From positions 1 to 55,429 of the forward strand of contig CALWKA010000008.1 in assembly GCA_944381155.1 (NCBI GenBank): a stretch of 55,429 nt of DNA, read 5' to 3'. Positions 1 to 55,429 of the stretch are shown one piece after another (position 1 is the stretch's first letter; each line of letters opens with the position of its first letter). Under the pieces are notes generated by a model. It saw only the letters and a list, made by a program, of their open reading frames with translations, did not search any database and was not told where the DNA came from. The DNA is from an uncultured Clostridia bacterium (lineage in GTDB: Bacteria; Bacillota; Clostridia; Christensenellales; UBA1242). A program made the position numbers and the translations under genes.

Positions 1-468
1 ATATATGAAAATTGCGATCCAAAGAAATTGCGTTATGATAAAATTATCATTATGACAGATGCCGATGTGGACGGAAGTCATATAGAAATATTGATGCTCA
101 CATTCTTCTTTAGATATATGCGCCCGCTCATTGAAGAAGGTCATGTATATGTGGCTCAACCGCCATTATACAAAGTGACGCACGGAAAGCAGGTAAACTA
201 TTATTACACAGAAGAAGAAAAAGAAGCAGCGGTGTTGGATACTGAAAAAGGGTACAATGTGCAAAGATATAAAGGGCTTGGCGAAATGAATGCCGATTTG
301 TTATGGGAAACAACTATGAATCCTGCCACTAGAACGCTGAAAAAAGTGACTATGAAAGACGAAGTGACTTGCAATGAAGTGTTTGATTTGCTTATGGGTG
401 ATCGTCCAGAAGGCAGGCGCGAGTTTATTGAACAGCACGCTACCCTTGTGACCGACCTTGATGTCTAG
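1..468 (+). CDS. gyrB: DNA gyrase subunit B, C-terminal part (5' end outside window)
   Basis: This is the 3' end of the gyrase B gene; the reading frame is open from base 1 and the start lies outside the window. GyrB supplies the ATPase and TOPRIM functions of DNA gyrase, which introduces negative supercoils in the cytoplasm. The fragment holds the end of the TOPRIM domain, with the metal-binding DADVDGSHI motif (DxD type) about 18 residues in, and the conserved C-terminal [10 protein letters not shown] segment followed by an arginine/lysine-rich stretch. The order TOPRIM then KGLGEMN is standard for GyrB/ParE. It is called GyrB because the partner directly downstream carries a GyrA-box. The stop codon TAG is embedded in the ribosome-binding site of gyrA, so the two genes form an operon. 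Confidence 0.96.
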
Positions 469-477
469 GAGATAGAG

Positions 478-2976
478 ATGAAAGATAAAGAGATGTTTGA
501 AAAAATTGATAATACTAGATATATTGATATAGATGTAGAGCACGAGATGAAGGAGTCTTTCATCGCTTATGCAATGGCGGTGAATGTGTCGCGCGCGCTT
601 CCTGATGTGCGAGACGGATTGAAACCTGTGCATAGAAGAATTTTATATTCAATGAATGAAACGGGACTAACCAATGATAAACCTTTCAGAAAATGTGCCA
701 AGATTGTTGGAGATGTGTTGGGTAAATATCATCCGCACGGAGATAGTTCGGTGTATGACGCGCTCGTTCGCTTGGCACAAGATTTTACTATCAACGAACC
801 ACTTATTGATCCGAACGGAAATTTTGGTAGTGTGGATGGCGACCCTGCTGCCGCATATCGTTATACAGAGGCAAGGCTTAGCAAAATAGCGGGAGAGTTG
901 TTGCGCGATATAGATAAAGATACGGTCGATTTTTATCCAAACTTTGATGCCACCACAGTGCAACCAAAAGTGCTTCCAAGCCGTTTCCCTAATCTACTAG
1001 TGAATGGTAGTGATGGTATTGCAGTGGGAATGGCCACCAATATTCCACCGCACAATCTTAATGAAGTGATAGATGCAGTTGTGGCAATGATTGACAATCC
1101 AAACATTACCATAGATGAATTGATGCAATATATCCCTGCGCCAGACTTCCCTACGGGTGGCGAAATTTTGAGCAACAACGCAATCAAGCAAGCGTATAAA
1201 ACTGGTCGCGGTGGGGTGGTTATGCGCGCAAAGACGGACATTGAATCGTATGACAATGGCAAGCGATTTAGAATTGTTGCCACCGCCATACCATATCAGG
1301 TCAATAAGGCAAAATTGATAGCGCAAATTGCCAATCTTGCAAAGGACAAAAAGATTGACGGAATATCTGATGTGCGCGATGAGTCGGATAGAGATGGTAT
1401 GCGCATAGTGGTAGAATTAAAGAGAGATGCCAATCCGCATATTATACTTAATCAATTGTTCAAACAAACTCCGTTGCAAATGTCTAGCGGTATAATTTTG
1501 TTGGCACTTGTGGACGGGCGTCCTAAAGTTTTGAATTTGCAAGAGATAATCTATTATTATCTTGCATTCCAGCGCGAAGTCATCACTAGACGAACGAAAT
1601 ATGACCTGAAAAAAGCGGAAGAACGCGAGCATATATTGAAGGGCTTGGTGATCGCAGTCAACAATATTGACGAAGTGATTAAGATTATAAAGCAAAGTGA
1701 GGACAAAAATGACGCGTTGACAAAATTGGAGACTAGATTTGAATTGTCTGAAAGGCAAGCTAATGCAATTCTAGAGATGAAATTAAGTAGGCTTACAGGA
1801 TTAGAAGTTGAAAAATTGAATGCAGAATTGGACGAATTGGAGTTGCAGATCGTTCATTTGAAAGAAATTTTGAGTGATGATAGCAAAATTAATGAAATTA
1901 TCAAAAATGAATTAATCGAAATCAAACAAAAATATCCTACTCCAAGAAAGTCTGAAATAATTATGGACTATGACGACATTGATATTGGAGATTTGATTGA
2001 ACGACACGAAGTGGTTATCTCATTGACTAGTCAGGGTTATGTGAAACGCTTGCCTGTAAGTGAATATAAATCACAACACAGAGGCGGGCGCGGAGTAAAC
2101 GCACACAAAACGAAAGAAGAAGATGTCGTCACCGATATGTTTGTGGTAAACAGCCACGATGATTTGATGTTCTTTAGCAATCTGGGCAAAGTGTATGTGC
2201 TGCGTGCCTACAATATCCCAGAAGCAGGCAGACAGAATAAAGGTAGAGCGTTGGTTAATCTTTTACCGCTTGAAGCAGATGAAAAAATTAATACCATTTT
2301 AAAATTCGAGCGAGATGATTCTGCCTATCTAGTGCTTGCCACTAAAAAAGGATTGATCAAGAAGACAAAATTGTCCGAATTTGACAATATCCGTAAGAAT
2401 GGCAAAATAGCAATTAGATTGAACGATGGTGATTATTTAATTAGCGCAAAGATAGTACACCCTAATGATGAACTTTTGATCGCTTCAGACAATGGAAAGT
2501 GTTTGCGTTTTAGTGAAAAGACAATTAGGCTTGTAGGAAGGACTAGTCAGGGCGTGAAAGGTATGCGAATTGAACCGGATGAAAATATCATAGATATGAT
2601 AGCAATTGATCCAACAAAAGATCTATTGACAGTGACCGAAAAAGGTTATGCAAAGCGTAGCAAGATCAGTGATTATAGGCTTCAAGGCAGGCGTGGTAAA
2701 GGCTTGAAAGCAGGAGTGTTCAACGACAAAACCGGCAAAGTGGTCGCTATGCGTTCAATAGATGAAGACAAAGATATTTTAGCAATTTCAGCAGATGGCG
2801 TGATGATTCGAACCAGCGCAGATTCAATCAATCTTGTCAGCAGGACGAGTTTGGGAGTACGATTGATGAAAGTCAGTGCAAATGACAGAGTGGTGAGCGT
2901 TGCAGTGGTGGAAAAAGATGAGAACACAGATGATGCTGAAGAACTAGAAGATAGTGTGGAAAATGTGGAAGAATAA
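478..2976 (+). CDS. gyrA: DNA gyrase subunit A
   Basis: GyrA is the breakage-reunion subunit of DNA gyrase. The 832-residue length is normal for the family. The catalytic tyrosine is Tyr129 in [10 protein letters not shown]. The quinolone-determining region reads [10 protein letters not shown] (85-94) and keeps Ser90 and Asp94, equivalent to E. coli Ser83 and Asp87, so no classical resistance substitution is visible. A GyrA-box-like QHRGGRG at 533-539 opens the C-terminal beta-pinwheel and argues for GyrA rather than ParC. The tail is strongly acidic. The ATG lies 9 bases after the gyrB stop; AGGAG overlapping that stop is the SD, so translation is coupled to gyrB. Confidence 0.97.
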
Positions 2977-3485
2977 AATATAATTGTTTTAAATTTTTAG
3001 ATTATTATAATAATAATTATAAAAATTATAAATATATTATTTTCAAATTTTATATTAATAAAACAAAATATAATTAAATATTATAAAATATTAATAAAAA
3101 TGCTAAAAATAATAAAAAATTATTAAAAAATCAATAAAAAATTAAAAATAATCATAAAAATAATAAAAAATTATTAAAAATATGATTAAAGGCAAAAATT
3201 ATTAAAAAATAGTATTTTATCATAATATTCATTTGAAAAAAATGTCTTTTGCATACTAATACGCGCTTTAAAAATCTAGAAATATTTGAGTTGATAAAAA
3301 ATTCAAAAATCTGCTATTTGCACTAAATTTATACACAAGAATTGGGAACGCCGATAATTTTTAGATTGCTAAATTTATTTTGGCTGACTAAATTAATCAT
3401 TTTCATAAAATTCAAAATTTATCATTAATGTTTGAATAAAATTAAAAACAAGTATTTATTTGTAAAAATTGGAATAAACTATTTT
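2977..3485. other. AT-rich intergenic gap
   Basis: About 500 bases between gyrA and the next gene are almost entirely A and T, with runs such as AATAATAAAA. I see no convincing coding frame and no GC-containing terminator hairpin after gyrA. A TTG-initiated in-frame extension of the downstream lipoprotein begins at 3432 but is not needed. Confidence 0.6.
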
Positions 3486-4322
3486 ATGGCAAAAAGTAAA
3501 TTGTATCGTATACTATTTTGTGTCGTGCTACTGCTGGTAGTATTATGTTTGTCTGCTTGTGCTAGCGTTCGATCTATGACAGTCACGAACGAGGACGGGA
3601 CGATCGACGAATTGGTATATGTCACATTGCAAGAAAATGAAATCTTATCCGCCGGTTATAGTGTGGAAGAAATAAAGAGCCAGATTGCGAGTTCAAGTCT
3701 TAACGAAGCTAGGCAAATTGTGAATAATTTTAATCTAAAAGTCAGTTTAGATATTTTAAATTCTTCAGATCAAGATACAATAAAAACATTGAATAGTTTT
3801 TTGAATGGTATAGATGTGGTCGGCGATAAATGGGAAGAAAATACTTATGTGATAGGTATACGATTCAAAAATATGGATGTGTATAGTTATTATTATGGTA
3901 TAACTAGCGAAAGTACAGCAAAGGTTGAAACGCAAAGTCATTTCTTCTATGATAAAATTAGTTATTATGGAACTAGTACATTCGTTAGCTATTCAGATTT
4001 GTATGAACGGTTAAATGCTTATTACACTTCCAATTATCCTAATTTGGTAAATAGCGAGAATAATGAACTTTTATACACTTATATTACCGATTTGTCTAGG
4101 GAACATAGCGATGCTGATTATATTACAAAAATGGATGGGAAATATTATCATACTTGGGTAATTGATCCAGATAATATGTCAGAAGAATTGGTGTTATATT
4201 ATAATATTGCCAACAAATCAAATTGTTTGATTGTATTGATTGGTGTGGGTGTAGCGGTTAGTTTAATACTTTTGCTCATAGCAGTTTTAATCAATAAAAA
4301 GAAAAAATCTACAAACAAATAA
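3486..4322 (+). CDS. Lipoprotein with C-terminal membrane anchor, unknown function
   Basis: I do not recognise the family. The protein is 278 residues from the ATG. Its N-terminus is a lipoprotein signal peptide: basic MAKSKLYR, a hydrophobic run, then lipobox LSAC with Cys25 as the lipidated residue. A folded, polar, tyrosine- and serine-rich region follows, and then a second hydrophobic segment near residues 243-266 closed by a lysine-rich tail (INKKKKSTNK). It is therefore expected outside the membrane, held by a lipid at one end and a helix at the other. The frame stays open upstream to a TTG at 3432, but that start would bury the signal peptide 18 residues in, so the ATG at 3486 is preferred. 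It stands alone, followed by a strong terminator. Confidence 0.85.
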   Translation: MAKSKLYRILFCVVLLLVVLCLSACASVRSMTVTNEDGTIDELVYVTLQENEILSAGYSVEEIKSQIASSSLNEARQIVNNFNLKVSLDILNSSDQDTIKTLNSFLNGIDVVGDKWEENTYVIGIRFKNMDVYSYYYGITSESTAKVETQSHFFYDKISYYGTSTFVSYSDLYERLNAYYTSNYPNLVNSENNELLYTYITDLSREHSDADYITKMDGKYYHTWVIDPDNMSEELVLYYNIANKSNCLIVLIGVGVAVSLILLLIAVLINKKKKSTNK

Positions 4323-4429
4323 AAAATATTAAAAAATATATCAAAATTAATTAAAATTTTATAAAAATCATACAATTTTATGAAAAAATTAAAAATATAA
4401 TAAAATATTTGTTTTAATATTTTCGATAT

Positions 4430-4460
4430 AAAAAAAGGAATTTTGAAGATTCCTTTTTTT
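4430..4460 (+). terminator. Intrinsic terminator after the lipoprotein gene
   Basis: A perfect 12-bp stem (4430-4441 with 4449-4460) closes a 7-base loop, and the right arm ends in seven T residues. It sits about 110 bases after the lipoprotein stop codon. Confidence 0.85.
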
Positions 4461-5207
4461 AGTCGATTGATAAAAAATGAACAAATTTATATAAAAAATG
4501 AAAAAAATAGATAAAAATATAAAATATAAATAGATGCAGTATTAAAAAATTAAACTGCTGAATATATTAAATAAAAATTAATAGCTAATAAATTAGAGAA
4601 AAACTATATGCTTGGGAAATGAAAATACAAAAAGCAAATAAAATAGTTACAATTCTAATTTGCCTACCAATCGTATTTTTTGGATGGAATTTTTATATCA
4701 TCATAATATTCTAGATATTTTTCGTTGGTTTTATCTTTATTGGAGTATTTATATTTTCTAGTTTTATTATATGTAGTTTTATTTTCTTTTCCTTTCGGAA
4801 GATGTTTCAATACTTTTATTTTTTTCATTTCGTGCCTTTATCTTTTTTCATTTTGTGATTTTTTAAGTTTTGATGTAAATGTAAATATTCATTTATGCAG
4901 AAGTATAATCTAATAATTTTGTTAATTTGAAAATAGTATATCGTTTTTGTGATAGCGAGATGAATTTATCAAGTTATTAATTTTATTAGTTTACATAAAT
5001 GTTTTTGTGAGTGAAATGTCATATTATGTATTAACAATTAATAATTTTGCTTTGATTAGTTGTAAATAGATAAAAATTTGATTGTTTTTGTTTTTGAATT
5101 AGAAAAGGACATTAATATAAAATGTAATTTAGAAAAATGAATTTGTATTTTTGCATTAAAAATTACAATTTTTGTTTTAGATAGATATAAAAAGATCGAT
5201 TACAAAA
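4461..5207. other. AT-rich gap with possible small ORFs
   Basis: This stretch of about 750 bases lies between the lipoprotein terminator and the nrdG terminator. It contains no long ORF. Two short ORFs on opposite strands overlap at their 3' ends: a 54-codon lysine-rich frame on the minus strand (4664-4828), and a 31-codon hydrophobic frame on the plus strand (4619-4714, starting MKIQKANKIV). The remainder is AT-rich with nothing I can assign. Confidence 0.5.
4664..4828 (-). CDS. Possible small basic protein (54 aa)
   Basis: This 54-codon frame begins MKKIKVLKHLPKGKENK and ends SKKYDW. The composition is lysine- and tyrosine-rich and hydrophilic, without a membrane segment. An AAAGG lies 6 bases before the ATG as a candidate SD. 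The start codon overlaps, as ATGA, the stop of an upstream 8-codon mini-ORF (MKKDKGTK), which could couple translation. It is not recognised, and such frames arise by chance in AT-rich DNA; the sensible residue mix and the SD are the only support. A longer hydrophobic frame on the opposite strand (4725-4913) looks like its shadow. Confidence 0.3.
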   Translation of the reverse strand: MKKIKVLKHLPKGKENKTTYNKTRKYKYSNKDKTNEKYLEYYDDIKIPSKKYDW

Positions 5208-5243
5208 AGATTTCCACATTTTTAATAAATTTTGTGGAAATCT
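5208..5243 (-). terminator. Terminator of the nrdDG operon, overlapping the nrdG stop
   Basis: A perfect 11-bp stem (AGATTTCCACA pairing with TGTGGAAATCT, 5208-5218 with 5233-5243) with a 14-base loop is followed on the minus strand by a T run at 5204-5208. The nrdG stop codon at 5222-5224 lies in the loop, and the final codons of nrdG form one arm. Confidence 0.85.
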
Positions 5244-5779
5244 GAATTTTTTTTGTCATTATATATACTCAATACAATTTTATTTTCTTTCAAACTTTTT
5301 TGCACATCTATCACGCGCTGATTGCTACTACCTTTGAATCGAAGCGTAATATCTTTCAATTCTTCTTTGAATTCGCCGTCAACCAAAATGTCTATGTATG
5401 ACAAAAGTTCACGCGTGAATGGACAGTGTGCTCGGCTAGGAGATAGCAGTTCACTATCAAACAAATATCCCGAATAACACCATATTGTTTTATTTGGGTA
5501 TAACGCTTTGACGCGTTTTACGAACGGAAGAAGCGCCTTTTGATTGGCTGGTTCCATAGGTTCTCCGCCGAGCAAGGTCAATCCATTGATATAATCAGGG
5601 GATAGATGCTTGATTATGTCATCCTCTGTTTCTTTCGTAAAAGGTTTGCCATAATTGAAGTCCCAAGTTTCTGAATTGAAGCAATTTTTGCAATGATGAG
5701 TGCATCCGCTGACAAACAACGACACGCGCACGCCCTCACCATTTGCAATATCATAATATTTTATATTACCGTAATTCAT
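5222..5779 (-). CDS. nrdG: Anaerobic ribonucleoside-triphosphate reductase activating protein
   Basis: NrdG is a radical SAM enzyme that installs the glycyl radical on NrdD, allowing deoxynucleotide synthesis without oxygen. The 185-residue protein has the cluster motif CTHHCKNC (Cys26, Cys30, Cys33; C-x3-C-x2-C) and the GGEP motif (LGGEPM) typical of the family. The frame continues 7 codons upstream to a TTG, but the ATG at 5779 is chosen because AAAGGA sits 5 bases before it. It begins 29 bases after the nrdD stop, so the two genes form the usual nrdD-nrdG operon. It is transcribed leftward from the nrdD promoter and ends in a hairpin terminator overlapping its own stop. Confidence 0.95.
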   Translation of the reverse strand: MNYGNIKYYDIANGEGVRVSLFVSGCTHHCKNCFNSETWDFNYGKPFTKETEDDIIKHLSPDYINGLTLLGGEPMEPANQKALLPFVKRVKALYPNKTIWCYSGYLFDSELLSPSRAHCPFTRELLSYIDILVDGEFKEELKDITLRFKGSSNQRVIDVQKSLKENKIVLSIYNDKKNSDFHKIY

Positions 5780-5808
5780 ATTTTCCTTTAATAACTGCAA
5801 TAATATTT

Positions 5809-7989
5809 TTATAAGTGCAAGACTCTATCTCGAATTTCTTGCGTCCTGCCTTGATTCCAGAATTGACTGCCTATATAGCCACAAGTTCGCCTTGCGACAT
5901 TCATTTTAGTTTGATCTTTGTTGCCACAATGTGGGCATACCCAAATGAGTTTTCCGTCCTTGTCTTCTTCAATCAAGATCTCTCCGTCATAGCCACATAC
6001 CTGACAATAGTCTGATTTTGTATTAAGTTCGGCATACATTATGTTGTCATAAATATATTTTATAACTTGCAAAACTGCCTGAATGTTGTCTTGCATATTT
6101 GGCACTTCTACATAACTGATTGCGCCACCAGGACTCAATGCTTGGAATTCGCTTTCCAATTTTAGTTTTTCAAACGCGTCTATTGGTTCGGTGACATGGA
6201 CATGATAACTATTTGTGACATAATTTTTGTCGGTTACGCCCGGGATGATTCCAAATCTGCGCTGTAAACATTTTGCAAACTTGTATGTAGTGCTTTCAAG
6301 CGGTGTGCCATATAGCGAATAGTCAATGTTTTCTGCTTGTTTCCACTTTTTCGTATATTCGTTCAATTTTTGCATAATTTTCAAGCCCAATTCTTCGCCT
6401 TCAGGTTCGGTCAGTTTGTGCCCATTTAGATAGAACACGGTTTCCCATAGTCCTGCATATCCTAGCGATATTGTAGAATAACCGCCATACAACAATTTGT
6501 CTATTTTTTCGCCTGGTTTGAGTCGCGCAATGGCGCCGTGTTGCCATAGAATTGGTGCAACATCTGAAGTGGTGCCAAGCAATCTTTCGTGCCTGCAACG
6601 CAATGCTTCGTGGCACAATTCCATACGCTCGTCAAAGATTTTCCAGAATTTGTCCATATCTTTTCCGCACGACAATGCGATGTCTATCAAATTGATTGTG
6701 ACCACTCCTTGATTAAATCTGCCATAGTATTTTGGTTTACCATTTTCGTCCACATACGGAGTTAAAAATGAGCGACATCCCATACAAGGATAGCAATGAC
6801 CTTCACCATTTTTGTCTATTTTCAATTCAAGCATCTTTTTCTCACTGATATAATCTGGCACAAGTCGCTTTGCAGTACATTTTGCGGCAAGTTCGGTCAG
6901 ATAATAGTATTTACTATCTGGATGAATGTTGTCTTCTTCCAAAACATATACAATTTTTGGGAAGGCTGGAGTGATAGGCACTCCTTTTTCGTTCTTTACT
7001 CCTTCATATCTTTGTTGCAAAGTTTCTTCAATGATCAGTGCCAAATCTTGTTTTTCGCGTTCGTTTTTCGCTTCGCCTAGATACAAAAATTCTGTAACAA
7101 ATGGCGCTTGTCCATTTGTGGTCATCAAAGTGATCACTTGATATTGAATGGTCTGCACTCCGCGGTTGATCTCTTTTCGTACGCGTTGCTCGGTGATTTT
7201 GTCTATTAGTTTGCTATCAATATTGTCCGATACTTGTTTTAGCTCTTCTTCCACTTCCTGCCTGATCTTCTTTCGGCTGACATCTACGAATGGGGCAAGG
7301 TGCGCCATACTAATGCTTTGTCCGCCATATTGGCTAGATGCCACTTGCGCCACAATTTGAGTGGCGATATTGCAAGCGGTGGAAAATGAATGAGGTCGTT
7401 CGATCATAGTGTTTGATATAACTGTACCATTTTGCAACATATCTTCTAGATTGACTAGGTCACAGTTGTGCATACGCTGGGCAAAATAGTCTGCATCGTG
7501 GAAGTGAATGATACCTTCTTCGTGCGCTTTCCATATATGGTGAGGCAAAAGGAAACGCTTGGTCAAATCTTTGCTCATCTCGCCCGCCATATAGTCACGC
7601 TGGACACTGTTGACAGTAGGATTTTTGTTTGAATTTTCCTGTTTGATTTCTTCATTTTTCAAATCAATCAGCGCAAATACTTTTTCATCTGTGGTGTTCG
7701 CCTGTCTAGCTAGTTGTCTATCATAGCGATATGTGATATAGTTTTTTGCCACCAAAAATGCAGATTGCTTCATTATGGCAAATTCCACCATATCTTGAAT
7801 CTCTTCCACTCCGACAGCGCGTCCCATTCCTTCGCATTCGTGCACGACTTCGTTTACAACAGTGTCAATCTGCAAAGGGGTGAGGCGTTTTCCAATCTCG
7901 TCTACCGAATTGTTCGCTTTGGTGACAGCAATTCGGATTTTGTCTGGATCGAAGATAACTTCTTGTCCATTGCGTTTGATAACTTTCAT
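5809..7989 (-). CDS. nrdD: Anaerobic ribonucleoside-triphosphate reductase, class III
   Basis: NrdD reduces ribonucleoside triphosphates to deoxy forms under anaerobiosis using a glycyl radical. With the ATG at 7989 the protein has 726 residues. The first ~90 residues form an ATP-cone allosteric domain (starting MKVIKRNGQEVIFD). The catalytic barrel follows. The C-terminal zinc site has two Cys-x2-Cys pairs (CQVC and CPHC), then the glycyl-radical loop RTCGYIG at about 701-707. The frame stays open 14 codons further upstream to an ATG at 8031, but AGGGAGG lies just before the 7989 ATG while the upstream one has no SD and would lie almost on the predicted transcription start. It is divergent from the Crp/Fnr regulator and forms an operon with nrdG. 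Confidence 0.96.
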   Translation of the reverse strand: MKVIKRNGQEVIFDPDKIRIAVTKANNSVDEIGKRLTPLQIDTVVNEVVHECEGMGRAVGVEEIQDMVEFAIMKQSAFLVAKNYITYRYDRQLARQANTTDEKVFALIDLKNEEIKQENSNKNPTVNSVQRDYMAGEMSKDLTKRFLLPHHIWKAHEEGIIHFHDADYFAQRMHNCDLVNLEDMLQNGTVISNTMIERPHSFSTACNIATQIVAQVASSQYGGQSISMAHLAPFVDVSRKKIRQEVEEELKQVSDNIDSKLIDKITEQRVRKEINRGVQTIQYQVITLMTTNGQAPFVTEFLYLGEAKNEREKQDLALIIEETLQQRYEGVKNEKGVPITPAFPKIVYVLEEDNIHPDSKYYYLTELAAKCTAKRLVPDYISEKKMLELKIDKNGEGHCYPCMGCRSFLTPYVDENGKPKYYGRFNQGVVTINLIDIALSCGKDMDKFWKIFDERMELCHEALRCRHERLLGTTSDVAPILWQHGAIARLKPGEKIDKLLYGGYSTISLGYAGLWETVFYLNGHKLTEPEGEELGLKIMQKLNEYTKKWKQAENIDYSLYGTPLESTTYKFAKCLQRRFGIIPGVTDKNYVTNSYHVHVTEPIDAFEKLKLESEFQALSPGGAISYVEVPNMQDNIQAVLQVIKYIYDNIMYAELNTKSDYCQVCGYDGEILIEEDKDGKLIWVCPHCGNKDQTKMNVARRTCGYIGSQFWNQGRTQEIRDRVLHL

Positions 7990-8024
7990 AATTTCCTCCC
8001 TATGATCAAACAACTTCGATTTGT

Positions 8025-8053
8025 TTGACATTACATCTCTATTATACTATAAT
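8025..8053 (+). promoter_or_regulatory. Consensus promoter of the Crp/Fnr regulator gene
   Basis: TTGACA (8025-8030), a 17-base spacer and TATAAT (8048-8053) match the sigma-A consensus perfectly. Transcription should begin near 8060, which makes the ATG at 8097 a better start than the GTG at 8067. Confidence 0.8.
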
Positions 8054-8069
8054 GGAAATGTAAAAAGTG
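8041..8069 (-). promoter_or_regulatory. Predicted nrdDG promoter with weak -35
   Basis: On the minus strand TATAAT (8046-8041) is preceded by 17 bases and a poor -35 (CACTTT, 8069-8064). The start would be near 8034. The -10 box abuts the regulator's -10 box on the other strand, so the two promoters share DNA. The weak -35 suits an activator-dependent promoter. Confidence 0.6.
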
Positions 8070-8083
8070 TTGTTTTTACAACA
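8068..8083. promoter_or_regulatory. Crp/Fnr-type palindromic operator
   Basis: TGTTGTTTTTACAACA is a perfect 6-4-6 palindrome, resembling the layout of FNR-family sites (TTGAT-N4-ATCAA). Its centre is 41.5 bp upstream of the predicted nrdD start, the class II activator position, and within the first 25 bases of the regulator's own transcript. Activation of nrdDG and self-repression are inferred. Confidence 0.6.
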
Positions 8084-8096
8084 AAAATATGAATTT

Positions 8097-8771
8097 ATGG
8101 AATATTTTCAAGAATTAAAATCTACCAAAATTTTTGATTCGGCGTCTGAATTTGATTGTCAGGCTATGATGTTTTGTTTCAAAACTAGGTTCAAAACATT
8201 TGACAAAAATGAAAATATTGTTACACAGGGCAATAAGATAGAAGATATTATTTTGATTTTGAAAGGTGGAGCGATTGTTGAAAATATTGACATTTTAGGC
8301 AATATTTCTATCGTGATGCAGTTGAAAAAAGGGGATGTATACGGGATTGAGTCCGCTTATGCTGGAGATGAATTTTATAAGGACAGCGTGATAGCGAGCG
8401 AAAAATGTTTGGTGCTCTTTATGAACAAACATAGATTGATTAATCCGTGTGAAAACAAATGCAAGCGTCACGATGCTGTGGTCAAAAATTTGATGAGATT
8501 GGTGGCGGAGAGCAATTTGAAATTGTTGGACAAACTCACGCATCTGTCAAAAAAGTCTACGCGTGAAAAACTTTTGTCTTATCTCGGGCTGATGAGCGAA
8601 CGCGCAAAATCTGATTATTTTGAAATTCCTTTCAACCTTACCGAACTAGCGAATTATCTATCTGTGGATAGGAGTGCTATGACTACCGAACTTGGAAAAA
8701 TGAAAAAGGAAGGCTTGATTGATTATGACAAACGGCAGTTTCATATATTCAATAATAAGATAAAATATTAA
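8097..8771 (+). CDS. Crp/Fnr-family transcriptional regulator
   Basis: From the ATG at 8097 the protein has 224 residues. It has an N-terminal cyclic-nucleotide-binding-type beta-roll (IVTQGNKIEDIILILKGGAI region), a dimerisation helix, and a C-terminal winged helix with the recognition segment around NLTELANYLSVDRSAMT. A Cys-x3-Cys-x2-His cluster (NPCENKCKRH) precedes the long helix; whether it binds metal or senses redox is unknown, and the N-terminal cysteine set of E. coli FNR is absent. It is divergent from nrdDG over about 100 bp that contain a family-type palindrome, so a role in controlling anaerobic ribonucleotide reduction, plus autoregulation, is a reasonable inference. The ligand is unknown. 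Confidence 0.88.
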   Translation: MEYFQELKSTKIFDSASEFDCQAMMFCFKTRFKTFDKNENIVTQGNKIEDIILILKGGAIVENIDILGNISIVMQLKKGDVYGIESAYAGDEFYKDSVIASEKCLVLFMNKHRLINPCENKCKRHDAVVKNLMRLVAESNLKLLDKLTHLSKKSTREKLLSYLGLMSERAKSDYFEIPFNLTELANYLSVDRSAMTTELGKMKKEGLIDYDKRQFHIFNNKIKY

Positions 8772-9054
8772 AACTAATATAAAGTATTAATATATAAATA
8801 TTACGATAATTAATAATAATTAATAATAAAATATTAATATAACAATAATAATAATAAAAATAAAATATTAAAATATATAGTAATAAGATAAATATTAATA
8901 TACAATAATAAGATTAAGTATTAATACTAAATTTGAATATAGTTTTTGATTATAAAGTATTGTATACGATAGTGATATTGCTGGATATTGGCGTCTTTCG
9001 TCTGGTTTAAACATTTTTATTTATACGAAATTTAAGTTTATATTTAAAAACATT
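8772..9054. other. AT-rich intergenic gap
   Basis: Roughly 280 bases of AATAATTAATA-type low-complexity sequence separate the regulator from the next gene. No coding frame and no clear terminator hairpin are visible. Confidence 0.5.
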
Positions 9055-9082
9055 TTTATATTTATTAAAAATATTATATAAT
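9055..9082 (+). promoter_or_regulatory. Promoter predicting a leaderless transcript
   Basis: TTTATA (9055-9060), 16 bases, TATAAT (9077-9082), then only 6 bases to the ATG at 9089. The expected start is the A of the ATG. No SD is present. Confidence 0.5.
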
Positions 9083-9088
9083 ATAGTT

Positions 9089-9598
9089 ATGAAAGAAAAT
9101 GTAAAAAGAGTAAAAAAAGATGTGACTAAAATGCTCATTATATCTATTGTGGCAAGCGTTTTGTTTGTCGTGGGCATTCCGCTAATCGCCGTGTTTGCGG
9201 GCAAAAATTGGGTGATAATGGCTTTAGGAATCGTGTTTGTCGTATTTGGATTTTATGGCTCGCCTATGCTTTGGTTGTCGTATGCGGGCAAGCGAAAAAC
9301 TAAACGCGTGGTAGAAGCTGTGGAAGAAGAAAATTTGTATACAAACGCTGAAATCGCACAGCAACTTTCTATGAAAGAAAAAGAAGTTCAAGCGGAAGTG
9401 TATAAGGCGATCAACAAAAAATTTTTGGTGGGGTATATTTACGACGGCGCAACGATCAAATTGAATGACAAGCAAAAACCTACACAAAAATTGCATATTA
9501 AAAAATGTATCAATTGCGGGGGAAAGTTGGAGCAGGATGGCGAAAAGTGGCATTGCCCGTATTGTGATATGACATTTTCAAAAGAGGAGATCCAATAG
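9089..9598 (+). CDS. Two-TM membrane protein with C-terminal zinc ribbon
   Basis: A 169-residue protein of unknown role. A basic N-terminus leads into two membrane helices (about 15-37 and 41-65). A helix-turn-helix-like segment follows (about 85-120, containing YTNAEIAQQLSMKEKEVQAE). The C-terminus is a zinc ribbon with Cys-x2-Cys twice (CINC and CPYC). The layout suggests a membrane-anchored protein whose cytoplasmic tail may bind nucleic acid or protein; this is inference. The ATG at 9089 has no SD, but a -10 box lies 6 bases upstream. The next gene starts 17 bases after the stop and is probably co-transcribed. Confidence 0.85.
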   Translation: MKENVKRVKKDVTKMLIISIVASVLFVVGIPLIAVFAGKNWVIMALGIVFVVFGFYGSPMLWLSYAGKRKTKRVVEAVEEENLYTNAEIAQQLSMKEKEVQAEVYKAINKKFLVGYIYDGATIKLNDKQKPTQKLHIKKCINCGGKLEQDGEKWHCPYCDMTFSKEEIQ

Positions 9599-9615
9599 AT
9601 TCGAGGATGGAGATT

Positions 9616-10395
9616 ATGTACGAAAAAGAATTTAAACTAGCGAAGAAATTGATTCGATATGTTGGGAAACATATTATTAATCATAGCGTAGGGAAAGTTT
9701 CGAGCAAAGGGAAATTTGATTTTGTGACGGACAAAGATTTTGAAAGCGAACAATATTTGATAAACAATATTAAAAAATCGTTTGAAAATGATAATTTTTT
9801 GACCGAAGAAAGCTATTCGCAAAGTCAGATTTTGGACCGCACTTGGATAATTGATCCGATAGACGGAACGCACAATTTTATGAATAATTTTCATATTTTT
9901 TGTGTGCAACTAGCATTTTACGATGCGGGAAATACTCAATTTTCAATAATCTATATACCAAAATTGGATGAATTTTATTATGCAATTCGAAATCAGGGAG
10001 CATATCTCAATGAAAAGCGCTTGAAAATTGATAGTCTTGCCGATCCAAAAACTATGTTGGTTGATGCCGATTTTTCAAAGAATTCAGATGTTATGCGCCT
10101 CAATTTTAATATAATGGAAGAAATTGAAAATGATTGTCTGTCGTTTAGAGATTTAGGGAGCTATGGTTGCGAGTGCGCGTTTTTTGCTAGTGGCAGATTT
10201 GCGATATACTATCATATAAACAGGAAAATCAATCCTTGGGATAGGATGCCGGGAGAATTGTTGTGCATTGAAGCGGGTGCATATTCAACATATAAAAAAT
10301 ATAATAATTTTGTATATCATATCCTTGCGATCAACGAAGATATTTTAAACCGAATGGAAGAAATCATAAAGCGAAACATTGATAAATTGCAATAA
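9616..10395 (+). CDS. Inositol-monophosphatase-family phosphatase
   Basis: This family uses metal-dependent hydrolysis of sugar or nucleotide phosphates (inositol phosphate, fructose 1,6-bisphosphate, PAP); the substrate cannot be told here. The 259-residue protein carries all three signature blocks: TDKDFESE with TEES (Glu64-Glu65), WIIDPIDGTHNF (Asp80, Asp83, Gly84, Thr85), and NPWDRMPGELLCIEAGA with the metal-binding WD. An ATG at 9607 is also in frame, but GAGG at 9603-9606 is placed correctly only for the ATG at 9616, which is chosen. It lies 17 bases after the zinc-ribbon gene. Confidence 0.9.
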   Translation: MYEKEFKLAKKLIRYVGKHIINHSVGKVSSKGKFDFVTDKDFESEQYLINNIKKSFENDNFLTEESYSQSQILDRTWIIDPIDGTHNFMNNFHIFCVQLAFYDAGNTQFSIIYIPKLDEFYYAIRNQGAYLNEKRLKIDSLADPKTMLVDADFSKNSDVMRLNFNIMEEIENDCLSFRDLGSYGCECAFFASGRFAIYYHINRKINPWDRMPGELLCIEAGAYSTYKKYNNFVYHILAINEDILNRMEEIIKRNIDKLQ

Positions 10396-10459
10396 ACTGA
10401 TATTACATTAATATGAATTTTTAATCTAAAAATAAAAAACAAAGCGGACTAAAAATATA

Positions 10460-11533
10460 TTAATTCTTTTGTTTATAATTTCCATAATTATCATTTTTAA
10501 TATAAAAGGTGTTTTTGCCGGCTCCACATTTTTTAATTTGTTCTTCAATCGCTAACTTTTTTAATGCGCTTTCAATTGATTTAGCACTCAAACTTGGGCA
10601 CAATTCAATGATTGTTGATTTTGTAAACTTCCCTATAATGGTAGATATGGCTTTCTCAACCATTTTTATTGCTGGAACTTTTAAGGAAACCATACTAACT
10701 CTTTCTTCAAAATCTCTATAAGCAGAAAGGATTGTTCCAAGTAAATATTTAATAAAACTTTCTATATTATCTTTTCCCATCTCCCATCCTATTTGAGATT
10801 GTGCAAGTGCGTCATAGTATAAACTTTTAGTTTTAGCTATTTTTGTCTCAAGTGAAATATATTTGCCAACTAAATAACCGCATCTATAAAGAAGTAGGGT
10901 TGTAAGCAGTCGGCTCATTCTTCCATTGCCATCTAAAAATGGATGAATGCACAAAAAATCGTGTATAAAAATTGGTATTAAAATAAGCGGGTCTACATCG
11001 TTTTTTGCAATAGCATTGTTAAATTCCTTGCAAATCTTTTCAATGGCAATAGGTGTTTCAATTGGAGATAAAGGTGTAAAAATAGTATAATTTTTGCCAT
11101 TTCGGTCAGTGCCACTAATATAGTTTTGAACATTCTTAAAAGTGCCACCAATTGCTTTTGATGAATGACTATAAAGTAGTTTGTGAAGTTGTAAAATATA
11201 GTTTGGTATTATAGGAATATATTCATAACTTTCGTGAAGAATATTCAAAACATCTCTATATCCTGCAATTTCTTCTTCATCTCTGTTTTTGGGGGTTGTC
11301 TTTTCACTGACAAGTTGTTTTAATCTCGTGTTTGTTGTTCTAATTCCTTCAATTTCATTTGAAGATTCAGTGCTTTGAACTTTTGCAATCTCTACAAGTT
11401 TTTCAAGTTCTTGTGGTTTTTGCTTTAAAAATAATTCTTGTTTTGCTTTGTGTTCGTGAATTTGTGCGATATATGCAATTATCTCATTGTCCCATTTTTT
11501 GTTTTTCAACACTGCATAGTTAAAATCTCTCAT
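10460..11533 (-). CDS. Fic-domain protein (class II, AMP-transferase type)
   Basis: Fic enzymes usually transfer AMP to hydroxyl side chains of proteins. The 357-residue protein has an N-terminal inhibitory helix with the S-x3-E-G motif (Ser58 to Gly63, inhibitory Glu62), then the complete catalytic motif HPFLDGNGR (His197 to Arg205), and a C-terminal winged-helix-like region (about 285-350). An N-terminal inhibitory helix makes it class II, normally self-inhibited. The target is unknown; stand-alone Fic proteins of this layout are common in gut bacteria. The ATG has the SD TAGGAG 3 bases upstream. It is a single-gene unit with its own promoter flanked by repeated TAGGAGAAT motifs, which suggests autoregulation. 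Confidence 0.93.
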   Translation of the reverse strand: MRDFNYAVLKNKKWDNEIIAYIAQIHEHKAKQELFLKQKPQELEKLVEIAKVQSTESSNEIEGIRTTNTRLKQLVSEKTTPKNRDEEEIAGYRDVLNILHESYEYIPIIPNYILQLHKLLYSHSSKAIGGTFKNVQNYISGTDRNGKNYTIFTPLSPIETPIAIEKICKEFNNAIAKNDVDPLILIPIFIHDFLCIHPFLDGNGRMSRLLTTLLLYRCGYLVGKYISLETKIAKTKSLYYDALAQSQIGWEMGKDNIESFIKYLLGTILSAYRDFEERVSMVSLKVPAIKMVEKAISTIIGKFTKSTIIELCPSLSAKSIESALKKLAIEEQIKKCGAGKNTFYIKNDNYGNYKQKN

Positions 11534-11551
11534 TCTCCTATTCCTCCGTTA

Positions 11552-11584
11552 ATTCTCCTAAATTATATATTAAAATAGGAGAAT
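11552..11584. promoter_or_regulatory. Inverted repeat around the fic promoter -10
   Basis: ATTCTCCTA (11552-11560) and TAGGAGAAT (11576-11584) form a perfect 9-bp inverted repeat with a 15-base spacer that contains the -10 box. A third copy of the same 9-mer (11532-11540) covers the SD and start codon of fic. Confidence 0.65.
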
Positions 11585-11590
11585 AGTCAA
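11562..11590 (-). promoter_or_regulatory. Promoter of the fic gene
   Basis: TTGACT (11590-11585), 17 bases, TATAAT (11567-11562) on the minus strand. The expected start is near 11555. The elements interlock with the TAGGAGAAT inverted repeat. Confidence 0.75.
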
Positions 11591-11645
11591 GCATATAAGT
11601 AAAAATAGACGAAAAAATATGAATACTTCTTTAGGATATAAAAAT

Positions 11646-11707
11646 AAAAAAAGGAACTTTTTTAGCAAACAGGCTCATAGGGTTATTTTAGTAAGGTTCC
11701 TTTTTTT
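11646..11707 (-). terminator. Terminator of the tetR-rlmD-degV operon
   Basis: A perfect 12-bp stem (11646-11657 with 11696-11707) ends in seven T residues on the minus strand, about 50 bases after the degV stop. The loop is unusually long (38 bases) and no inner hairpin is obvious. It could also stop plus-strand transcription. Confidence 0.7.
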
Positions 11708-11756
11708 GTAATTTCAAAATGATTTAACATTAGTGCACTTTTATTTTAGAGTGATT

Positions 11757-12602
11757 TTATTTTTCTTTGCCAAAGAAGAATAGCGCAAGCAATCCTGGCC
11801 CGGTATGGCAACCGATCACTTGAGTTAGATCAGTGATTATTGGTTCAACTCCCAATTCTTCTTTTAACTGATTGGCCAGCATTTGTGCGTCTTCTAAACA
11901 GACAGCGTGGTTGATAAACACATATTTTTTGTCTGCAATCTTTTCAGCACAAATCTTTTTTAGTTCGCTAATTGCTTTTCTTCTTGAAATTATTTTTCTA
12001 TATGACACCAATCTACCTTGCTCGTCCACGCGTAGCACAGGCTTGATATTGAGAAGTGAACCTAACATTCCGCTCACTTTGCTCACTCTGCCACCGCGAA
12101 CAAGATATTTTAATTGCTCAACTGTGAAATAACTGCAAGCATAAGGAATGAGCGCGCGGATAGTTTCCGCTATTTCATCTATTGATTTTCCTTCCTGCAT
12201 CAATTCGTATGCCTTCATCACCAACAAACCTTCGCCCGATGCTGCATTGAGCGAGTCGATCACTATGATTTTATTTTTATTTTTTTCGTTTAATTCATCC
12301 GCTATTCGCTTCATTGTAGCGGTGCTTCCACTTAAAGCAGATGAAAATCCAATATGTAAAACATCTTCACCCGATTTTGCCAAATTTTCGAGATATTCAC
12401 GCGCATAAAATTCGTTTATTTGCGAAGTGGTGGGGACAGCGCCTTCACGCATTTTTTGATAGTATTGTTCGACAGGCAGATCGTCGCTCAAATCGTTATA
12501 TGTCTTGTCGTCCAAATTGATCTGCATAGGTATCATACTTATATTCAATTTTTCATAATATTCTTTTGGCAAATTTGCTGTGGAATCAGTGCTTAATATC
12601 AT
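11757..12602 (-). CDS. DegV family fatty-acid-binding protein (first paralogue)
   Basis: DegV/FakB proteins bind a fatty acid between two alpha/beta domains and, in known cases, present it to the kinase FakA for phosphorylation; no fakA is visible here. The 281-residue protein has the family start MILSTDSTANLP, the PTTSQI segment, the GFSSALSGS motif, the RGGRVSK loop and the C-terminal GCHTGPG motif. Its ATG overlaps the rlmD stop by one base (TAATG) and has AAGGAG upstream, so translation is coupled. It is the last gene of the tetR-rlmD-degV operon. A second degV (14609-15529) faces away from the same regulator. Confidence 0.92.
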   Translation of the reverse strand: MILSTDSTANLPKEYYEKLNISMIPMQINLDDKTYNDLSDDLPVEQYYQKMREGAVPTTSQINEFYAREYLENLAKSGEDVLHIGFSSALSGSTATMKRIADELNEKNKNKIIVIDSLNAASGEGLLVMKAYELMQEGKSIDEIAETIRALIPYACSYFTVEQLKYLVRGGRVSKVSGMLGSLLNIKPVLRVDEQGRLVSYRKIISRRKAISELKKICAEKIADKKYVFINHAVCLEDAQMLANQLKEELGVEPIITDLTQVIGCHTGPGLLALFFFGKEK

Positions 12603-13870
12603 TATTTTTCTCCTTTATATTTTAATTTAACTATTGTTTCAACTTGATTCGTGTTTGGGAACATATCGTATGGAATAATCTCTTCTATTATATAGTCATT
12701 TTTCAAAAATTGCAAATCTTTTGCTAGTGCTATTGGGTTGCAAGAGATGTAAATTATAGATTTTATTCCAATAATTTGTCGTAATATGTCTTTTCCGCAT
12801 CCTTTTTTTGACGGATCGAGAATGAGAGCGTCTGCTTTTTTATGAATTTTTTTATATTCAATATTGAAATCGCCCAAAATGTTTTTTACATTTTTTATTC
12901 CATTATTTTTGATAAGTTTTTGCGCTTGGATGTGTGAACTTTTCTCTATCTCTATGCCGAAAACAAATTTTGCTTTTCTAGCGCATATTGCACTCAATAA
13001 TCCCGCTCCGCTGAAGCCATTGATGACGATTTCATCTGCGTGAATATAGTCTAAAACTTTTGCATAAATTTTGTCTTGAATATTGATATTCGTTTGATGA
13101 AAAGATAGCAAATCAATGCTATATTTTAGATCAAAATTTTGAATGACAATCTGTTTTACTCCTGCCAAAAAATATGTTTTTCCAGCGATGACCACGGCAT
13201 CTTTCCGCGCATTTACCACAAGATACAGCCCGATACGATCAAAATGTGATTTTAAAACTTTATAGAAATCTAGGCAATCAATATATTTTTTTCCTACGAT
13301 TGCCACCAAAATTTGATTGTCAATTGCGCGCACGACTAGATGCTTTATATTGGGGCGAATGGCTGGGCGATCGGACAGATATTGCACGAATAGTGAATAT
13401 ACTTTATTTATCTTTTCATCAACTATTAGACATTTTGAAATGTTTACAATTTCGTTTGATTTTTGTTTGTAAAACCCTGCGCCGTCGATTGAAAAATTGA
13501 AACTAGCTTTGTTGCGATAATTATATATTTTGTCACTAGGAATCGTGGCGGAAACGGGGAAGTCAATTTGTGCAATTTTTTTAATCGTTTTTTGAACCAA
13601 TATTGATTTATATCTTAATTGCTCACTATAACTGATGTGTTGCAAATCGCATCCACCACAATCATAAAAATATGGACAGAGTGGAAGTTGCCTTTCACGA
13701 GATTGAGAGATTAAAGATTTCAATTCGGCTTGCGCATAATTTTTGTATTTTCGTTTGATTTCAATTTCCACCTTTTCGCCAACTATCGCGTTCGGCACGA
13801 AAAAAATAAAATTGTCTTCCTTTGCCACGCCTTCTGCGTTCATACCATAATCAATAATATTCGCTTGCAT
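12602..13870 (-). CDS. rlmD: 23S rRNA (uracil-5-)-methyltransferase, RumA family
   Basis: Members methylate C5 of specific 23S rRNA uridines using SAM. The 422-residue protein has an N-terminal TRAM-like domain, then the iron-sulfur ligands Cys65, Cys71, Cys74 (CGGCDLQH) and Cys147, then the methyltransferase fold with the SFHQTN motif and the catalytic ISCNP motif (Cys377). The usual DPPRxG substrate loop reads DPSKKGC, a modest departure. In Bacillota a single enzyme of this type may modify two sites (RlmCD), so the exact position is not settled. The start overlaps the upstream tetR gene by 20 bases, and the stop overlaps the degV start. Confidence 0.9.
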   Translation of the reverse strand: MQANIIDYGMNAEGVAKEDNFIFFVPNAIVGEKVEIEIKRKYKNYAQAELKSLISQSRERQLPLCPYFYDCGGCDLQHISYSEQLRYKSILVQKTIKKIAQIDFPVSATIPSDKIYNYRNKASFNFSIDGAGFYKQKSNEIVNISKCLIVDEKINKVYSLFVQYLSDRPAIRPNIKHLVVRAIDNQILVAIVGKKYIDCLDFYKVLKSHFDRIGLYLVVNARKDAVVIAGKTYFLAGVKQIVIQNFDLKYSIDLLSFHQTNINIQDKIYAKVLDYIHADEIVINGFSGAGLLSAICARKAKFVFGIEIEKSSHIQAQKLIKNNGIKNVKNILGDFNIEYKKIHKKADALILDPSKKGCGKDILRQIIGIKSIIYISCNPIALAKDLQFLKNDYIIEEIIPYDMFPNTNQVETIVKLKYKGEK

Positions 13871-14444
13871 TTTGTCTAATTATTCCTTTTATTCCCTGAC
13901 GAATGAGAGCGGGTAAAAATTGCTTTAAGTCGTCCAATTTGCAATTTATGTTGCCTTTGAACCAATCGGTATATACATTGACCACTCCGCCCACCACATA
14001 TTGAACGGTCATTTTGAAATACTCATAGTTTGTCACATATTTCATAATTTTGAAATTGTTAGATATAGATTTCAAAATTGAATTTTTAATCTTTTCCATA
14101 AGGTTGCCATTGTCGCTGGCGGTGATGATAAGGCGATAATATTCAATATCTTTTGACAAAATTTCGTTCAGTCTTTCTATCATCACTTCGGGCAAATGGT
14201 CGATATCAGACATACGAAAATCGATTTCCATTTCATTGAAATTGGAAGCGAGTTCGTTTTCAATATATTGTGCCACATCTTCCAAATTTTTGAAATGCAA
14301 ATAAAATGTCCCACGATTGATGCCCGTAGCATTTACAATATCTGTGACGGTGAATTTGTTGCCCGTTTCAATTAGTAGGGTTAGATAGGTGGACGCAATT
14401 TTCTTTTTGCTCAATATTGAATTCTTGTATTCCGCTTTTTTCAT
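13851..14444 (-). CDS. TetR-family transcriptional regulator
   Basis: A 197-residue repressor-type protein. The N-terminal helix-turn-helix (about 20-60) contains FTVTDIVNATGINRGTFYLH, typical of TetR; the C-terminal helical domain would bind an unknown ligand. The frame stays open upstream to 14480, but that region is the promoter itself. The ATG at 14444 lies 7 bases after the -10 box and has no SD, predicting a leaderless transcript; another ATG is 3 codons upstream. It heads the operon with rlmD and degV and is divergent from the second degV. TGTTTAT half-sites lie in both promoters, so it probably controls both units. Confidence 0.88.
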   Translation of the reverse strand: MKKAEYKNSILSKKKIASTYLTLLIETGNKFTVTDIVNATGINRGTFYLHFKNLEDVAQYIENELASNFNEMEIDFRMSDIDHLPEVMIERLNEILSKDIEYYRLIITASDNGNLMEKIKNSILKSISNNFKIMKYVTNYEYFKMTVQYVVGGVVNVYTDWFKGNINCKLDDLKQFLPALIRQGIKGIIRQNASEYY

Positions 14445-14451
14445 AACAATC

Positions 14452-14480
14452 ATTTTATCAAAAATAAACAGATTTGTCAA
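14452..14480 (-). promoter_or_regulatory. tetR operon promoter predicting a leaderless transcript
   Basis: TTGACA (14480-14475), 17 bases, TAAAAT (14457-14452), then 7 bases to the ATG at 14444. An ATAAACA half-site (14464-14470 on the plus strand) lies in the spacer. Confidence 0.75.
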
Positions 14481-14538
14481 ATACTGTCTAGAGTTTATAA
14501 ATATTTTTAGGAAATTTTTTGAAAATAATTTATTTTAG

Positions 14539-14567
14539 TTGTACAATTTCCTTTTGTTTATTATAAT
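14539..14567 (+). promoter_or_regulatory. Promoter of the second degV gene
   Basis: TTGTAC (14539-14544), 17 bases, TATAAT (14562-14567). The start is expected near 14574. A TGTTTAT half-site (14555-14561) lies in the spacer. AAGGAG at 14598-14603 is the SD for the ATG at 14609. Confidence 0.75.
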
Positions 14568-14573
14568 ACAATT

Positions 14574-14589
14574 ATAAACATTTGTTTAT
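14574..14589. promoter_or_regulatory. TetR-type palindrome at the degV transcription start
   Basis: ATAAACATTTGTTTAT is a perfect 7-2-7 palindrome starting at the predicted +1 of degV. Its half-site TGTTTAT recurs in the spacers of both divergent promoters, which points to the adjacent TetR protein as the ligand (inferred). Confidence 0.6.
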
Positions 14590-14608
14590 TTTTGTATAAG
14601 GAGAAGTT

Positions 14609-15529
14609 ATGAAAAAGATTGCATTAGTGGTGGACAATTCGGGCAGTTTGACACCCGAAGAAATAAAAAAAATTCGTGTTACAAAAATGATCCCAATTTC
14701 TTTCATCGTCAATGGCGAAGAGTATTATGAAAATCAGAATATGTCGTATGAAGAATTTTATAAGTTCTTGGCAGACAAAAAGACGGATGTCAGCACTTCT
14801 CAACCCAGCATTGAAATGATCAAAGAAGAATGGAGAAATATTTTGAAAGACTATGATGAAATAGTCTACATCATTTTGTCAGGCGGGTTGAGCGAATCGT
14901 GCAATACCGCAATCAATGCTAGCCATACAGATGAATTTGAAGGCAGAGTTTTTGTCGTCAATAATCAGCGCGTGGCGTATACCAACAAAATGGCAATGTT
15001 TGAAGCGCGTTATATGATTGATCACGGCAAGAGCGGGAAGGAAATCAAAGATTACCTTGAAAAGACGAGAAGCGAATGCGGAATCTACATCGCGGTGGAT
15101 ACGCTCAAATATTTGAAAAAGGGAGGTAGAGTCACTCCTGCTGCGGCAGCTATTGGAACATTATTGAATATCAAGCCAATACTTCAAATTCACGGTGGCA
15201 AATTGGACGCGTATGCGAAAGTGATGTCTATGAAACAGGCAAGAGCCAAGATGATTGCTGCCACTCAAAAAGAGATTTTGGAAAAATTCCCAGAAGAAGC
15301 GAAAGAAGGAAAGGTGTATATTGGAATGGCACACAGCAATCCTAATTTGCAGGCGCAAGAGTTGAAAGATTTTAGAGAAGAAGTTGCGCGTGCATTCCCA
15401 AATTATCCATTCTTTACATTTGATCCGTTGCCACTATTCATAGTTTGCCACACCGGGCCTTATGCTATGGCGGTAGGATATTGTGTGAACAAAATGGGCA
15501 TAATCAAAGAAATGATGAAAGACGAGTAA
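14609..15529 (+). CDS. DegV family fatty-acid-binding protein (second paralogue)
   Basis: A 306-residue DegV/FakB-type protein, distinct from the paralogue at 11757-12602. Family features: MKKIALVVDNSGSLTPEE at the start, the VSTSQPS segment, LSGGLSESCN (fatty-acid-binding serine region), KKGGRVTPAAAAIG, and VCHTGPYAMAVGY near the end. It has a strong SD (AAGGAG, 5 bases before the ATG). It stands alone between its own regulated promoter and a hairpin terminator overlapping the stop codon. Two paralogues under one regulator could bind different fatty acids; that is a guess from family knowledge. Confidence 0.92.
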   Translation: MKKIALVVDNSGSLTPEEIKKIRVTKMIPISFIVNGEEYYENQNMSYEEFYKFLADKKTDVSTSQPSIEMIKEEWRNILKDYDEIVYIILSGGLSESCNTAINASHTDEFEGRVFVVNNQRVAYTNKMAMFEARYMIDHGKSGKEIKDYLEKTRSECGIYIAVDTLKYLKKGGRVTPAAAAIGTLLNIKPILQIHGGKLDAYAKVMSMKQARAKMIAATQKEILEKFPEEAKEGKVYIGMAHSNPNLQAQELKDFREEVARAFPNYPFFTFDPLPLFIVCHTGPYAMAVGYCVNKMGIIKEMMKDE

Positions 15530-15541
15530 TTCGTCTTTTTT
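15518..15541 (+). terminator. Terminator overlapping the degV stop codon
   Basis: AAAGACGA (15518-15525) pairs perfectly with TCGTCTTT (15531-15538) around a 5-base loop containing the TAA stop, followed by T residues to 15541. Confidence 0.8.
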
Positions 15542-15692
15542 ATCAAATATTCTATTGATTTTTAATGAGATTAGAGTGATGATTATATGATTTTAATTCA
15601 AAATATGATTAATCAAAAAATAGTTTATTTTTATTGATACGGTTAGTTTAGATTTTTAAAATAAACTATGGAATTGCCGATGCTGAAATATT

Positions 15693-15720
15693 TTGAATTT
15701 TACAAAATTTTTGATAAAAT
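15693..15720 (+). promoter_or_regulatory. Promoter predicting a leaderless transcript
   Basis: TTGAAT (15693-15698), 16 bases, TAAAAT (15715-15720), then 6 bases to the ATG at 15727, with no SD. Confidence 0.6.
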
Positions 15721-15726
15721 ATAAAT

Positions 15727-16074
15727 ATGAACAGTGTGGAATTAGTGATCAAAAAATCTAAATTTATCGCATATAAATATGAAATTAATTCGCTTCAAGA
15801 AGTAAAAGACATTTTAAAAAATCTCAAGACCGAGCATAAAAAAGCAAATCATATTTGTTATGCGTATGTATATAATAAGGAACAAGTGAGCGAAAAATGT
15901 AGCGATGATGGCGAACCGAACAGGACGGCGGGTTATCCGATTTTGCAAGTGATGAAAAAGAAAAATTTGACCAACACTTTGGTGGCGGTGGTGCGCTATT
16001 TTGGCGGTATCAAATTGGGCGCAGGTGGGCTGACGCGCGCATATACCAACGCGACAAGCGAAGTGTTGAAATAA
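15727..16074 (+). CDS. YigZ/IMPACT-family protein, N-terminal domain only
   Basis: A 115-residue protein that matches only the first domain of the YigZ (UPF0029/IMPACT) family. Family signatures are all present: KKSKFIAY near the start, the CSDDGEPNRTAGYPIL block, and VVRYFGGIKLGAGGLTRAY near the end. Usual members have about 200 residues with a second, ferredoxin-like domain (DUF1949); here a TAA ends the frame right after the first domain and I see no continuation in other frames. The domain looks intact, so a naturally short form is as likely as truncation. Function is unclear; relatives are linked to translation or ribosome-associated regulation. The start lies 6 bases after a -10 box and lacks an SD. 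Confidence 0.85.
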   Translation: MNSVELVIKKSKFIAYKYEINSLQEVKDILKNLKTEHKKANHICYAYVYNKEQVSEKCSDDGEPNRTAGYPILQVMKKKNLTNTLVAVVRYFGGIKLGAGGLTRAYTNATSEVLK

Positions 16075-16090
16075 TTATTTGCAATAACTA

Positions 16091-16119
16091 TTGAAATTTT
16101 AAACATTATATGTTATTAT
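16091..16119 (+). promoter_or_regulatory. Promoter predicting a leaderless transcript
   Basis: TTGAAA (16091-16096), 17 bases, TATTAT (16114-16119), then 7 bases to the ATG at 16127, with no SD before that ATG. Confidence 0.65.
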
Positions 16120-16126
16120 TAAGATT

Positions 16127-16726
16127 ATGGAAAGAATGAAAATAGCTATAGATATAGATGGAACATTGATAGATTGCGATAATTTTTTATATAGAATTTC
16201 AAATAAATATTTGTCTAGCCCAACTGCTAAATCAAACAAAAAATTGAGATATTCAATAATAGAAAATGAAAATGATGACAAAGATGGGCTGATATCAAAC
16301 ATTATTGATAAATTTACAAATATGGGAAAAGTTTCGTCCTATATTGGCAAAGAAGATTCGGTGAGTTTGGTGAACGCGTGGCACGAAAGCGGAATAATAA
16401 TTTATCTTTTGTCTAGTCGTCCAAATTTTGCTTCGCTAAATAGAGCGTTGAGAGAATTTTTCAACAAATCAAATTTGCAGTATAGTTGTATGGTGCTGCA
16501 TTGCAACAACAAGGCAAAATTTTGCAACCAGTTTCATATTGATCTACTGATAGACAATTCTCCCGCCATTTGTAAGAGTGTGGAAGACGAGGGCACGGAT
16601 ACAATCTGTTTGAATAGCGATGCAAACAAAAAAAAGAAATTTCAAGACTTGCGCTTTGCAAACGATTGGCGCCAGATTGCAGATATCGTGAGCGATATTA
16701 AATTGGAAAAAGATAAGAAAGTATAA
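16127..16726 (+). CDS. HAD-family nucleotidase (5'-deoxyribonucleotidase-like)
   Basis: A 199-residue phosphatase of the haloacid dehalogenase superfamily. Motif I is IDIDGTLID (nucleophile Asp in DxDGT), motif II is LLSSRP, motif III includes a lysine in NNKAKFC, and motif IV is DLLIDNSP. This set and the size resemble 5'(3')-deoxyribonucleotidases and putative YqfW-type nucleotidases; the substrate is not proven. Two ATGs are possible (16127 and 16136). The first is placed 7 bases after a good promoter and would be leaderless; the second has only a weak GGAA upstream. The C-terminus is lysine-rich. argS follows 56 bases later with its own promoter. Confidence 0.85.
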   Translation: MERMKIAIDIDGTLIDCDNFLYRISNKYLSSPTAKSNKKLRYSIIENENDDKDGLISNIIDKFTNMGKVSSYIGKEDSVSLVNAWHESGIIIYLLSSRPNFASLNRALREFFNKSNLQYSCMVLHCNNKAKFCNQFHIDLLIDNSPAICKSVEDEGTDTICLNSDANKKKKFQDLRFANDWRQIADIVSDIKLEKDKKV

Positions 16727-16746
16727 AATTGCAGTTGATAAATTTA

Positions 16747-16775
16747 TTGCAATATTGATCAGTTTGTGCTATAAT
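16747..16775 (+). promoter_or_regulatory. argS promoter predicting a leaderless transcript
   Basis: TTGCAA (16747-16752), 17 bases, TATAAT (16770-16775), then 7 bases to the ATG at 16783. No SD precedes this ATG. Confidence 0.65.
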
Positions 16776-16782
16776 AAAATTT

Positions 16783-18468
16783 ATGAATATAAGGAAAATA
16801 TTAGCCGATTCAATAAATGAAAAAATTGAAAATATTAATTATGAAGATTTGATTGTCGAATCTATTTCATCGGATAAGGGAGATTATTGTCTGCCTTGTT
16901 TTTCGCTGGCAAAGATACTCAAAAAAAATCCGAATCAAATAGCGCTAGATTTGGCTTCGAATATCAAAAAATCTGATTATATTGAAAAAGTAGAAGTGGT
17001 GCAAGGGTATATAAATTTCTTTTTAAATATAGACCGCGTTTCAAAAGATGTTTTAAAAGAAATAATGTCAAGTAGCGCGCAAACGGAAGGCAAGGGCAAA
17101 GTCGTTTGCATTGATTATGGCAGTCCGAATCTTGCAAAATATCTGCACATTGGGCATTTGAAAACGCTGATTATAGGCGAGAGTTTGTGCCGATTGTTTG
17201 AAATGTTTGGCTACACTGTGAAACGACTCAATTTTGTGGGCGATTATGGCACGCCTTTTGGTAAAATTATAGGCGGGATACAGCTCTTTGGCTCGATGCA
17301 GGAAGTTGAAAAACGGGGCAATGACGCGTTGCAAGATTATTATGTGAAATTCAATCAATTGGAAGAAAAAGATGAAAAATATTCGCAAATGGCGCGCGAT
17401 ATTTTCAAAAAAATTGAACAAAAAGATGAAAAAATTTATCCTATGTATAAAAAGATTGTGGAAATTTCGCTATCCGATGCAATTGAAAAGTTTAAGTTGC
17501 TAGGCGTGGAATTTGACGATTATCGCGGGGAGATGTATTACAATCAGTTTGTGCCACAGTTGGTGGAAAGATTGAAAAAATTGAATTTACTCACCATCAG
17601 TCAGGGCGCGCAGATCGTGGACTTGTCCGCGTATGATATGCCACCTGCTCTCATCTTAAAGAGCGACGGAACGACGCTTTATGCTTCGCGCGATCTTTCC
17701 GCTTCAATCATCCGCTATCAAAATTATAAATTTGACAAAATGATTTATCTTACCGCGGTGGAGCAGGATCTACATTTCAAACAATGGTTCAAAGTGGCAC
17801 AACTTATGAAAGGCGAATATGCTTCTATGTTGGAACATGTCGCATACGGAAGATTCAGTCTGCCAGACGGGAAGATCAGTTCAAGGCGGGGCAAACAGGC
17901 AGTTTTGGTTGATTTGATTGACTATGTTTTGGCAAAAGCAAAAGATGTGATAAAAGATAGGAAGTTTGAGATAGAAAACCCAATTGATGTGGCAAAGAAA
18001 GTGTCAAGAGCGGTGTTGAATTTCAGCGTGCTGAAAGTGGAGCGCGGGAAAGATTGTGTGTTTGATGTGGAAAAAGCTTTTTCATTCGAAGGCGAGACCG
18101 CGCCATATATGCAATACACATACACTAGAATTGAGAGCATCATTCGTAAATTTAATGAAAGTTTTGCCGATGCAATCGATTCAGATTGCGATTATAAATG
18201 TTTCAATATTGATGCCTTTGCAATAGTGAAAATGTTGAATGATTTTATTTTAGATTGCAAACAGGCGCTTATTAAACGCGATCCGAGTTTTGTGGCTAAA
18301 CGCGTGATGGATCTATGCAAAGCGTTCAACAAATTTTATACTAGCACAAAAGTTTTATTAGGCGAGAAAGCTGAAATTAATGCAAAAATGTATCTACTAA
18401 AAGTGTTGAAAAAAGTGTTGAAACAGGGATTCGATTTGATATGTATTGATTGTTTAAAAGAGATGTAA
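16783..18468 (+). CDS. argS: Arginine--tRNA ligase
   Basis: ArgRS charges tRNA-Arg with arginine in the cytoplasm. The 561-residue length is normal. The N-terminal ~80 residues form the additive domain; the class I motif HIGH is at 122-125 (YLHIGHLKTL); the KMSKS-like loop reads KISSR (364-368) followed by RG; the C-terminal DALR anticodon-binding domain includes FSFEGETAPYMQYTYTR. Unusually for an essential gene it lacks a Shine-Dalgarno sequence: its ATG lies 7 bases after a TATAAT box. A terminator follows about 250 bases downstream, shared with the convergent protease gene. Confidence 0.96.
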   Translation: MNIRKILADSINEKIENINYEDLIVESISSDKGDYCLPCFSLAKILKKNPNQIALDLASNIKKSDYIEKVEVVQGYINFFLNIDRVSKDVLKEIMSSSAQTEGKGKVVCIDYGSPNLAKYLHIGHLKTLIIGESLCRLFEMFGYTVKRLNFVGDYGTPFGKIIGGIQLFGSMQEVEKRGNDALQDYYVKFNQLEEKDEKYSQMARDIFKKIEQKDEKIYPMYKKIVEISLSDAIEKFKLLGVEFDDYRGEMYYNQFVPQLVERLKKLNLLTISQGAQIVDLSAYDMPPALILKSDGTTLYASRDLSASIIRYQNYKFDKMIYLTAVEQDLHFKQWFKVAQLMKGEYASMLEHVAYGRFSLPDGKISSRRGKQAVLVDLIDYVLAKAKDVIKDRKFEIENPIDVAKKVSRAVLNFSVLKVERGKDCVFDVEKAFSFEGETAPYMQYTYTRIESIIRKFNESFADAIDSDCDYKCFNIDAFAIVKMLNDFILDCKQALIKRDPSFVAKRVMDLCKAFNKFYTSTKVLLGEKAEINAKMYLLKVLKKVLKQGFDLICIDCLKEM

Positions 18469-18722
18469 TTTTTGGAAAATCTATTTAAAATTATGAGAAT
18501 CAAAATTGCAATTATTGCATTGAACATACGCTAAAAAATTGAAATACATACACTCTGATTTTATCTAAAATATTTTTTATATTTAATAATTTAATGATAT
18601 TTATATTAATGATATTTACTAAATATTTTCTATGATAAAAATCTAATGTATAGTTTCGTTGAAGATAAAAATTTTTATTAAAGCATAGAAATTTATTTAA
18701 GCAAATGAATAGTTTAGTTCAA
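18469..18722. other. AT-rich gap between convergent genes
   Basis: About 250 bases of AT-rich DNA between argS and the shared terminator. No coding frame of note is visible on either strand. Confidence 0.5.
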
Positions 18723-18753
18723 AAAAAATCTCCTAAATTTTAGGAGATTTTTT
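18723..18753. terminator. Bidirectional terminator between argS and the HtrA-like gene
   Basis: A perfect stem of at least 13 bp (18723-18735 with 18741-18753, containing ATCTCCTA and TAGGAGAT), with A runs on the left and T runs on the right, can act in both directions. Confidence 0.85.
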
Positions 18754-18769
18754 GGTGATTATAGATAAA

Positions 18770-20254
18770 CTAAACAATAGAATTCATCATATCCAAACTG
18801 ATTTCGCCAATCACAATTGATTGATTCAGGTTGTCACGCGATACATTGATTATCACATTATCACCTACGCGCACCATCAACAAGAAATCGGATAATTGAT
18901 AATAACGCGTGATTTTATATTCTGTGTCATTTATCACAATTGAAGTGATGATATCTCCTACCATCAATCCTTTGCTCTCTGCCAATGAATCTTCACTAAA
19001 ATCAACCACAACTACATCATCACTGATAGTGATCTCATTCGAGATGTAATCGTACGAAGTTTGAGTGTTTTCCGCTGTTACGCTGACGCCTAAATACAAT
19101 TTTGATACATTATAGTATGATGATGAAGGAGCGGTGCCGGTTAGAGAATATGAAGCCGATTCGTATTGGTCAATGATATTTTCTGCCACTTTCGTCACAT
19201 TGTCATAAGGAAGAGCATAGGCAATATTTTCCGCGCTAGATCCGCTTGAAGTGGTGGTAAGTTTGGAATTTACGATTCCTATCAGTTCACCTTTGTCATT
19301 GAATAGTCCACCGCCCGAATTTCCGCCATTGATAGCGCAGTCTATTCGCATTACGCGGAAAGTGACAGTGGAAACATTGTCTACTCCTTTCATACTGATT
19401 TCTTCGCTAGTCACAGATATTATACCGCTAGTTACACTAATTCCTTCACCTTCAGGATTTCCGATAGCAATTGCCGTGTCAGCAAGGCCGTACCCGTCTG
19501 CCACGGTGACTGCTTTTGCATCCGGACTGACAGATAAAAGGTCAGGAGTGGAAACTTTCAGCACTGCGATATCATAATTCATAGATCCGCCAATGTAACT
19601 ACATTCCACACCGTTTCCGCCAAATTCAAGCGTGGGCGCTTGTAAAGCGTCTTTAGAATCAGTTTCATACATTATTGCATTTTGACCATACGGATAAGCG
19701 TATATCAAGCGGGCGATATTGTCGCTTGTGGCAGAATCTACTTGATAAACTACATGGTAGTTGGTGATGATATAACTATATTCATCATTCATTTCGTATA
19801 TCACGCCCGCGCCACAATAAACTTTAGATTCAGTAATTTCTTGATAAATAGGCGGAAATTCGGATGTGATAGGGTGCTCTACATAAATACTTAATACAGA
19901 AGGCACAGCATTCACCACAGCGTCTTTTGTGCTGTTCTCTTCTAGTGTAAAATTCAGATAATCGGATAGGAATCTATGATAATCTTCATCAGTATCCGAA
20001 TATTCTCCGCGTTCCACTAAAGACATAAATATATCATCAATAGTAATATTTTCTGCATCTTGTCCGTCTTTGCCATTTTCAATTGTAAGAGATGAAGAAG
20101 TGTTGTCCGAATAATAGATAGTGTATACATCGTTGTTGCCAATGGAGTCAGTTTTTTCAATTCCGATCACATACGGATCGGTGGCGCATCCGCCGAATAG
20201 GAACACGCACGGTAGCATTATTATAAGTAAAAGAAAAGTTCTGAATTTTTTCAT
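18770..20254 (-). CDS. HtrA/trypsin-like serine protease lipoprotein with PDZ domain
   Basis: A surface serine protease, probably for quality control or processing of exported proteins. The 494-residue protein starts with a lipoprotein signal (hydrophobic run, lipobox FGGC, Cys23). A linker follows with a short collagen-like GKDGQD element. The chymotrypsin-fold domain has a complete triad: His167 in NYHVV, Asp228 in YDIAVL, and Ser313 in GGNSGGGLF. The C-terminal region (about 385-490) looks like a PDZ domain (LMVGDIITSI). AAAGGAG upstream gives a strong SD. It is divergent from radC. DegP-type proteins are usually anchored by a helix, so a lipid anchor is a variant. Confidence 0.92.
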   Translation of the reverse strand: MKKFRTFLLLIIMLPCVFLFGGCATDPYVIGIEKTDSIGNNDVYTIYYSDNTSSSLTIENGKDGQDAENITIDDIFMSLVERGEYSDTDEDYHRFLSDYLNFTLEENSTKDAVVNAVPSVLSIYVEHPITSEFPPIYQEITESKVYCGAGVIYEMNDEYSYIITNYHVVYQVDSATSDNIARLIYAYPYGQNAIMYETDSKDALQAPTLEFGGNGVECSYIGGSMNYDIAVLKVSTPDLLSVSPDAKAVTVADGYGLADTAIAIGNPEGEGISVTSGIISVTSEEISMKGVDNVSTVTFRVMRIDCAINGGNSGGGLFNDKGELIGIVNSKLTTTSSGSSAENIAYALPYDNVTKVAENIIDQYESASYSLTGTAPSSSYYNVSKLYLGVSVTAENTQTSYDYISNEITISDDVVVVDFSEDSLAESKGLMVGDIITSIVINDTEYKITRYYQLSDFLLMVRVGDNVIINVSRDNLNQSIVIGEISLDMMNSIV

Positions 20255-20412
20255 ATGTTTCTCCTTTTATTCCATAATTTTATATGATAACGCTCATATA
20301 ATAAAATATTATATCACAAAGAAATTTATTTTATATCTTTTTTTAATATGTTTTTAAAAATTATTTTGAAAATTTTGCAATTTATGATAACCTAATAATG
20401 ACGGAATAATTT

Positions 20413-21195
20413 ATGAAAAAAGATTTGAAGCACAAACACGCAGGACATAGGCAGAGATTGAAAAACAAAGTGCGAATGAATGGTTTGAAATCTTTGAGTA
20501 TACACGAAGTGTTGGAATTGCTATTGATGTATACGATTCCTCAAAAAGATACAAACGCGTTGGCGCACGAGTTGATTGATAGATACAGCAATTTTTCTAA
20601 TGTGTTGGAGGCGGATTATCTAGATATTATGAATGTCAGTGGAGTTGGTGAAGAAACTGCACTGTTTTTGACAATGTTGCCCGATTTGTTTGACTTGTAT
20701 AAGAAAGATAAGCAAGAGATTGTAGAAATTCGTTTGAATTGTCCGCGCGATTGTGTGCAATATTTTCGATCGCATCACGAATTGCACTCAAAAGAATATT
20801 TGTATGTGGTAGGGCTTAATAGTATGAACAAGATCGTAAAGACTTTTGAAATTGAAGGCGTGAACGATGTGAATATAAAAATTGGGTTGAAAGATTTTGC
20901 TCAAATGATTACAGGAAAAATGCTCACGGGGATCATCCTGTTTCATACTCATCCTAATGGAAAAGCGTATCCGAGCGAAGATGATGTTGACACAACTCAA
21001 AAGATTTTTGATATTTGTTCAATAATGGGAGTGACACTTCTCGACCATATAATATTGAATGAAGAAGATTATTATTCATTTGGTTGTGAAGGCTTGATAG
21101 ATGAAATGCAACGCAAATATTCAAATCTTTATTCGTTTTCAAAGAAGCAAAATGTCAATTTTCAGCAGAACAAATATGATTATACAAAAAAATAA
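20413..21195 (+). CDS. radC: RadC-like JAB/MPN domain protein
   Basis: A 260-residue protein of the RadC (UPF0758) family. The N-terminal part (about 10-100) has the helix-hairpin-helix-like region with SGVGEETALFL. The C-terminal JAMM metalloprotease-like domain keeps the metal motif HTHPNGKAYPSEDD (H-x-H-x10-D type). Despite the name, a DNA-repair role is not established for the family. The ATG has only a weak GGA 8 bases upstream. It is divergent from the HtrA-like protease and followed by an AT-rich gap. Confidence 0.9.
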   Translation: MKKDLKHKHAGHRQRLKNKVRMNGLKSLSIHEVLELLLMYTIPQKDTNALAHELIDRYSNFSNVLEADYLDIMNVSGVGEETALFLTMLPDLFDLYKKDKQEIVEIRLNCPRDCVQYFRSHHELHSKEYLYVVGLNSMNKIVKTFEIEGVNDVNIKIGLKDFAQMITGKMLTGIILFHTHPNGKAYPSEDDVDTTQKIFDICSIMGVTLLDHIILNEEDYYSFGCEGLIDEMQRKYSNLYSFSKKQNVNFQQNKYDYTKK

Positions 21196-21554
21196 TTGTA
21201 ATAAATATAAAACAATTAAGTATTAGGAAACAATAAGTTTTATTTTAAGATCACAATTTATCTAAAAAAATAATTAAAAAAATGAAATAATTAAAATAAA
21301 ATTATTCAATAAAAATTATTAAAATTAAAAACTAACAAACTGATAAAGATAAAATTTTAATGAATTAAAAAAATAAAAATTTTATAAAAATTCTTAAAAA
21401 ATGTAAAAAACAAGAAAAAAATACTTAAAAATACCTTAATTTTATAAATTTTTGTAATTTTTTTAATTTTTATATATTAAAAAATATTTTCAACTAATTT
21501 ATTTTATTTTCATATATCTAAATATGATTATTTTAAAATAGTCATAGGAGAAAA
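21196..21554. other. AT-rich intergenic gap
   Basis: About 360 bases composed mainly of A and T runs. I see no gene or GC-containing hairpin. The SD TAGGAG of the next gene lies at its right edge. Confidence 0.5.
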
Positions 21555-22496
21555 ATGAATAATTATATTGATAAATTATTTTTTTCATTGATTAATGAAA
21601 TCAAATCAAAAAATGCAAATGAAATTTATTTTAATATGTTGACCAAATTCAAAATGATTCCGTTTACCACGCAACTATCTATTCAACAATTTTTGAATCA
21701 ATTTAATTATTGGGGAAAGATCGAGATTGAGCGCGACAATTATGAAATGCTTTGGCTAAAAGCAAAAGTCTTTTGCGAGCATATTGACGAGTTTGTTTGG
21801 CTATATAAAAAACTGAATGACTACAAATCAAAATATATATTGTTCTCAATTCTAAATAATTTCTACAATTTTGACTTTGAAAATTTGAAGAATTCAATTG
21901 AATGCATATTTAAACATTATTTTGACCTTGATCTAATTGACAGATTGAAAGATTCTGTTTTTGTGGATGTTGGGGCTTTCGTTGGAGATAGTACGATCGA
22001 CTTTGTGGATAGTTTTCAAAAGGATTCATATAATAAAATTTATTGCTATGAAATTAGTGATAAAAATATAGAGCGTATGAAAGAAAATTTGAAAGGCTAT
22101 TCAAATATATCCATTATCAAGAAAGCAGTGTCGGACAAAAATGAGAAGTTATATTTTGACGAAAATGTGGAATCGTCTGCCAATCAAATTAGCAAAGCGG
22201 GCGCTATTGCAGTGGACGGAGTTTCATTAGATGAAGATATAGGCGAGCGAATTGATATTGTCAAAATGGATATAGAAGGTGGAGAGAGAAAGGCGCTTAT
22301 TGGAATGAAAGAGCATATAAAGGTTGATACCCCAATTCTATTGATCTCGGTATATCATAACAACACCGATCTATTTGAAATTCCAAAATTGATATTGAGT
22401 TATAATGAAGATTACGATTTGTATATTAGATATTATGGCGGTTGTATTTTTGCTACAGAAATAGTTTTGATTGCAATACCTAAAAATAGAAAATAA
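21555..22496 (+). CDS. FkbM-family SAM-dependent methyltransferase
   Basis: A 313-residue protein whose second half (about 135-310) is an FkbM-type methyltransferase: the SAM-binding FVDVGAFVGDSTIDF motif, a KIYCYEISDKNIERM segment, and the family hallmark VKMDIEGGERKAL. The first ~130 residues are helical and unassigned. FkbM enzymes often O-methylate sugars or small molecules, and many sit in polysaccharide loci; the substrate here is unknown. TAGGAG precedes the ATG with proper spacing. The gene stands alone between two AT-rich gaps. Confidence 0.88.
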   Translation: MNNYIDKLFFSLINEIKSKNANEIYFNMLTKFKMIPFTTQLSIQQFLNQFNYWGKIEIERDNYEMLWLKAKVFCEHIDEFVWLYKKLNDYKSKYILFSILNNFYNFDFENLKNSIECIFKHYFDLDLIDRLKDSVFVDVGAFVGDSTIDFVDSFQKDSYNKIYCYEISDKNIERMKENLKGYSNISIIKKAVSDKNEKLYFDENVESSANQISKAGAIAVDGVSLDEDIGERIDIVKMDIEGGERKALIGMKEHIKVDTPILLISVYHNNTDLFEIPKLILSYNEDYDLYIRYYGGCIFATEIVLIAIPKNRK

Positions 22497-22904
22497 ATAA
22501 TATGACTATATCGCTATATAAAAACAATTTTAATAAATAACAATAAAAAATTTTATATTATTATATTTAGTCATTAGTTTTATATTAAAAATGGAAAATG
22601 AAAAATCATAAAAAATTTATAAAAAATCTATTTTTTAATATAAAAATGCGAATTTTTCATTGTTTTTAATAAAAAATAAAATTTATTTTATAAAAAATAC
22701 AAAAAATAATTTACTTTCCTTTATTTTAATAATGCAAAATTATTTTATAAAATTTTTGGAAATAACAAAATTATAAAAATTATGGCAATAGAAATTTGTT
22801 AAAATAGCAAGCTGTTTTATTAAAAAAAGAAAATATTTTTTGTCTTATTTAAAAATTGCGATTAATTTTTGTTTTGCAATATTTTTAATTGTTGGCTGAA
22901 TTAG
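22497..22904. other. AT-rich intergenic gap
   Basis: About 400 bases of extreme AT content between the methyltransferase and helicase genes. No coding frame or GC-containing terminator is visible. Confidence 0.5.
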
Positions 22905-22933
22905 TTGAAAAATTTGACACATTCTGATAAAAT
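22905..22933 (+). promoter_or_regulatory. Promoter of the helicase-nuclease gene
   Basis: TTGAAA (22905-22910), 17 bases, TAAAAT (22928-22933). The start is expected near 22940. The AAAGGA SD is at about 22940-22946 and the ATG at 22953. Confidence 0.7.
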
Positions 22934-22952
22934 AAAAGAAAAGGAATGTGTT

Positions 22953-25900
22953 ATGGGATCAATTTATAAATATTACAAAGAGCGCTTGATTGAAATTAGC
23001 GGAAAGAATAGAAGTCTTTATGCGCGCAGTATCAGCAAAAAATATTCGTACGACATCGGTGCAGTGATTGGAAATGATAAGGATGAGTTCCAAGAGTTTC
23101 TTACATTCCTTTGGAAAGGTAAGCGAACAGGATATTCTTTGATAGGCAAAAATATGAAAGATAGACTGTTTAAAAACTTTAATTTGGAAGGCAAGATCAA
23201 ACCTCAATTCAAGTCCACAGACGGAATGGAAGCAGAAGAAAAACGCGCGGAAAATTTAAGGCGCGAACGCTTGCGCAGAGAAGAAGGCAAGCGTATAATT
23301 TCATCGCAAGTCAATGCTTTGCGCGGGTTGAAAAGGGAGATTGACGAGTTTGCAAAGGAGACGGGTAGATATGAATTATTTATCGGTTATCCTTTTGTGA
23401 CGGGCGTGTTGAACAAAGATATTGTCGTGAAAGCGCCATTGATACTTTTCCCTGTTGTCATAAATGTGGAAAACGACAATACAGTTTCAATTGAAGCCAA
23501 GTCGGATGAGTTGGTTCAATTTAACAAAGTTTTGATGCTCGCATATGCAAAAGAGCATAGATTGAAAAACGACGGGATGATGATGGAGTTTGACAATCTA
23601 ATTGATTACAAATTCAAAACTGTCAAAGATGTGGTCACTTATCTTGCCAATTATGGCTATAAATTTGATATTAGGGACAATTTTGATTCGCTAAACAAGT
23701 TTATAAAATTTGATGACATCCCTGAACCTAATGAAGTGGACGGCTTGAAGATTGTAAATTCTTGCGTGATTGGGCGTTTCCCGCTCGCCAATTCAATATA
23801 TAATGACTATACCTTGCTTGAAAAAAAGCATCTGACATCGTCTGCTATTAGGCAGTTGTTGGAAGCAAAAAGTATCAAGAAAAATAAGAAATATGATGAT
23901 AGAATATTCACCATCAACGATTTAGATTATGCGCAAGAGAGCGCAATAGACAAGCTGAATGAATACAACAATTTAGTCATATATGGTCCGCCTGGTACGG
24001 GTAAATCGCAAACAATTGTGAACATAATCTCGGACGCACTCTGCAAAAATAAACGCGTGCTAGTAGTTTCGCAGAAAAAAGCTGCGCTTGAAGTGGTGTT
24101 CAATCGTTTGAATACACTCAATTCAAAATGTATGTTCATAACGGACGCGGAGAAAAACAAAGTAGAATTTTATGAAAGATGCGCGCAGATGCATCAAGCG
24201 GTGATGAATTCAAACACAACCAATGTCGGCACACAAGATTTTGACCGAATAGAAACTGCTATTGAAAAAGAAATTGACGAACTGCAATCTATTTCAAACG
24301 CAATGTTTACCAAGACTCCATTTGGACTTTCGCTTCAAGAGATGTATACAAATTCGGCAAAAATAGGAAAAAACAGTTATGACTATGTTTTGTATAAACT
24401 GATGAAGAAAAACAAAGATTTGATGGCGATGGATTATCAGACGCTTCATTCTACTTTGCGCATTATTAAGGAGAAAAACAAGGCAAATTTATATTATAGA
24501 TATATTGAATTGAAGAAGAATAATCCGTTAATTGATCACATCAAAGCGAATGTGGAAATACATACTATCAACCAAATGAAAGTCTATCTAAAAGAGATTG
24601 TTCAAAAGAATATTGTCCCATTTGATACGGCAAAACATCCGCACGCTAGGCAACTTATAATTTATATGTTGGAAAACAATGTGGACAAAATTGAAGATAT
24701 GCAACCATTGATTCATATGATCTCAAAAGTGGAAAACAAAAAATTGCACAAAGATCTTAAAATGTCAAAAGTGTTGTTCCCTGCCTATCCGTTTGTGAAA
24801 AACAAAGTTATCAAAAAAGAAGAGGAAATCAAAGCAAATTTTGAACAGACGCTTGAAGATATTCAAAATTATATCAGCCAATATTCTTTGCTAAATAAAG
24901 TGTTGGATAGAAAGGGATTTTTGATGACCATTGACAATTTAATCAATGGAAATTCGATATTTTTAAGATTGCTTTTAAATGCGCTCAATGATTATATAGA
25001 AATTCGTGATGTTAATGTTTCGCTTTTGGGGCTGACGGATGACGAACGAATTATACTTAATTTTGCTTATGAAAATTCAAAGAATGCGCGTCAGTACAAA
25101 GAGATTATTGATAAATTGATGGAAATCAGAATCTATCACGAAACTATAAAGTACGAAGAACTAAACAGAACCGAACTTTCAAAGATTATAGATTTTGAAA
25201 ATATCCGCAATCGCATATTGTCGCTTAAAAAAGATGAAAAACAAATATCAAAAGAAATTTGTTTGAACAAATTCAAGGAAGAATACATCCAATTTTACAA
25301 TAATAACGAAGAAAATAAGAATTATTTATATCAAATTACCAAACAGCAAAATCTATTGCCGATCAGGAAAACAATGGATCTATACAATGAATTTTTGCTC
25401 AAATTGTTTCCGTGCTGGTTGTTGTCACCAGAGAGTGTATCCACAATTTTCCCGCTCAAAAAAGAGATGTTTGATATCATCTTGTTCGATGAGGCAAGTC
25501 AGGTGTTTATTGAAAATACACTTCCTACAATTTATCGTGGAAAAAGTATTGTGGTGGCGGGAGATTCAAAACAATTGCGTCCAACAGCCACTTTTGTGAA
25601 GAGATATATGGGTAATGATAGCGATGAAGAGTTGGATATGGCCACGCAAGCAGCTTTGGAAGTGGAAAGTTTGCTTGACCTTGCCACATCTAGATTTACT
25701 AGCACAAATTTGACCTACCACTACCGAAGTAAAAGTGAAGAATTGATTGATTTTTCAAACTATGCTTTTTATGACGGTAAGTTGCAAATTGCGCCTAATA
25801 TTTCAAAAAATGTGGGTTGTAAGCCGATTGAGCGAATCAAAGTCAATGGTCATTGGCTCGCTAGAAGAAATGAAGAAGAAGCAAATGCTGTTGTGTCTTT

Positions 25901-26762
25901 GCTGAAAAAATTGATTAAAAATAAGCGAAACAAATCGTCTATTGGAATTATAACCTTCAATACCGAGCAAGAAAATGCTATTGAAGATGCAATTGATCTC
26001 GAATGCCAAAAAGATCTTACATTCAGAGATGCGTACATTCGCGAACAAAATAGGAAAGAAAATAATGAAGATTGCTCAATTTTCATAAAAAATTTGGAAA
26101 ATGTACAGGGTGATGAGCGTGACATTATCATATTTAGTATAGGCTATGCGCGCAATGAATATGGCAAAGTTGTGGCGCACTTTGGTTCGCTGTCCGTTGA
26201 AGGCGGAGAGAACAGATTGAATGTTGCTATTACGCGTGCGAAAGAAAAAATATATGTTGTGACAAGCATCGAACCAGAAGAATTGATTGTGGAAGGGAGC
26301 AAAAATGCGGGCCCTAAAATATTCAAAAGCTATTTGAAATATGTGCGCGCTATATCTAATAAAAAATATAAAGAGGCAGGCTTTATTTTGGATAGTTTCA
26401 AGCCAAGTTTGCCTAATTCAAATATGGAAGTCATTAACAATTCTATTGAAAATGATATAAAAAATGAATTGCTAAAATTGGGTTATTTCGTTGAAACCAA
26501 TTTGGGAAACACTGATTACAAATTGTCGCTAGCGGTATATGACAAGAAAATTGATAGATATCTATTGGGAATTGAATGTGATTATGCGGCGTACAAGAGC
26601 AGTGACTCCATTTTGGAGCGAGATGTGTATAGGACGAAATTCCTTCAATCGCGTGGCTGGAATATTATGCGAGTGTGGAGTAGAGATTGGTGGATGAACA
26701 AAAATAAAGTGATCACCAACATTGTGAAAGCAATCAATGAAGCAAAGAAAAAATATGTTTAA
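22953..26762 (+). CDS. Superfamily 1 helicase with C-terminal restriction-endonuclease-like domain
   Basis: A 1269-residue protein. An N-terminal ~300-residue region precedes a UvrD/Upf1-like SF1 motor: Walker A GPPGTGKS (345-352), Walker B FDEAS (Asp846), motif III VVAGDSKQLRPT, YHYRSKSEEL, VQGDERDII, and motif VI NVAITRAKEKIYV. A long helical insertion lies between Walker A and B. The last ~100 residues resemble a DUF559/MTES_1575-type nuclease: IECD (Glu1208, Asp1210) followed by RDVYRTKFLQSRGW and VWSRDWW. Proteins of this layout may act in DNA repair or phage defence; here it stands alone with no methylase. The in-frame TTG at 22905 coincides with the -35 box, so the SD-led ATG at 22953 is used. 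Confidence 0.92.
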   Translation: MGSIYKYYKERLIEISGKNRSLYARSISKKYSYDIGAVIGNDKDEFQEFLTFLWKGKRTGYSLIGKNMKDRLFKNFNLEGKIKPQFKSTDGMEAEEKRAENLRRERLRREEGKRIISSQVNALRGLKREIDEFAKETGRYELFIGYPFVTGVLNKDIVVKAPLILFPVVINVENDNTVSIEAKSDELVQFNKVLMLAYAKEHRLKNDGMMMEFDNLIDYKFKTVKDVVTYLANYGYKFDIRDNFDSLNKFIKFDDIPEPNEVDGLKIVNSCVIGRFPLANSIYNDYTLLEKKHLTSSAIRQLLEAKSIKKNKKYDDRIFTINDLDYAQESAIDKLNEYNNLVIYGPPGTGKSQTIVNIISDALCKNKRVLVVSQKKAALEVVFNRLNTLNSKCMFITDAEKNKVEFYERCAQMHQAVMNSNTTNVGTQDFDRIETAIEKEIDELQSISNAMFTKTPFGLSLQEMYTNSAKIGKNSYDYVLYKLMKKNKDLMAMDYQTLHSTLRIIKEKNKANLYYRYIELKKNNPLIDHIKANVEIHTINQMKVYLKEIVQKNIVPFDTAKHPHARQLIIYMLENNVDKIEDMQPLIHMISKVENKKLHKDLKMSKVLFPAYPFVKNKVIKKEEEIKANFEQTLEDIQNYISQYSLLNKVLDRKGFLMTIDNLINGNSIFLRLLLNALNDYIEIRDVNVSLLGLTDDERIILNFAYENSKNARQYKEIIDKLMEIRIYHETIKYEELNRTELSKIIDFENIRNRILSLKKDEKQISKEICLNKFKEEYIQFYNNNEENKNYLYQITKQQNLLPIRKTMDLYNEFLLKLFPCWLLSPESVSTIFPLKKEMFDIILFDEASQVFIENTLPTIYRGKSIVVAGDSKQLRPTATFVKRYMGNDSDEELDMATQAALEVESLLDLATSRFTSTNLTYHYRSKSEELIDFSNYAFYDGKLQIAPNISKNVGCKPIERIKVNGHWLARRNEEEANAVVSLLKKLIKNKRNKSSIGIITFNTEQENAIEDAIDLECQKDLTFRDAYIREQNRKENNEDCSIFIKNLENVQGDERDIIIFSIGYARNEYGKVVAHFGSLSVEGGENRLNVAITRAKEKIYVVTSIEPEELIVEGSKNAGPKIFKSYLKYVRAISNKKYKEAGFILDSFKPSLPNSNMEVINNSIENDIKNELLKLGYFVETNLGNTDYKLSLAVYDKKIDRYLLGIECDYAAYKSSDSILERDVYRTKFLQSRGWNIMRVWSRDWWMNKNKVITNIVKAINEAKKKYV

Positions 26763-26937
26763 TTAATTACAGGTGAAAATAAATTAGATATCTCAATGAA
26801 AAGTGTTTAAAATGTTGATAAAATTATAGACAAATATAAACAATTAAAATAATAAAATATGTAAATAAAAAATTATATATTGTTTTGAATATAATAATAT
26901 CAGTCTAGGAGATTTAGTTTTATTTTCACTTGTTTTT

Positions 26938-26966
26938 TTAACCTTTTTTAAGCAATTTCATATAAT
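26938..26966 (+). promoter_or_regulatory. Promoter of the frameshifted small gene
   Basis: TTAACC (26938-26943), 17 bases, TATAAT (26961-26966). The start is near 26973, and the strong SD GGGAGGG is followed by the ATG at 26984. Confidence 0.6.
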
Positions 26967-26983
26967 GATATTGGGAGGGAAAT

Positions 26984-27405
26984 ATGAGTAAATGTAATGA
27001 GCGCACTCCCGATCCAGTATTAATTGATATAAATGATATGTCGAGCCATAATATTAATTTTGACTATTGCGAAAACAATAAAAATATAGTTCTCGAATCA
27101 CAAAATTTATCTAGTGTTGGCAGATTTTTAAGCGTATCTACAACGGTAAAAAATGTTTGTCCAAACAAATAGCAATAGGTTTAAGATTATATGAAACAAC
27201 TGGTGGGTGCAAGATTATTAAAGGGCATAAAATGTTTGCTATTAAACACGATAGAAATTGTTGCACGGACATAACTTTGTCAAATATACATTTTGTTTTG
27301 CCCGAAGAGATTGCCGAAACTCAAGACAAGTCAAATGTATGCAGTCGAAGGACATTCGAACTTGAAACGACATCCCATTATATTGACTTGAATAGTGTAT
27401 CTTAA
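26984..27405 (+). pseudogene. Conserved small protein split by a frameshift at a CAAA repeat
   Basis: Two overlapping frames make one gene. The first (26984-27172) starts MSKCNERTPDPV and ends VKNVCPNK. The second, in the -1 frame, continues from about 27166 as QIAIGLRLYETTGG through CCTDITLSNIHFVLPEE to 27405. From memory of Bacillota proteins the joined segment VCPNK-QIAIG...FVLPEE matches a conserved family of unknown function with spaced cysteines. At the junction there are two CAAA units (27162-27169); three would restore the frame exactly as VCPNKQIAIG. Promoter, SD and terminators are intact, so the break is recent, phase-variable or a sequencing error. No classical slippery heptamer is present. 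Confidence 0.7.
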
Positions 27406-27415
27406 TATACATTGC

Positions 27416-27441
27416 ACTGTCCAATACAGACTTTGGACAGT
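27416..27441 (+). terminator. Hairpin after the frameshifted gene
   Basis: ACTGTCCAA (27416-27424) pairs perfectly with TTGGACAGT (27433-27441) around an 8-base loop, 11 bases after the stop. The T run that follows is imperfect. Confidence 0.6.
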
Positions 27442-27456
27442 TAGATATATGTTTTT

Positions 27457-27485
27457 AAAATTATCAATATTTTGATAATTTTTTT
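27457..27485 (+). terminator. Second hairpin with T run
   Basis: AAAATTATCAA (27457-27467) pairs perfectly with TTGATAATTTT (27472-27482) around a 4-base loop, followed directly by further T residues. Confidence 0.7.
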
Positions 27486-27544
27486 GTCTTATAAAAATAA
27501 GAATTGATATATGAATATCATAAAAAAATAGTAATTTGCATTGA

Positions 27545-27592
27545 AAAAAAACTTTACGATGTTGGCTTGGTTGCCTTGCGTAAAGTTTTTTT
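27545..27592. terminator. Third strong hairpin, orphan bidirectional terminator
   Basis: A perfect 14-bp stem (27545-27558 with 27579-27592, containing ACTTTACG and CGTAAAGT) with a 20-base loop and flanking A and T runs. No gene lies between this and the previous terminator. Confidence 0.7.
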
Positions 27593-27883
27593 AATTGAAT
27601 TTTTAAAATTTTTTATAAATTTTTTCTATTTTTCTATTTATATAATTTATATTTATTTGAATTTGAATAATTAAAAATATTTTAAAATTTATGATTAAAA
27701 TATTTATTATTTATTAAACTAATAAATTGTAATATGTATTTTATATATTTTCATATTATAATTATTAATTTAGTTTTATATTTAATCTTTTTCTTCAATT
27801 GAATTTTTTAATGATACAATAAAAAGTTTGATAAAAAATACCAATACTCATTTTAATAATTTTTATTCTTTAATTAAAATTAA
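27593..27883. other. AT-rich intergenic gap
   Basis: Nearly pure AT sequence between the third hairpin and the TraX promoter, with no coding frame that I can support. Confidence 0.5.
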
Positions 27884-27912
27884 TTGAAAATCAAAAAAAA
27901 TTGTATTATTAT
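27884..27912 (+). promoter_or_regulatory. TraX-like gene promoter predicting a leaderless transcript
   Basis: TTGAAA (27884-27889), 17 bases, TATTAT (27907-27912), then 6 bases to the ATG at 27919. No SD is present. The overlapping TATAAT at 27910 has worse -35 spacing. Confidence 0.55.
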
Positions 27913-27918
27913 AATAAT

Positions 27919-28668
27919 ATGAAAATTAAAATTCTCAATCGCTCTACATTAAAATGGATCGCACTAATTGCAATGTTGATAGATCATATTGCAGCGATTT
28001 TGGGTGAAGCGTGTTTTGCCAATTGGAATCTGGATTGGGTGTATACCACATTTAGAATTGTGGGCAGATTGGCTTTTCCTATTTTCGCTTTCTTTATTGC
28101 AGAGGGTTGGTATTATACAAAAAACAAAAAAAAGTATTTTTTTTTAATACTCGCTTTTGCAATAATTTCACAGCCAATATATTATTTTGCGTTGAACAAT
28201 TCTAGATTCAGTTTGAATATTCTCATAACTTTCCTATTCTCGTTGATCGTATTATTTTTGATAGACAAAATTAAAGCGAACAAGTCTATGGCATTTGCAA
28301 ACTCAATATTGATTTTTGCTGTGGTTGTGCTCGTCATTTTGCTGGAACTATTGAATATTGATGTATCCTTCGGGTTATATGGGGTGGCGCTTCCTGTGAT
28401 ATTTTATTTGTGCTATCACTCGTCTTTTAAAAAACAAGTGCTGATGTGGTGTGTAGTGGCGGTGTTGATTGTTTTGAATTGGTTGGGAAATTTCTTGTTG
28501 CTAGAAGATATATCAATCAATAGTTTTATCGAATTGTTTGCTTTGCTAGTTATTCCGCTATTATGTTTATATAATGGGCAAAAAGGCAAATTTAGCTATA
28601 AATGGTTGTTTTATATTTTCTATCCCGCACATATCTTGCTGATCTACCTAATTAGTTTGTTGATATAA
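27919..28668 (+). CDS. TraX-family integral membrane protein
   Basis: A 249-residue polytopic membrane protein with about eight hydrophobic helices. TraX signatures are clear: LKWIALIAMLIDHIAAIL at the start, RIVGRLAFPIFAFFIAEGWYYT, and the C-terminal YPAHILLIYLISLL. TraX of the F plasmid acetylates pilin; chromosomal homologues in Bacillota are not conjugation genes and are thought to be membrane acyltransferases of unknown target. The frame extends to a TTG at 27901, but the ATG at 27919, 6 bases after a -10 box, is preferred. The O-antigen-ligase-like gene follows 131 bases later with its own promoter. Confidence 0.9.
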   Translation: MKIKILNRSTLKWIALIAMLIDHIAAILGEACFANWNLDWVYTTFRIVGRLAFPIFAFFIAEGWYYTKNKKKYFFLILAFAIISQPIYYFALNNSRFSLNILITFLFSLIVLFLIDKIKANKSMAFANSILIFAVVVLVILLELLNIDVSFGLYGVALPVIFYLCYHSSFKKQVLMWCVVAVLIVLNWLGNFLLLEDISINSFIELFALLVIPLLCLYNGQKGKFSYKWLFYIFYPAHILLIYLISLLI

Positions 28669-28763
28669 TGAACAATCAAAAATTTCGTGCTAAATATGGT
28701 TAATTAAAAGATTTTTTTAGATTCAATTTTCAGCGGTTAAGACGAAAATCTATAACCTATGAA

Positions 28764-28792
28764 TTGCATTATATCTTTTTTAATGATATAAT
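28764..28792 (+). promoter_or_regulatory. Promoter predicting a leaderless transcript for the O-antigen-ligase-like gene
   Basis: TTGCAT (28764-28769), 17 bases, TATAAT (28787-28792), then 7 bases to the ATG at 28800. An upstream in-frame ATG would lie inside the promoter. No SD precedes 28800. Confidence 0.7.
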
Positions 28793-28799
28793 CAAATAT

Positions 28800-30167
28800 A
28801 TGTTGACGAGCGAAAAAAGATTGCTGATAAAACAGAAAATTAAACAATTTTTTTCAAATAAAACAATTGTATTTTGTTTGTTGTTCACTTTTTTTCACTT
28901 TTTAGCGGGTTTTTTTAAATACATTGAAATATTGCAGGGCGGGTTGATAATTCTTGCGTTTGTAATTTTGCCTATTCAATCTGCATTGAATGTATTTTTG
29001 TATATCCATTGTTTTACTTTCAGCGCGCTTGGCGGAAGATATCCTATCTCTTTTATCATCCTTTTATCTGTCTTTGTAATTGTTATCACAATAAAATATA
29101 TCATTGGAGCGAAGAAAAAGGTTTATCCTGTCTACAAGCCATTGCTAATAGCAATTTCAGTGTTTGTGGCTTTCTATTTATCGATTAGTTTTTTCTGCGA
29201 CATATACGCGGAAGCATTTTGTTATATCGGATATTTCTTTTTGGCATACTTTTTCCTTGCTATGAAAAAAGAATTTAATGTCAAGCAGTTGATGAATTAT
29301 TTGACGGCGGGTTTGATTGTTTCCTGCATCCTTGCGCTAGTATCAATACCAATTCCACACTATATATATGAAGCGGTGTTTGATGGCACGCGATTCAACG
29401 CATTTTTGCATCATCCAAACTATTTATATATGATTGCACTATTAGTTTTGACATATAATTTTTATCGTTATTTGACACACAATTTGTCAAGTTTGAATTT
29501 CGTGGCAATTTATGCGGTTTGCGCGATGATCGTTTTATCTACATTGTCAAAAACGGGGATAGTTTTGCTAGTGTTTTTTTCACTCTTGTTCTTCGTCTTG
29601 TTTTTGAAAGAAAATTTCAAAAAAAGAATTATAATTGGTTTGATCATTTTGCTCACTATGGCAATTATTGCATTGATTTGTCATAAATTTGTGTTTGCAT
29701 TGATTGATCGTTTCCGCGTAAATAATGGGGATATCATAAATTCACTTTTGACGGGCAGAGATGACATTTGGATCGCATATTTGAAAAAAATTGTGGAAAA
29801 TCCGTTCCGCTTTCTGTTTGGTTACGGACTCGTGGCAGAAGAAGTCTTTGTGCCTAGTCAGCATATGACGCGCGCTAGCCATAATTTATTTTTGTTTTTG
29901 TTCTATAGATTTGGATTGCTCGGCGTGATTGCGCTAATGGTCATCGCATTTATGTTTGTAAAATGTTTGGACAAAAAGCAACTAAAATTCGTGTCTTGCT
30001 TGCCTATATTGTGGTATTTAGTGCAAAGTCTTTTTGACAACACTTTCAAGCCTTATAATTTTATATTTTTGTTTTTATCCGTGATGATAATGTTTATGGA
30101 TGCAAAGGATAGCAAATCAGAATGTGTGACTGAAAAATCGTACGAGCATAAGGCGGGCAAACTATAA
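28800..30167 (+). CDS. O-antigen ligase/polymerase-like membrane protein
   Basis: A 455-residue protein with about 11-12 membrane helices and a larger loop near residues 310-370, the layout of the Wzy/WaaL superfamily. Characteristic motifs are RFNAFLHHPNYLYM before the middle helices, TGRDDIWIAYLKKI in the loop, and the SHNLFLFLFYRFGLLG segment with the conserved histidine. These enzymes polymerise or ligate lipid-linked glycans on the outer face of the membrane. In a Gram-positive context it may act on a surface polysaccharide or teichoic-like polymer; the substrate is unknown. The start is set by the promoter 7 bases upstream. Confidence 0.87.
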   Translation: MLTSEKRLLIKQKIKQFFSNKTIVFCLLFTFFHFLAGFFKYIEILQGGLIILAFVILPIQSALNVFLYIHCFTFSALGGRYPISFIILLSVFVIVITIKYIIGAKKKVYPVYKPLLIAISVFVAFYLSISFFCDIYAEAFCYIGYFFLAYFFLAMKKEFNVKQLMNYLTAGLIVSCILALVSIPIPHYIYEAVFDGTRFNAFLHHPNYLYMIALLVLTYNFYRYLTHNLSSLNFVAIYAVCAMIVLSTLSKTGIVLLVFFSLLFFVLFLKENFKKRIIIGLIILLTMAIIALICHKFVFALIDRFRVNNGDIINSLLTGRDDIWIAYLKKIVENPFRFLFGYGLVAEEVFVPSQHMTRASHNLFLFLFYRFGLLGVIALMVIAFMFVKCLDKKQLKFVSCLPILWYLVQSLFDNTFKPYNFIFLFLSVMIMFMDAKDSKSECVTEKSYEHKAGKL

Positions 30168-30665
30168 CATATCAACAATAAAACATTAAAAAAAACAAAA
30201 TAGCAAACATTATCATTATTAATAATATAAAGCATTTTAGATTTTGTGTTATAAAATTATTGTTATGATAAAACACATTATATCATAATTTAATGTTATT
30301 ACACAAAAAATATATCTCAATAGCGTATAGATTAAGGTTATAATCAATAATTGTCTATAAATCAATATAGTATAACACAATATATGTATGATAAATATAA
30401 ATATAATATTTTAATATAATTATTTATGATTTGTTGATAAAATAAATATAATATATAAATATACCATAATTATAACTAATATTATGATTAATTTAATTAT
30501 TAATTATTAAAAAATAAAAAAGTAAAAAATATATTATTTATTATTGGTTTATAATATTTTTAGTTTAAAATTTCATTTTTTTATTTTTTTCTATCTAATT
30601 TCCATTATTTTTAAAAATTGTATATATTATTGCATAAATTTGTTTGCAATTTTATATAAATTTAT
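30168..30665. other. AT-rich intergenic gap
   Basis: About 500 bases, nearly all A and T. One 8-bp inverted repeat (TTATGATA at 30263-30270 with TATCATAA at 30281-30288) has no T run and is not called a terminator. No coding frame is supported. Confidence 0.5.
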
Positions 30666-30694
30666 TTGTAAACATTTTAAATTTAGTTTATAAT
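30666..30694 (+). promoter_or_regulatory. Promoter of the CvpA-like gene
   Basis: TTGTAA (30666-30671), 17 bases, TATAAT (30689-30694). The start is near 30701, followed by a GAGG SD and the ATG at 30714. Confidence 0.65.
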
Positions 30695-30713
30695 AATTGT
30701 AAGTGAGGATTTT

Positions 30714-33662
30714 ATGTCAGATATTGTGTTTGGTGTTAGTTTGGGCTTGATCTTATTTTTTTTGGTGATCGGCTTTTTAGTTGGACTAATTAGAGGGGTG
30801 AAACGCTCGGCAGTACATATTGCGTTTGTGGTCGTAAGTATTTTGGTGGCGTTTTTCATAACTCGTCCTATCGTAAATGCTGTGCTAGGCATTAACTTTA
30901 TTTTTGACGGCGAAAGTATGTCTATTAGTGAGTATATTTTGAAATTGATCAATGATAACGCGGTAGATTTATCTAATTTTGATTCGGCGTCTACATTTAT
31001 TCAGACATTACCATCCGCGATTGCTAGCCCGATCGTGTTTATGGTGGTGATGATTTTGGTTTACTTCGTGATTGATATCATATATCTGATCGTGGCAAGA
31101 ATCGCGTTTGGCAAAAAGAAAGACGATCTTGCTATGCATAAGGCACATAGATTGCCTGGCGGATTAGTAGGTATTGTGGAAGCTTGCTTGTTTGTATTCG
31201 TGCTGTTTGCTCCTATCACTTCGCTTACTAGTACATATAGTGAGATTTTGTCGCAGTCTAGTGCGTCCGCAGTTCAGGTTGATACGCAAAATGGAAAGCA
31301 ACATCTGCAAACTGTCGGGGATATTCTATCTGAAAATATACCGAGTGAGGTGGCGGATATGTTGGATGCGTTCAACAAATCGGCAATTGGCAGAGTGTGT
31401 TCAATCGGCGGAATAAACAATTTCCTTTTCGATGAATTGTCAAATATCAAGGTGGACGGCGAAAAAATTCATATTAGAGAAGAGATAGTTACACTTTTGG
31501 ATAGCTATGACGAATTTGTGTTTTTGTATAATGATATAGTTGATGAAAATTATGAAAATCTAGATTTTTCATCCTTTAAAAAATCTATCACTTTTGTCAT
31601 TGAAAACAATTTGTTTAAGGCGGTTTTGTCTGATACCATTGGGGATGTGGTGGTCAATTTCAATCAACTTGATGAAGATTTTATAAAAGATCTTCCTGTG
31701 CTTGCAAAGGACATTATTACAACTTTACAAACTAGATTTTCCGCACAAGATTTTGATGCGTATAGCTATCTATCAAATGATCTATTAAAATTGTTGGATA
31801 TTGCGGATACGATTATCGGCAGTGGAAGATTGGGGACATTTATTGATTTTGAAGCAGGTCAAGATGCGCCACTAGCGGATGTTTTGAATATGTTTGCGGA
31901 AAACACGGACATCTTATCTTCTGCGATGATTGATTTTGTTGATTTGAATTTGGTTAAGGATACATTGCCAATTTTGTTAGATTATTGCAATCAAACTATT
32001 CAGCCTAATTTTGAAAATGATCAAGGACTGATCGTATCTCTAAATTTAGACATCTCAAACGAAGAATTTAAAAGCGTGATAACAAGTTTGTTCCAGGGCG
32101 AAAATTCAATTTTGGCTCAAATAAACAACTTGCAAAAAAATCATAACATTTTGGGTATTTTAGAGACAGAAAATGTTTTAGATTTCATTTTGAATATCGA
32201 AAATCTTGACACTGTTTTGACTGATTTTGGTGCGATTTTGGATGACTTGAACGGGCTTAAGTTGCTAAATTATACGGACAGCGAAACGGGAGAGCAAATC
32301 AAATCTTTTGAAAACATTTTGAAAATAACCGGTATTGATGTGCTGGGCGATACCGTCAAAATTGATGACGGCAATACCAAATTATTGGAAGATTATGAAG
32401 ACTTTTTCAGCTATATCAGCGCGCCTATTCAAAAAATTGCAGATGCAAATTTGGTGGATCTGATAGACGAAAATATTAGTTTTGATGCTATTGTAGACAG
32501 TCTAACTTCGGCTATCAGCGGGGAAACGGAAGAAGATAAAGATCTATACTTCTTGGCAGACATTTTGATGCCTTTTTATGAACTAGATCAGGCTAGTTTT
32601 GCAAATCGCTCGTTGAAAGATATGATTTTCGTGCAAGTCACCGATTTACTGAAAGAAAATCTTGGCAATGTGCTCGATCTATCCACCACGACCGAAACAG
32701 AGAATTATCAAACTTGGGAAGATAGGTTGATGTCGGTTGCCAATATAATTGACATTTTGAATGACGGAAAAATGACATCAGCTAGCGGGGAAGAAAATTT
32801 GACTTATCTCAAATATCTAATTAGCGAAAATGTAGATTATTTTGAACTTGTAAAAGAGATGAACAAAGATGGCACCATTGAAAATTTATTGAATGTGGTC
32901 TTTGGCAATTCTATGTATCAGCCATTGAATTCACAAATTTTCTCAATTTTAGACGAGAAGATTGCTGATTTCACTACAGTTTATGTTGAAACAGATATTA
33001 GCAATTTATATACAGAAAAGGATAGTTATATCAATTTGATTTGTTCAATTATAACATATTTGGATGAAGGGCAGTTTGATAGCGACGATTTAACCACTAA
33101 ACTGACAGCAATAGGCGAGATTTTGAATGAGCTCAAAACTTCTGCACACGGCGGAGTGTTGAACGAAGTGTTTGCAAATCTTATTTGGTATATGACAGGA
33201 GATGTCATAGATAGCGAAAACGCGCAATTATATGCGGGCAAAACTTCTCCTTTTGAATATACTGATAAGGTGAAAGAATATTTGGATGCTGAAAGTCTCA
33301 CAAATGGGTATTATGATATAGATTATCTTGCAGAAATTGAAGGCTTGGTTGACTTCATTGAACTTGGCAATCAGATCGTGGAAAGTTTGAATCAAGTAGA
33401 TTTATCTAGCGAAACGGGCAGGACTCAATTTGTTCAGGATCTGGACGAAATCGTGCATAGTCTGGGAGATAACGCGCAGGAAATCGTAGATACAGCGGTT
33501 GATATCGTAAATGTTGTTTTGACCGATGAACAGTTGGGAAAAATTCAAGCGCAGAGCGCGGATGTGATAACTGCGATCACAGACTATGTTTCAGAAAGTG
33601 GCGCGCTGACAGACGATATAAAATCTTCGTTGCTAGAATTGTTTGGTCTGAATCAACAATAG
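30714..33662 (+). CDS. CvpA-like membrane protein with very long soluble region
   Basis: A 982-residue protein. The first ~170 residues resemble the CvpA family: a first helix (GVSLGLILFFLVIGFLVGLI), the basic RGVKRS turn typical of CvpA, a second helix, then two more near residues 102-128 and 142-165. Normal CvpA proteins have about 160-230 residues; here ~800 acidic, alpha-helical residues follow, with many similar leucine- and aspartate-rich blocks (for example LVDLIDENISFDAIVDSL) and no further membrane span. The role is unknown; CvpA proteins are linked to colicin V export and envelope homeostasis in Proteobacteria. The gene stands alone and ends at a terminator shared with the convergent glycosyltransferase. 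Confidence 0.8.
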   Translation: MSDIVFGVSLGLILFFLVIGFLVGLIRGVKRSAVHIAFVVVSILVAFFITRPIVNAVLGINFIFDGESMSISEYILKLINDNAVDLSNFDSASTFIQTLPSAIASPIVFMVVMILVYFVIDIIYLIVARIAFGKKKDDLAMHKAHRLPGGLVGIVEACLFVFVLFAPITSLTSTYSEILSQSSASAVQVDTQNGKQHLQTVGDILSENIPSEVADMLDAFNKSAIGRVCSIGGINNFLFDELSNIKVDGEKIHIREEIVTLLDSYDEFVFLYNDIVDENYENLDFSSFKKSITFVIENNLFKAVLSDTIGDVVVNFNQLDEDFIKDLPVLAKDIITTLQTRFSAQDFDAYSYLSNDLLKLLDIADTIIGSGRLGTFIDFEAGQDAPLADVLNMFAENTDILSSAMIDFVDLNLVKDTLPILLDYCNQTIQPNFENDQGLIVSLNLDISNEEFKSVITSLFQGENSILAQINNLQKNHNILGILETENVLDFILNIENLDTVLTDFGAILDDLNGLKLLNYTDSETGEQIKSFENILKITGIDVLGDTVKIDDGNTKLLEDYEDFFSYISAPIQKIADANLVDLIDENISFDAIVDSLTSAISGETEEDKDLYFLADILMPFYELDQASFANRSLKDMIFVQVTDLLKENLGNVLDLSTTTETENYQTWEDRLMSVANIIDILNDGKMTSASGEENLTYLKYLISENVDYFELVKEMNKDGTIENLLNVVFGNSMYQPLNSQIFSILDEKIADFTTVYVETDISNLYTEKDSYINLICSIITYLDEGQFDSDDLTTKLTAIGEILNELKTSAHGGVLNEVFANLIWYMTGDVIDSENAQLYAGKTSPFEYTDKVKEYLDAESLTNGYYDIDYLAEIEGLVDFIELGNQIVESLNQVDLSSETGRTQFVQDLDEIVHSLGDNAQEIVDTAVDIVNVVLTDEQLGKIQAQSADVITAITDYVSESGALTDDIKSSLLELFGLNQQ

Positions 33663-33842
33663 ATTTATGGCGGTTTTGAAACTAGTTTAATCGTCGTTTG
33701 ACTAATGCTATGGCAACTAAAATTTTACAGGCTCGGGCAAGTGCAAAATAAAGGACTTGACATCTTGCCGATGTGTGCGAAAAATGGGGTAAGACGATTC
33801 TAATTAATTCAAATATCAAATTGAATCGCAATAATTCGTTAT
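33663..33842. other. GC-richer 3' region, possible structured RNA
   Basis: This 180-base stretch between convergent genes is clearly richer in G and C than other gaps. It contains GGCAAG (33736-33741) able to pair with CTTGCC (33764-33769), and an overlapping alternative hairpin ACATC/GATGT (33760-33774). No protein frame is convincing. It ends at a terminator. Confidence 0.35.
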
Positions 33843-33878
33843 AAAAAAGTTGAAGATTGATTTTCTTCAACTTTTTTT
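33843..33878. terminator. Bidirectional terminator between convergent genes
   Basis: A perfect 14-bp stem (33843-33856 with 33864-33877, containing GTTGAAGA and TCTTCAAC) with a 7-base loop and A and T runs on its sides. Confidence 0.88.
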
Positions 33879-33926
33879 ATGCAATTTGAAAAACATATTT
33901 TAAAATTGGCTATAATTATGCAGATT

Positions 33927-35171
33927 TTAAATTTTTGACTTCAATGATTTTCTAATTTTGCTACCTTTTGGGAAGAGCAACATTCCAATTTTATATATAA
34001 ATCGATTATGGATGATTCGCAGTTTCATAGGATAAATTTCACGCGGAAAAGTTAATTCGGAATTCTTTTTATCATTTGATATAGATAATCGCAAATCAAA
34101 TGCTTTACATAAACTATTCAATCGTAACATTGCGTAACTTTTATTTTTTGCATAAATTGTACTGCTGGGCAGGTCGAATACTATCTGTTTGATCAAACGC
34201 TCAATCTCATCTAGATTGCAAGGTAATAGTTTATGTTTTTCATAAACTTTTTGCAAGTTTGACGGCAGTGGATAGATTTTATCCACCGAATAAATAGACA
34301 TAATTTCATCTCGCATATTTTGAAAATGGGAATGTTTAGCAATAGCAATTTGACTTGATATCATTATGTTTTTCCACTTTGCCAGCATTGTGCATAGATC
34401 GTGATATCTATTGATGTTTTTTAGTTGATTTTCCATTATAGAAAACACATTCGCCATAGAGCGCACTTGATTTATGAATTTATTTTGATCGGTCACATAA
34501 ATTTGTTGGTCATTGTGGATGCGGTAGAAATAATATCCTGAATGTGTGTTCACTATTTTTTTCGCGTGGCAAAAAGCAAAAAACGAAGTTAAAGTATCTT
34601 CAGCATATACCATTTTAGGCAAATTTAGGGCATCTATACTTTCCTTTGCTTGCAAAATTGTCTCACGGCGAAACAATTTGTTCCACAAAACATAATATGA
34701 ATGTTCAGTTCCGCAAGATGAAAAAAATTTGGTCAGAACATCCTTCTCCTCTAGCAGAAAATCGCTATTAATGGTGGTATCGTTTGAACAAACATATTTT
34801 GAATGGCTGGTCCAAAGCGCCCAATCGTTGATCACAATATCCGCTCCCGTTTGCTCTGCAGTGCACAACATCGCTTCGTGATAATCAAAAGTTAGCATAT
34901 CGTCTGAATCGACAAATGTGATATATTCTCCACTAGATTTCTCAATTCCGTACAATCTGGCGCAAAGCGTCCCCCTGTTTTCGGTATGAAATATGTGGAA
35001 TTGTGGATAACTTTTTTCAATTTCACCATAGTCAACAATAGATCCATCATTTACGATTATCACTTCTAATTCGTTGCGTTTCGCTATAGAAGATTGAGCC
35101 AAGCTCTGTAAACATTGTTTGAAATAATCTATATTCGTGTTGTATAGCGGTATTATCGCGGATAATTTCAT
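33927..35171 (-). CDS. Family 2 glycosyltransferase
   Basis: A 414-residue enzyme with the GT-A fold in its first ~200 residues: SAIIPLYNT at the start, VIIVNDGS, NRGTLCARLYGIEKSSGEY, and the metal-binding VDSDD. The C-terminal half is helical and variable. It probably transfers a sugar from a nucleotide donor to a growing surface glycan on the cytoplasmic side of the membrane. AGGAG precedes the ATG. Codon use (many TTG leucines, some CGC) is like the housekeeping genes, unlike the two polysaccharide genes that follow on the other strand. Confidence 0.92.
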   Translation of the reverse strand: MKLSAIIPLYNTNIDYFKQCLQSLAQSSIAKRNELEVIIVNDGSIVDYGEIEKSYPQFHIFHTENRGTLCARLYGIEKSSGEYITFVDSDDMLTFDYHEAMLCTAEQTGADIVINDWALWTSHSKYVCSNDTTINSDFLLEEKDVLTKFFSSCGTEHSYYVLWNKLFRRETILQAKESIDALNLPKMVYAEDTLTSFFAFCHAKKIVNTHSGYYFYRIHNDQQIYVTDQNKFINQVRSMANVFSIMENQLKNINRYHDLCTMLAKWKNIMISSQIAIAKHSHFQNMRDEIMSIYSVDKIYPLPSNLQKVYEKHKLLPCNLDEIERLIKQIVFDLPSSTIYAKNKSYAMLRLNSLCKAFDLRLSISNDKKNSELTFPREIYPMKLRIIHNRFIYKIGMLLFPKGSKIRKSLKSKI

Positions 35172-35189
35172 ATATACTCCTGATATTTT

Positions 35190-35218
35190 ATTCTAGCAAA
35201 TCAAAATGGTTAAGTCAA
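35190..35218 (-). promoter_or_regulatory. Promoter of the glycosyltransferase gene
   Basis: TTGACT (35218-35213), 17 bases, TAGAAT (35195-35190) on the minus strand. A leader of about 12 bases carries the AGGAG SD. Confidence 0.75.
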
Positions 35219-35261
35219 AAATATCCATAAAAAATAAAAAAACAATTCCATATCTTAAAGT

Positions 35262-35290
35262 TTGACATTAATCTCAAATAATGTTATACT
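35262..35290 (+). promoter_or_regulatory. Promoter of the HAD/COG5610 gene
   Basis: TTGACA (35262-35267), 17 bases, TATACT (35285-35290). The ~50-base leader has a small inverted repeat (TGATATA at 35308-35314, TATATCA at 35320-35326) and the SD GAGGG. Confidence 0.78.
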
Positions 35291-35346
35291 AATAAAGTTA
35301 TTCTATATGATATATTGTATATATCAGTATTGAAAGAGGGTGAAAT

Positions 35347-37482
35347 ATGGCAAAATTTGAAGATTTCAAAATAAAAAGATATTCAAAAATAATAAATAAA
35401 TATCCAAATGTAGATTATGTGTATAGATTGTATAAATATCATAATCTAGATTTTCATAATAAAAACAGATTCAAATCGTGGCGATTTTTGTTTAGACTTA
35501 TTAAGGCGGACAAAGCAAATAAAGATTTGACAAAAATTCAGTTCCCAAAGGGTGCTTATAATCCATTTTTGACTAGGACTTGCAAAGCGGACAATCTTAA
35601 TATTGTCAATAATGAATGTTTGGCTTTGCCGGATAGTCAGCTTATACCTAGAAAATCTCCATCTGAACTCGTTCGCGAACTAGAAAAGTTTGATGTTATA
35701 TCTTTTGATGTTTTTGATACTTGTTTGTTCCGTCCTTTTGCAAATCCAACAGATATATTTTATTTGTTAGAATGTCAAAATTCTATCATTAATTTTGGTG
35801 ACTACAGGAGATCTGCTGAATTTTCTGCTAGACAAAATACTACAAAACCAAATTTTGAAGTTGACATTTATGATATTTATGCAGAACTTGAAAAAATTTG
35901 TTATTTAAAGAAAGAAGATGCAGAAAAAGAAATTGCACTTGAAAAACAAGTCTGCTATGCAAATCCATACATACGCGAAGTTTTCAATTTGTTAAAAAAG
36001 AAAAAGAAAAAACTTATTGCAATTAGCGATATGTATTTGCCATCAAAAGTGATCAAAGAAATACTTGAAAAAAATGGATTTAATGGATTTGATAAAGTAT
36101 TTGTTTCTTGTGAACAAGGTTATTGCAAATCTAGTGGTGTCCTTTTTGATATTGCAAAAAAATCATACCCTAATACTAATACATTTGCTCATATTGGAGA
36201 CAACGAAGAATCTGACATTAAGGGCGCACAAAAGGCAGGTGTGGTTGGATTTTATTATGAAAATTGCAACAATTTTGGCAATGCATTAAGACCGCAAAAA
36301 CTTTGTTCTCCTGTTGGTCTAATGTATAAAGGTATTGTCAATAATTACTTATATAATGGAACCAATTTTGATAATGCAAGAGAATGTTTTGGATTTCTTT
36401 ATGCTGGACCAATTGTTGTTGGTTACCTTGAATGGATAAATGAATTTGTTAAAAATCATAATTTAGACAAAATTTGGTTTTTAGCTCGCGATATGGATAT
36501 TTTTTATAAAATGTACAACAAATTTTACAAAAAATATGATAATGAATATGTTGTCACTTCAAGATTTTCATTACAAGAATGTTTATATGATGATTTCACA
36601 AATGAAATTTTATATCATACACTTTTATCAAGAACAGACAGGGGTTATACAATTGAACGCGCTTTTAATGAATTAAATTTATCATTTTTGTTATCAAAAC
36701 TTCCTAAATATAAATTAAATAAAAAAAGTTTCATTTTAGGTTCAAATTTATCAACAATACAATCAGTTATCAAAGATAATATAAATTTAGTAATGGATTA
36801 CTTTAAAGACAATAATGAAGCTGCCAAATTATACTTTAAAGAAAAATTGGGTGGTGCAAAGAAAATTTGTGTCGTTGACCTTGGATGGCGTGGTTCTATA
36901 CTTGCATATCTTGAATATCTTTTGGTAAAAAAATGGAAACTTTGTGATGAAGTTAAGGGTGTTTTAGTTGGAAGCACAAAAAGCACTTCTGCTATTAATT
37001 TAATATCTAGAGGTATTGTAACACCTTATGCTTATGATCATATTCATAATAGAGATATGGTTAGACCAGATGGAGATATTGAATTTTCATCTGTTTTAGT
37101 TTTAGAATCTATTTTTACTAGTGAAGGAAATTCATTAGTCGAATATCATTTAAATAAAGCAAAAAATGGAGTGGAATTTTTAACATATGAAGACAACCCT
37201 AATAAAAAAATTATTAAACAATTTCACACAGGTATAGAAAATTACATTACTGAATTTGAAAAACATCATTCTAAATTTAAAAAATATTTACCTATGTCTG
37301 CCGTTGATGCTTTTGAACCAATGAATGTTATTTTAAATATTAATGACTATATTGCAATGATTATTGGCGATGTTTTAGATACTCCATATCAAGTTGCAGG
37401 TATAAATATTCCTATAAAAAATTATGTTCCAATTGGTCAAATTTTACTTGAAAAAGGTATTATTAAAAAATGGCCATTATAA
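35347..37482 (+). CDS. HAD-superfamily protein of polysaccharide loci (COG5610-like)
   Basis: A 711-residue protein. The HAD domain (about 110-330) has motif I SFDVFDTCL (121-125 is DVFDT), motif II AISDMYL, and motif IV HIGDNEESDIKGAQKAG. A C-terminal domain follows with the conserved WFLARDMDIFYKMY. Such proteins occur in capsule and surface-glycan clusters of gut bacteria; the reaction is unproven. SD GAGGG precedes the ATG. Codon use changes along the gene: TTG leucines dominate the first ~600 bases, TTA and CTT the part after ~36.3 kb, suggesting a mosaic origin. It is followed 20 bases later by the FrhB-pyruvyltransferase gene, probably in the same operon. Confidence 0.85.
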   Translation: MAKFEDFKIKRYSKIINKYPNVDYVYRLYKYHNLDFHNKNRFKSWRFLFRLIKADKANKDLTKIQFPKGAYNPFLTRTCKADNLNIVNNECLALPDSQLIPRKSPSELVRELEKFDVISFDVFDTCLFRPFANPTDIFYLLECQNSIINFGDYRRSAEFSARQNTTKPNFEVDIYDIYAELEKICYLKKEDAEKEIALEKQVCYANPYIREVFNLLKKKKKKLIAISDMYLPSKVIKEILEKNGFNGFDKVFVSCEQGYCKSSGVLFDIAKKSYPNTNTFAHIGDNEESDIKGAQKAGVVGFYYENCNNFGNALRPQKLCSPVGLMYKGIVNNYLYNGTNFDNARECFGFLYAGPIVVGYLEWINEFVKNHNLDKIWFLARDMDIFYKMYNKFYKKYDNEYVVTSRFSLQECLYDDFTNEILYHTLLSRTDRGYTIERAFNELNLSFLLSKLPKYKLNKKSFILGSNLSTIQSVIKDNINLVMDYFKDNNEAAKLYFKEKLGGAKKICVVDLGWRGSILAYLEYLLVKKWKLCDEVKGVLVGSTKSTSAINLISRGIVTPYAYDHIHNRDMVRPDGDIEFSSVLVLESIFTSEGNSLVEYHLNKAKNGVEFLTYEDNPNKKIIKQFHTGIENYITEFEKHHSKFKKYLPMSAVDAFEPMNVILNINDYIAMIIGDVLDTPYQVAGINIPIKNYVPIGQILLEKGIIKKWPL

Positions 37483-37502
37483 AATAAAATTTTGGAGATG
37501 AA

Positions 37503-39659
37503 ATGTTTACAAAAAAAATAGAACTAATTAAAAATGTAACTTGCACAGGATGTATGGCTTGTCTTAATGTTTGCCCTGTTGGTGCAATTTTTATGCAAGA
37601 AGATGAGCGTGGTTTTTATAAACCAAAAATTAATCTTTCCAAATGTATTGATTGTGGACTTTGTGACAAAACTTGCCCTATATTAAATGAAAATAATCTA
37701 AATAACATTTCTCCCGAACTCTATGCACTTTGGGCAAATGATAAAATAAGATTGTCATCTTCTTCTGGTGGTGCATTTACACTTTTTGCAGAAGAAATTA
37801 TCAATCGTGGTGGAGTTGTTTTTGGTGCTGCTTGGGGAGATAACTTTTCCGTTGTTCATCAAAAAGCAGAGAATTTGCAAGAACTTGAACTTCTAAAAAA
37901 ATCAAAATATGTTCAATCTTTTATTGGAACAACTTTTAAACAAGTTGAAACTTATCTTCTTCAAAACAGATGGGTTTTATTTGTTGGAACTGGTTGTCAA
38001 ATTGGTGGACTTAGAAGTTTTATAAGAAATAAAAATATTGATGATTCAAAACTTTTACTAATTGATCTTTGGTGTTTTAATATTCCATCATCAAAGACCC
38101 TAAAAAAATATATTAATGATAATTGGGGAAATACATTAGAAAGTTTTTCTTTTCGAACAAAAAAGAATAATAACTATGTTTCTCACTATTTTACAATCAA
38201 ACAAAAAGGGATGAATCCAGTAGTAATAGAACATTTCTCATACTGGTTTAAAGCATACTTTTCACTTATGTATGAATGTGATGCTTGCACTAAATGTAAA
38301 TTTCAAAAACAAGAAAGATTTGGAGATATTTCGCTTGGTGATTTTTGGGGTATTGAAAACCATGATAAATCTTGGAATGATGGCAAAGGAACAAGCATGG
38401 TTCAAATTAACACTCAAAAAGGCAAAGAATTTTTGAGTGCTATATCAAACGAATGTGCAAGGCTTGAAAAAGTTCCTCTTGACTGGGTTCGTGAAGGTCA
38501 AGGAAATGGAAAGAAACAAAATCCAAACCAACAATTATTTTATGACCTTATTGATCAAGGTATTTTATTTAACAAAGCTGTCGAACTTGCTCTTGCTGGC
38601 AAAAAATTTGATATTGGTTTTTGTTGCGTTCAAGTGTATAACAATTTTGGATCTGGTATAACAAATTATGCACTCTACAAAACACTAAAAGACTATAACA
38701 AAGAAGTCTTGATAATAACTCAACCTAAATCTTCTACAATTTCTCCGTTAAATAAAACATATTTTAAAAATAATCCATTTGCTCGTGAAGATTGTGCAAA
38801 ATTCTATAATAACAAAGAAGAAATGAAAGAATTAAATAAAATTTGTAAAACATTTTTAATTGGAAGTGACCAAATGTTTAATTCTTATCTCTACCCTTTT
38901 ATTGATGGTTTTATTAAACTTGATTGGGTTAATGATTCAAATAAAAAAGTTTGCTATGCAACTTCTCTTGGTGCTGATAAATTTGAATCTAATCCAAAAG
39001 AAACAGAAAATTTTAAAAAATGCATAAGAAGATTTGATTATGTTTCAGTTCGTGAAGAAAGTGGCGTTGAAATTATGAAGAATAAATTTCAAATCATTGC
39101 TGATTGTGTTATGGATCCCGTTTTCTTGTGTGATAAAAAACATTATTTATCTCTTATAGAGCCATTTGAAAATTCTTTTGAAAAAGGTAAATGTTTTTGT
39201 TATATTCTTGATCCTGATTTGGAAAAAGAAACATTTTTAAATAAGTTTAAATCAAAATCTAATATCAATTTATTTGTTGTAAGTGATTTAGCAAATTCTC
39301 CTGAACTTGTAAAAAGCAAATGGTCAATGCAAACTGAATATTTATCCTATATTGAAGAATGGTTGACCTGTGTTTACAATTCTTCATTTGTAATTGCCGA
39401 CTCTTTTCACGGGTTATGTTTTGCTTTAATTTTTAATAAACCTTTTATTGTCCTTCATAGTAAAAGACGCGGAGATGAAAGAGTTTTAAATTTATTAAAA
39501 TTAATCGGTTATGAAAATAGATTAATCGATGTATATAAAGACAATTATAATATACAAAAAATTATTAGCACTAAAATAGATTTTGATAAGATTAATAGTA
39601 TTATTAATAATTCTATATTACATTCAAGGGTATGGATAGAAACAAATATTATCAATTAA
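37503..39659 (+). CDS. Fusion of FrhB/FdhB-type Fe-S domain and polysaccharide pyruvyl transferase
   Basis: A 718-residue two-part protein. The N-terminus has two 4Fe-4S motifs (CTGCMACLNVCP and CIDCGLCDKTCP), then a coenzyme F420 hydrogenase beta-subunit-like domain to about residue 365 with SSSGGAFTLFAEE and GTGCQIGGLRSF. The C-terminal half (about 375-718) starts GFCCVQVYNNFGSGITNYAL and matches polysaccharide pyruvyl transferases (LIGSDQMFN, DSFHGLCFALIFNKPF). Such fusions appear in surface-glycan clusters and may couple redox chemistry to ketal pyruvylation; the reaction is not known. Leucine codons are mostly TTA/CTT, unlike the chromosome here, suggesting transfer. GGAG lies 5 bases before the ATG. 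Confidence 0.9.
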   Translation: MFTKKIELIKNVTCTGCMACLNVCPVGAIFMQEDERGFYKPKINLSKCIDCGLCDKTCPILNENNLNNISPELYALWANDKIRLSSSSGGAFTLFAEEIINRGGVVFGAAWGDNFSVVHQKAENLQELELLKKSKYVQSFIGTTFKQVETYLLQNRWVLFVGTGCQIGGLRSFIRNKNIDDSKLLLIDLWCFNIPSSKTLKKYINDNWGNTLESFSFRTKKNNNYVSHYFTIKQKGMNPVVIEHFSYWFKAYFSLMYECDACTKCKFQKQERFGDISLGDFWGIENHDKSWNDGKGTSMVQINTQKGKEFLSAISNECARLEKVPLDWVREGQGNGKKQNPNQQLFYDLIDQGILFNKAVELALAGKKFDIGFCCVQVYNNFGSGITNYALYKTLKDYNKEVLIITQPKSSTISPLNKTYFKNNPFAREDCAKFYNNKEEMKELNKICKTFLIGSDQMFNSYLYPFIDGFIKLDWVNDSNKKVCYATSLGADKFESNPKETENFKKCIRRFDYVSVREESGVEIMKNKFQIIADCVMDPVFLCDKKHYLSLIEPFENSFEKGKCFCYILDPDLEKETFLNKFKSKSNINLFVVSDLANSPELVKSKWSMQTEYLSYIEEWLTCVYNSSFVIADSFHGLCFALIFNKPFIVLHSKRRGDERVLNLLKLIGYENRLIDVYKDNYNIQKIISTKIDFDKINSIINNSILHSRVWIETNIIN

Positions 39660-39768
39660 ATAATAAACAAAGCAAATATTTAGACATTTTAATTGTGCAT
39701 ATTTTAATATTTTTGATTATATGAAATTTCAATGTGTTATATAATGAGATGGCACTCAATATTTATAT

Positions 39769-39804
39769 AAAAAATCACAGACAACAAATAATCTGTGATT
39801 TTTT
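39769..39804. terminator. Bidirectional terminator between convergent genes
   Basis: A perfect 13-bp stem (39769-39781 with 39792-39804, containing ATCACAGA and TCTGTGAT) with a 10-base loop and A and T tracts on both sides. Confidence 0.88.
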
Positions 39805-39808
39805 CGCT

Positions 39809-40258
39809 TTATTCGCCTGGATGTATCCCTTCTGTTGCTTCTATTTTAGCTAGCCCTATTTCATTCAACTTTTCTGCAACTTCTTCAAGTGAGTTGCAAA
39901 TGGTTGCTCCATCTTTTCGGCAATCTTTAAGAATTTTTGTCCAAGCCTTTAATTCGTGTGCTTCAAATACTACTCCATTTGCCTCAGGAATGACACAAAT
40001 CATAGTCCTTTCAGGTTGGGTAATTGAACTTCTTGTAACTTTTGATATGCTATATGGAGATTTTGTTTCAGGTGTAATAACATATAACACAATATCATCG
40101 TTTAATTTATGTTCATCTTCAACCGCCTGACATTCAGGAGTCCAATTTGGGACAACCGGGTTAAATGAATCTACTGACTCATTGAGTTTTTTATTTAACT
40201 CATTTCTCCATGTTGATTTCCCACAGGTGCCTCCTAAAAATACTGTTAATCTTGACAT
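39809..40258 (-). CDS. Nucleoside 2-deoxyribosyltransferase-like protein
   Basis: A 149-residue protein. The start RLTVFLGGTCGKSTWRNEL and the FNPVVPNWTPECQ segment match the nucleoside 2-deoxyribosyltransferase-like family (Pfam Nuc_deoxyri_tr2), followed by a YVITPETKSPYSISK block. Classical members swap bases between deoxynucleosides; this subfamily is scattered in phages and accessory DNA and its substrate is often unknown. The fold is related to TIR/SLOG nucleotide-processing domains. AAGGAG lies upstream of the ATG. It is a single-gene unit with its own promoter and a palindrome over the predicted start of transcription, and sits at the edge of the foreign-looking polysaccharide segment. 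Confidence 0.8.
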   Translation of the reverse strand: MSRLTVFLGGTCGKSTWRNELNKKLNESVDSFNPVVPNWTPECQAVEDEHKLNDDIVLYVITPETKSPYSISKVTRSSITQPERTMICVIPEANGVVFEAHELKAWTKILKDCRKDGATICNSLEEVAEKLNEIGLAKIEATEGIHPGE

Positions 40259-40272
40259 ATATTAATTCTCCT

Positions 40273-40288
40273 TTTATGTATACATAAA
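40273..40288. promoter_or_regulatory. Perfect 16-bp palindrome at a transcription start
   Basis: TTTATGTATACATAAA is a perfect palindrome covering the predicted start (about 40283) of the deoxyribosyltransferase-like gene, the usual place for a repressor operator. Confidence 0.6.
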
Positions 40289-40289
40289 C

Positions 40290-40317
40290 TTTATACTAAA
40301 TAAATTTTTTTTGTCAA
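40290..40317 (-). promoter_or_regulatory. Promoter of the deoxyribosyltransferase-like gene
   Basis: TTGACA (40317-40312), 16 bases, TATAAA (40295-40290) on the minus strand. Confidence 0.7.
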
Positions 40318-40366
40318 TGAAATTAGATAAAGTTAAATTAGTTTTATAAAAAAGTTTTAACTATAA

Positions 40367-40406
40367 AAAAGGTCCTACTACTTTTATTGAAGTAGTAGAA
40401 CCTTTT
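40367..40406 (-). terminator. Terminator of the giant subtilase gene
   Basis: A 15-bp stem with one mismatch (40367-40382 with 40391-40406, containing CTACTACT and AGTAGTAG), followed by a T run on the minus strand, about 30 bases after the stop. Confidence 0.85.
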
Positions 40407-40438
40407 GATAGTGGGTGATTAGAATGTTTCGCTTTTTA

Positions 40439-43400
40439 TTATTTGTCTTTCCAATTGTTGTACATATCGCTGAAGCCTTTTTGCTGAAGTCTTTTTAATC
40501 GTATTTTGTTTATTATTTTATATGTGGCGTAGATTATTATGCCTAGCGCTACAATAATCAAAATAATGTCTGTGGTGGAAATGGACATAGTCAATGTCCC
40601 GTCAATGAATTCAATGTCATAGTTTTCGTTTGAATATGTCGCTGTTAGGCTATATTCGTTGCCGACATTGGAATATCTTGACGCTGGTGAATTTATCTTT
40701 ATGTTTAATTCGTCATTATTTGCCACACTGCCTTCAATGACCGTGTAGGATTTTTGATCTATCTTGTATTCAAATAATCTTTTAACTTTTTGGTCATTGA
40801 GTTGGATCGTAATCTTGCGTTTGTTTATTGTGAATATTCCGTCAATAAATGTTACATTATAGTTTTTGTCATTATTTATTGCGGTTAATGTATACTCACC
40901 AACATTGCTAAATTCATTAGCGTCTACGACTAGCGCGATATCTAAATTCTGAATCGTTGCCAAACTATCCCCTTCAATTTCTATCATATCTGAATCTAAA
41001 TTTATTTTATCACCATAAGTGCTAGATTGACTTTTTATTGTTACGAAAATTGGTCTTGGGGTGATGGTATAAACGCCTGTGCCCGTTATATTATAATTCG
41101 GATCGTTGCAATAAGGTTCGATTGGATATTCGCCCACATCGCTATTTTGGGTTGCGTCAAAAGTTAAGGATATCTTTAAGGAGTCTACATCTTTTTCTAA
41201 AATTGAGTAGCCGTCCGCAACGCTAAATAAAACACCATTGAGATTGTGTTCATCGTGGTAAATTCCTTCTTTGCTGTCAATTTCAATCATAACATTTCGC
41301 GGAAGAATAGTGTAGTTGCCCGAAACAAAATCAATGTCATAGTTGTCATTTGAATAACTCTTTATATAAATTTCATACCCTGTGTCAATCACATCGCTTG
41401 TGCTGGTTGCATCGGTAGATAAAATGACATTTAGTTCGTCAAGTGTATCGTCAAAAGCAAGCGAATTGTTATCGTCTAGTTTGAATGTTAACGCGCTTAA
41501 CTTCTCCCCATAATAGCTCGATGCGTCATCAATAATTATTCTAATAGGTTTTGATTCTATAGTGTAGTTTGCAGTGGACGAATTTATGTTATAGTTAAGG
41601 TTGGAATAACTTTTTATATATATCATATAATTGTCTACATTTTTATTGGTTTCAGCGCTGGTGGCAAGTTCAATACCCAAAACATCAATTGTATCACCAG
41701 GCGCCAGAGTGTAACCCTCGGCAAGCGAACAAGTCAACTCGCTTAATTCTTCACCATAAATACTGGACGCTTGATTAATGTTGATATAAATATTCCTTTG
41801 ATTAATAGTGTATACACCATTTTCATATAAAATATTATAATTTTTGTTGTAATCAGTATTTATACTGATATAATATCCTCCGACAACAGAATTAATTTGC
41901 GCGTTTGTCGTTAATTTTATGTCCAAGTCTTGCAACTCATCACACGATGCTAGCGTATAACCTTCTGATAGCGAGAAAGTTAAATCTTTTATTGTATCTC
42001 CATAATTGCTTGACTTATCATCTATTGCTATTGCTATTGTGCGTGAAGAGATTGTCAAAACGCCGGAGCTTAAAGTGATATTATAATTCTGATTGGAATA
42101 GTTTGTTAGAGTTATATCGTAGTTGCCAACAGGATCATTAATTTTAGCATTTGTTGAAAAGTTTAGCCCCAGATCATCATTGTTTACTACATTGTTGCTA
42201 GTTGGAATTAGCGAATATGAACTATTGTCTAATATGATTGCTTCTCCATATACCGCAGTTTGATTGGTGCTAATCGTTATAGGTCGAGCGGATATGGTAT
42301 AATTGCCACTAATTAAAGTTACATTGTAGTTTGAGTTGTTACTTTTTAAAGTTATGTTATAACCATTTCCAACATTTGATGTTGAAGTCGCGTTTGTTGA
42401 GAACGCAAGATTTAGATTGTCATTATTGGCTATAGTTCCTTCAATTATTTCATAAATATTTCCATTAAGAGATGGAGTGTTGCCATAGATACCAGATTGA
42501 TTGGTACTGATTGTTATAGGTCGAGCGGTTATGGTATAATTGCCACTAATTAAAATAACATTATAGTTTGAGTTGTGACTTTTTAAAATTATGCTATAAT
42601 CATTTCCAACATTTGATGTTGAAGTTGCGTTTGTTGAGAACACAAGATTCAGATTATCATCATTGACTATAGAGCCTTCTATTGTATCATAATTATTGCC
42701 ATTTAGTGACGGGCTATCTCCATACACGCCAGATTGATTGGTGCTGATAGTAATTTCTCGCGCTGTGATTGTCAAAACGCCAGAACTTAAAGTGATGGTA
42801 TAATTTTGATTGGAATAACTTGCGAGAATTATATCATAGTTGCCAACAGGATCATTAATTTTAGCATTTGTTGAAAAGTTTAGCCCTAGATCATCATCAT
42901 TTACAACATTGTTGCTAGTTTGAACTAGCGAATATGAACTATTATCTAATACGATTGTTTCCCCATATACCGCAGATTGATTGGTAGTGATTGTTATAGG
43001 TCGAGCGGTTATGGTATAATTGCTATTAATTAAAGTTATGTTATAGTTTGAGTTGTGACTTTCCAAAATTAAGCTATAATCATCTCCAACATTTGATGTT
43101 GAAGTTGCGTTTGTTGCGAACGAAAGATTTAGATTATCATCATTGGTTATAGAGCCTTCTATTATATTATAACTATTGCCATTTAATGACGGGCTATCAC
43201 CATACACGCCAGATTGATTGGTGCTGATCGTAATTTTACGCGCAGTGATTGTCAAAGTTGCGGGCGTGAAACGAATGTTGTAGTTTTCATTATTGCAAAC
43301 AGCGGTAATTTCATAATCTCCGACCGAACTTGTCTTTGTTGCATCTGTTTGCAAAGATATATCATAGTTTGAAGCGGGCAAATATGAATCGTCAATATAT

Positions 43401-46400
43401 ATGTTAGAGTTGAGTATAATATCTTCGCCATACACAAAGGTTTGATTGTCTATTCTTATGTCTAAAATTTGTGCTAAAATTGTCAAAATCCCTTCTTGCA
43501 AAGTTACATTATAATTTTTATTATTATAAGTCATTGTTATATCATAATCGCCTATTTCGCTTTCCGAATTGGCAGTTGTAGAAAATGTAATATCCAAGTT
43601 GGTATCTCCGCCCGCATATTCGCCTTTGCTGATAGTATAATCGTTGTTATCTAAAACAATAGACTCTCCCCGTTCAGAGTATTGATGAGTTGAAATTGAG
43701 ATAGGGCGCGCTTCGATAGTAAATGTTCCGCTTGAAACATCTACCGAATAATTTTTGCTGTTTGATTTGGCTGTTATTTCATATTCACCAATAGGATAAT
43801 TGCCATATTGATTTTGTGCTGGAAGGTTGATTGAATATTCTATTTCAAGCGAATCTCCGTTTACGATATTGCCACTAATAGTATAAAAACTATTTTCTGT
43901 TTCTAAAACATCCTCGCCATAAAAACTAGAATTATTATTGATGCGAATTTGTATGTTTCTTTTAGTTATTTGATATGTTCCGTTTTGAATTGTTATATCA
44001 TAATTGTTATTTTCGCTGGTCGTTGCACTAATAGGATAATTGCCAACATTGCTGGTCCTTGTCACTTCACATTTCGGAGTTATTGTCACAAACTTGGACG
44101 GGGTAGAAATTTCTTCTTCATTAGAATACAATGTGTATGTCAAGTTTTTAATTGCGTCCCCATATACGCTATTTTTGTCATCAAGTTTGATTGTTACCTT
44201 TTGCGGAGTAATAATAATTGTGCTGGATGATAATGTAATATCATAATTTCTATCATTATCCTTTAAGCTAATAGAATCGTCATAACTTCCTGCGTTGGTA
44301 GACGAATTAAGATTCGTGCTAAATGTGATTGATATTGTGTCGCCTTCCAATATATCTAAACTTCCTATTGCTAGTTCATATTCGGTATTGTCCAATACTA
44401 TATCTTCGCCATATTCAAAAGTTTGAGTTGTGGTTATAGAAATTGGTCTAGCAGAAATTCTATAATTTCCCTGCGTATAACTTATGTCATAATTGCTGTT
44501 GCTGTAAGTTAATACGATGCTATATGTGCCTGGCGTGCTATTTTGAGTGGCATAAGTGGTCAATTTTATATTCAAACTGTCATTATTTACAATGTTTCCC
44601 GAACTGATTTCATATTCCAATTCTTTGACCGGATCCCCATATACTGCAGATATATCGTTTATAGTTATTGTTATTGAGCGTTTGGTTATATTGAATGAAC
44701 TTTCATCGTCCAATGTGACAGCATAATTGTCATTAGAACAATGTAAAGCAGTTATAAAATTTTTGTAATTCCCTACAGGCGTAGATGAATTGATGACTGC
44801 GGTGTTGAAATCGGCAGTTAAAGTTATGTTATCAGTTGCAAGAAATTTATAACTACTAGTGACAGAATAGTCGAGCGCGGTCAGAGTTGTGTCTGGATTG
44901 TCGCCATATGCCATAGATTTTGTCAGTTTGATCGTGATTGGGCGGACCACTATATTATAGTCGCCATTTTCAATGCTGGCAGTGTAGTTTGAATTGCGGA
45001 TAGTGGCAGATATACTATTAGGATAATTGCCTATGTTTGTAGATGATGTTATGCTGGAAGATATGCGGTATGATATGTTTAAATCAGATTCTGTGTCGCC
45101 ATTTACGAGCCCAGAAATTGAAGATGAACAACCTGTCACATTCGGTGATGTGCCATAAATTTGCACTACATCATTTACTTTAATATTTATTGATTTCGCT
45201 TTAATTGAATATGTACCATTTGTGAATGTAATATGATAATTTGAATTTGTCCAGTTGCCAGTGATTGGGTAGTTGCCTACATTGCTTGCGCTCGTTGCGG
45301 TTGTTGACAATCGAACGCCTAATGATGATGAATTTTCGCCACTAGCATAGCTACCTGAAGTTTTCGACCAAGATAGAGATTTTAAACTATCTCCATAAGT
45401 GGCAGACACATTATTTATAGCAACATTAATATTCCTTGGGTTTATTGTAAGAGTTGCTGAACCATATGTGGTGGAGTAGTAAGAATCTGAAGTTGAAATT
45501 TCAAAGTATACTACCATATTTGATGTCGCGTTTTTAAAAGCATTGTTGAATATGCTAGATTCAATATCAGTGTAAAATTCAGATACTCCATCAATTCTAT
45601 AAGCCACCGAGTATGATGGTATGTTTACAGACAAATTTATGTTGTGATATGTTCCGTCGTATGTGAAAGATGTGTTGCTAACTGAATAAGGTATGTTGTT
45701 CATATCGGTTAAACACACCATTCCCCAACCAAAATATATATCTTTTCCCGAACTTCCTATATCCTTAGCGAGTTCATATAGTTTGCTTTCTATTGAGTCA
45801 CAGGTATACATATTTGAATTGTCATATATTGGATCCAAACACAATAGCGCGACCACTCCCGCAACATGGGGGGCAGACATTGATGTCCCTGTCATTTGAG
45901 CATATCCACCGCCAATATATGCAGAATTGATAGCCACACCTGGTGCGGTGATATCTACTGTATCGCCATAATTGGAACCTGTTGGACCAGAATAAAGAGT
46001 GTAGTCTGATGTCATATTTGATACTACAATAGCCGTTTCATCGCAACAAGCGGGAAAATAATTTGTGGTAATGTCAGCGTCGTTACCTGCGGATACAACA
46101 CAAAGTGCATTGTGAATATTTTTTATTTCGTTAAACGCATTGTCAAATTGATTTTTAATTGCTGAATATTGTCCAGAAGGTATATTTCCACCTATACTCA
46201 TATTTATAGAGACTATGTCATATTCGGTTAAATTTGCCAAATATTCCAACCCTTGCAACATTGTGAGATTAGTTCCACCACCAGACGAATCTAAAACTTT
46301 TATTGGCAAAATTTTAACATTTGATGGCGTCAAATCACAAATAATTCCAGCCACATGCGTGCCGTGCCCATTATCATCTTCAAATGAAGTTCTGCCATCG

Positions 46401-47179
46401 TCTAAAAATCTAGCGCCTACGATTTGATTGGATCCATTTCGCAATAATCGATTCGAAAACATAGAGTGGTCGGTGTCTATGCCCGTATCTAATACAGCCA
46501 CTACCACCGTTTCAGTTGAATTTTCAGATATATAATTTAAATACGGATCTACATTTATGTAATCTTCACCCGCTCCCCAAGAATTATGTGTATTGTTTGT
46601 GCTGACTATTGAGTAGTCACTAGCATACATCACAGTTTCTGCGCTCACAATAAGATCGTTGTTTTGCGATATTTGATTGAATGCATACTTTGTTTCTTCC
46701 ACCGTAGAATATTCCAATATCGTATAATCTTCATATCCTGTAATTGAATTGATAGCATTGTATGTGTTTGAAACTTCTCCACCTGTTACAATTAGACGCT
46801 TTAGCCCGAAGTATTGGTCAATGTAATATTGTCCGTTTTGAAGGTGCACGCTGTAACCTAATTCGTTACAAATATCTTTTATATCTTCATAACTTAAGAT
46901 TGCGGGTTCTTCTGCTGTTGTGCTTAAACTTGCAACATTGTACCCCAGAGCATTCATAAGTTCGTCATAATCAACATCTTTTTCTAATATTATTGTTTCA
47001 TAATCATTATTAGACAACATTTTGTTTATTTGTCTGTTAAATTCTTCGTATGTTATACCAATAGAAATTGATTGATTTTCAAAAATTTTATTCGGCGTCG
47101 CATAATACAAAAAAATTATGGCAAGCACAATAAAAGCCATACATAATATTTTAAAATATACTTTTAATTTTGAATTCAT
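40439..47179 (-). CDS. Giant membrane-anchored subtilisin-like protease with ~20 MBG repeats
   Basis: A 2246-residue surface protein. A hydrophobic segment (about 9-27) acts as signal or anchor. A propeptide-like region leads to the S8 peptidase domain with a complete triad: Asp231 (AVLDTGIDTDH), His272 (NGHGTHVAG), Ser433 (GTSMSAPHVAG), plus SAGND with the oxyanion Asn. From about residue 500 to 2195 there are about 20 tandem repeats of 70-85 residues of the MBG type, each with a beta-strand like ITISTNQSGVYGDS and ending near NYNITL..G.YTI. The C-terminus has a helix (2205-2220) and a basic tail. No LPxTG motif is present, so anchoring is by membrane helices. The ATG lacks an SD and lies about 5 bases after the predicted start of transcription. 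Confidence 0.93.
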   Translation of the reverse strand: MNSKLKVYFKILCMAFIVLAIIFLYYATPNKIFENQSISIGITYEEFNRQINKMLSNNDYETIILEKDVDYDELMNALGYNVASLSTTAEEPAILSYEDIKDICNELGYSVHLQNGQYYIDQYFGLKRLIVTGGEVSNTYNAINSITGYEDYTILEYSTVEETKYAFNQISQNNDLIVSAETVMYASDYSIVSTNNTHNSWGAGEDYINVDPYLNYISENSTETVVVAVLDTGIDTDHSMFSNRLLRNGSNQIVGARFLDDGRTSFEDDNGHGTHVAGIICDLTPSNVKILPIKVLDSSGGGTNLTMLQGLEYLANLTEYDIVSINMSIGGNIPSGQYSAIKNQFDNAFNEIKNIHNALCVVSAGNDADITTNYFPACCDETAIVVSNMTSDYTLYSGPTGSNYGDTVDITAPGVAINSAYIGGGYAQMTGTSMSAPHVAGVVALLCLDPIYDNSNMYTCDSIESKLYELAKDIGSSGKDIYFGWGMVCLTDMNNIPYSVSNTSFTYDGTYHNINLSVNIPSYSVAYRIDGVSEFYTDIESSIFNNAFKNATSNMVVYFEISTSDSYYSTTYGSATLTINPRNINVAINNVSATYGDSLKSLSWSKTSGSYASGENSSSLGVRLSTTATSASNVGNYPITGNWTNSNYHITFTNGTYSIKAKSINIKVNDVVQIYGTSPNVTGCSSSISGLVNGDTESDLNISYRISSSITSSTNIGNYPNSISATIRNSNYTASIENGDYNIVVRPITIKLTKSMAYGDNPDTTLTALDYSVTSSYKFLATDNITLTADFNTAVINSSTPVGNYKNFITALHCSNDNYAVTLDDESSFNITKRSITITINDISAVYGDPVKELEYEISSGNIVNNDSLNIKLTTYATQNSTPGTYSIVLTYSNSNYDISYTQGNYRISARPISITTTQTFEYGEDIVLDNTEYELAIGSLDILEGDTISITFSTNLNSSTNAGSYDDSISLKDNDRNYDITLSSSTIIITPQKVTIKLDDKNSVYGDAIKNLTYTLYSNEEEISTPSKFVTITPKCEVTRTSNVGNYPISATTSENNNYDITIQNGTYQITKRNIQIRINNNSSFYGEDVLETENSFYTISGNIVNGDSLEIEYSINLPAQNQYGNYPIGEYEITAKSNSKNYSVDVSSGTFTIEARPISISTHQYSERGESIVLDNNDYTISKGEYAGGDTNLDITFSTTANSESEIGDYDITMTYNNKNYNVTLQEGILTILAQILDIRIDNQTFVYGEDIILNSNIYIDDSYLPASNYDISLQTDATKTSSVGDYEITAVCNNENYNIRFTPATLTITARKITISTNQSGVYGDSPSLNGNSYNIIEGSITNDDNLNLSFATNATSTSNVGDDYSLILESHNSNYNITLINSNYTITARPITITTNQSAVYGETIVLDNSSYSLVQTSNNVVNDDDLGLNFSTNAKINDPVGNYDIILASYSNQNYTITLSSGVLTITAREITISTNQSGVYGDSPSLNGNNYDTIEGSIVNDDNLNLVFSTNATSTSNVGNDYSIILKSHNSNYNVILISGNYTITARPITISTNQSGIYGNTPSLNGNIYEIIEGTIANNDNLNLAFSTNATSTSNVGNGYNITLKSNNSNYNVTLISGNYTISARPITISTNQTAVYGEAIILDNSSYSLIPTSNNVVNNDDLGLNFSTNAKINDPVGNYDITLTNYSNQNYNITLSSGVLTISSRTIAIAIDDKSSNYGDTIKDLTFSLSEGYTLASCDELQDLDIKLTTNAQINSVVGGYYISINTDYNKNYNILYENGVYTINQRNIYININQASSIYGEELSELTCSLAEGYTLAPGDTIDVLGIELATSAETNKNVDNYMIYIKSYSNLNYNINSSTANYTIESKPIRIIIDDASSYYGEKLSALTFKLDDNNSLAFDDTLDELNVILSTDATSTSDVIDTGYEIYIKSYSNDNYDIDFVSGNYTILPRNVMIEIDSKEGIYHDEHNLNGVLFSVADGYSILEKDVDSLKISLTFDATQNSDVGEYPIEPYCNDPNYNITGTGVYTITPRPIFVTIKSQSSTYGDKINLDSDMIEIEGDSLATIQNLDIALVVDANEFSNVGEYTLTAINNDKNYNVTFIDGIFTINKRKITIQLNDQKVKRLFEYKIDQKSYTVIEGSVANNDELNIKINSPASRYSNVGNEYSLTATYSNENYDIEFIDGTLTMSISTTDIILIIVALGIIIYATYKIINKIRLKRLQQKGFSDMYNNWKDK

Positions 47180-47191
47180 AATCTATTATTA

Positions 47192-47220
47192 ATTTTATAT
47201 AACTATAATTATTTTGTCAA
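47192..47220 (-). promoter_or_regulatory. Promoter of the giant subtilase gene
   Basis: TTGACA (47220-47215), 17 bases, TAAAAT (47197-47192). The start is near 47185, giving a leader of only about 5 bases and no SD. Confidence 0.7.
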
Positions 47221-47234
47221 CTAATGCAGATTCT

Positions 47235-47450
47235 ATGTTCAAAAAGATAAAAACAAGATTTCAACTATCGCGCTGGGCGCAAAAAAGCGAAAATTTAGCA
47301 TTTTTCTATTTTGCTTTAAAAAAAACTGTTATCAGTATAGTTAAAAATAAACTTGTTTTATCAAAAAATACAAAAATAGTGCCAATTGAAGCGAAAACCA
47401 ATAGCAAAAAGGAAAAATTATTATCATCTATTTTGAAAACCAAGAAATGA
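47235..47450 (+). CDS. Hypothetical basic small protein (71 aa)
   Basis: A 71-codon frame beginning MFKKIKTRFQLSRWAQK and ending SSILKTKK. It is strongly basic with a modest hydrophobic middle. I do not recognise it. There is no SD; a TATAAT at 47204-47209 lies upstream but without a good -35. It borders a stretch of decayed DNA, so it may be a remnant or chance frame. Confidence 0.3.
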   Translation: MFKKIKTRFQLSRWAQKSENLAFFYFALKKTVISIVKNKLVLSKNTKIVPIEAKTNSKKEKLLSSILKTKK

Positions 47451-47751
47451 AAGGAATTTAATCAATAAACGGGAGCGTTCGAGAATCGTCAAAAAGTTAC
47501 CTAATGTATGGATCTATTTTACGCGAATACTATGAGTGGAAAGAAGAGAATAATGCCACACCAAAAATTTGAATTTGAGTTCTAAAATGTAAGCACTATA
47601 TTTCACAAAAGACTTCATAAGTTTTTTATTATGTCTTTTGGAATGCTTTTGTATGAGAAAATTTTGATATTGTTTATGGCTGGTGGGGGGGGATAAGAGA
47701 GTATGTATACTTTAATGTGAAACTATTATTTATTATAAGTTTGCTTACTGG
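47451..47751. other. Unassigned, probably decayed coding DNA
   Basis: This stretch is less AT-rich than ordinary gaps and holds broken protein-like frames, for example one ending at 47572 that reads YLMYGSILREYYEWKEE in the middle. An eight-base G run lies at 47685-47692, the longest G tract I see here. I cannot identify the parent genes. Confidence 0.4.
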
Positions 47752-47904
47752 GTGAAATCTATATTAAAAATAAATTTATCGGTGTTAATCTATGTAAAAG
47801 CTTTTTATAAAAAACTTAAAGAGAATGAAATCGATTATCAAATAAGTGAAGAAATCAAATCTGCAACACAAACGGATAAACTAATGAAAAGAAAATCTAT
47901 ATAA
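47752..47904 (+). pseudogene. 3' fragment of an unidentified gene, followed by a terminator
   Basis: The frame is open from about 47716 to a TAA at 47902-47904 without an ATG; a GTG at 47752 would give 50 residues. The end reads AFYKKLKENEIDYQISEEIK then ends KLMKRKSI, which looks like real coding sequence. A hairpin terminator begins at the stop codon, as expected for the end of an operon. Start signals are missing, so it is treated as a remnant. Confidence 0.35.
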
Positions 47905-47939
47905 TAAAAATCGACAGCGTTCACTGGTGGATTTTTATT
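47903..47939 (+). terminator. Terminator after the gene fragment
   Basis: AATAAAAATC (47903-47912) pairs with GATTTTTATT (47930-47939) around a 17-base loop with a further CAG/CTG pairing. The right arm is T-rich. Confidence 0.6.
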
Positions 47940-48029
47940 TATTAGCTAGTTTGAGAATGTCGACAAATTTTTCAGGAAATTAATTGTTATTATTCATAAG
48001 ATATGTTATACTTTTTTTTAACAAAACAA

Positions 48030-48117
48030 TAAAAAATCAAGACCATTCAGTCTTGATTTTCCAGTGCACACTGCACAATGATTAGAATACATTTATTTGA
48101 ACTCGTTATGTTATTCC
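48030..48117 (-). ncRNA. tracrRNA: tracrRNA of the type II-A CRISPR system
   Basis: The minus strand from about 48117 to 48030 (about 88 nt) has every part of a tracrRNA. The 5' end GAAUAACAUAAC pairs over 12 bp with repeat positions 9-20. A bulge follows (GA in the repeat, GAGU in the tracrRNA), then UCAAAU pairs with the first six repeat bases, one a G-U wobble. This 2/4 bulge matches the S. pyogenes arrangement. Then come a nexus-like region (GUGCA-GUG-UGCAC hairpin) and a perfect 11-bp terminator hairpin (48033-48043 with 48050-48060) with a U run. A TTGACT-N17-TATACT promoter fixes the 5' end. It is divergent from cas9. Confidence 0.9.
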
Positions 48118-48126
48118 ATATATAGT
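48097..48126 (+). promoter_or_regulatory. Predicted cas9 promoter inside the tracrRNA 5' region
   Basis: TTGAAC (48097-48102) and TATAGT (48121-48126) with an 18-base spacer, or TATATA (48119-48124) with 16. The start is near 48133, with AAGGAG before the ATG at 48159. Weaker than the tracrRNA promoter, which it overlaps. Confidence 0.5.
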
Positions 48127-48152
48127 ATATCAAAATAAACTAAAGGAGTCAA
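48124..48152 (-). promoter_or_regulatory. tracrRNA promoter overlapping the cas9 ribosome-binding site
   Basis: TTGACT (48152-48147), 17 bases, TATACT (48129-48124) on the minus strand. The -35 box shares bases with the cas9 SD (AAAGGAG, 48142-48148), and the -10 box overlaps the predicted cas9 -10. Confidence 0.78.
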
Positions 48153-48158
48153 GCAAAA

Positions 48159-51100
48159 ATGGAAAAAAATTATTATTTAGGTTTAGATATAGGCACTAAT
48201 AGTTGCGGATTTGCGGTAACTGACGAAAATTATAACATAATTAAGAAAAAAGGTAAGAAACTTTGGGGTGTTCGACTTTTTGACGAGGCGGTGACAGCAG
48301 AAGAAAGAAGATTTAAACGCGGAGCACGAAGAAGGTTAGATAGAAGAAAATTAAAATTGGATTGGCTTCAAGAAATATTTTTGAACGAATTGAATAAAAT
48401 TGATCCTGGTTTTATTTCAAGGTTGAAATACAGCAATCTTTATTTCGAAGATAAAATATTATTAGATAAAAAGATAACTTCAAAAGATTCGCTATTTTAT
48501 GATGTGAGTGATAAGGTTAAATATACAGATAAAGAATATCATAAAGAATATCCAACAATTTTTCATTTAAGAAAAGAGTTATTAGAAAAACCGGCTAAAG
48601 ATGTACGCTTTTTATATCTTGCGCTACATAGCATAATAAAAAGGCGTGGAAATTTTTTGTTTGAAGGCAATTTTAGTTCGTCACAATCTTTGATGAATGA
48701 TATAAATGACATTATAGAACTTTCACAATCTTTGCAAGAAGATATTTACACCATTAATCTAAATAAAATAGACAACGAGCAAGAAAATGCCATTATTAAT
48801 TTATTAAATGAAAATAAGGGAATTAAGTATACAAAAAATGAATTGTATAAAATTTTCAACACAAATTTTAAGCAGGATAAGAAGTTGTTAGACATTTTAG
48901 TTGATGGTAAAATTGAAATTGATTTCATTTTTCCAATAAAGTTAGAAGAAAAAATAAAAATTAATTTCAATGATGAGAATATAGATGAGGAAATTGAAAA
49001 TTTGTCCAACACATTAAGCGAAGAACAGTTTTCATTTTTAGAAAGTTTAAGAAGAGCATATTCAAATATGCAATTAAAGAAAGTTTTGGCAAAAAATAAT
49101 TATGTGTGTGAAGCAATGGTTGATATTTACAACACACACAAATCTCAACTAAAAATGTTTAAAAAGTTTATTAAAGACTATTATCCAAGTTTGTATAATC
49201 AAATGTTTAGAGATCCATTAAACGATTCCAGCAAAAAAATAACTAATTATGCACTCTATGCAAACATTGATTCAGTGAATGGCAAAAAAAATGTTGTCGG
49301 TTTATCTTATGGAGATTTGGCAGATAGGTCAAAAGAAAGTTTTTATAAATATGTGTTGAATATTCTTTCTAATGCACCAGAGAAACTAGAAAGTGACGAA
49401 AATGAGTTTATATCTAGAAAAAACAATATAATAGAATTAATAGAAATGGACAACTTTTTACCAAAATTACGAACCAAAAACAATTCAATTTTTCCAAATT
49501 TCCTTTTAGTAAATGAAACACGAAAGATATTAGAAACAAATAAAGAAAAATTTTCATTTTTAAGTCAAAAAGACGAATCTGGGCTTAGCAATATTGAAAA
49601 AATAATAAGTATTTTAAAATTTAGGATTCCATATTTTGTTGGTCCAATTGGCGATAGTAAAAATGCGGAAAGTGATTTTAGTTGGGTTGAAAAGAAACAA
49701 AATATAGAATTGCGTCCGTGGACATTAAATAAAATCATTGATTTTGACAAGGCTGAAGACGCTTTTATTAATAAAATGACAAATAAATGCACTTATTTGT
49801 ATACAGAAGAAGTTTTACCTAAACATTCGCTAGTTTATTCAAAATTCAGAGTGTTAAATGAACTAAATAACCTAAAATTTAATGGAAATGGAATATCAGT
49901 ACAATTAAAACAAAAAATTTATAATGATTTATTTAAAAACAATAAGAAACTGACCATTAAAATGTTGAAAGATTATCTTTTGGCAGAAGGTATTTATACC
50001 AAAGAAGAGATAAATAATCTTTTAATAAGTGGTATTGATAAAGAATTTGCAAACCAATTATCCGCATATGTCGACTTGAAAAACAAAGGAGTTTTTAACG
50101 AAACTTTTATTGAAAATAATTTTGATGTGTTTGAAAACATTATAAAATATCACACGATTATTTCGGATAAGAACAGACTAATTGAACGAGTAAAGCGTGA
50201 ATATCCTAAATTGTTTTCTGACGAACAATTAAAAGTAATTAAATCTTTGAACTATTCAAATTGGGGAAGGTTGTCATACAAATTTTTATGCGGATTGCAG
50301 TTTGTTGACAAAACGACTGGTGAGTTAACCACAGTTATGGACGAATTGTGGAATACTAACCAAAATCTTCAACAAATAATTTATAACACTAATTATACTT
50401 TAAATGAAGAACTTGCTAAATACAACAAAAACAACAAAAATAATTTAGATTATCAAGATGTTGAGCATCTTTATTGTTCTCCGTCTGTGAAACGCGCAAT
50501 ATGGCAAACATTGCAAATTATAAATGAAATTATAGAAGTAATGCAAGGCATACCCAAGCATATATTCGTTGAAGTGACACGAGATGATGATAAAAAAGGC
50601 GATGATGGAAGAAAATTATCACGCCAAGATAATTTAAAGAAAGTATTTTCTTCAAAAGAGTTTTTGTCAAGCGTAGATACAGTAAAGTATGACCTAGATA
50701 AATTGATGGACGAACTAAATAAAACAGAAAATAATAGTTTGCGAAGCGAAAAATTATATCTGTATTTTTTGCAATTAGGGAAATGTGCATATTCTGGCGA
50801 GCCTATTGATTTGAAAGATTTATATGACGAACACAAATATGATGTTGACCACATTATTCCACAATCAATTTTAAAAGATGATAGTTTAGACAACAAAGTA
50901 TTAGTTCGTGGAGAGTTGAATAAACAAAAAAGTAATTATTATCCAATTTATTCAAGATTTCCTAGTTGGGTAAACAATCAACGGCCATTTTGGGAACTAT
51001 TGTATAAACAAAATTTAATGAGCAAAACAAAATTTGAAAGATTGGTAAGAAAATCAGAATTGACAGATAGTGAATTGGGCGATTTCATTTCAAGGCAATT

Positions 51101-52412
51101 AGTTGAAACAAATCAATCTAACAAAGCCGTAATAGATTTACTAAAAAGTAAATTTGAAAATCAAAACATTGTAGTTTATTCAAAAGCACGATTTGTAAGT
51201 GAATTTAGAAATAAATATAAGATATACAAGTCAAGAGAAGTGAATGATTTGCACCATGCAAAAGATGCATATTTAAATATTGTTGTTGGAAATGTGCTGT
51301 ATTCCCGTTTTACTATGGATCCACGCAATTTTTACAGAACTGAAAATGCAAACAATAATCTTACAAAAAATACAAAAAAACTATTCGATACTGAAGTAAA
51401 AACAATCAATGGTGATGAACTGGTCTGGCGTGGTGAAGCGGATATTGAACATATTAAACAAGTATGTGAAAAAAATGATTGTCTCGTTTCAAGAATGAGT
51501 TTTACCAATATGAATGGCGCATTCTATGATGAAACAAGATATAAGAGTTTAAATAACAATCCTGATAGCAAGGCAAAAATTCAATTGAAAGGAGATGTTA
51601 ACGATCCATTAAGCGATGTGTCAAAATATGGTGGTTATAACAATCTTAGGTCTGCATATTTTGTGGTTGTTGAAAGTGAAAACAAAAAAGGAAATATAAT
51701 AAAAACTATTGAAACTGTGCCTATAATTTTGATTAGGCAGATTAAAAATTTAACAGACAATGAGAAACAACAAAAAATACTTGAATATATTGTTAAAGAA
51801 AATAATTTAAAAAATGCCAAGTTAATTGTACCAAAATTAAATATTAAATCTACATTAAAAATAGGAAACGGTGAATATCTATTGGCTGGCAAAACAGGAA
51901 CAAAATATGTTTTGCACAATTTCAATGAGTGGTTTATAGACAATAATTCTACAAATTATGTTAAGGCGATAACTAAATATATGGATTTGAAGAAAAATAA
52001 AAAAGATTCATCATTAGAAGAAAAGAATGGTAAAGTTGTAATATCAAAGCGTACAAAGGAAAATAATGTTGAAATTGTGTTAACAAAGACGGACAATATC
52101 AATCTATACACATTAATTTTAAAACAATTATCAAAAAATATTTATGATGACACTTCATTAAAAAGTGCATTTTATCCAAAATTAATTAAACATCAATTAA
52201 AATTTGAATCTTTAACTGTAAAAGAGCAGGCTGAAGTGTTATTTAATATTGTTAAAAGGTTATCAACTGGTGCAATGTTAGCGGATTTGTCTCTTTTAGG
52301 CGAAGGTAAAAACGAAGGAATGATAACACTTGGTAAGAACATCACAGGAAAAGATATTTCGTTAGTAATTAGGTCGGCAACAGGTATAAAAAATAAAATA
52401 ATAAAATTGTAG
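48159..52412 (+). CDS. cas9: CRISPR-associated endonuclease Cas9 (type II-A)
   Basis: Cas9 cuts DNA matched by the crRNA-tracrRNA duplex. At 1417 residues it is in the large II-A range. RuvC-I has Asp10 (LGLDIGTNSCGFAV); an arginine-rich bridge helix follows (RRFKRGARRRLDRRKLKLDW); RuvC-II has Glu805 (FVEVTRDD); the HNH nuclease has DVDHIIPQ with His898; RuvC-III has HHAKDAYLN with His1033 and Asp1036. The recognition lobe fills about 60-780 and the PAM-interacting domain the last ~280 residues. All nuclease residues are present, so it should be active. AAGGAG precedes the ATG. cas1 starts 6 bases after the stop. Few GC-ending codons suggest horizontal origin. Confidence 0.98.
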   Translation: MEKNYYLGLDIGTNSCGFAVTDENYNIIKKKGKKLWGVRLFDEAVTAEERRFKRGARRRLDRRKLKLDWLQEIFLNELNKIDPGFISRLKYSNLYFEDKILLDKKITSKDSLFYDVSDKVKYTDKEYHKEYPTIFHLRKELLEKPAKDVRFLYLALHSIIKRRGNFLFEGNFSSSQSLMNDINDIIELSQSLQEDIYTINLNKIDNEQENAIINLLNENKGIKYTKNELYKIFNTNFKQDKKLLDILVDGKIEIDFIFPIKLEEKIKINFNDENIDEEIENLSNTLSEEQFSFLESLRRAYSNMQLKKVLAKNNYVCEAMVDIYNTHKSQLKMFKKFIKDYYPSLYNQMFRDPLNDSSKKITNYALYANIDSVNGKKNVVGLSYGDLADRSKESFYKYVLNILSNAPEKLESDENEFISRKNNIIELIEMDNFLPKLRTKNNSIFPNFLLVNETRKILETNKEKFSFLSQKDESGLSNIEKIISILKFRIPYFVGPIGDSKNAESDFSWVEKKQNIELRPWTLNKIIDFDKAEDAFINKMTNKCTYLYTEEVLPKHSLVYSKFRVLNELNNLKFNGNGISVQLKQKIYNDLFKNNKKLTIKMLKDYLLAEGIYTKEEINNLLISGIDKEFANQLSAYVDLKNKGVFNETFIENNFDVFENIIKYHTIISDKNRLIERVKREYPKLFSDEQLKVIKSLNYSNWGRLSYKFLCGLQFVDKTTGELTTVMDELWNTNQNLQQIIYNTNYTLNEELAKYNKNNKNNLDYQDVEHLYCSPSVKRAIWQTLQIINEIIEVMQGIPKHIFVEVTRDDDKKGDDGRKLSRQDNLKKVFSSKEFLSSVDTVKYDLDKLMDELNKTENNSLRSEKLYLYFLQLGKCAYSGEPIDLKDLYDEHKYDVDHIIPQSILKDDSLDNKVLVRGELNKQKSNYYPIYSRFPSWVNNQRPFWELLYKQNLMSKTKFERLVRKSELTDSELGDFISRQLVETNQSNKAVIDLLKSKFENQNIVVYSKARFVSEFRNKYKIYKSREVNDLHHAKDAYLNIVVGNVLYSRFTMDPRNFYRTENANNNLTKNTKKLFDTEVKTINGDELVWRGEADIEHIKQVCEKNDCLVSRMSFTNMNGAFYDETRYKSLNNNPDSKAKIQLKGDVNDPLSDVSKYGGYNNLRSAYFVVVESENKKGNIIKTIETVPIILIRQIKNLTDNEKQQKILEYIVKENNLKNAKLIVPKLNIKSTLKIGNGEYLLAGKTGTKYVLHNFNEWFIDNNSTNYVKAITKYMDLKKNKKDSSLEEKNGKVVISKRTKENNVEIVLTKTDNINLYTLILKQLSKNIYDDTSLKSAFYPKLIKHQLKFESLTVKEQAEVLFNIVKRLSTGAMLADLSLLGEGKNEGMITLGKNITGKDISLVIRSATGIKNKIIKL

Positions 52413-52418
52413 GGTTAT

Positions 52419-53279
52419 ATGGGTTTTAGAATTGTTGTTATAAAAAATCGTTCCAAATTAGATTTAAAAATGGATTATTTGGTGTGCAGAAGCAGTGAAA
52501 CATATAGTGTCTTCATTCCTGAAATTTCAACATTAATACTTGAATCTACTGCAATTTCTCTAACCTGTGCACTTGTGAGTGAATTAATAAAGAATAATGT
52601 TAAGATTATTTTTTGTGATGAAAAGCATAATCCTGAAAGTGAACTTGTTTCATATCGTAATAGTTATAATTCTTCTAAGAAAATTAAACAACAGATTATG
52701 TGGTCAGAAGATGTGAAAAAGGAAGTTTGGTCTAGAATTATAAAAGATAAAATTATGAAGCAATCACAGCTTTTAAGCGAACGCAAACATGAAATTGAGA
52801 GTAAAATGCTTATAGATTATTCCCAACATATTTTAAGTAATGATATCACAAATAGAGAAGGACATGCAGCAAAAGTTTATTTTAATGCACTATTTGGAAT
52901 GAGTTTTTCAAGACGAAATGAACATCAAATAAATAGTGCATTAAATTATGGTTATGCAATAATTTTATCTTGTTTTAATAGAGAAATTGTAAAAATGGGA
53001 TATATGACACAATTAGGAATATGGCACAGAAACGAATTTAATGCTTTTAATCTATCGTGTGATTTGATGGAACCATTTAGAATTTTGGTTGATAAGCTAG
53101 TTTTAAATTTAGATGCAGATAAAGATATGAAAAGCCAAATGCTAGAAATATTTAATTTAAAAGTCAAAATTAATAACAAATTACAAGTGTTAGAAAATGC
53201 TATTACTATTTATTGTCAAAGTGTGATTGATGCATTAAATAAAAATGATGCAAATTTAATTAAGTTTTATGAGTTGTAG
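52419..53279 (+). CDS. cas1: CRISPR-associated integrase Cas1
   Basis: Cas1 joins new spacers into the array with Cas2. The 286-residue length is typical of type II. The metal-binding residues are Glu147 (NREGHAAKVYF), His203 (GIWHRNEFN) and Glu218 (DLMEPFR). The N-terminal beta domain starts GFRIVVIKNRSKLDLK. It lies 6 bases after cas9, and its last codons overlap an alternative cas2 start, so the four cas genes form one operon. Confidence 0.97.
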   Translation: MGFRIVVIKNRSKLDLKMDYLVCRSSETYSVFIPEISTLILESTAISLTCALVSELIKNNVKIIFCDEKHNPESELVSYRNSYNSSKKIKQQIMWSEDVKKEVWSRIIKDKIMKQSQLLSERKHEIESKMLIDYSQHILSNDITNREGHAAKVYFNALFGMSFSRRNEHQINSALNYGYAIILSCFNREIVKMGYMTQLGIWHRNEFNAFNLSCDLMEPFRILVDKLVLNLDADKDMKSQMLEIFNLKVKINNKLQVLENAITIYCQSVIDALNKNDANLIKFYEL

Positions 53280-53283
53280 AATT

Positions 53284-53589
53284 ATGAGATTAATATTATT
53301 TTTTGATTTGCCGAGCGTTGATTCTAAAGATTTGGTGGAATATAGAAATTTTCGCCGATTTTTAATAAAAAATGGATTTATTATGATGCAAGAATCTGTT
53401 TATAGTAAGTTAGTCACTACAGGCTCTTCATCGGCATTAATGAAAAAACAAATAGAAAAAAATTTGCCGTCTTCCGGTATTGTTCAATTACTTGAAATCA
53501 CAGAAAAACAATATGCAAGCATCCAATACTTATTAGGTAAGTCAAAATCAAATGTGATAGATTCAGATAAAAGGATTATAGAATTATGA
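53284..53589 (+). CDS. cas2: CRISPR-associated protein Cas2
   Basis: Cas2 is the structural partner of Cas1 in spacer acquisition. With the ATG at 53284 it has 101 residues and the usual start MRLILFFDLPSVD, with a ferredoxin-like fold expected. An in-frame ATG at 53269 lies inside cas1 and would add five atypical residues, so the second start is chosen. The stop TGA overlaps the csn2 ATG (ATGA). Confidence 0.95.
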   Translation: MRLILFFDLPSVDSKDLVEYRNFRRFLIKNGFIMMQESVYSKLVTTGSSSALMKKQIEKNLPSSGIVQLLEITEKQYASIQYLLGKSKSNVIDSDKRIIEL

Positions 53590-54248
53590 AAATAGTCCAT
53601 CCATATATTGAAAGACAAATTGATTTTAATCAAAACAATTGTTATGAATTGATTATAGAAAATTCTAATCAATTTTTTCGCCTTAGTTCAGATATTATAA
53701 ATCAATGTAATAATACGGATGGAGATTTTGTAATATCAGATTATAAAATTTTAGATTTTAGCAAAATTTGTTTATCAATTTATGATTTCTATAATTTCAA
53801 CACTAACACCAAAAAAATTTCAAATCTTATAAATGCTGAAGTAAGTGACATCTTAAAAAATGGTGATTTTTTGCAAGAATTTTCAGTTATTAACAAAATG
53901 TTAATTGATATAAATGATAAGATTAAAGATGAATTAGACTTCACTCTCCAATCAGTTGAAGATTTTGATTATGATAAATTTATTAAATTTTCGAATTTTA
54001 AATTAGAAAAATCTGGAGATTTATTAAGCGATATGATTGATTATATCACTGTTATGCAAAAACTATCTGATTTGAAAGTTGTTGTGTTTATTAATGCCAG
54101 TTGTGTTTTTAATGAAAAACAAATAAACGACATAATAAAACAACTAACCTATATGCAGCTAAACATTCTATTTATTAACAATAACCAAAAATATTTTTTA
54201 AAAGATATTGAGCATATTATAATAGATAACGATTTATGTGAGATCTAA
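53586..54248 (+). CDS. csn2: CRISPR-associated protein Csn2
   Basis: Csn2 forms a DNA-end-binding ring needed for spacer acquisition and defines subtype II-A. The 220-residue length is that of the canonical short form. The overall layout (N-terminal beta region, central acidic helices around IKDELDFTLQSVEDFDYDKF, and the C-terminal VVVFINASCVF and LNILFINN strands) parallels S. pyogenes Csn2, where VFVNSGAYL and TVLFLE occupy the same places. It starts within the cas2 stop. The array promoter begins at the very next base after its stop. Confidence 0.9.
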   Translation: MKIVHPYIERQIDFNQNNCYELIIENSNQFFRLSSDIINQCNNTDGDFVISDYKILDFSKICLSIYDFYNFNTNTKKISNLINAEVSDILKNGDFLQEFSVINKMLIDINDKIKDELDFTLQSVEDFDYDKFIKFSNFKLEKSGDLLSDMIDYITVMQKLSDLKVVVFINASCVFNEKQINDIIKQLTYMQLNILFINNNQKYFLKDIEHIIIDNDLCEI

Positions 54249-54277
54249 TTGACCAAATTAAAAAAATATTCTATAAT
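54249..54277 (+). promoter_or_regulatory. Promoter of the CRISPR array (pre-crRNA)
   Basis: TTGACC (54249-54254), 17 bases, TATAAT (54272-54277) directly after the csn2 stop. Transcription should start near 54284, leaving a ~53-base leader RNA before the first repeat. Confidence 0.78.
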
Positions 54278-54329
54278 AATTAAAATTATGTGTATCTAGA
54301 AAATTGTCGTAAGCAAAACTAATTTTCAA

Positions 54330-54336
54330 ATTTGAG
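54330..54336 (+). promoter_or_regulatory. Leader-anchoring sequence
   Basis: ATTTGAG directly abuts the first repeat. The same heptamer is the described leader-anchoring sequence of streptococcal type II-A arrays, where Cas1 reads it to direct insertion of new spacers. Confidence 0.75.
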
Positions 54337-55429
54337 GTTTGAGAGTTATGTTATTCTAGATACTACTAAAACCGCAACAAATCTTTCGTCCATCACAACT
54401 TGGTTTGAGAGTTATGTTATTCTAGATACTACTAAAACTTCAAGAGACAAGGACAAAAAATTAATTTCGTTTGAGAGTTATGTTATTCTAGATACTACTA
54501 AAACTAAATATGCTAGAAACATCACCAGTAAGCGGTTTGAGAGTTATGTTATTCTAGATACTACTAAAACTAAATAGTCAATCTTGTCTTTTTTGTCTTC
54601 GTTTGAGAGTTATGTTATTCTAGATACTACTAAAACCTTTTTCGCTTGCACTACATTTACTGCGTTGTTTGAGAGTTATGTTATTCTAGATACTACTAAA
54701 ACTTTTAGTTATTTCCTGGCTTTCGTATTGTTGTTTGAGAGTTATGTTATTCTAGATACTACTAAAACTCTTTCTTTATTTTAGTTATGGCATAATCAGT
54801 TTGAGAGTTATGTTATTCTAGATACTACTAAAACTTTGTTCGATTATTTCTTTTAATAATTCCTGTTTGAGAGTTATGTTATTCTAGATACTACTAAAAC
54901 CAAATTGAAACTTACAAAATCGCAGATGTTGTTTGAGAGTTATGTTATTCTAGATACTACTAAAACTGCTAAATAACAAATATGACATTGATTGTTGTTT
55001 GAGAGTTATGTTATTCTAGATACTACTAAAACCGTTAGCAGGCGGCATAGCAAGCGGAGTTGGTTTGAGAGTTATGTTATTCTAGATACTACTAAAACAT
55101 TCTACGGCGAAGGAAAGAACGCAGATTAGTTTGAGAGTTATGTTATTCTAGATACTACTAAAACATATTCCCCATCTTTTGTAAAGTTGTTCGAGTTTGA
55201 GAGTTATGTTATTCTAGATACTACTAAAACATATTTGCCAAGCAGTTATAAGAGAAGGCAGTTTGAGAGTTATGTTATTCTAGATACTACTAAAACATTT
55301 TCATAAATATTAACACCGGTGTCAATGTTTGAGAGTTATGTTATTCTAGATACTACTAAAACACAGGTATAGGACAATTAGCAAATATTTTAGTTTGAGA
55401 GTTATGTTATTCTAGATACTACTAAAACA
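54337..55429 (+). CRISPR. Type II-A CRISPR array, 17 repeats visible, runs off the window
   Basis: Seventeen identical 36-base repeats start at 54337 and recur every 66 bases to 55393-55428, separated by sixteen 30-base spacers; the final base of the window begins another spacer. The repeat begins GTTTGAGAGTTATG and ends ACTACTAAAAC, close in form to the S. pyogenes/S. thermophilus repeats. The leader, promoter and ATTTGAG lie on the left, so new spacers enter there and transcription runs rightward. No repeat is degenerate, consistent with this being the leader side. The right end is not seen. Confidence 0.99.

Follow-up and report, generated by a model that had tools for sequence, protein, structure and literature searches.

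From which promoter is cas9 transcribed at a type II-A locus whose tracrRNA gene points away from it, and what does the position of that promoter mean for the tracrRNA? To our knowledge, the balance between Cas9 and its guide scaffold in bacteria is understood mainly from streptococci. We addressed this question in a 55,429-nucleotide stretch of DNA (hereafter the window), which is one whole contig of a 1.0 Mb genome in 18 contigs and which carries at its right end a type II-A locus with cas9, cas1, cas2 and csn2, followed by repeats. All four cas genes, arranged as a single operon, exceeded the curated NCBIfam cut-offs (Table 1), and the locus has the further hallmarks of type II-A, as it contains a CRISPR array together with a tracrRNA that can pair with the array repeat through its anti-repeat. 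As the contig end (55383-55429) lies inside the array, the spacer number is a lower bound, with at least 17 repeats. RNase III is encoded in the genome (170.5 bits). The Cas9 protein was 35–36% identical to those of the nearest named contigs, which come from assemblies labeled 'uncultured Clostridia' and 'Lachnospiraceae'. Several family members (L008, L027-L033 and L035) carry a different, shorter Cas9, with open frames of approximately 1030-1170 aa that match the middle of the query only.

The intergenic region 5' of cas9 spans 979 bp (47180-48158). Its left neighbor is an ORF of 2246 aa that lies on the opposite strand, and cas9 is thus not transcribed from that gene. The ORF (40439-47179) encodes a subtilase domain together with 15 MBG (YGX type) repeats, probably as part of a large surface protease, and a TTGACA-17-TAAAAT site directly before it (47220-47192, minus strand) is likely its promoter.

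Table 1. Features of the type II-A locus and of the region upstream of cas9 (positions within the window)
Feature	Position	Strand	Remarks
Probable promoter of the cas operon (TTGTTA-17-TATACT, TG present), P2cas-like	47984..48012	+	10.1 bits
Predicted cas9 mRNA leader (~140 nt), complementary to all of the tracrRNA	48019..48158	+	Inferred from promoter position
tracrRNA (anti-repeat, nexus, GTGCA/TGCAC hairpin, terminator)	48030..48117	-	Predicted ends, +1 at ~48117
tracrRNA terminator hairpin and U-tract, 15 pairs	48030..48063	-	1 found, 0.1 expected in shuffles
Previously proposed cas9 promoter TTGAAC-18-TATAGT	48097..48126	+	6.5 bits, p 0.085-0.109; judged a by-product
tracrRNA promoter TTGACT-17-TATACT, TG before -10	48124..48152	-	12.9 bits
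cas9 Shine-Dalgarno AAGGAG	48143..48148	+	Two bases common to tracrRNA -35
cas9, 1417 aa	48159..52412	+	TIGR01865, 848.6 bits
cas1	52419..53279	+	TIGR03639, 295.7 bits
cas2	53269..53589	+	TIGR01573, 65.1 bits
csn2	53586..54248	+	TIGR01866, 107.7 bits
CRISPR array with 17 repeats (36 nt each, 66-nt spacing)	54337..55428	+	Broken off by contig end

For comparison, we used 67 loci from among the matches listed, comprising 18 of the same family, 27 of the order, and 22 of the class and the named contigs; an earlier run covered 45 of them. Promoters were scored with approximate weights. Tests of the gap between the anti-repeat and cas9 included 65 loci, the two with gaps shorter than 60 nt being excluded, and the far-upstream control included the 52 loci with enough sequence. 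Left out were L023 (no anchor motif), L005 and L080 (partial matches), L018 and L020 (cas9 start missing), L007 (the same place as L064, which stood in for it), and L008, L027-L035 and L086-L092 (matching just the central part of Cas9, for the most part in shorter Cas9s). The gene start of G104, which lies on a different contig, entered the set as L063. A script assigned the start codons, two of which (L036 and L064) seem incorrect on inspection.

The tracrRNA that a first-pass annotation had read from the letters on the minus strand, running from approximately 48117 to 48030, is real. Its anti-repeat (GAATAACATAAC / GAGT / TCAAAT) and the repeat (GTTTGA / GA / GTTATGTTATTC) form 12 and 6 pairs around a 2/4 bulge, with one G-U, the RNA ends in a terminator, and its predicted fold was better than that of 200 out of 200 shuffled sequences (z-score -4.1). 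Rfam yielded no match anywhere in the window at the gathering threshold, so the identification rests on the repeat pairing, the terminator and conservation. In 13 aligned family loci the anti-repeat is near-invariant while the hairpins vary. The nexus, which had also been annotated, is kept as sequence in these 13 loci but did not appear as a clear stem when the tracrRNA was folded alone. We sought repeats in 21 places (20 fetched stretches plus the window) and used 19, since none were present in L010 and L038 read N. In these 19 loci, the anti-repeats formed on average 12.8 Watson-Crick pairs out of 14 positions with their own repeats (minimum 9), compared to 9.6 when repeats were swapped (282 swaps). 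The longest unbroken run of pairing was less telling, as shuffles of such A+T-rich sequence reach 11-15, often near the real value.

The annotation of a strong promoter for this RNA was likewise confirmed. TTGACT-17-TATACT was the top minus-strand site of the 979-bp intergenic region, with p-values of 0.005 (45-locus scan) and 0.010 (67-locus scan), each of which is the floor of the test. Of the 65 loci, window included, 62 had a minus-strand promoter in the gap with p ≤ 0.05 and 57 had one that scored 10 bits or more (0.3 expected), and every one of the 18 family loci had a significant one. The earlier reading that the tracrRNA -35 shares bases with the cas9 Shine-Dalgarno sequence also holds: the common bases are 48147-48148, and an overlap with a recognizable Shine-Dalgarno sequence was scored by a coarse rule in 17/65 loci, 13 of them among the 18 family loci. 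The -35 starts at most 6 nt from the cas9 ATG in 16/18 family loci, and no more than 20 nt from it in 52/65 loci overall. The contact between the tracrRNA promoter and the cas9 Shine-Dalgarno is real, being common in the family and less so elsewhere.

The first-pass annotation had gone further by placing the best cas9 promoter within the same gap (TTGAAC-18-TATAGT, plus strand), with a -10 that overlaps the tracrRNA -10. Divergent starts at approximately 48117 and 48133, 16 bp apart, would allow RNA polymerase to occupy only one promoter at a time and thereby balance tracrRNA and Cas9. The arithmetic of the two starts is correct, but the spacing depends on the overlapping promoter, which we could not confirm. 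Even though the site is a 9-of-12 match, it scored 6.5 bits compared to 10.1 bits at 47984-48012, tied for second place among the plus-strand intergenic sites with two others of the same score, and reached p-values of 0.085 (45-locus scan) and 0.109 (67-locus scan). Plus-strand sites scoring at least as high were present in 15 of 65 gaps, the window's own included. Moreover, TTGAAC falls within the anti-repeat and is invariant in the 13 aligned family tracrRNAs, its sequence being fixed by the anti-repeat, which in turn follows from the repeat. Most of TATAGT is simply the complement of the tracrRNA -10. Promoter-like sequence between the tracrRNA and cas9 invites such a reading, but for the most part it is accounted for by the anti-repeat and by the opposite strand of the tracrRNA promoter.

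Nor is the claimed overlap kept in relatives. Plus-strand gap promoters showed no excess over the 65 loci (mean 5.18 bits versus 4.70 bits in shuffled sequences), none reached 9 bits (1.0 expected), only six reached p ≤ 0.05, and in the nearest intact relative (L009) the corresponding p-value was 0.587. Two observations favor the overlapping promoters. L064, the only other locus of the same genus, in which cas9 is broken, carries TTGAAC-18-TATAAT in the gap (p 0.035) and suits the earlier model better. Furthermore, weight-free -10 matches on the plus strand of the gap were found in 6 and 6 of 67 loci, compared to 2.8 and 3.2 expected, and this roughly twofold frequency over chance means that a weak second cas9 promoter is possible in some gaps. 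Given these data, we consider it quite unlikely that mutually exclusive, overlapping promoters set the balance. As a candidate for the main cas9 promoter, TTGAAC-18-TATAGT was rejected in both scans (45 and 67 loci).

The likely cas9 promoter, as judged from sequence and comparison, instead lies on the far side of the tracrRNA gene. TTGTTA-17-TATACT, located just past the tracrRNA 3' end and facing cas9, was the top plus-strand site of 47180-48158, where the next three sites scored 6.5 bits, with p-values of 0.015 (45-locus scan) and 0.020 (67-locus scan). A promoter upstream of 48000, which the first-pass annotation had itself named as speaking against a cas9 promoter next to the tracrRNA start, is in effect what we observed at 47984-48012. 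Between 45 and 230 nt ahead of the anchor motif, 39 of the 67 loci had a plus-strand promoter with p ≤ 0.05 and 26 had one that reached 10 bits (0.6 expected), compared to 6 and 2 loci (0.6 expected for the latter) on the minus strand (paired Wilcoxon p 3e-7 for the two strands upstream of the tracrRNA). The earlier run on 45 loci had given 25 versus 4. A far-upstream control showed a slight plus-strand excess, with 9/52 loci at p ≤ 0.05 and 2/52 at 10 bits or more (0.4 expected). Significant upstream plus-strand promoters were present in 8/18 family loci, 19/27 order loci, and 12/22 loci of the class and the named contigs; 28 of the 67 loci were without one. A count that used no weights gave the same pattern: TGNTATAAT, allowing for a single mismatch, occurred 60-120 nt before the anchor on the plus strand in 34/67 loci (5.8 expected) and on the minus strand in 4/67. 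The distal -10 lay at a median of 29 nt from the tracrRNA terminator hairpin (35 loci), and within 40 nt in 23/35, although a few of the hairpin assignments behind these distances look wrong (for example in L067). No pair among the 67 loci had more than 45% common 10-mers in the upstream region.

In its position next to the 3' end of the tracrRNA, facing cas9, the plus-strand site at 47984-48012 corresponds to the P2cas type. According to a study on Streptococcus agalactiae (PMC12216829), P2cas is located at the tracrRNA 3' end, drives cas and is regulated by CovR; strains mostly also carry a second promoter, P1cas, between tracrRNA and cas9, which was lost in CC-17, and strains without P1cas rely on P2cas. 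As both kinds of promoter occur in S. agalactiae, and as the window has a site of each kind, cas9 might be transcribed mainly from the promoter past the tracrRNA 3' end and to a minor degree from one in the gap. The lack of an excess of strong plus-strand gap sites in the 65 loci argues against such a pair, as does the short gap (60-85 nt from anchor to ATG in most of the 45-locus scan), due to which any gap promoter must overlap the anti-repeat and the tracrRNA promoter. We regard this arrangement as unlikely here.

Another precedent points to a different product of the upstream promoter. In S. agalactiae, an antisense RNA of approximately 100 nt that covers the 3' end of the tracrRNA was described in 2015 and called unique to the species (PMC4448216), and the promoter at 47984-48012 could similarly produce a separate short antisense RNA that ends before cas9. 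However, we found no plus-strand terminator in 47400-48600 or 47170-48170, and hence none between this promoter and cas9, which would moreover need another promoter, and the comparison showed none. In addition, later work on S. agalactiae showed that cas is driven by this same promoter (PMC12216829). A separate short antisense RNA is thus highly improbable.

The reading that we favor, and consider probable, is a convergent type II-A layout with facing promoters, in which the cas9 message would be antisense to the whole tracrRNA and may lower its amount. The positions of the promoters and their recurrence come from sequence and comparison, and the antisense cas9 leader from the promoter position. 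From its position against the cas9 Shine-Dalgarno sequence, the tracrRNA promoter (48152-48124) would fire leftwards, with the RNA ending at approximately 48030, while the cas promoter would fire rightwards from a start at approximately 48019, and its transcript would run across the tracrRNA terminator, then the gene itself and its promoter, before entering cas9. The cas9 message would probably be read straight through the tracrRNA gene in the antisense direction and would open with approximately 140 nt that are complementary to the entire tracrRNA (fold z-score of the predicted leader -3.5). As cas9 transcription would cross the tracrRNA promoter, polymerases might collide or be displaced, and the duplex of antisense RNA and tracrRNA would be a possible substrate of RNase III. 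Through collision and duplex cutting, cas9 transcription should lower free tracrRNA, whereas the tracrRNA terminator would shield the cas promoter from tracrRNA transcription. Since the cas9 Shine-Dalgarno sequence lies approximately 25 nt past the tracrRNA 5' end, the cas9 message would still be translatable after the duplex had been cut. We also considered whether the one-sided form of the tracrRNA terminator points to plus-strand read-through, but dropped this idea, as these bases are also under constraint from the neighboring tracrRNA hairpin.

The same layout could also reflect compact packing with no regulatory meaning, wherein a short region crowds the promoters and the tracrRNA is unaffected by the antisense leader. 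Economy of intergenic sequence is common in general, and we consider this a serious possibility, if somewhat short of an even chance. The layout recurs despite little common upstream sequence, however, which suggests that it has been retained, even though an effect on the tracrRNA is a separate matter.

In its working, the convergent layout would most resemble the P2cas system of S. agalactiae, likewise a type II-A system with a tracrRNA that diverges from cas9 and has its own promoter. It differs in that S. agalactiae mostly has P1cas and a long tracrRNA, while no recurrent P1cas-like gap site was seen in our loci, and in that the tracrRNA -35 touches the cas9 Shine-Dalgarno sequence here. 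The type II-A locus of S. pyogenes likewise has a divergent tracrRNA 5' of cas9; there, a long tracrRNA (tracr-L) guides Cas9 to Pcas, in a form of autorepression (PMC11417352). We searched for a similar repeat-like extension in the window, within the 383 nt upstream of the tracrRNA, where the longest pairing with the anti-repeat was 9 nt and thus no better than chance (shuffles: mean 8.5, maximum 14), although a diverged form could escape this search. In convergent or nested antisense gene pairs, promoters face each other and one transcript crosses the other gene and its promoter, causing transcriptional interference. Compared to such pairs, the crossed gene here would be the guide RNA needed by the very protein that the crossing transcript encodes.

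A literature search, which covered subscription papers little, returned no report of the distal-promoter layout outside S. agalactiae. Within the scope of this search, the recurrence of a P2cas-like layout across the order and the class, with no recurrent P1cas-like site, appears to be new, and what was a streptococcal feature is likely a general layout in a large uncultured group. If many type II-A cas9 messages were antisense to the whole tracrRNA, the two would be coupled by the layout of the DNA, without a long tracrRNA, and direct coupling between Cas9 and tracrRNA becomes testable. A wider proposal, which we put forward as tentative and rather doubtful, is that in type II-A systems throughout the order and the class the usual cas9 leader is a full antisense sponge for the tracrRNA, whose transcription crosses the tracrRNA promoter; this would constitute a Cas9-independent brake that ties scaffold to nuclease, with P2cas alone as the usual state and P1cas as a streptococcal addition.

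Two further observations concern the tracrRNA promoter in other loci. In five more distant loci (L060, L074, L075, L076 and L079) a single base separates the end of the tracrRNA -35 from the cas9 ATG, and promoter crowding recurs there at an offset other than that of the window's family. In another species of the same genus (L064/L007), the tracrRNA and its promoter are kept at a decayed locus, in which the match to cas9 is limited to the first 82 residues and contains one internal stop.
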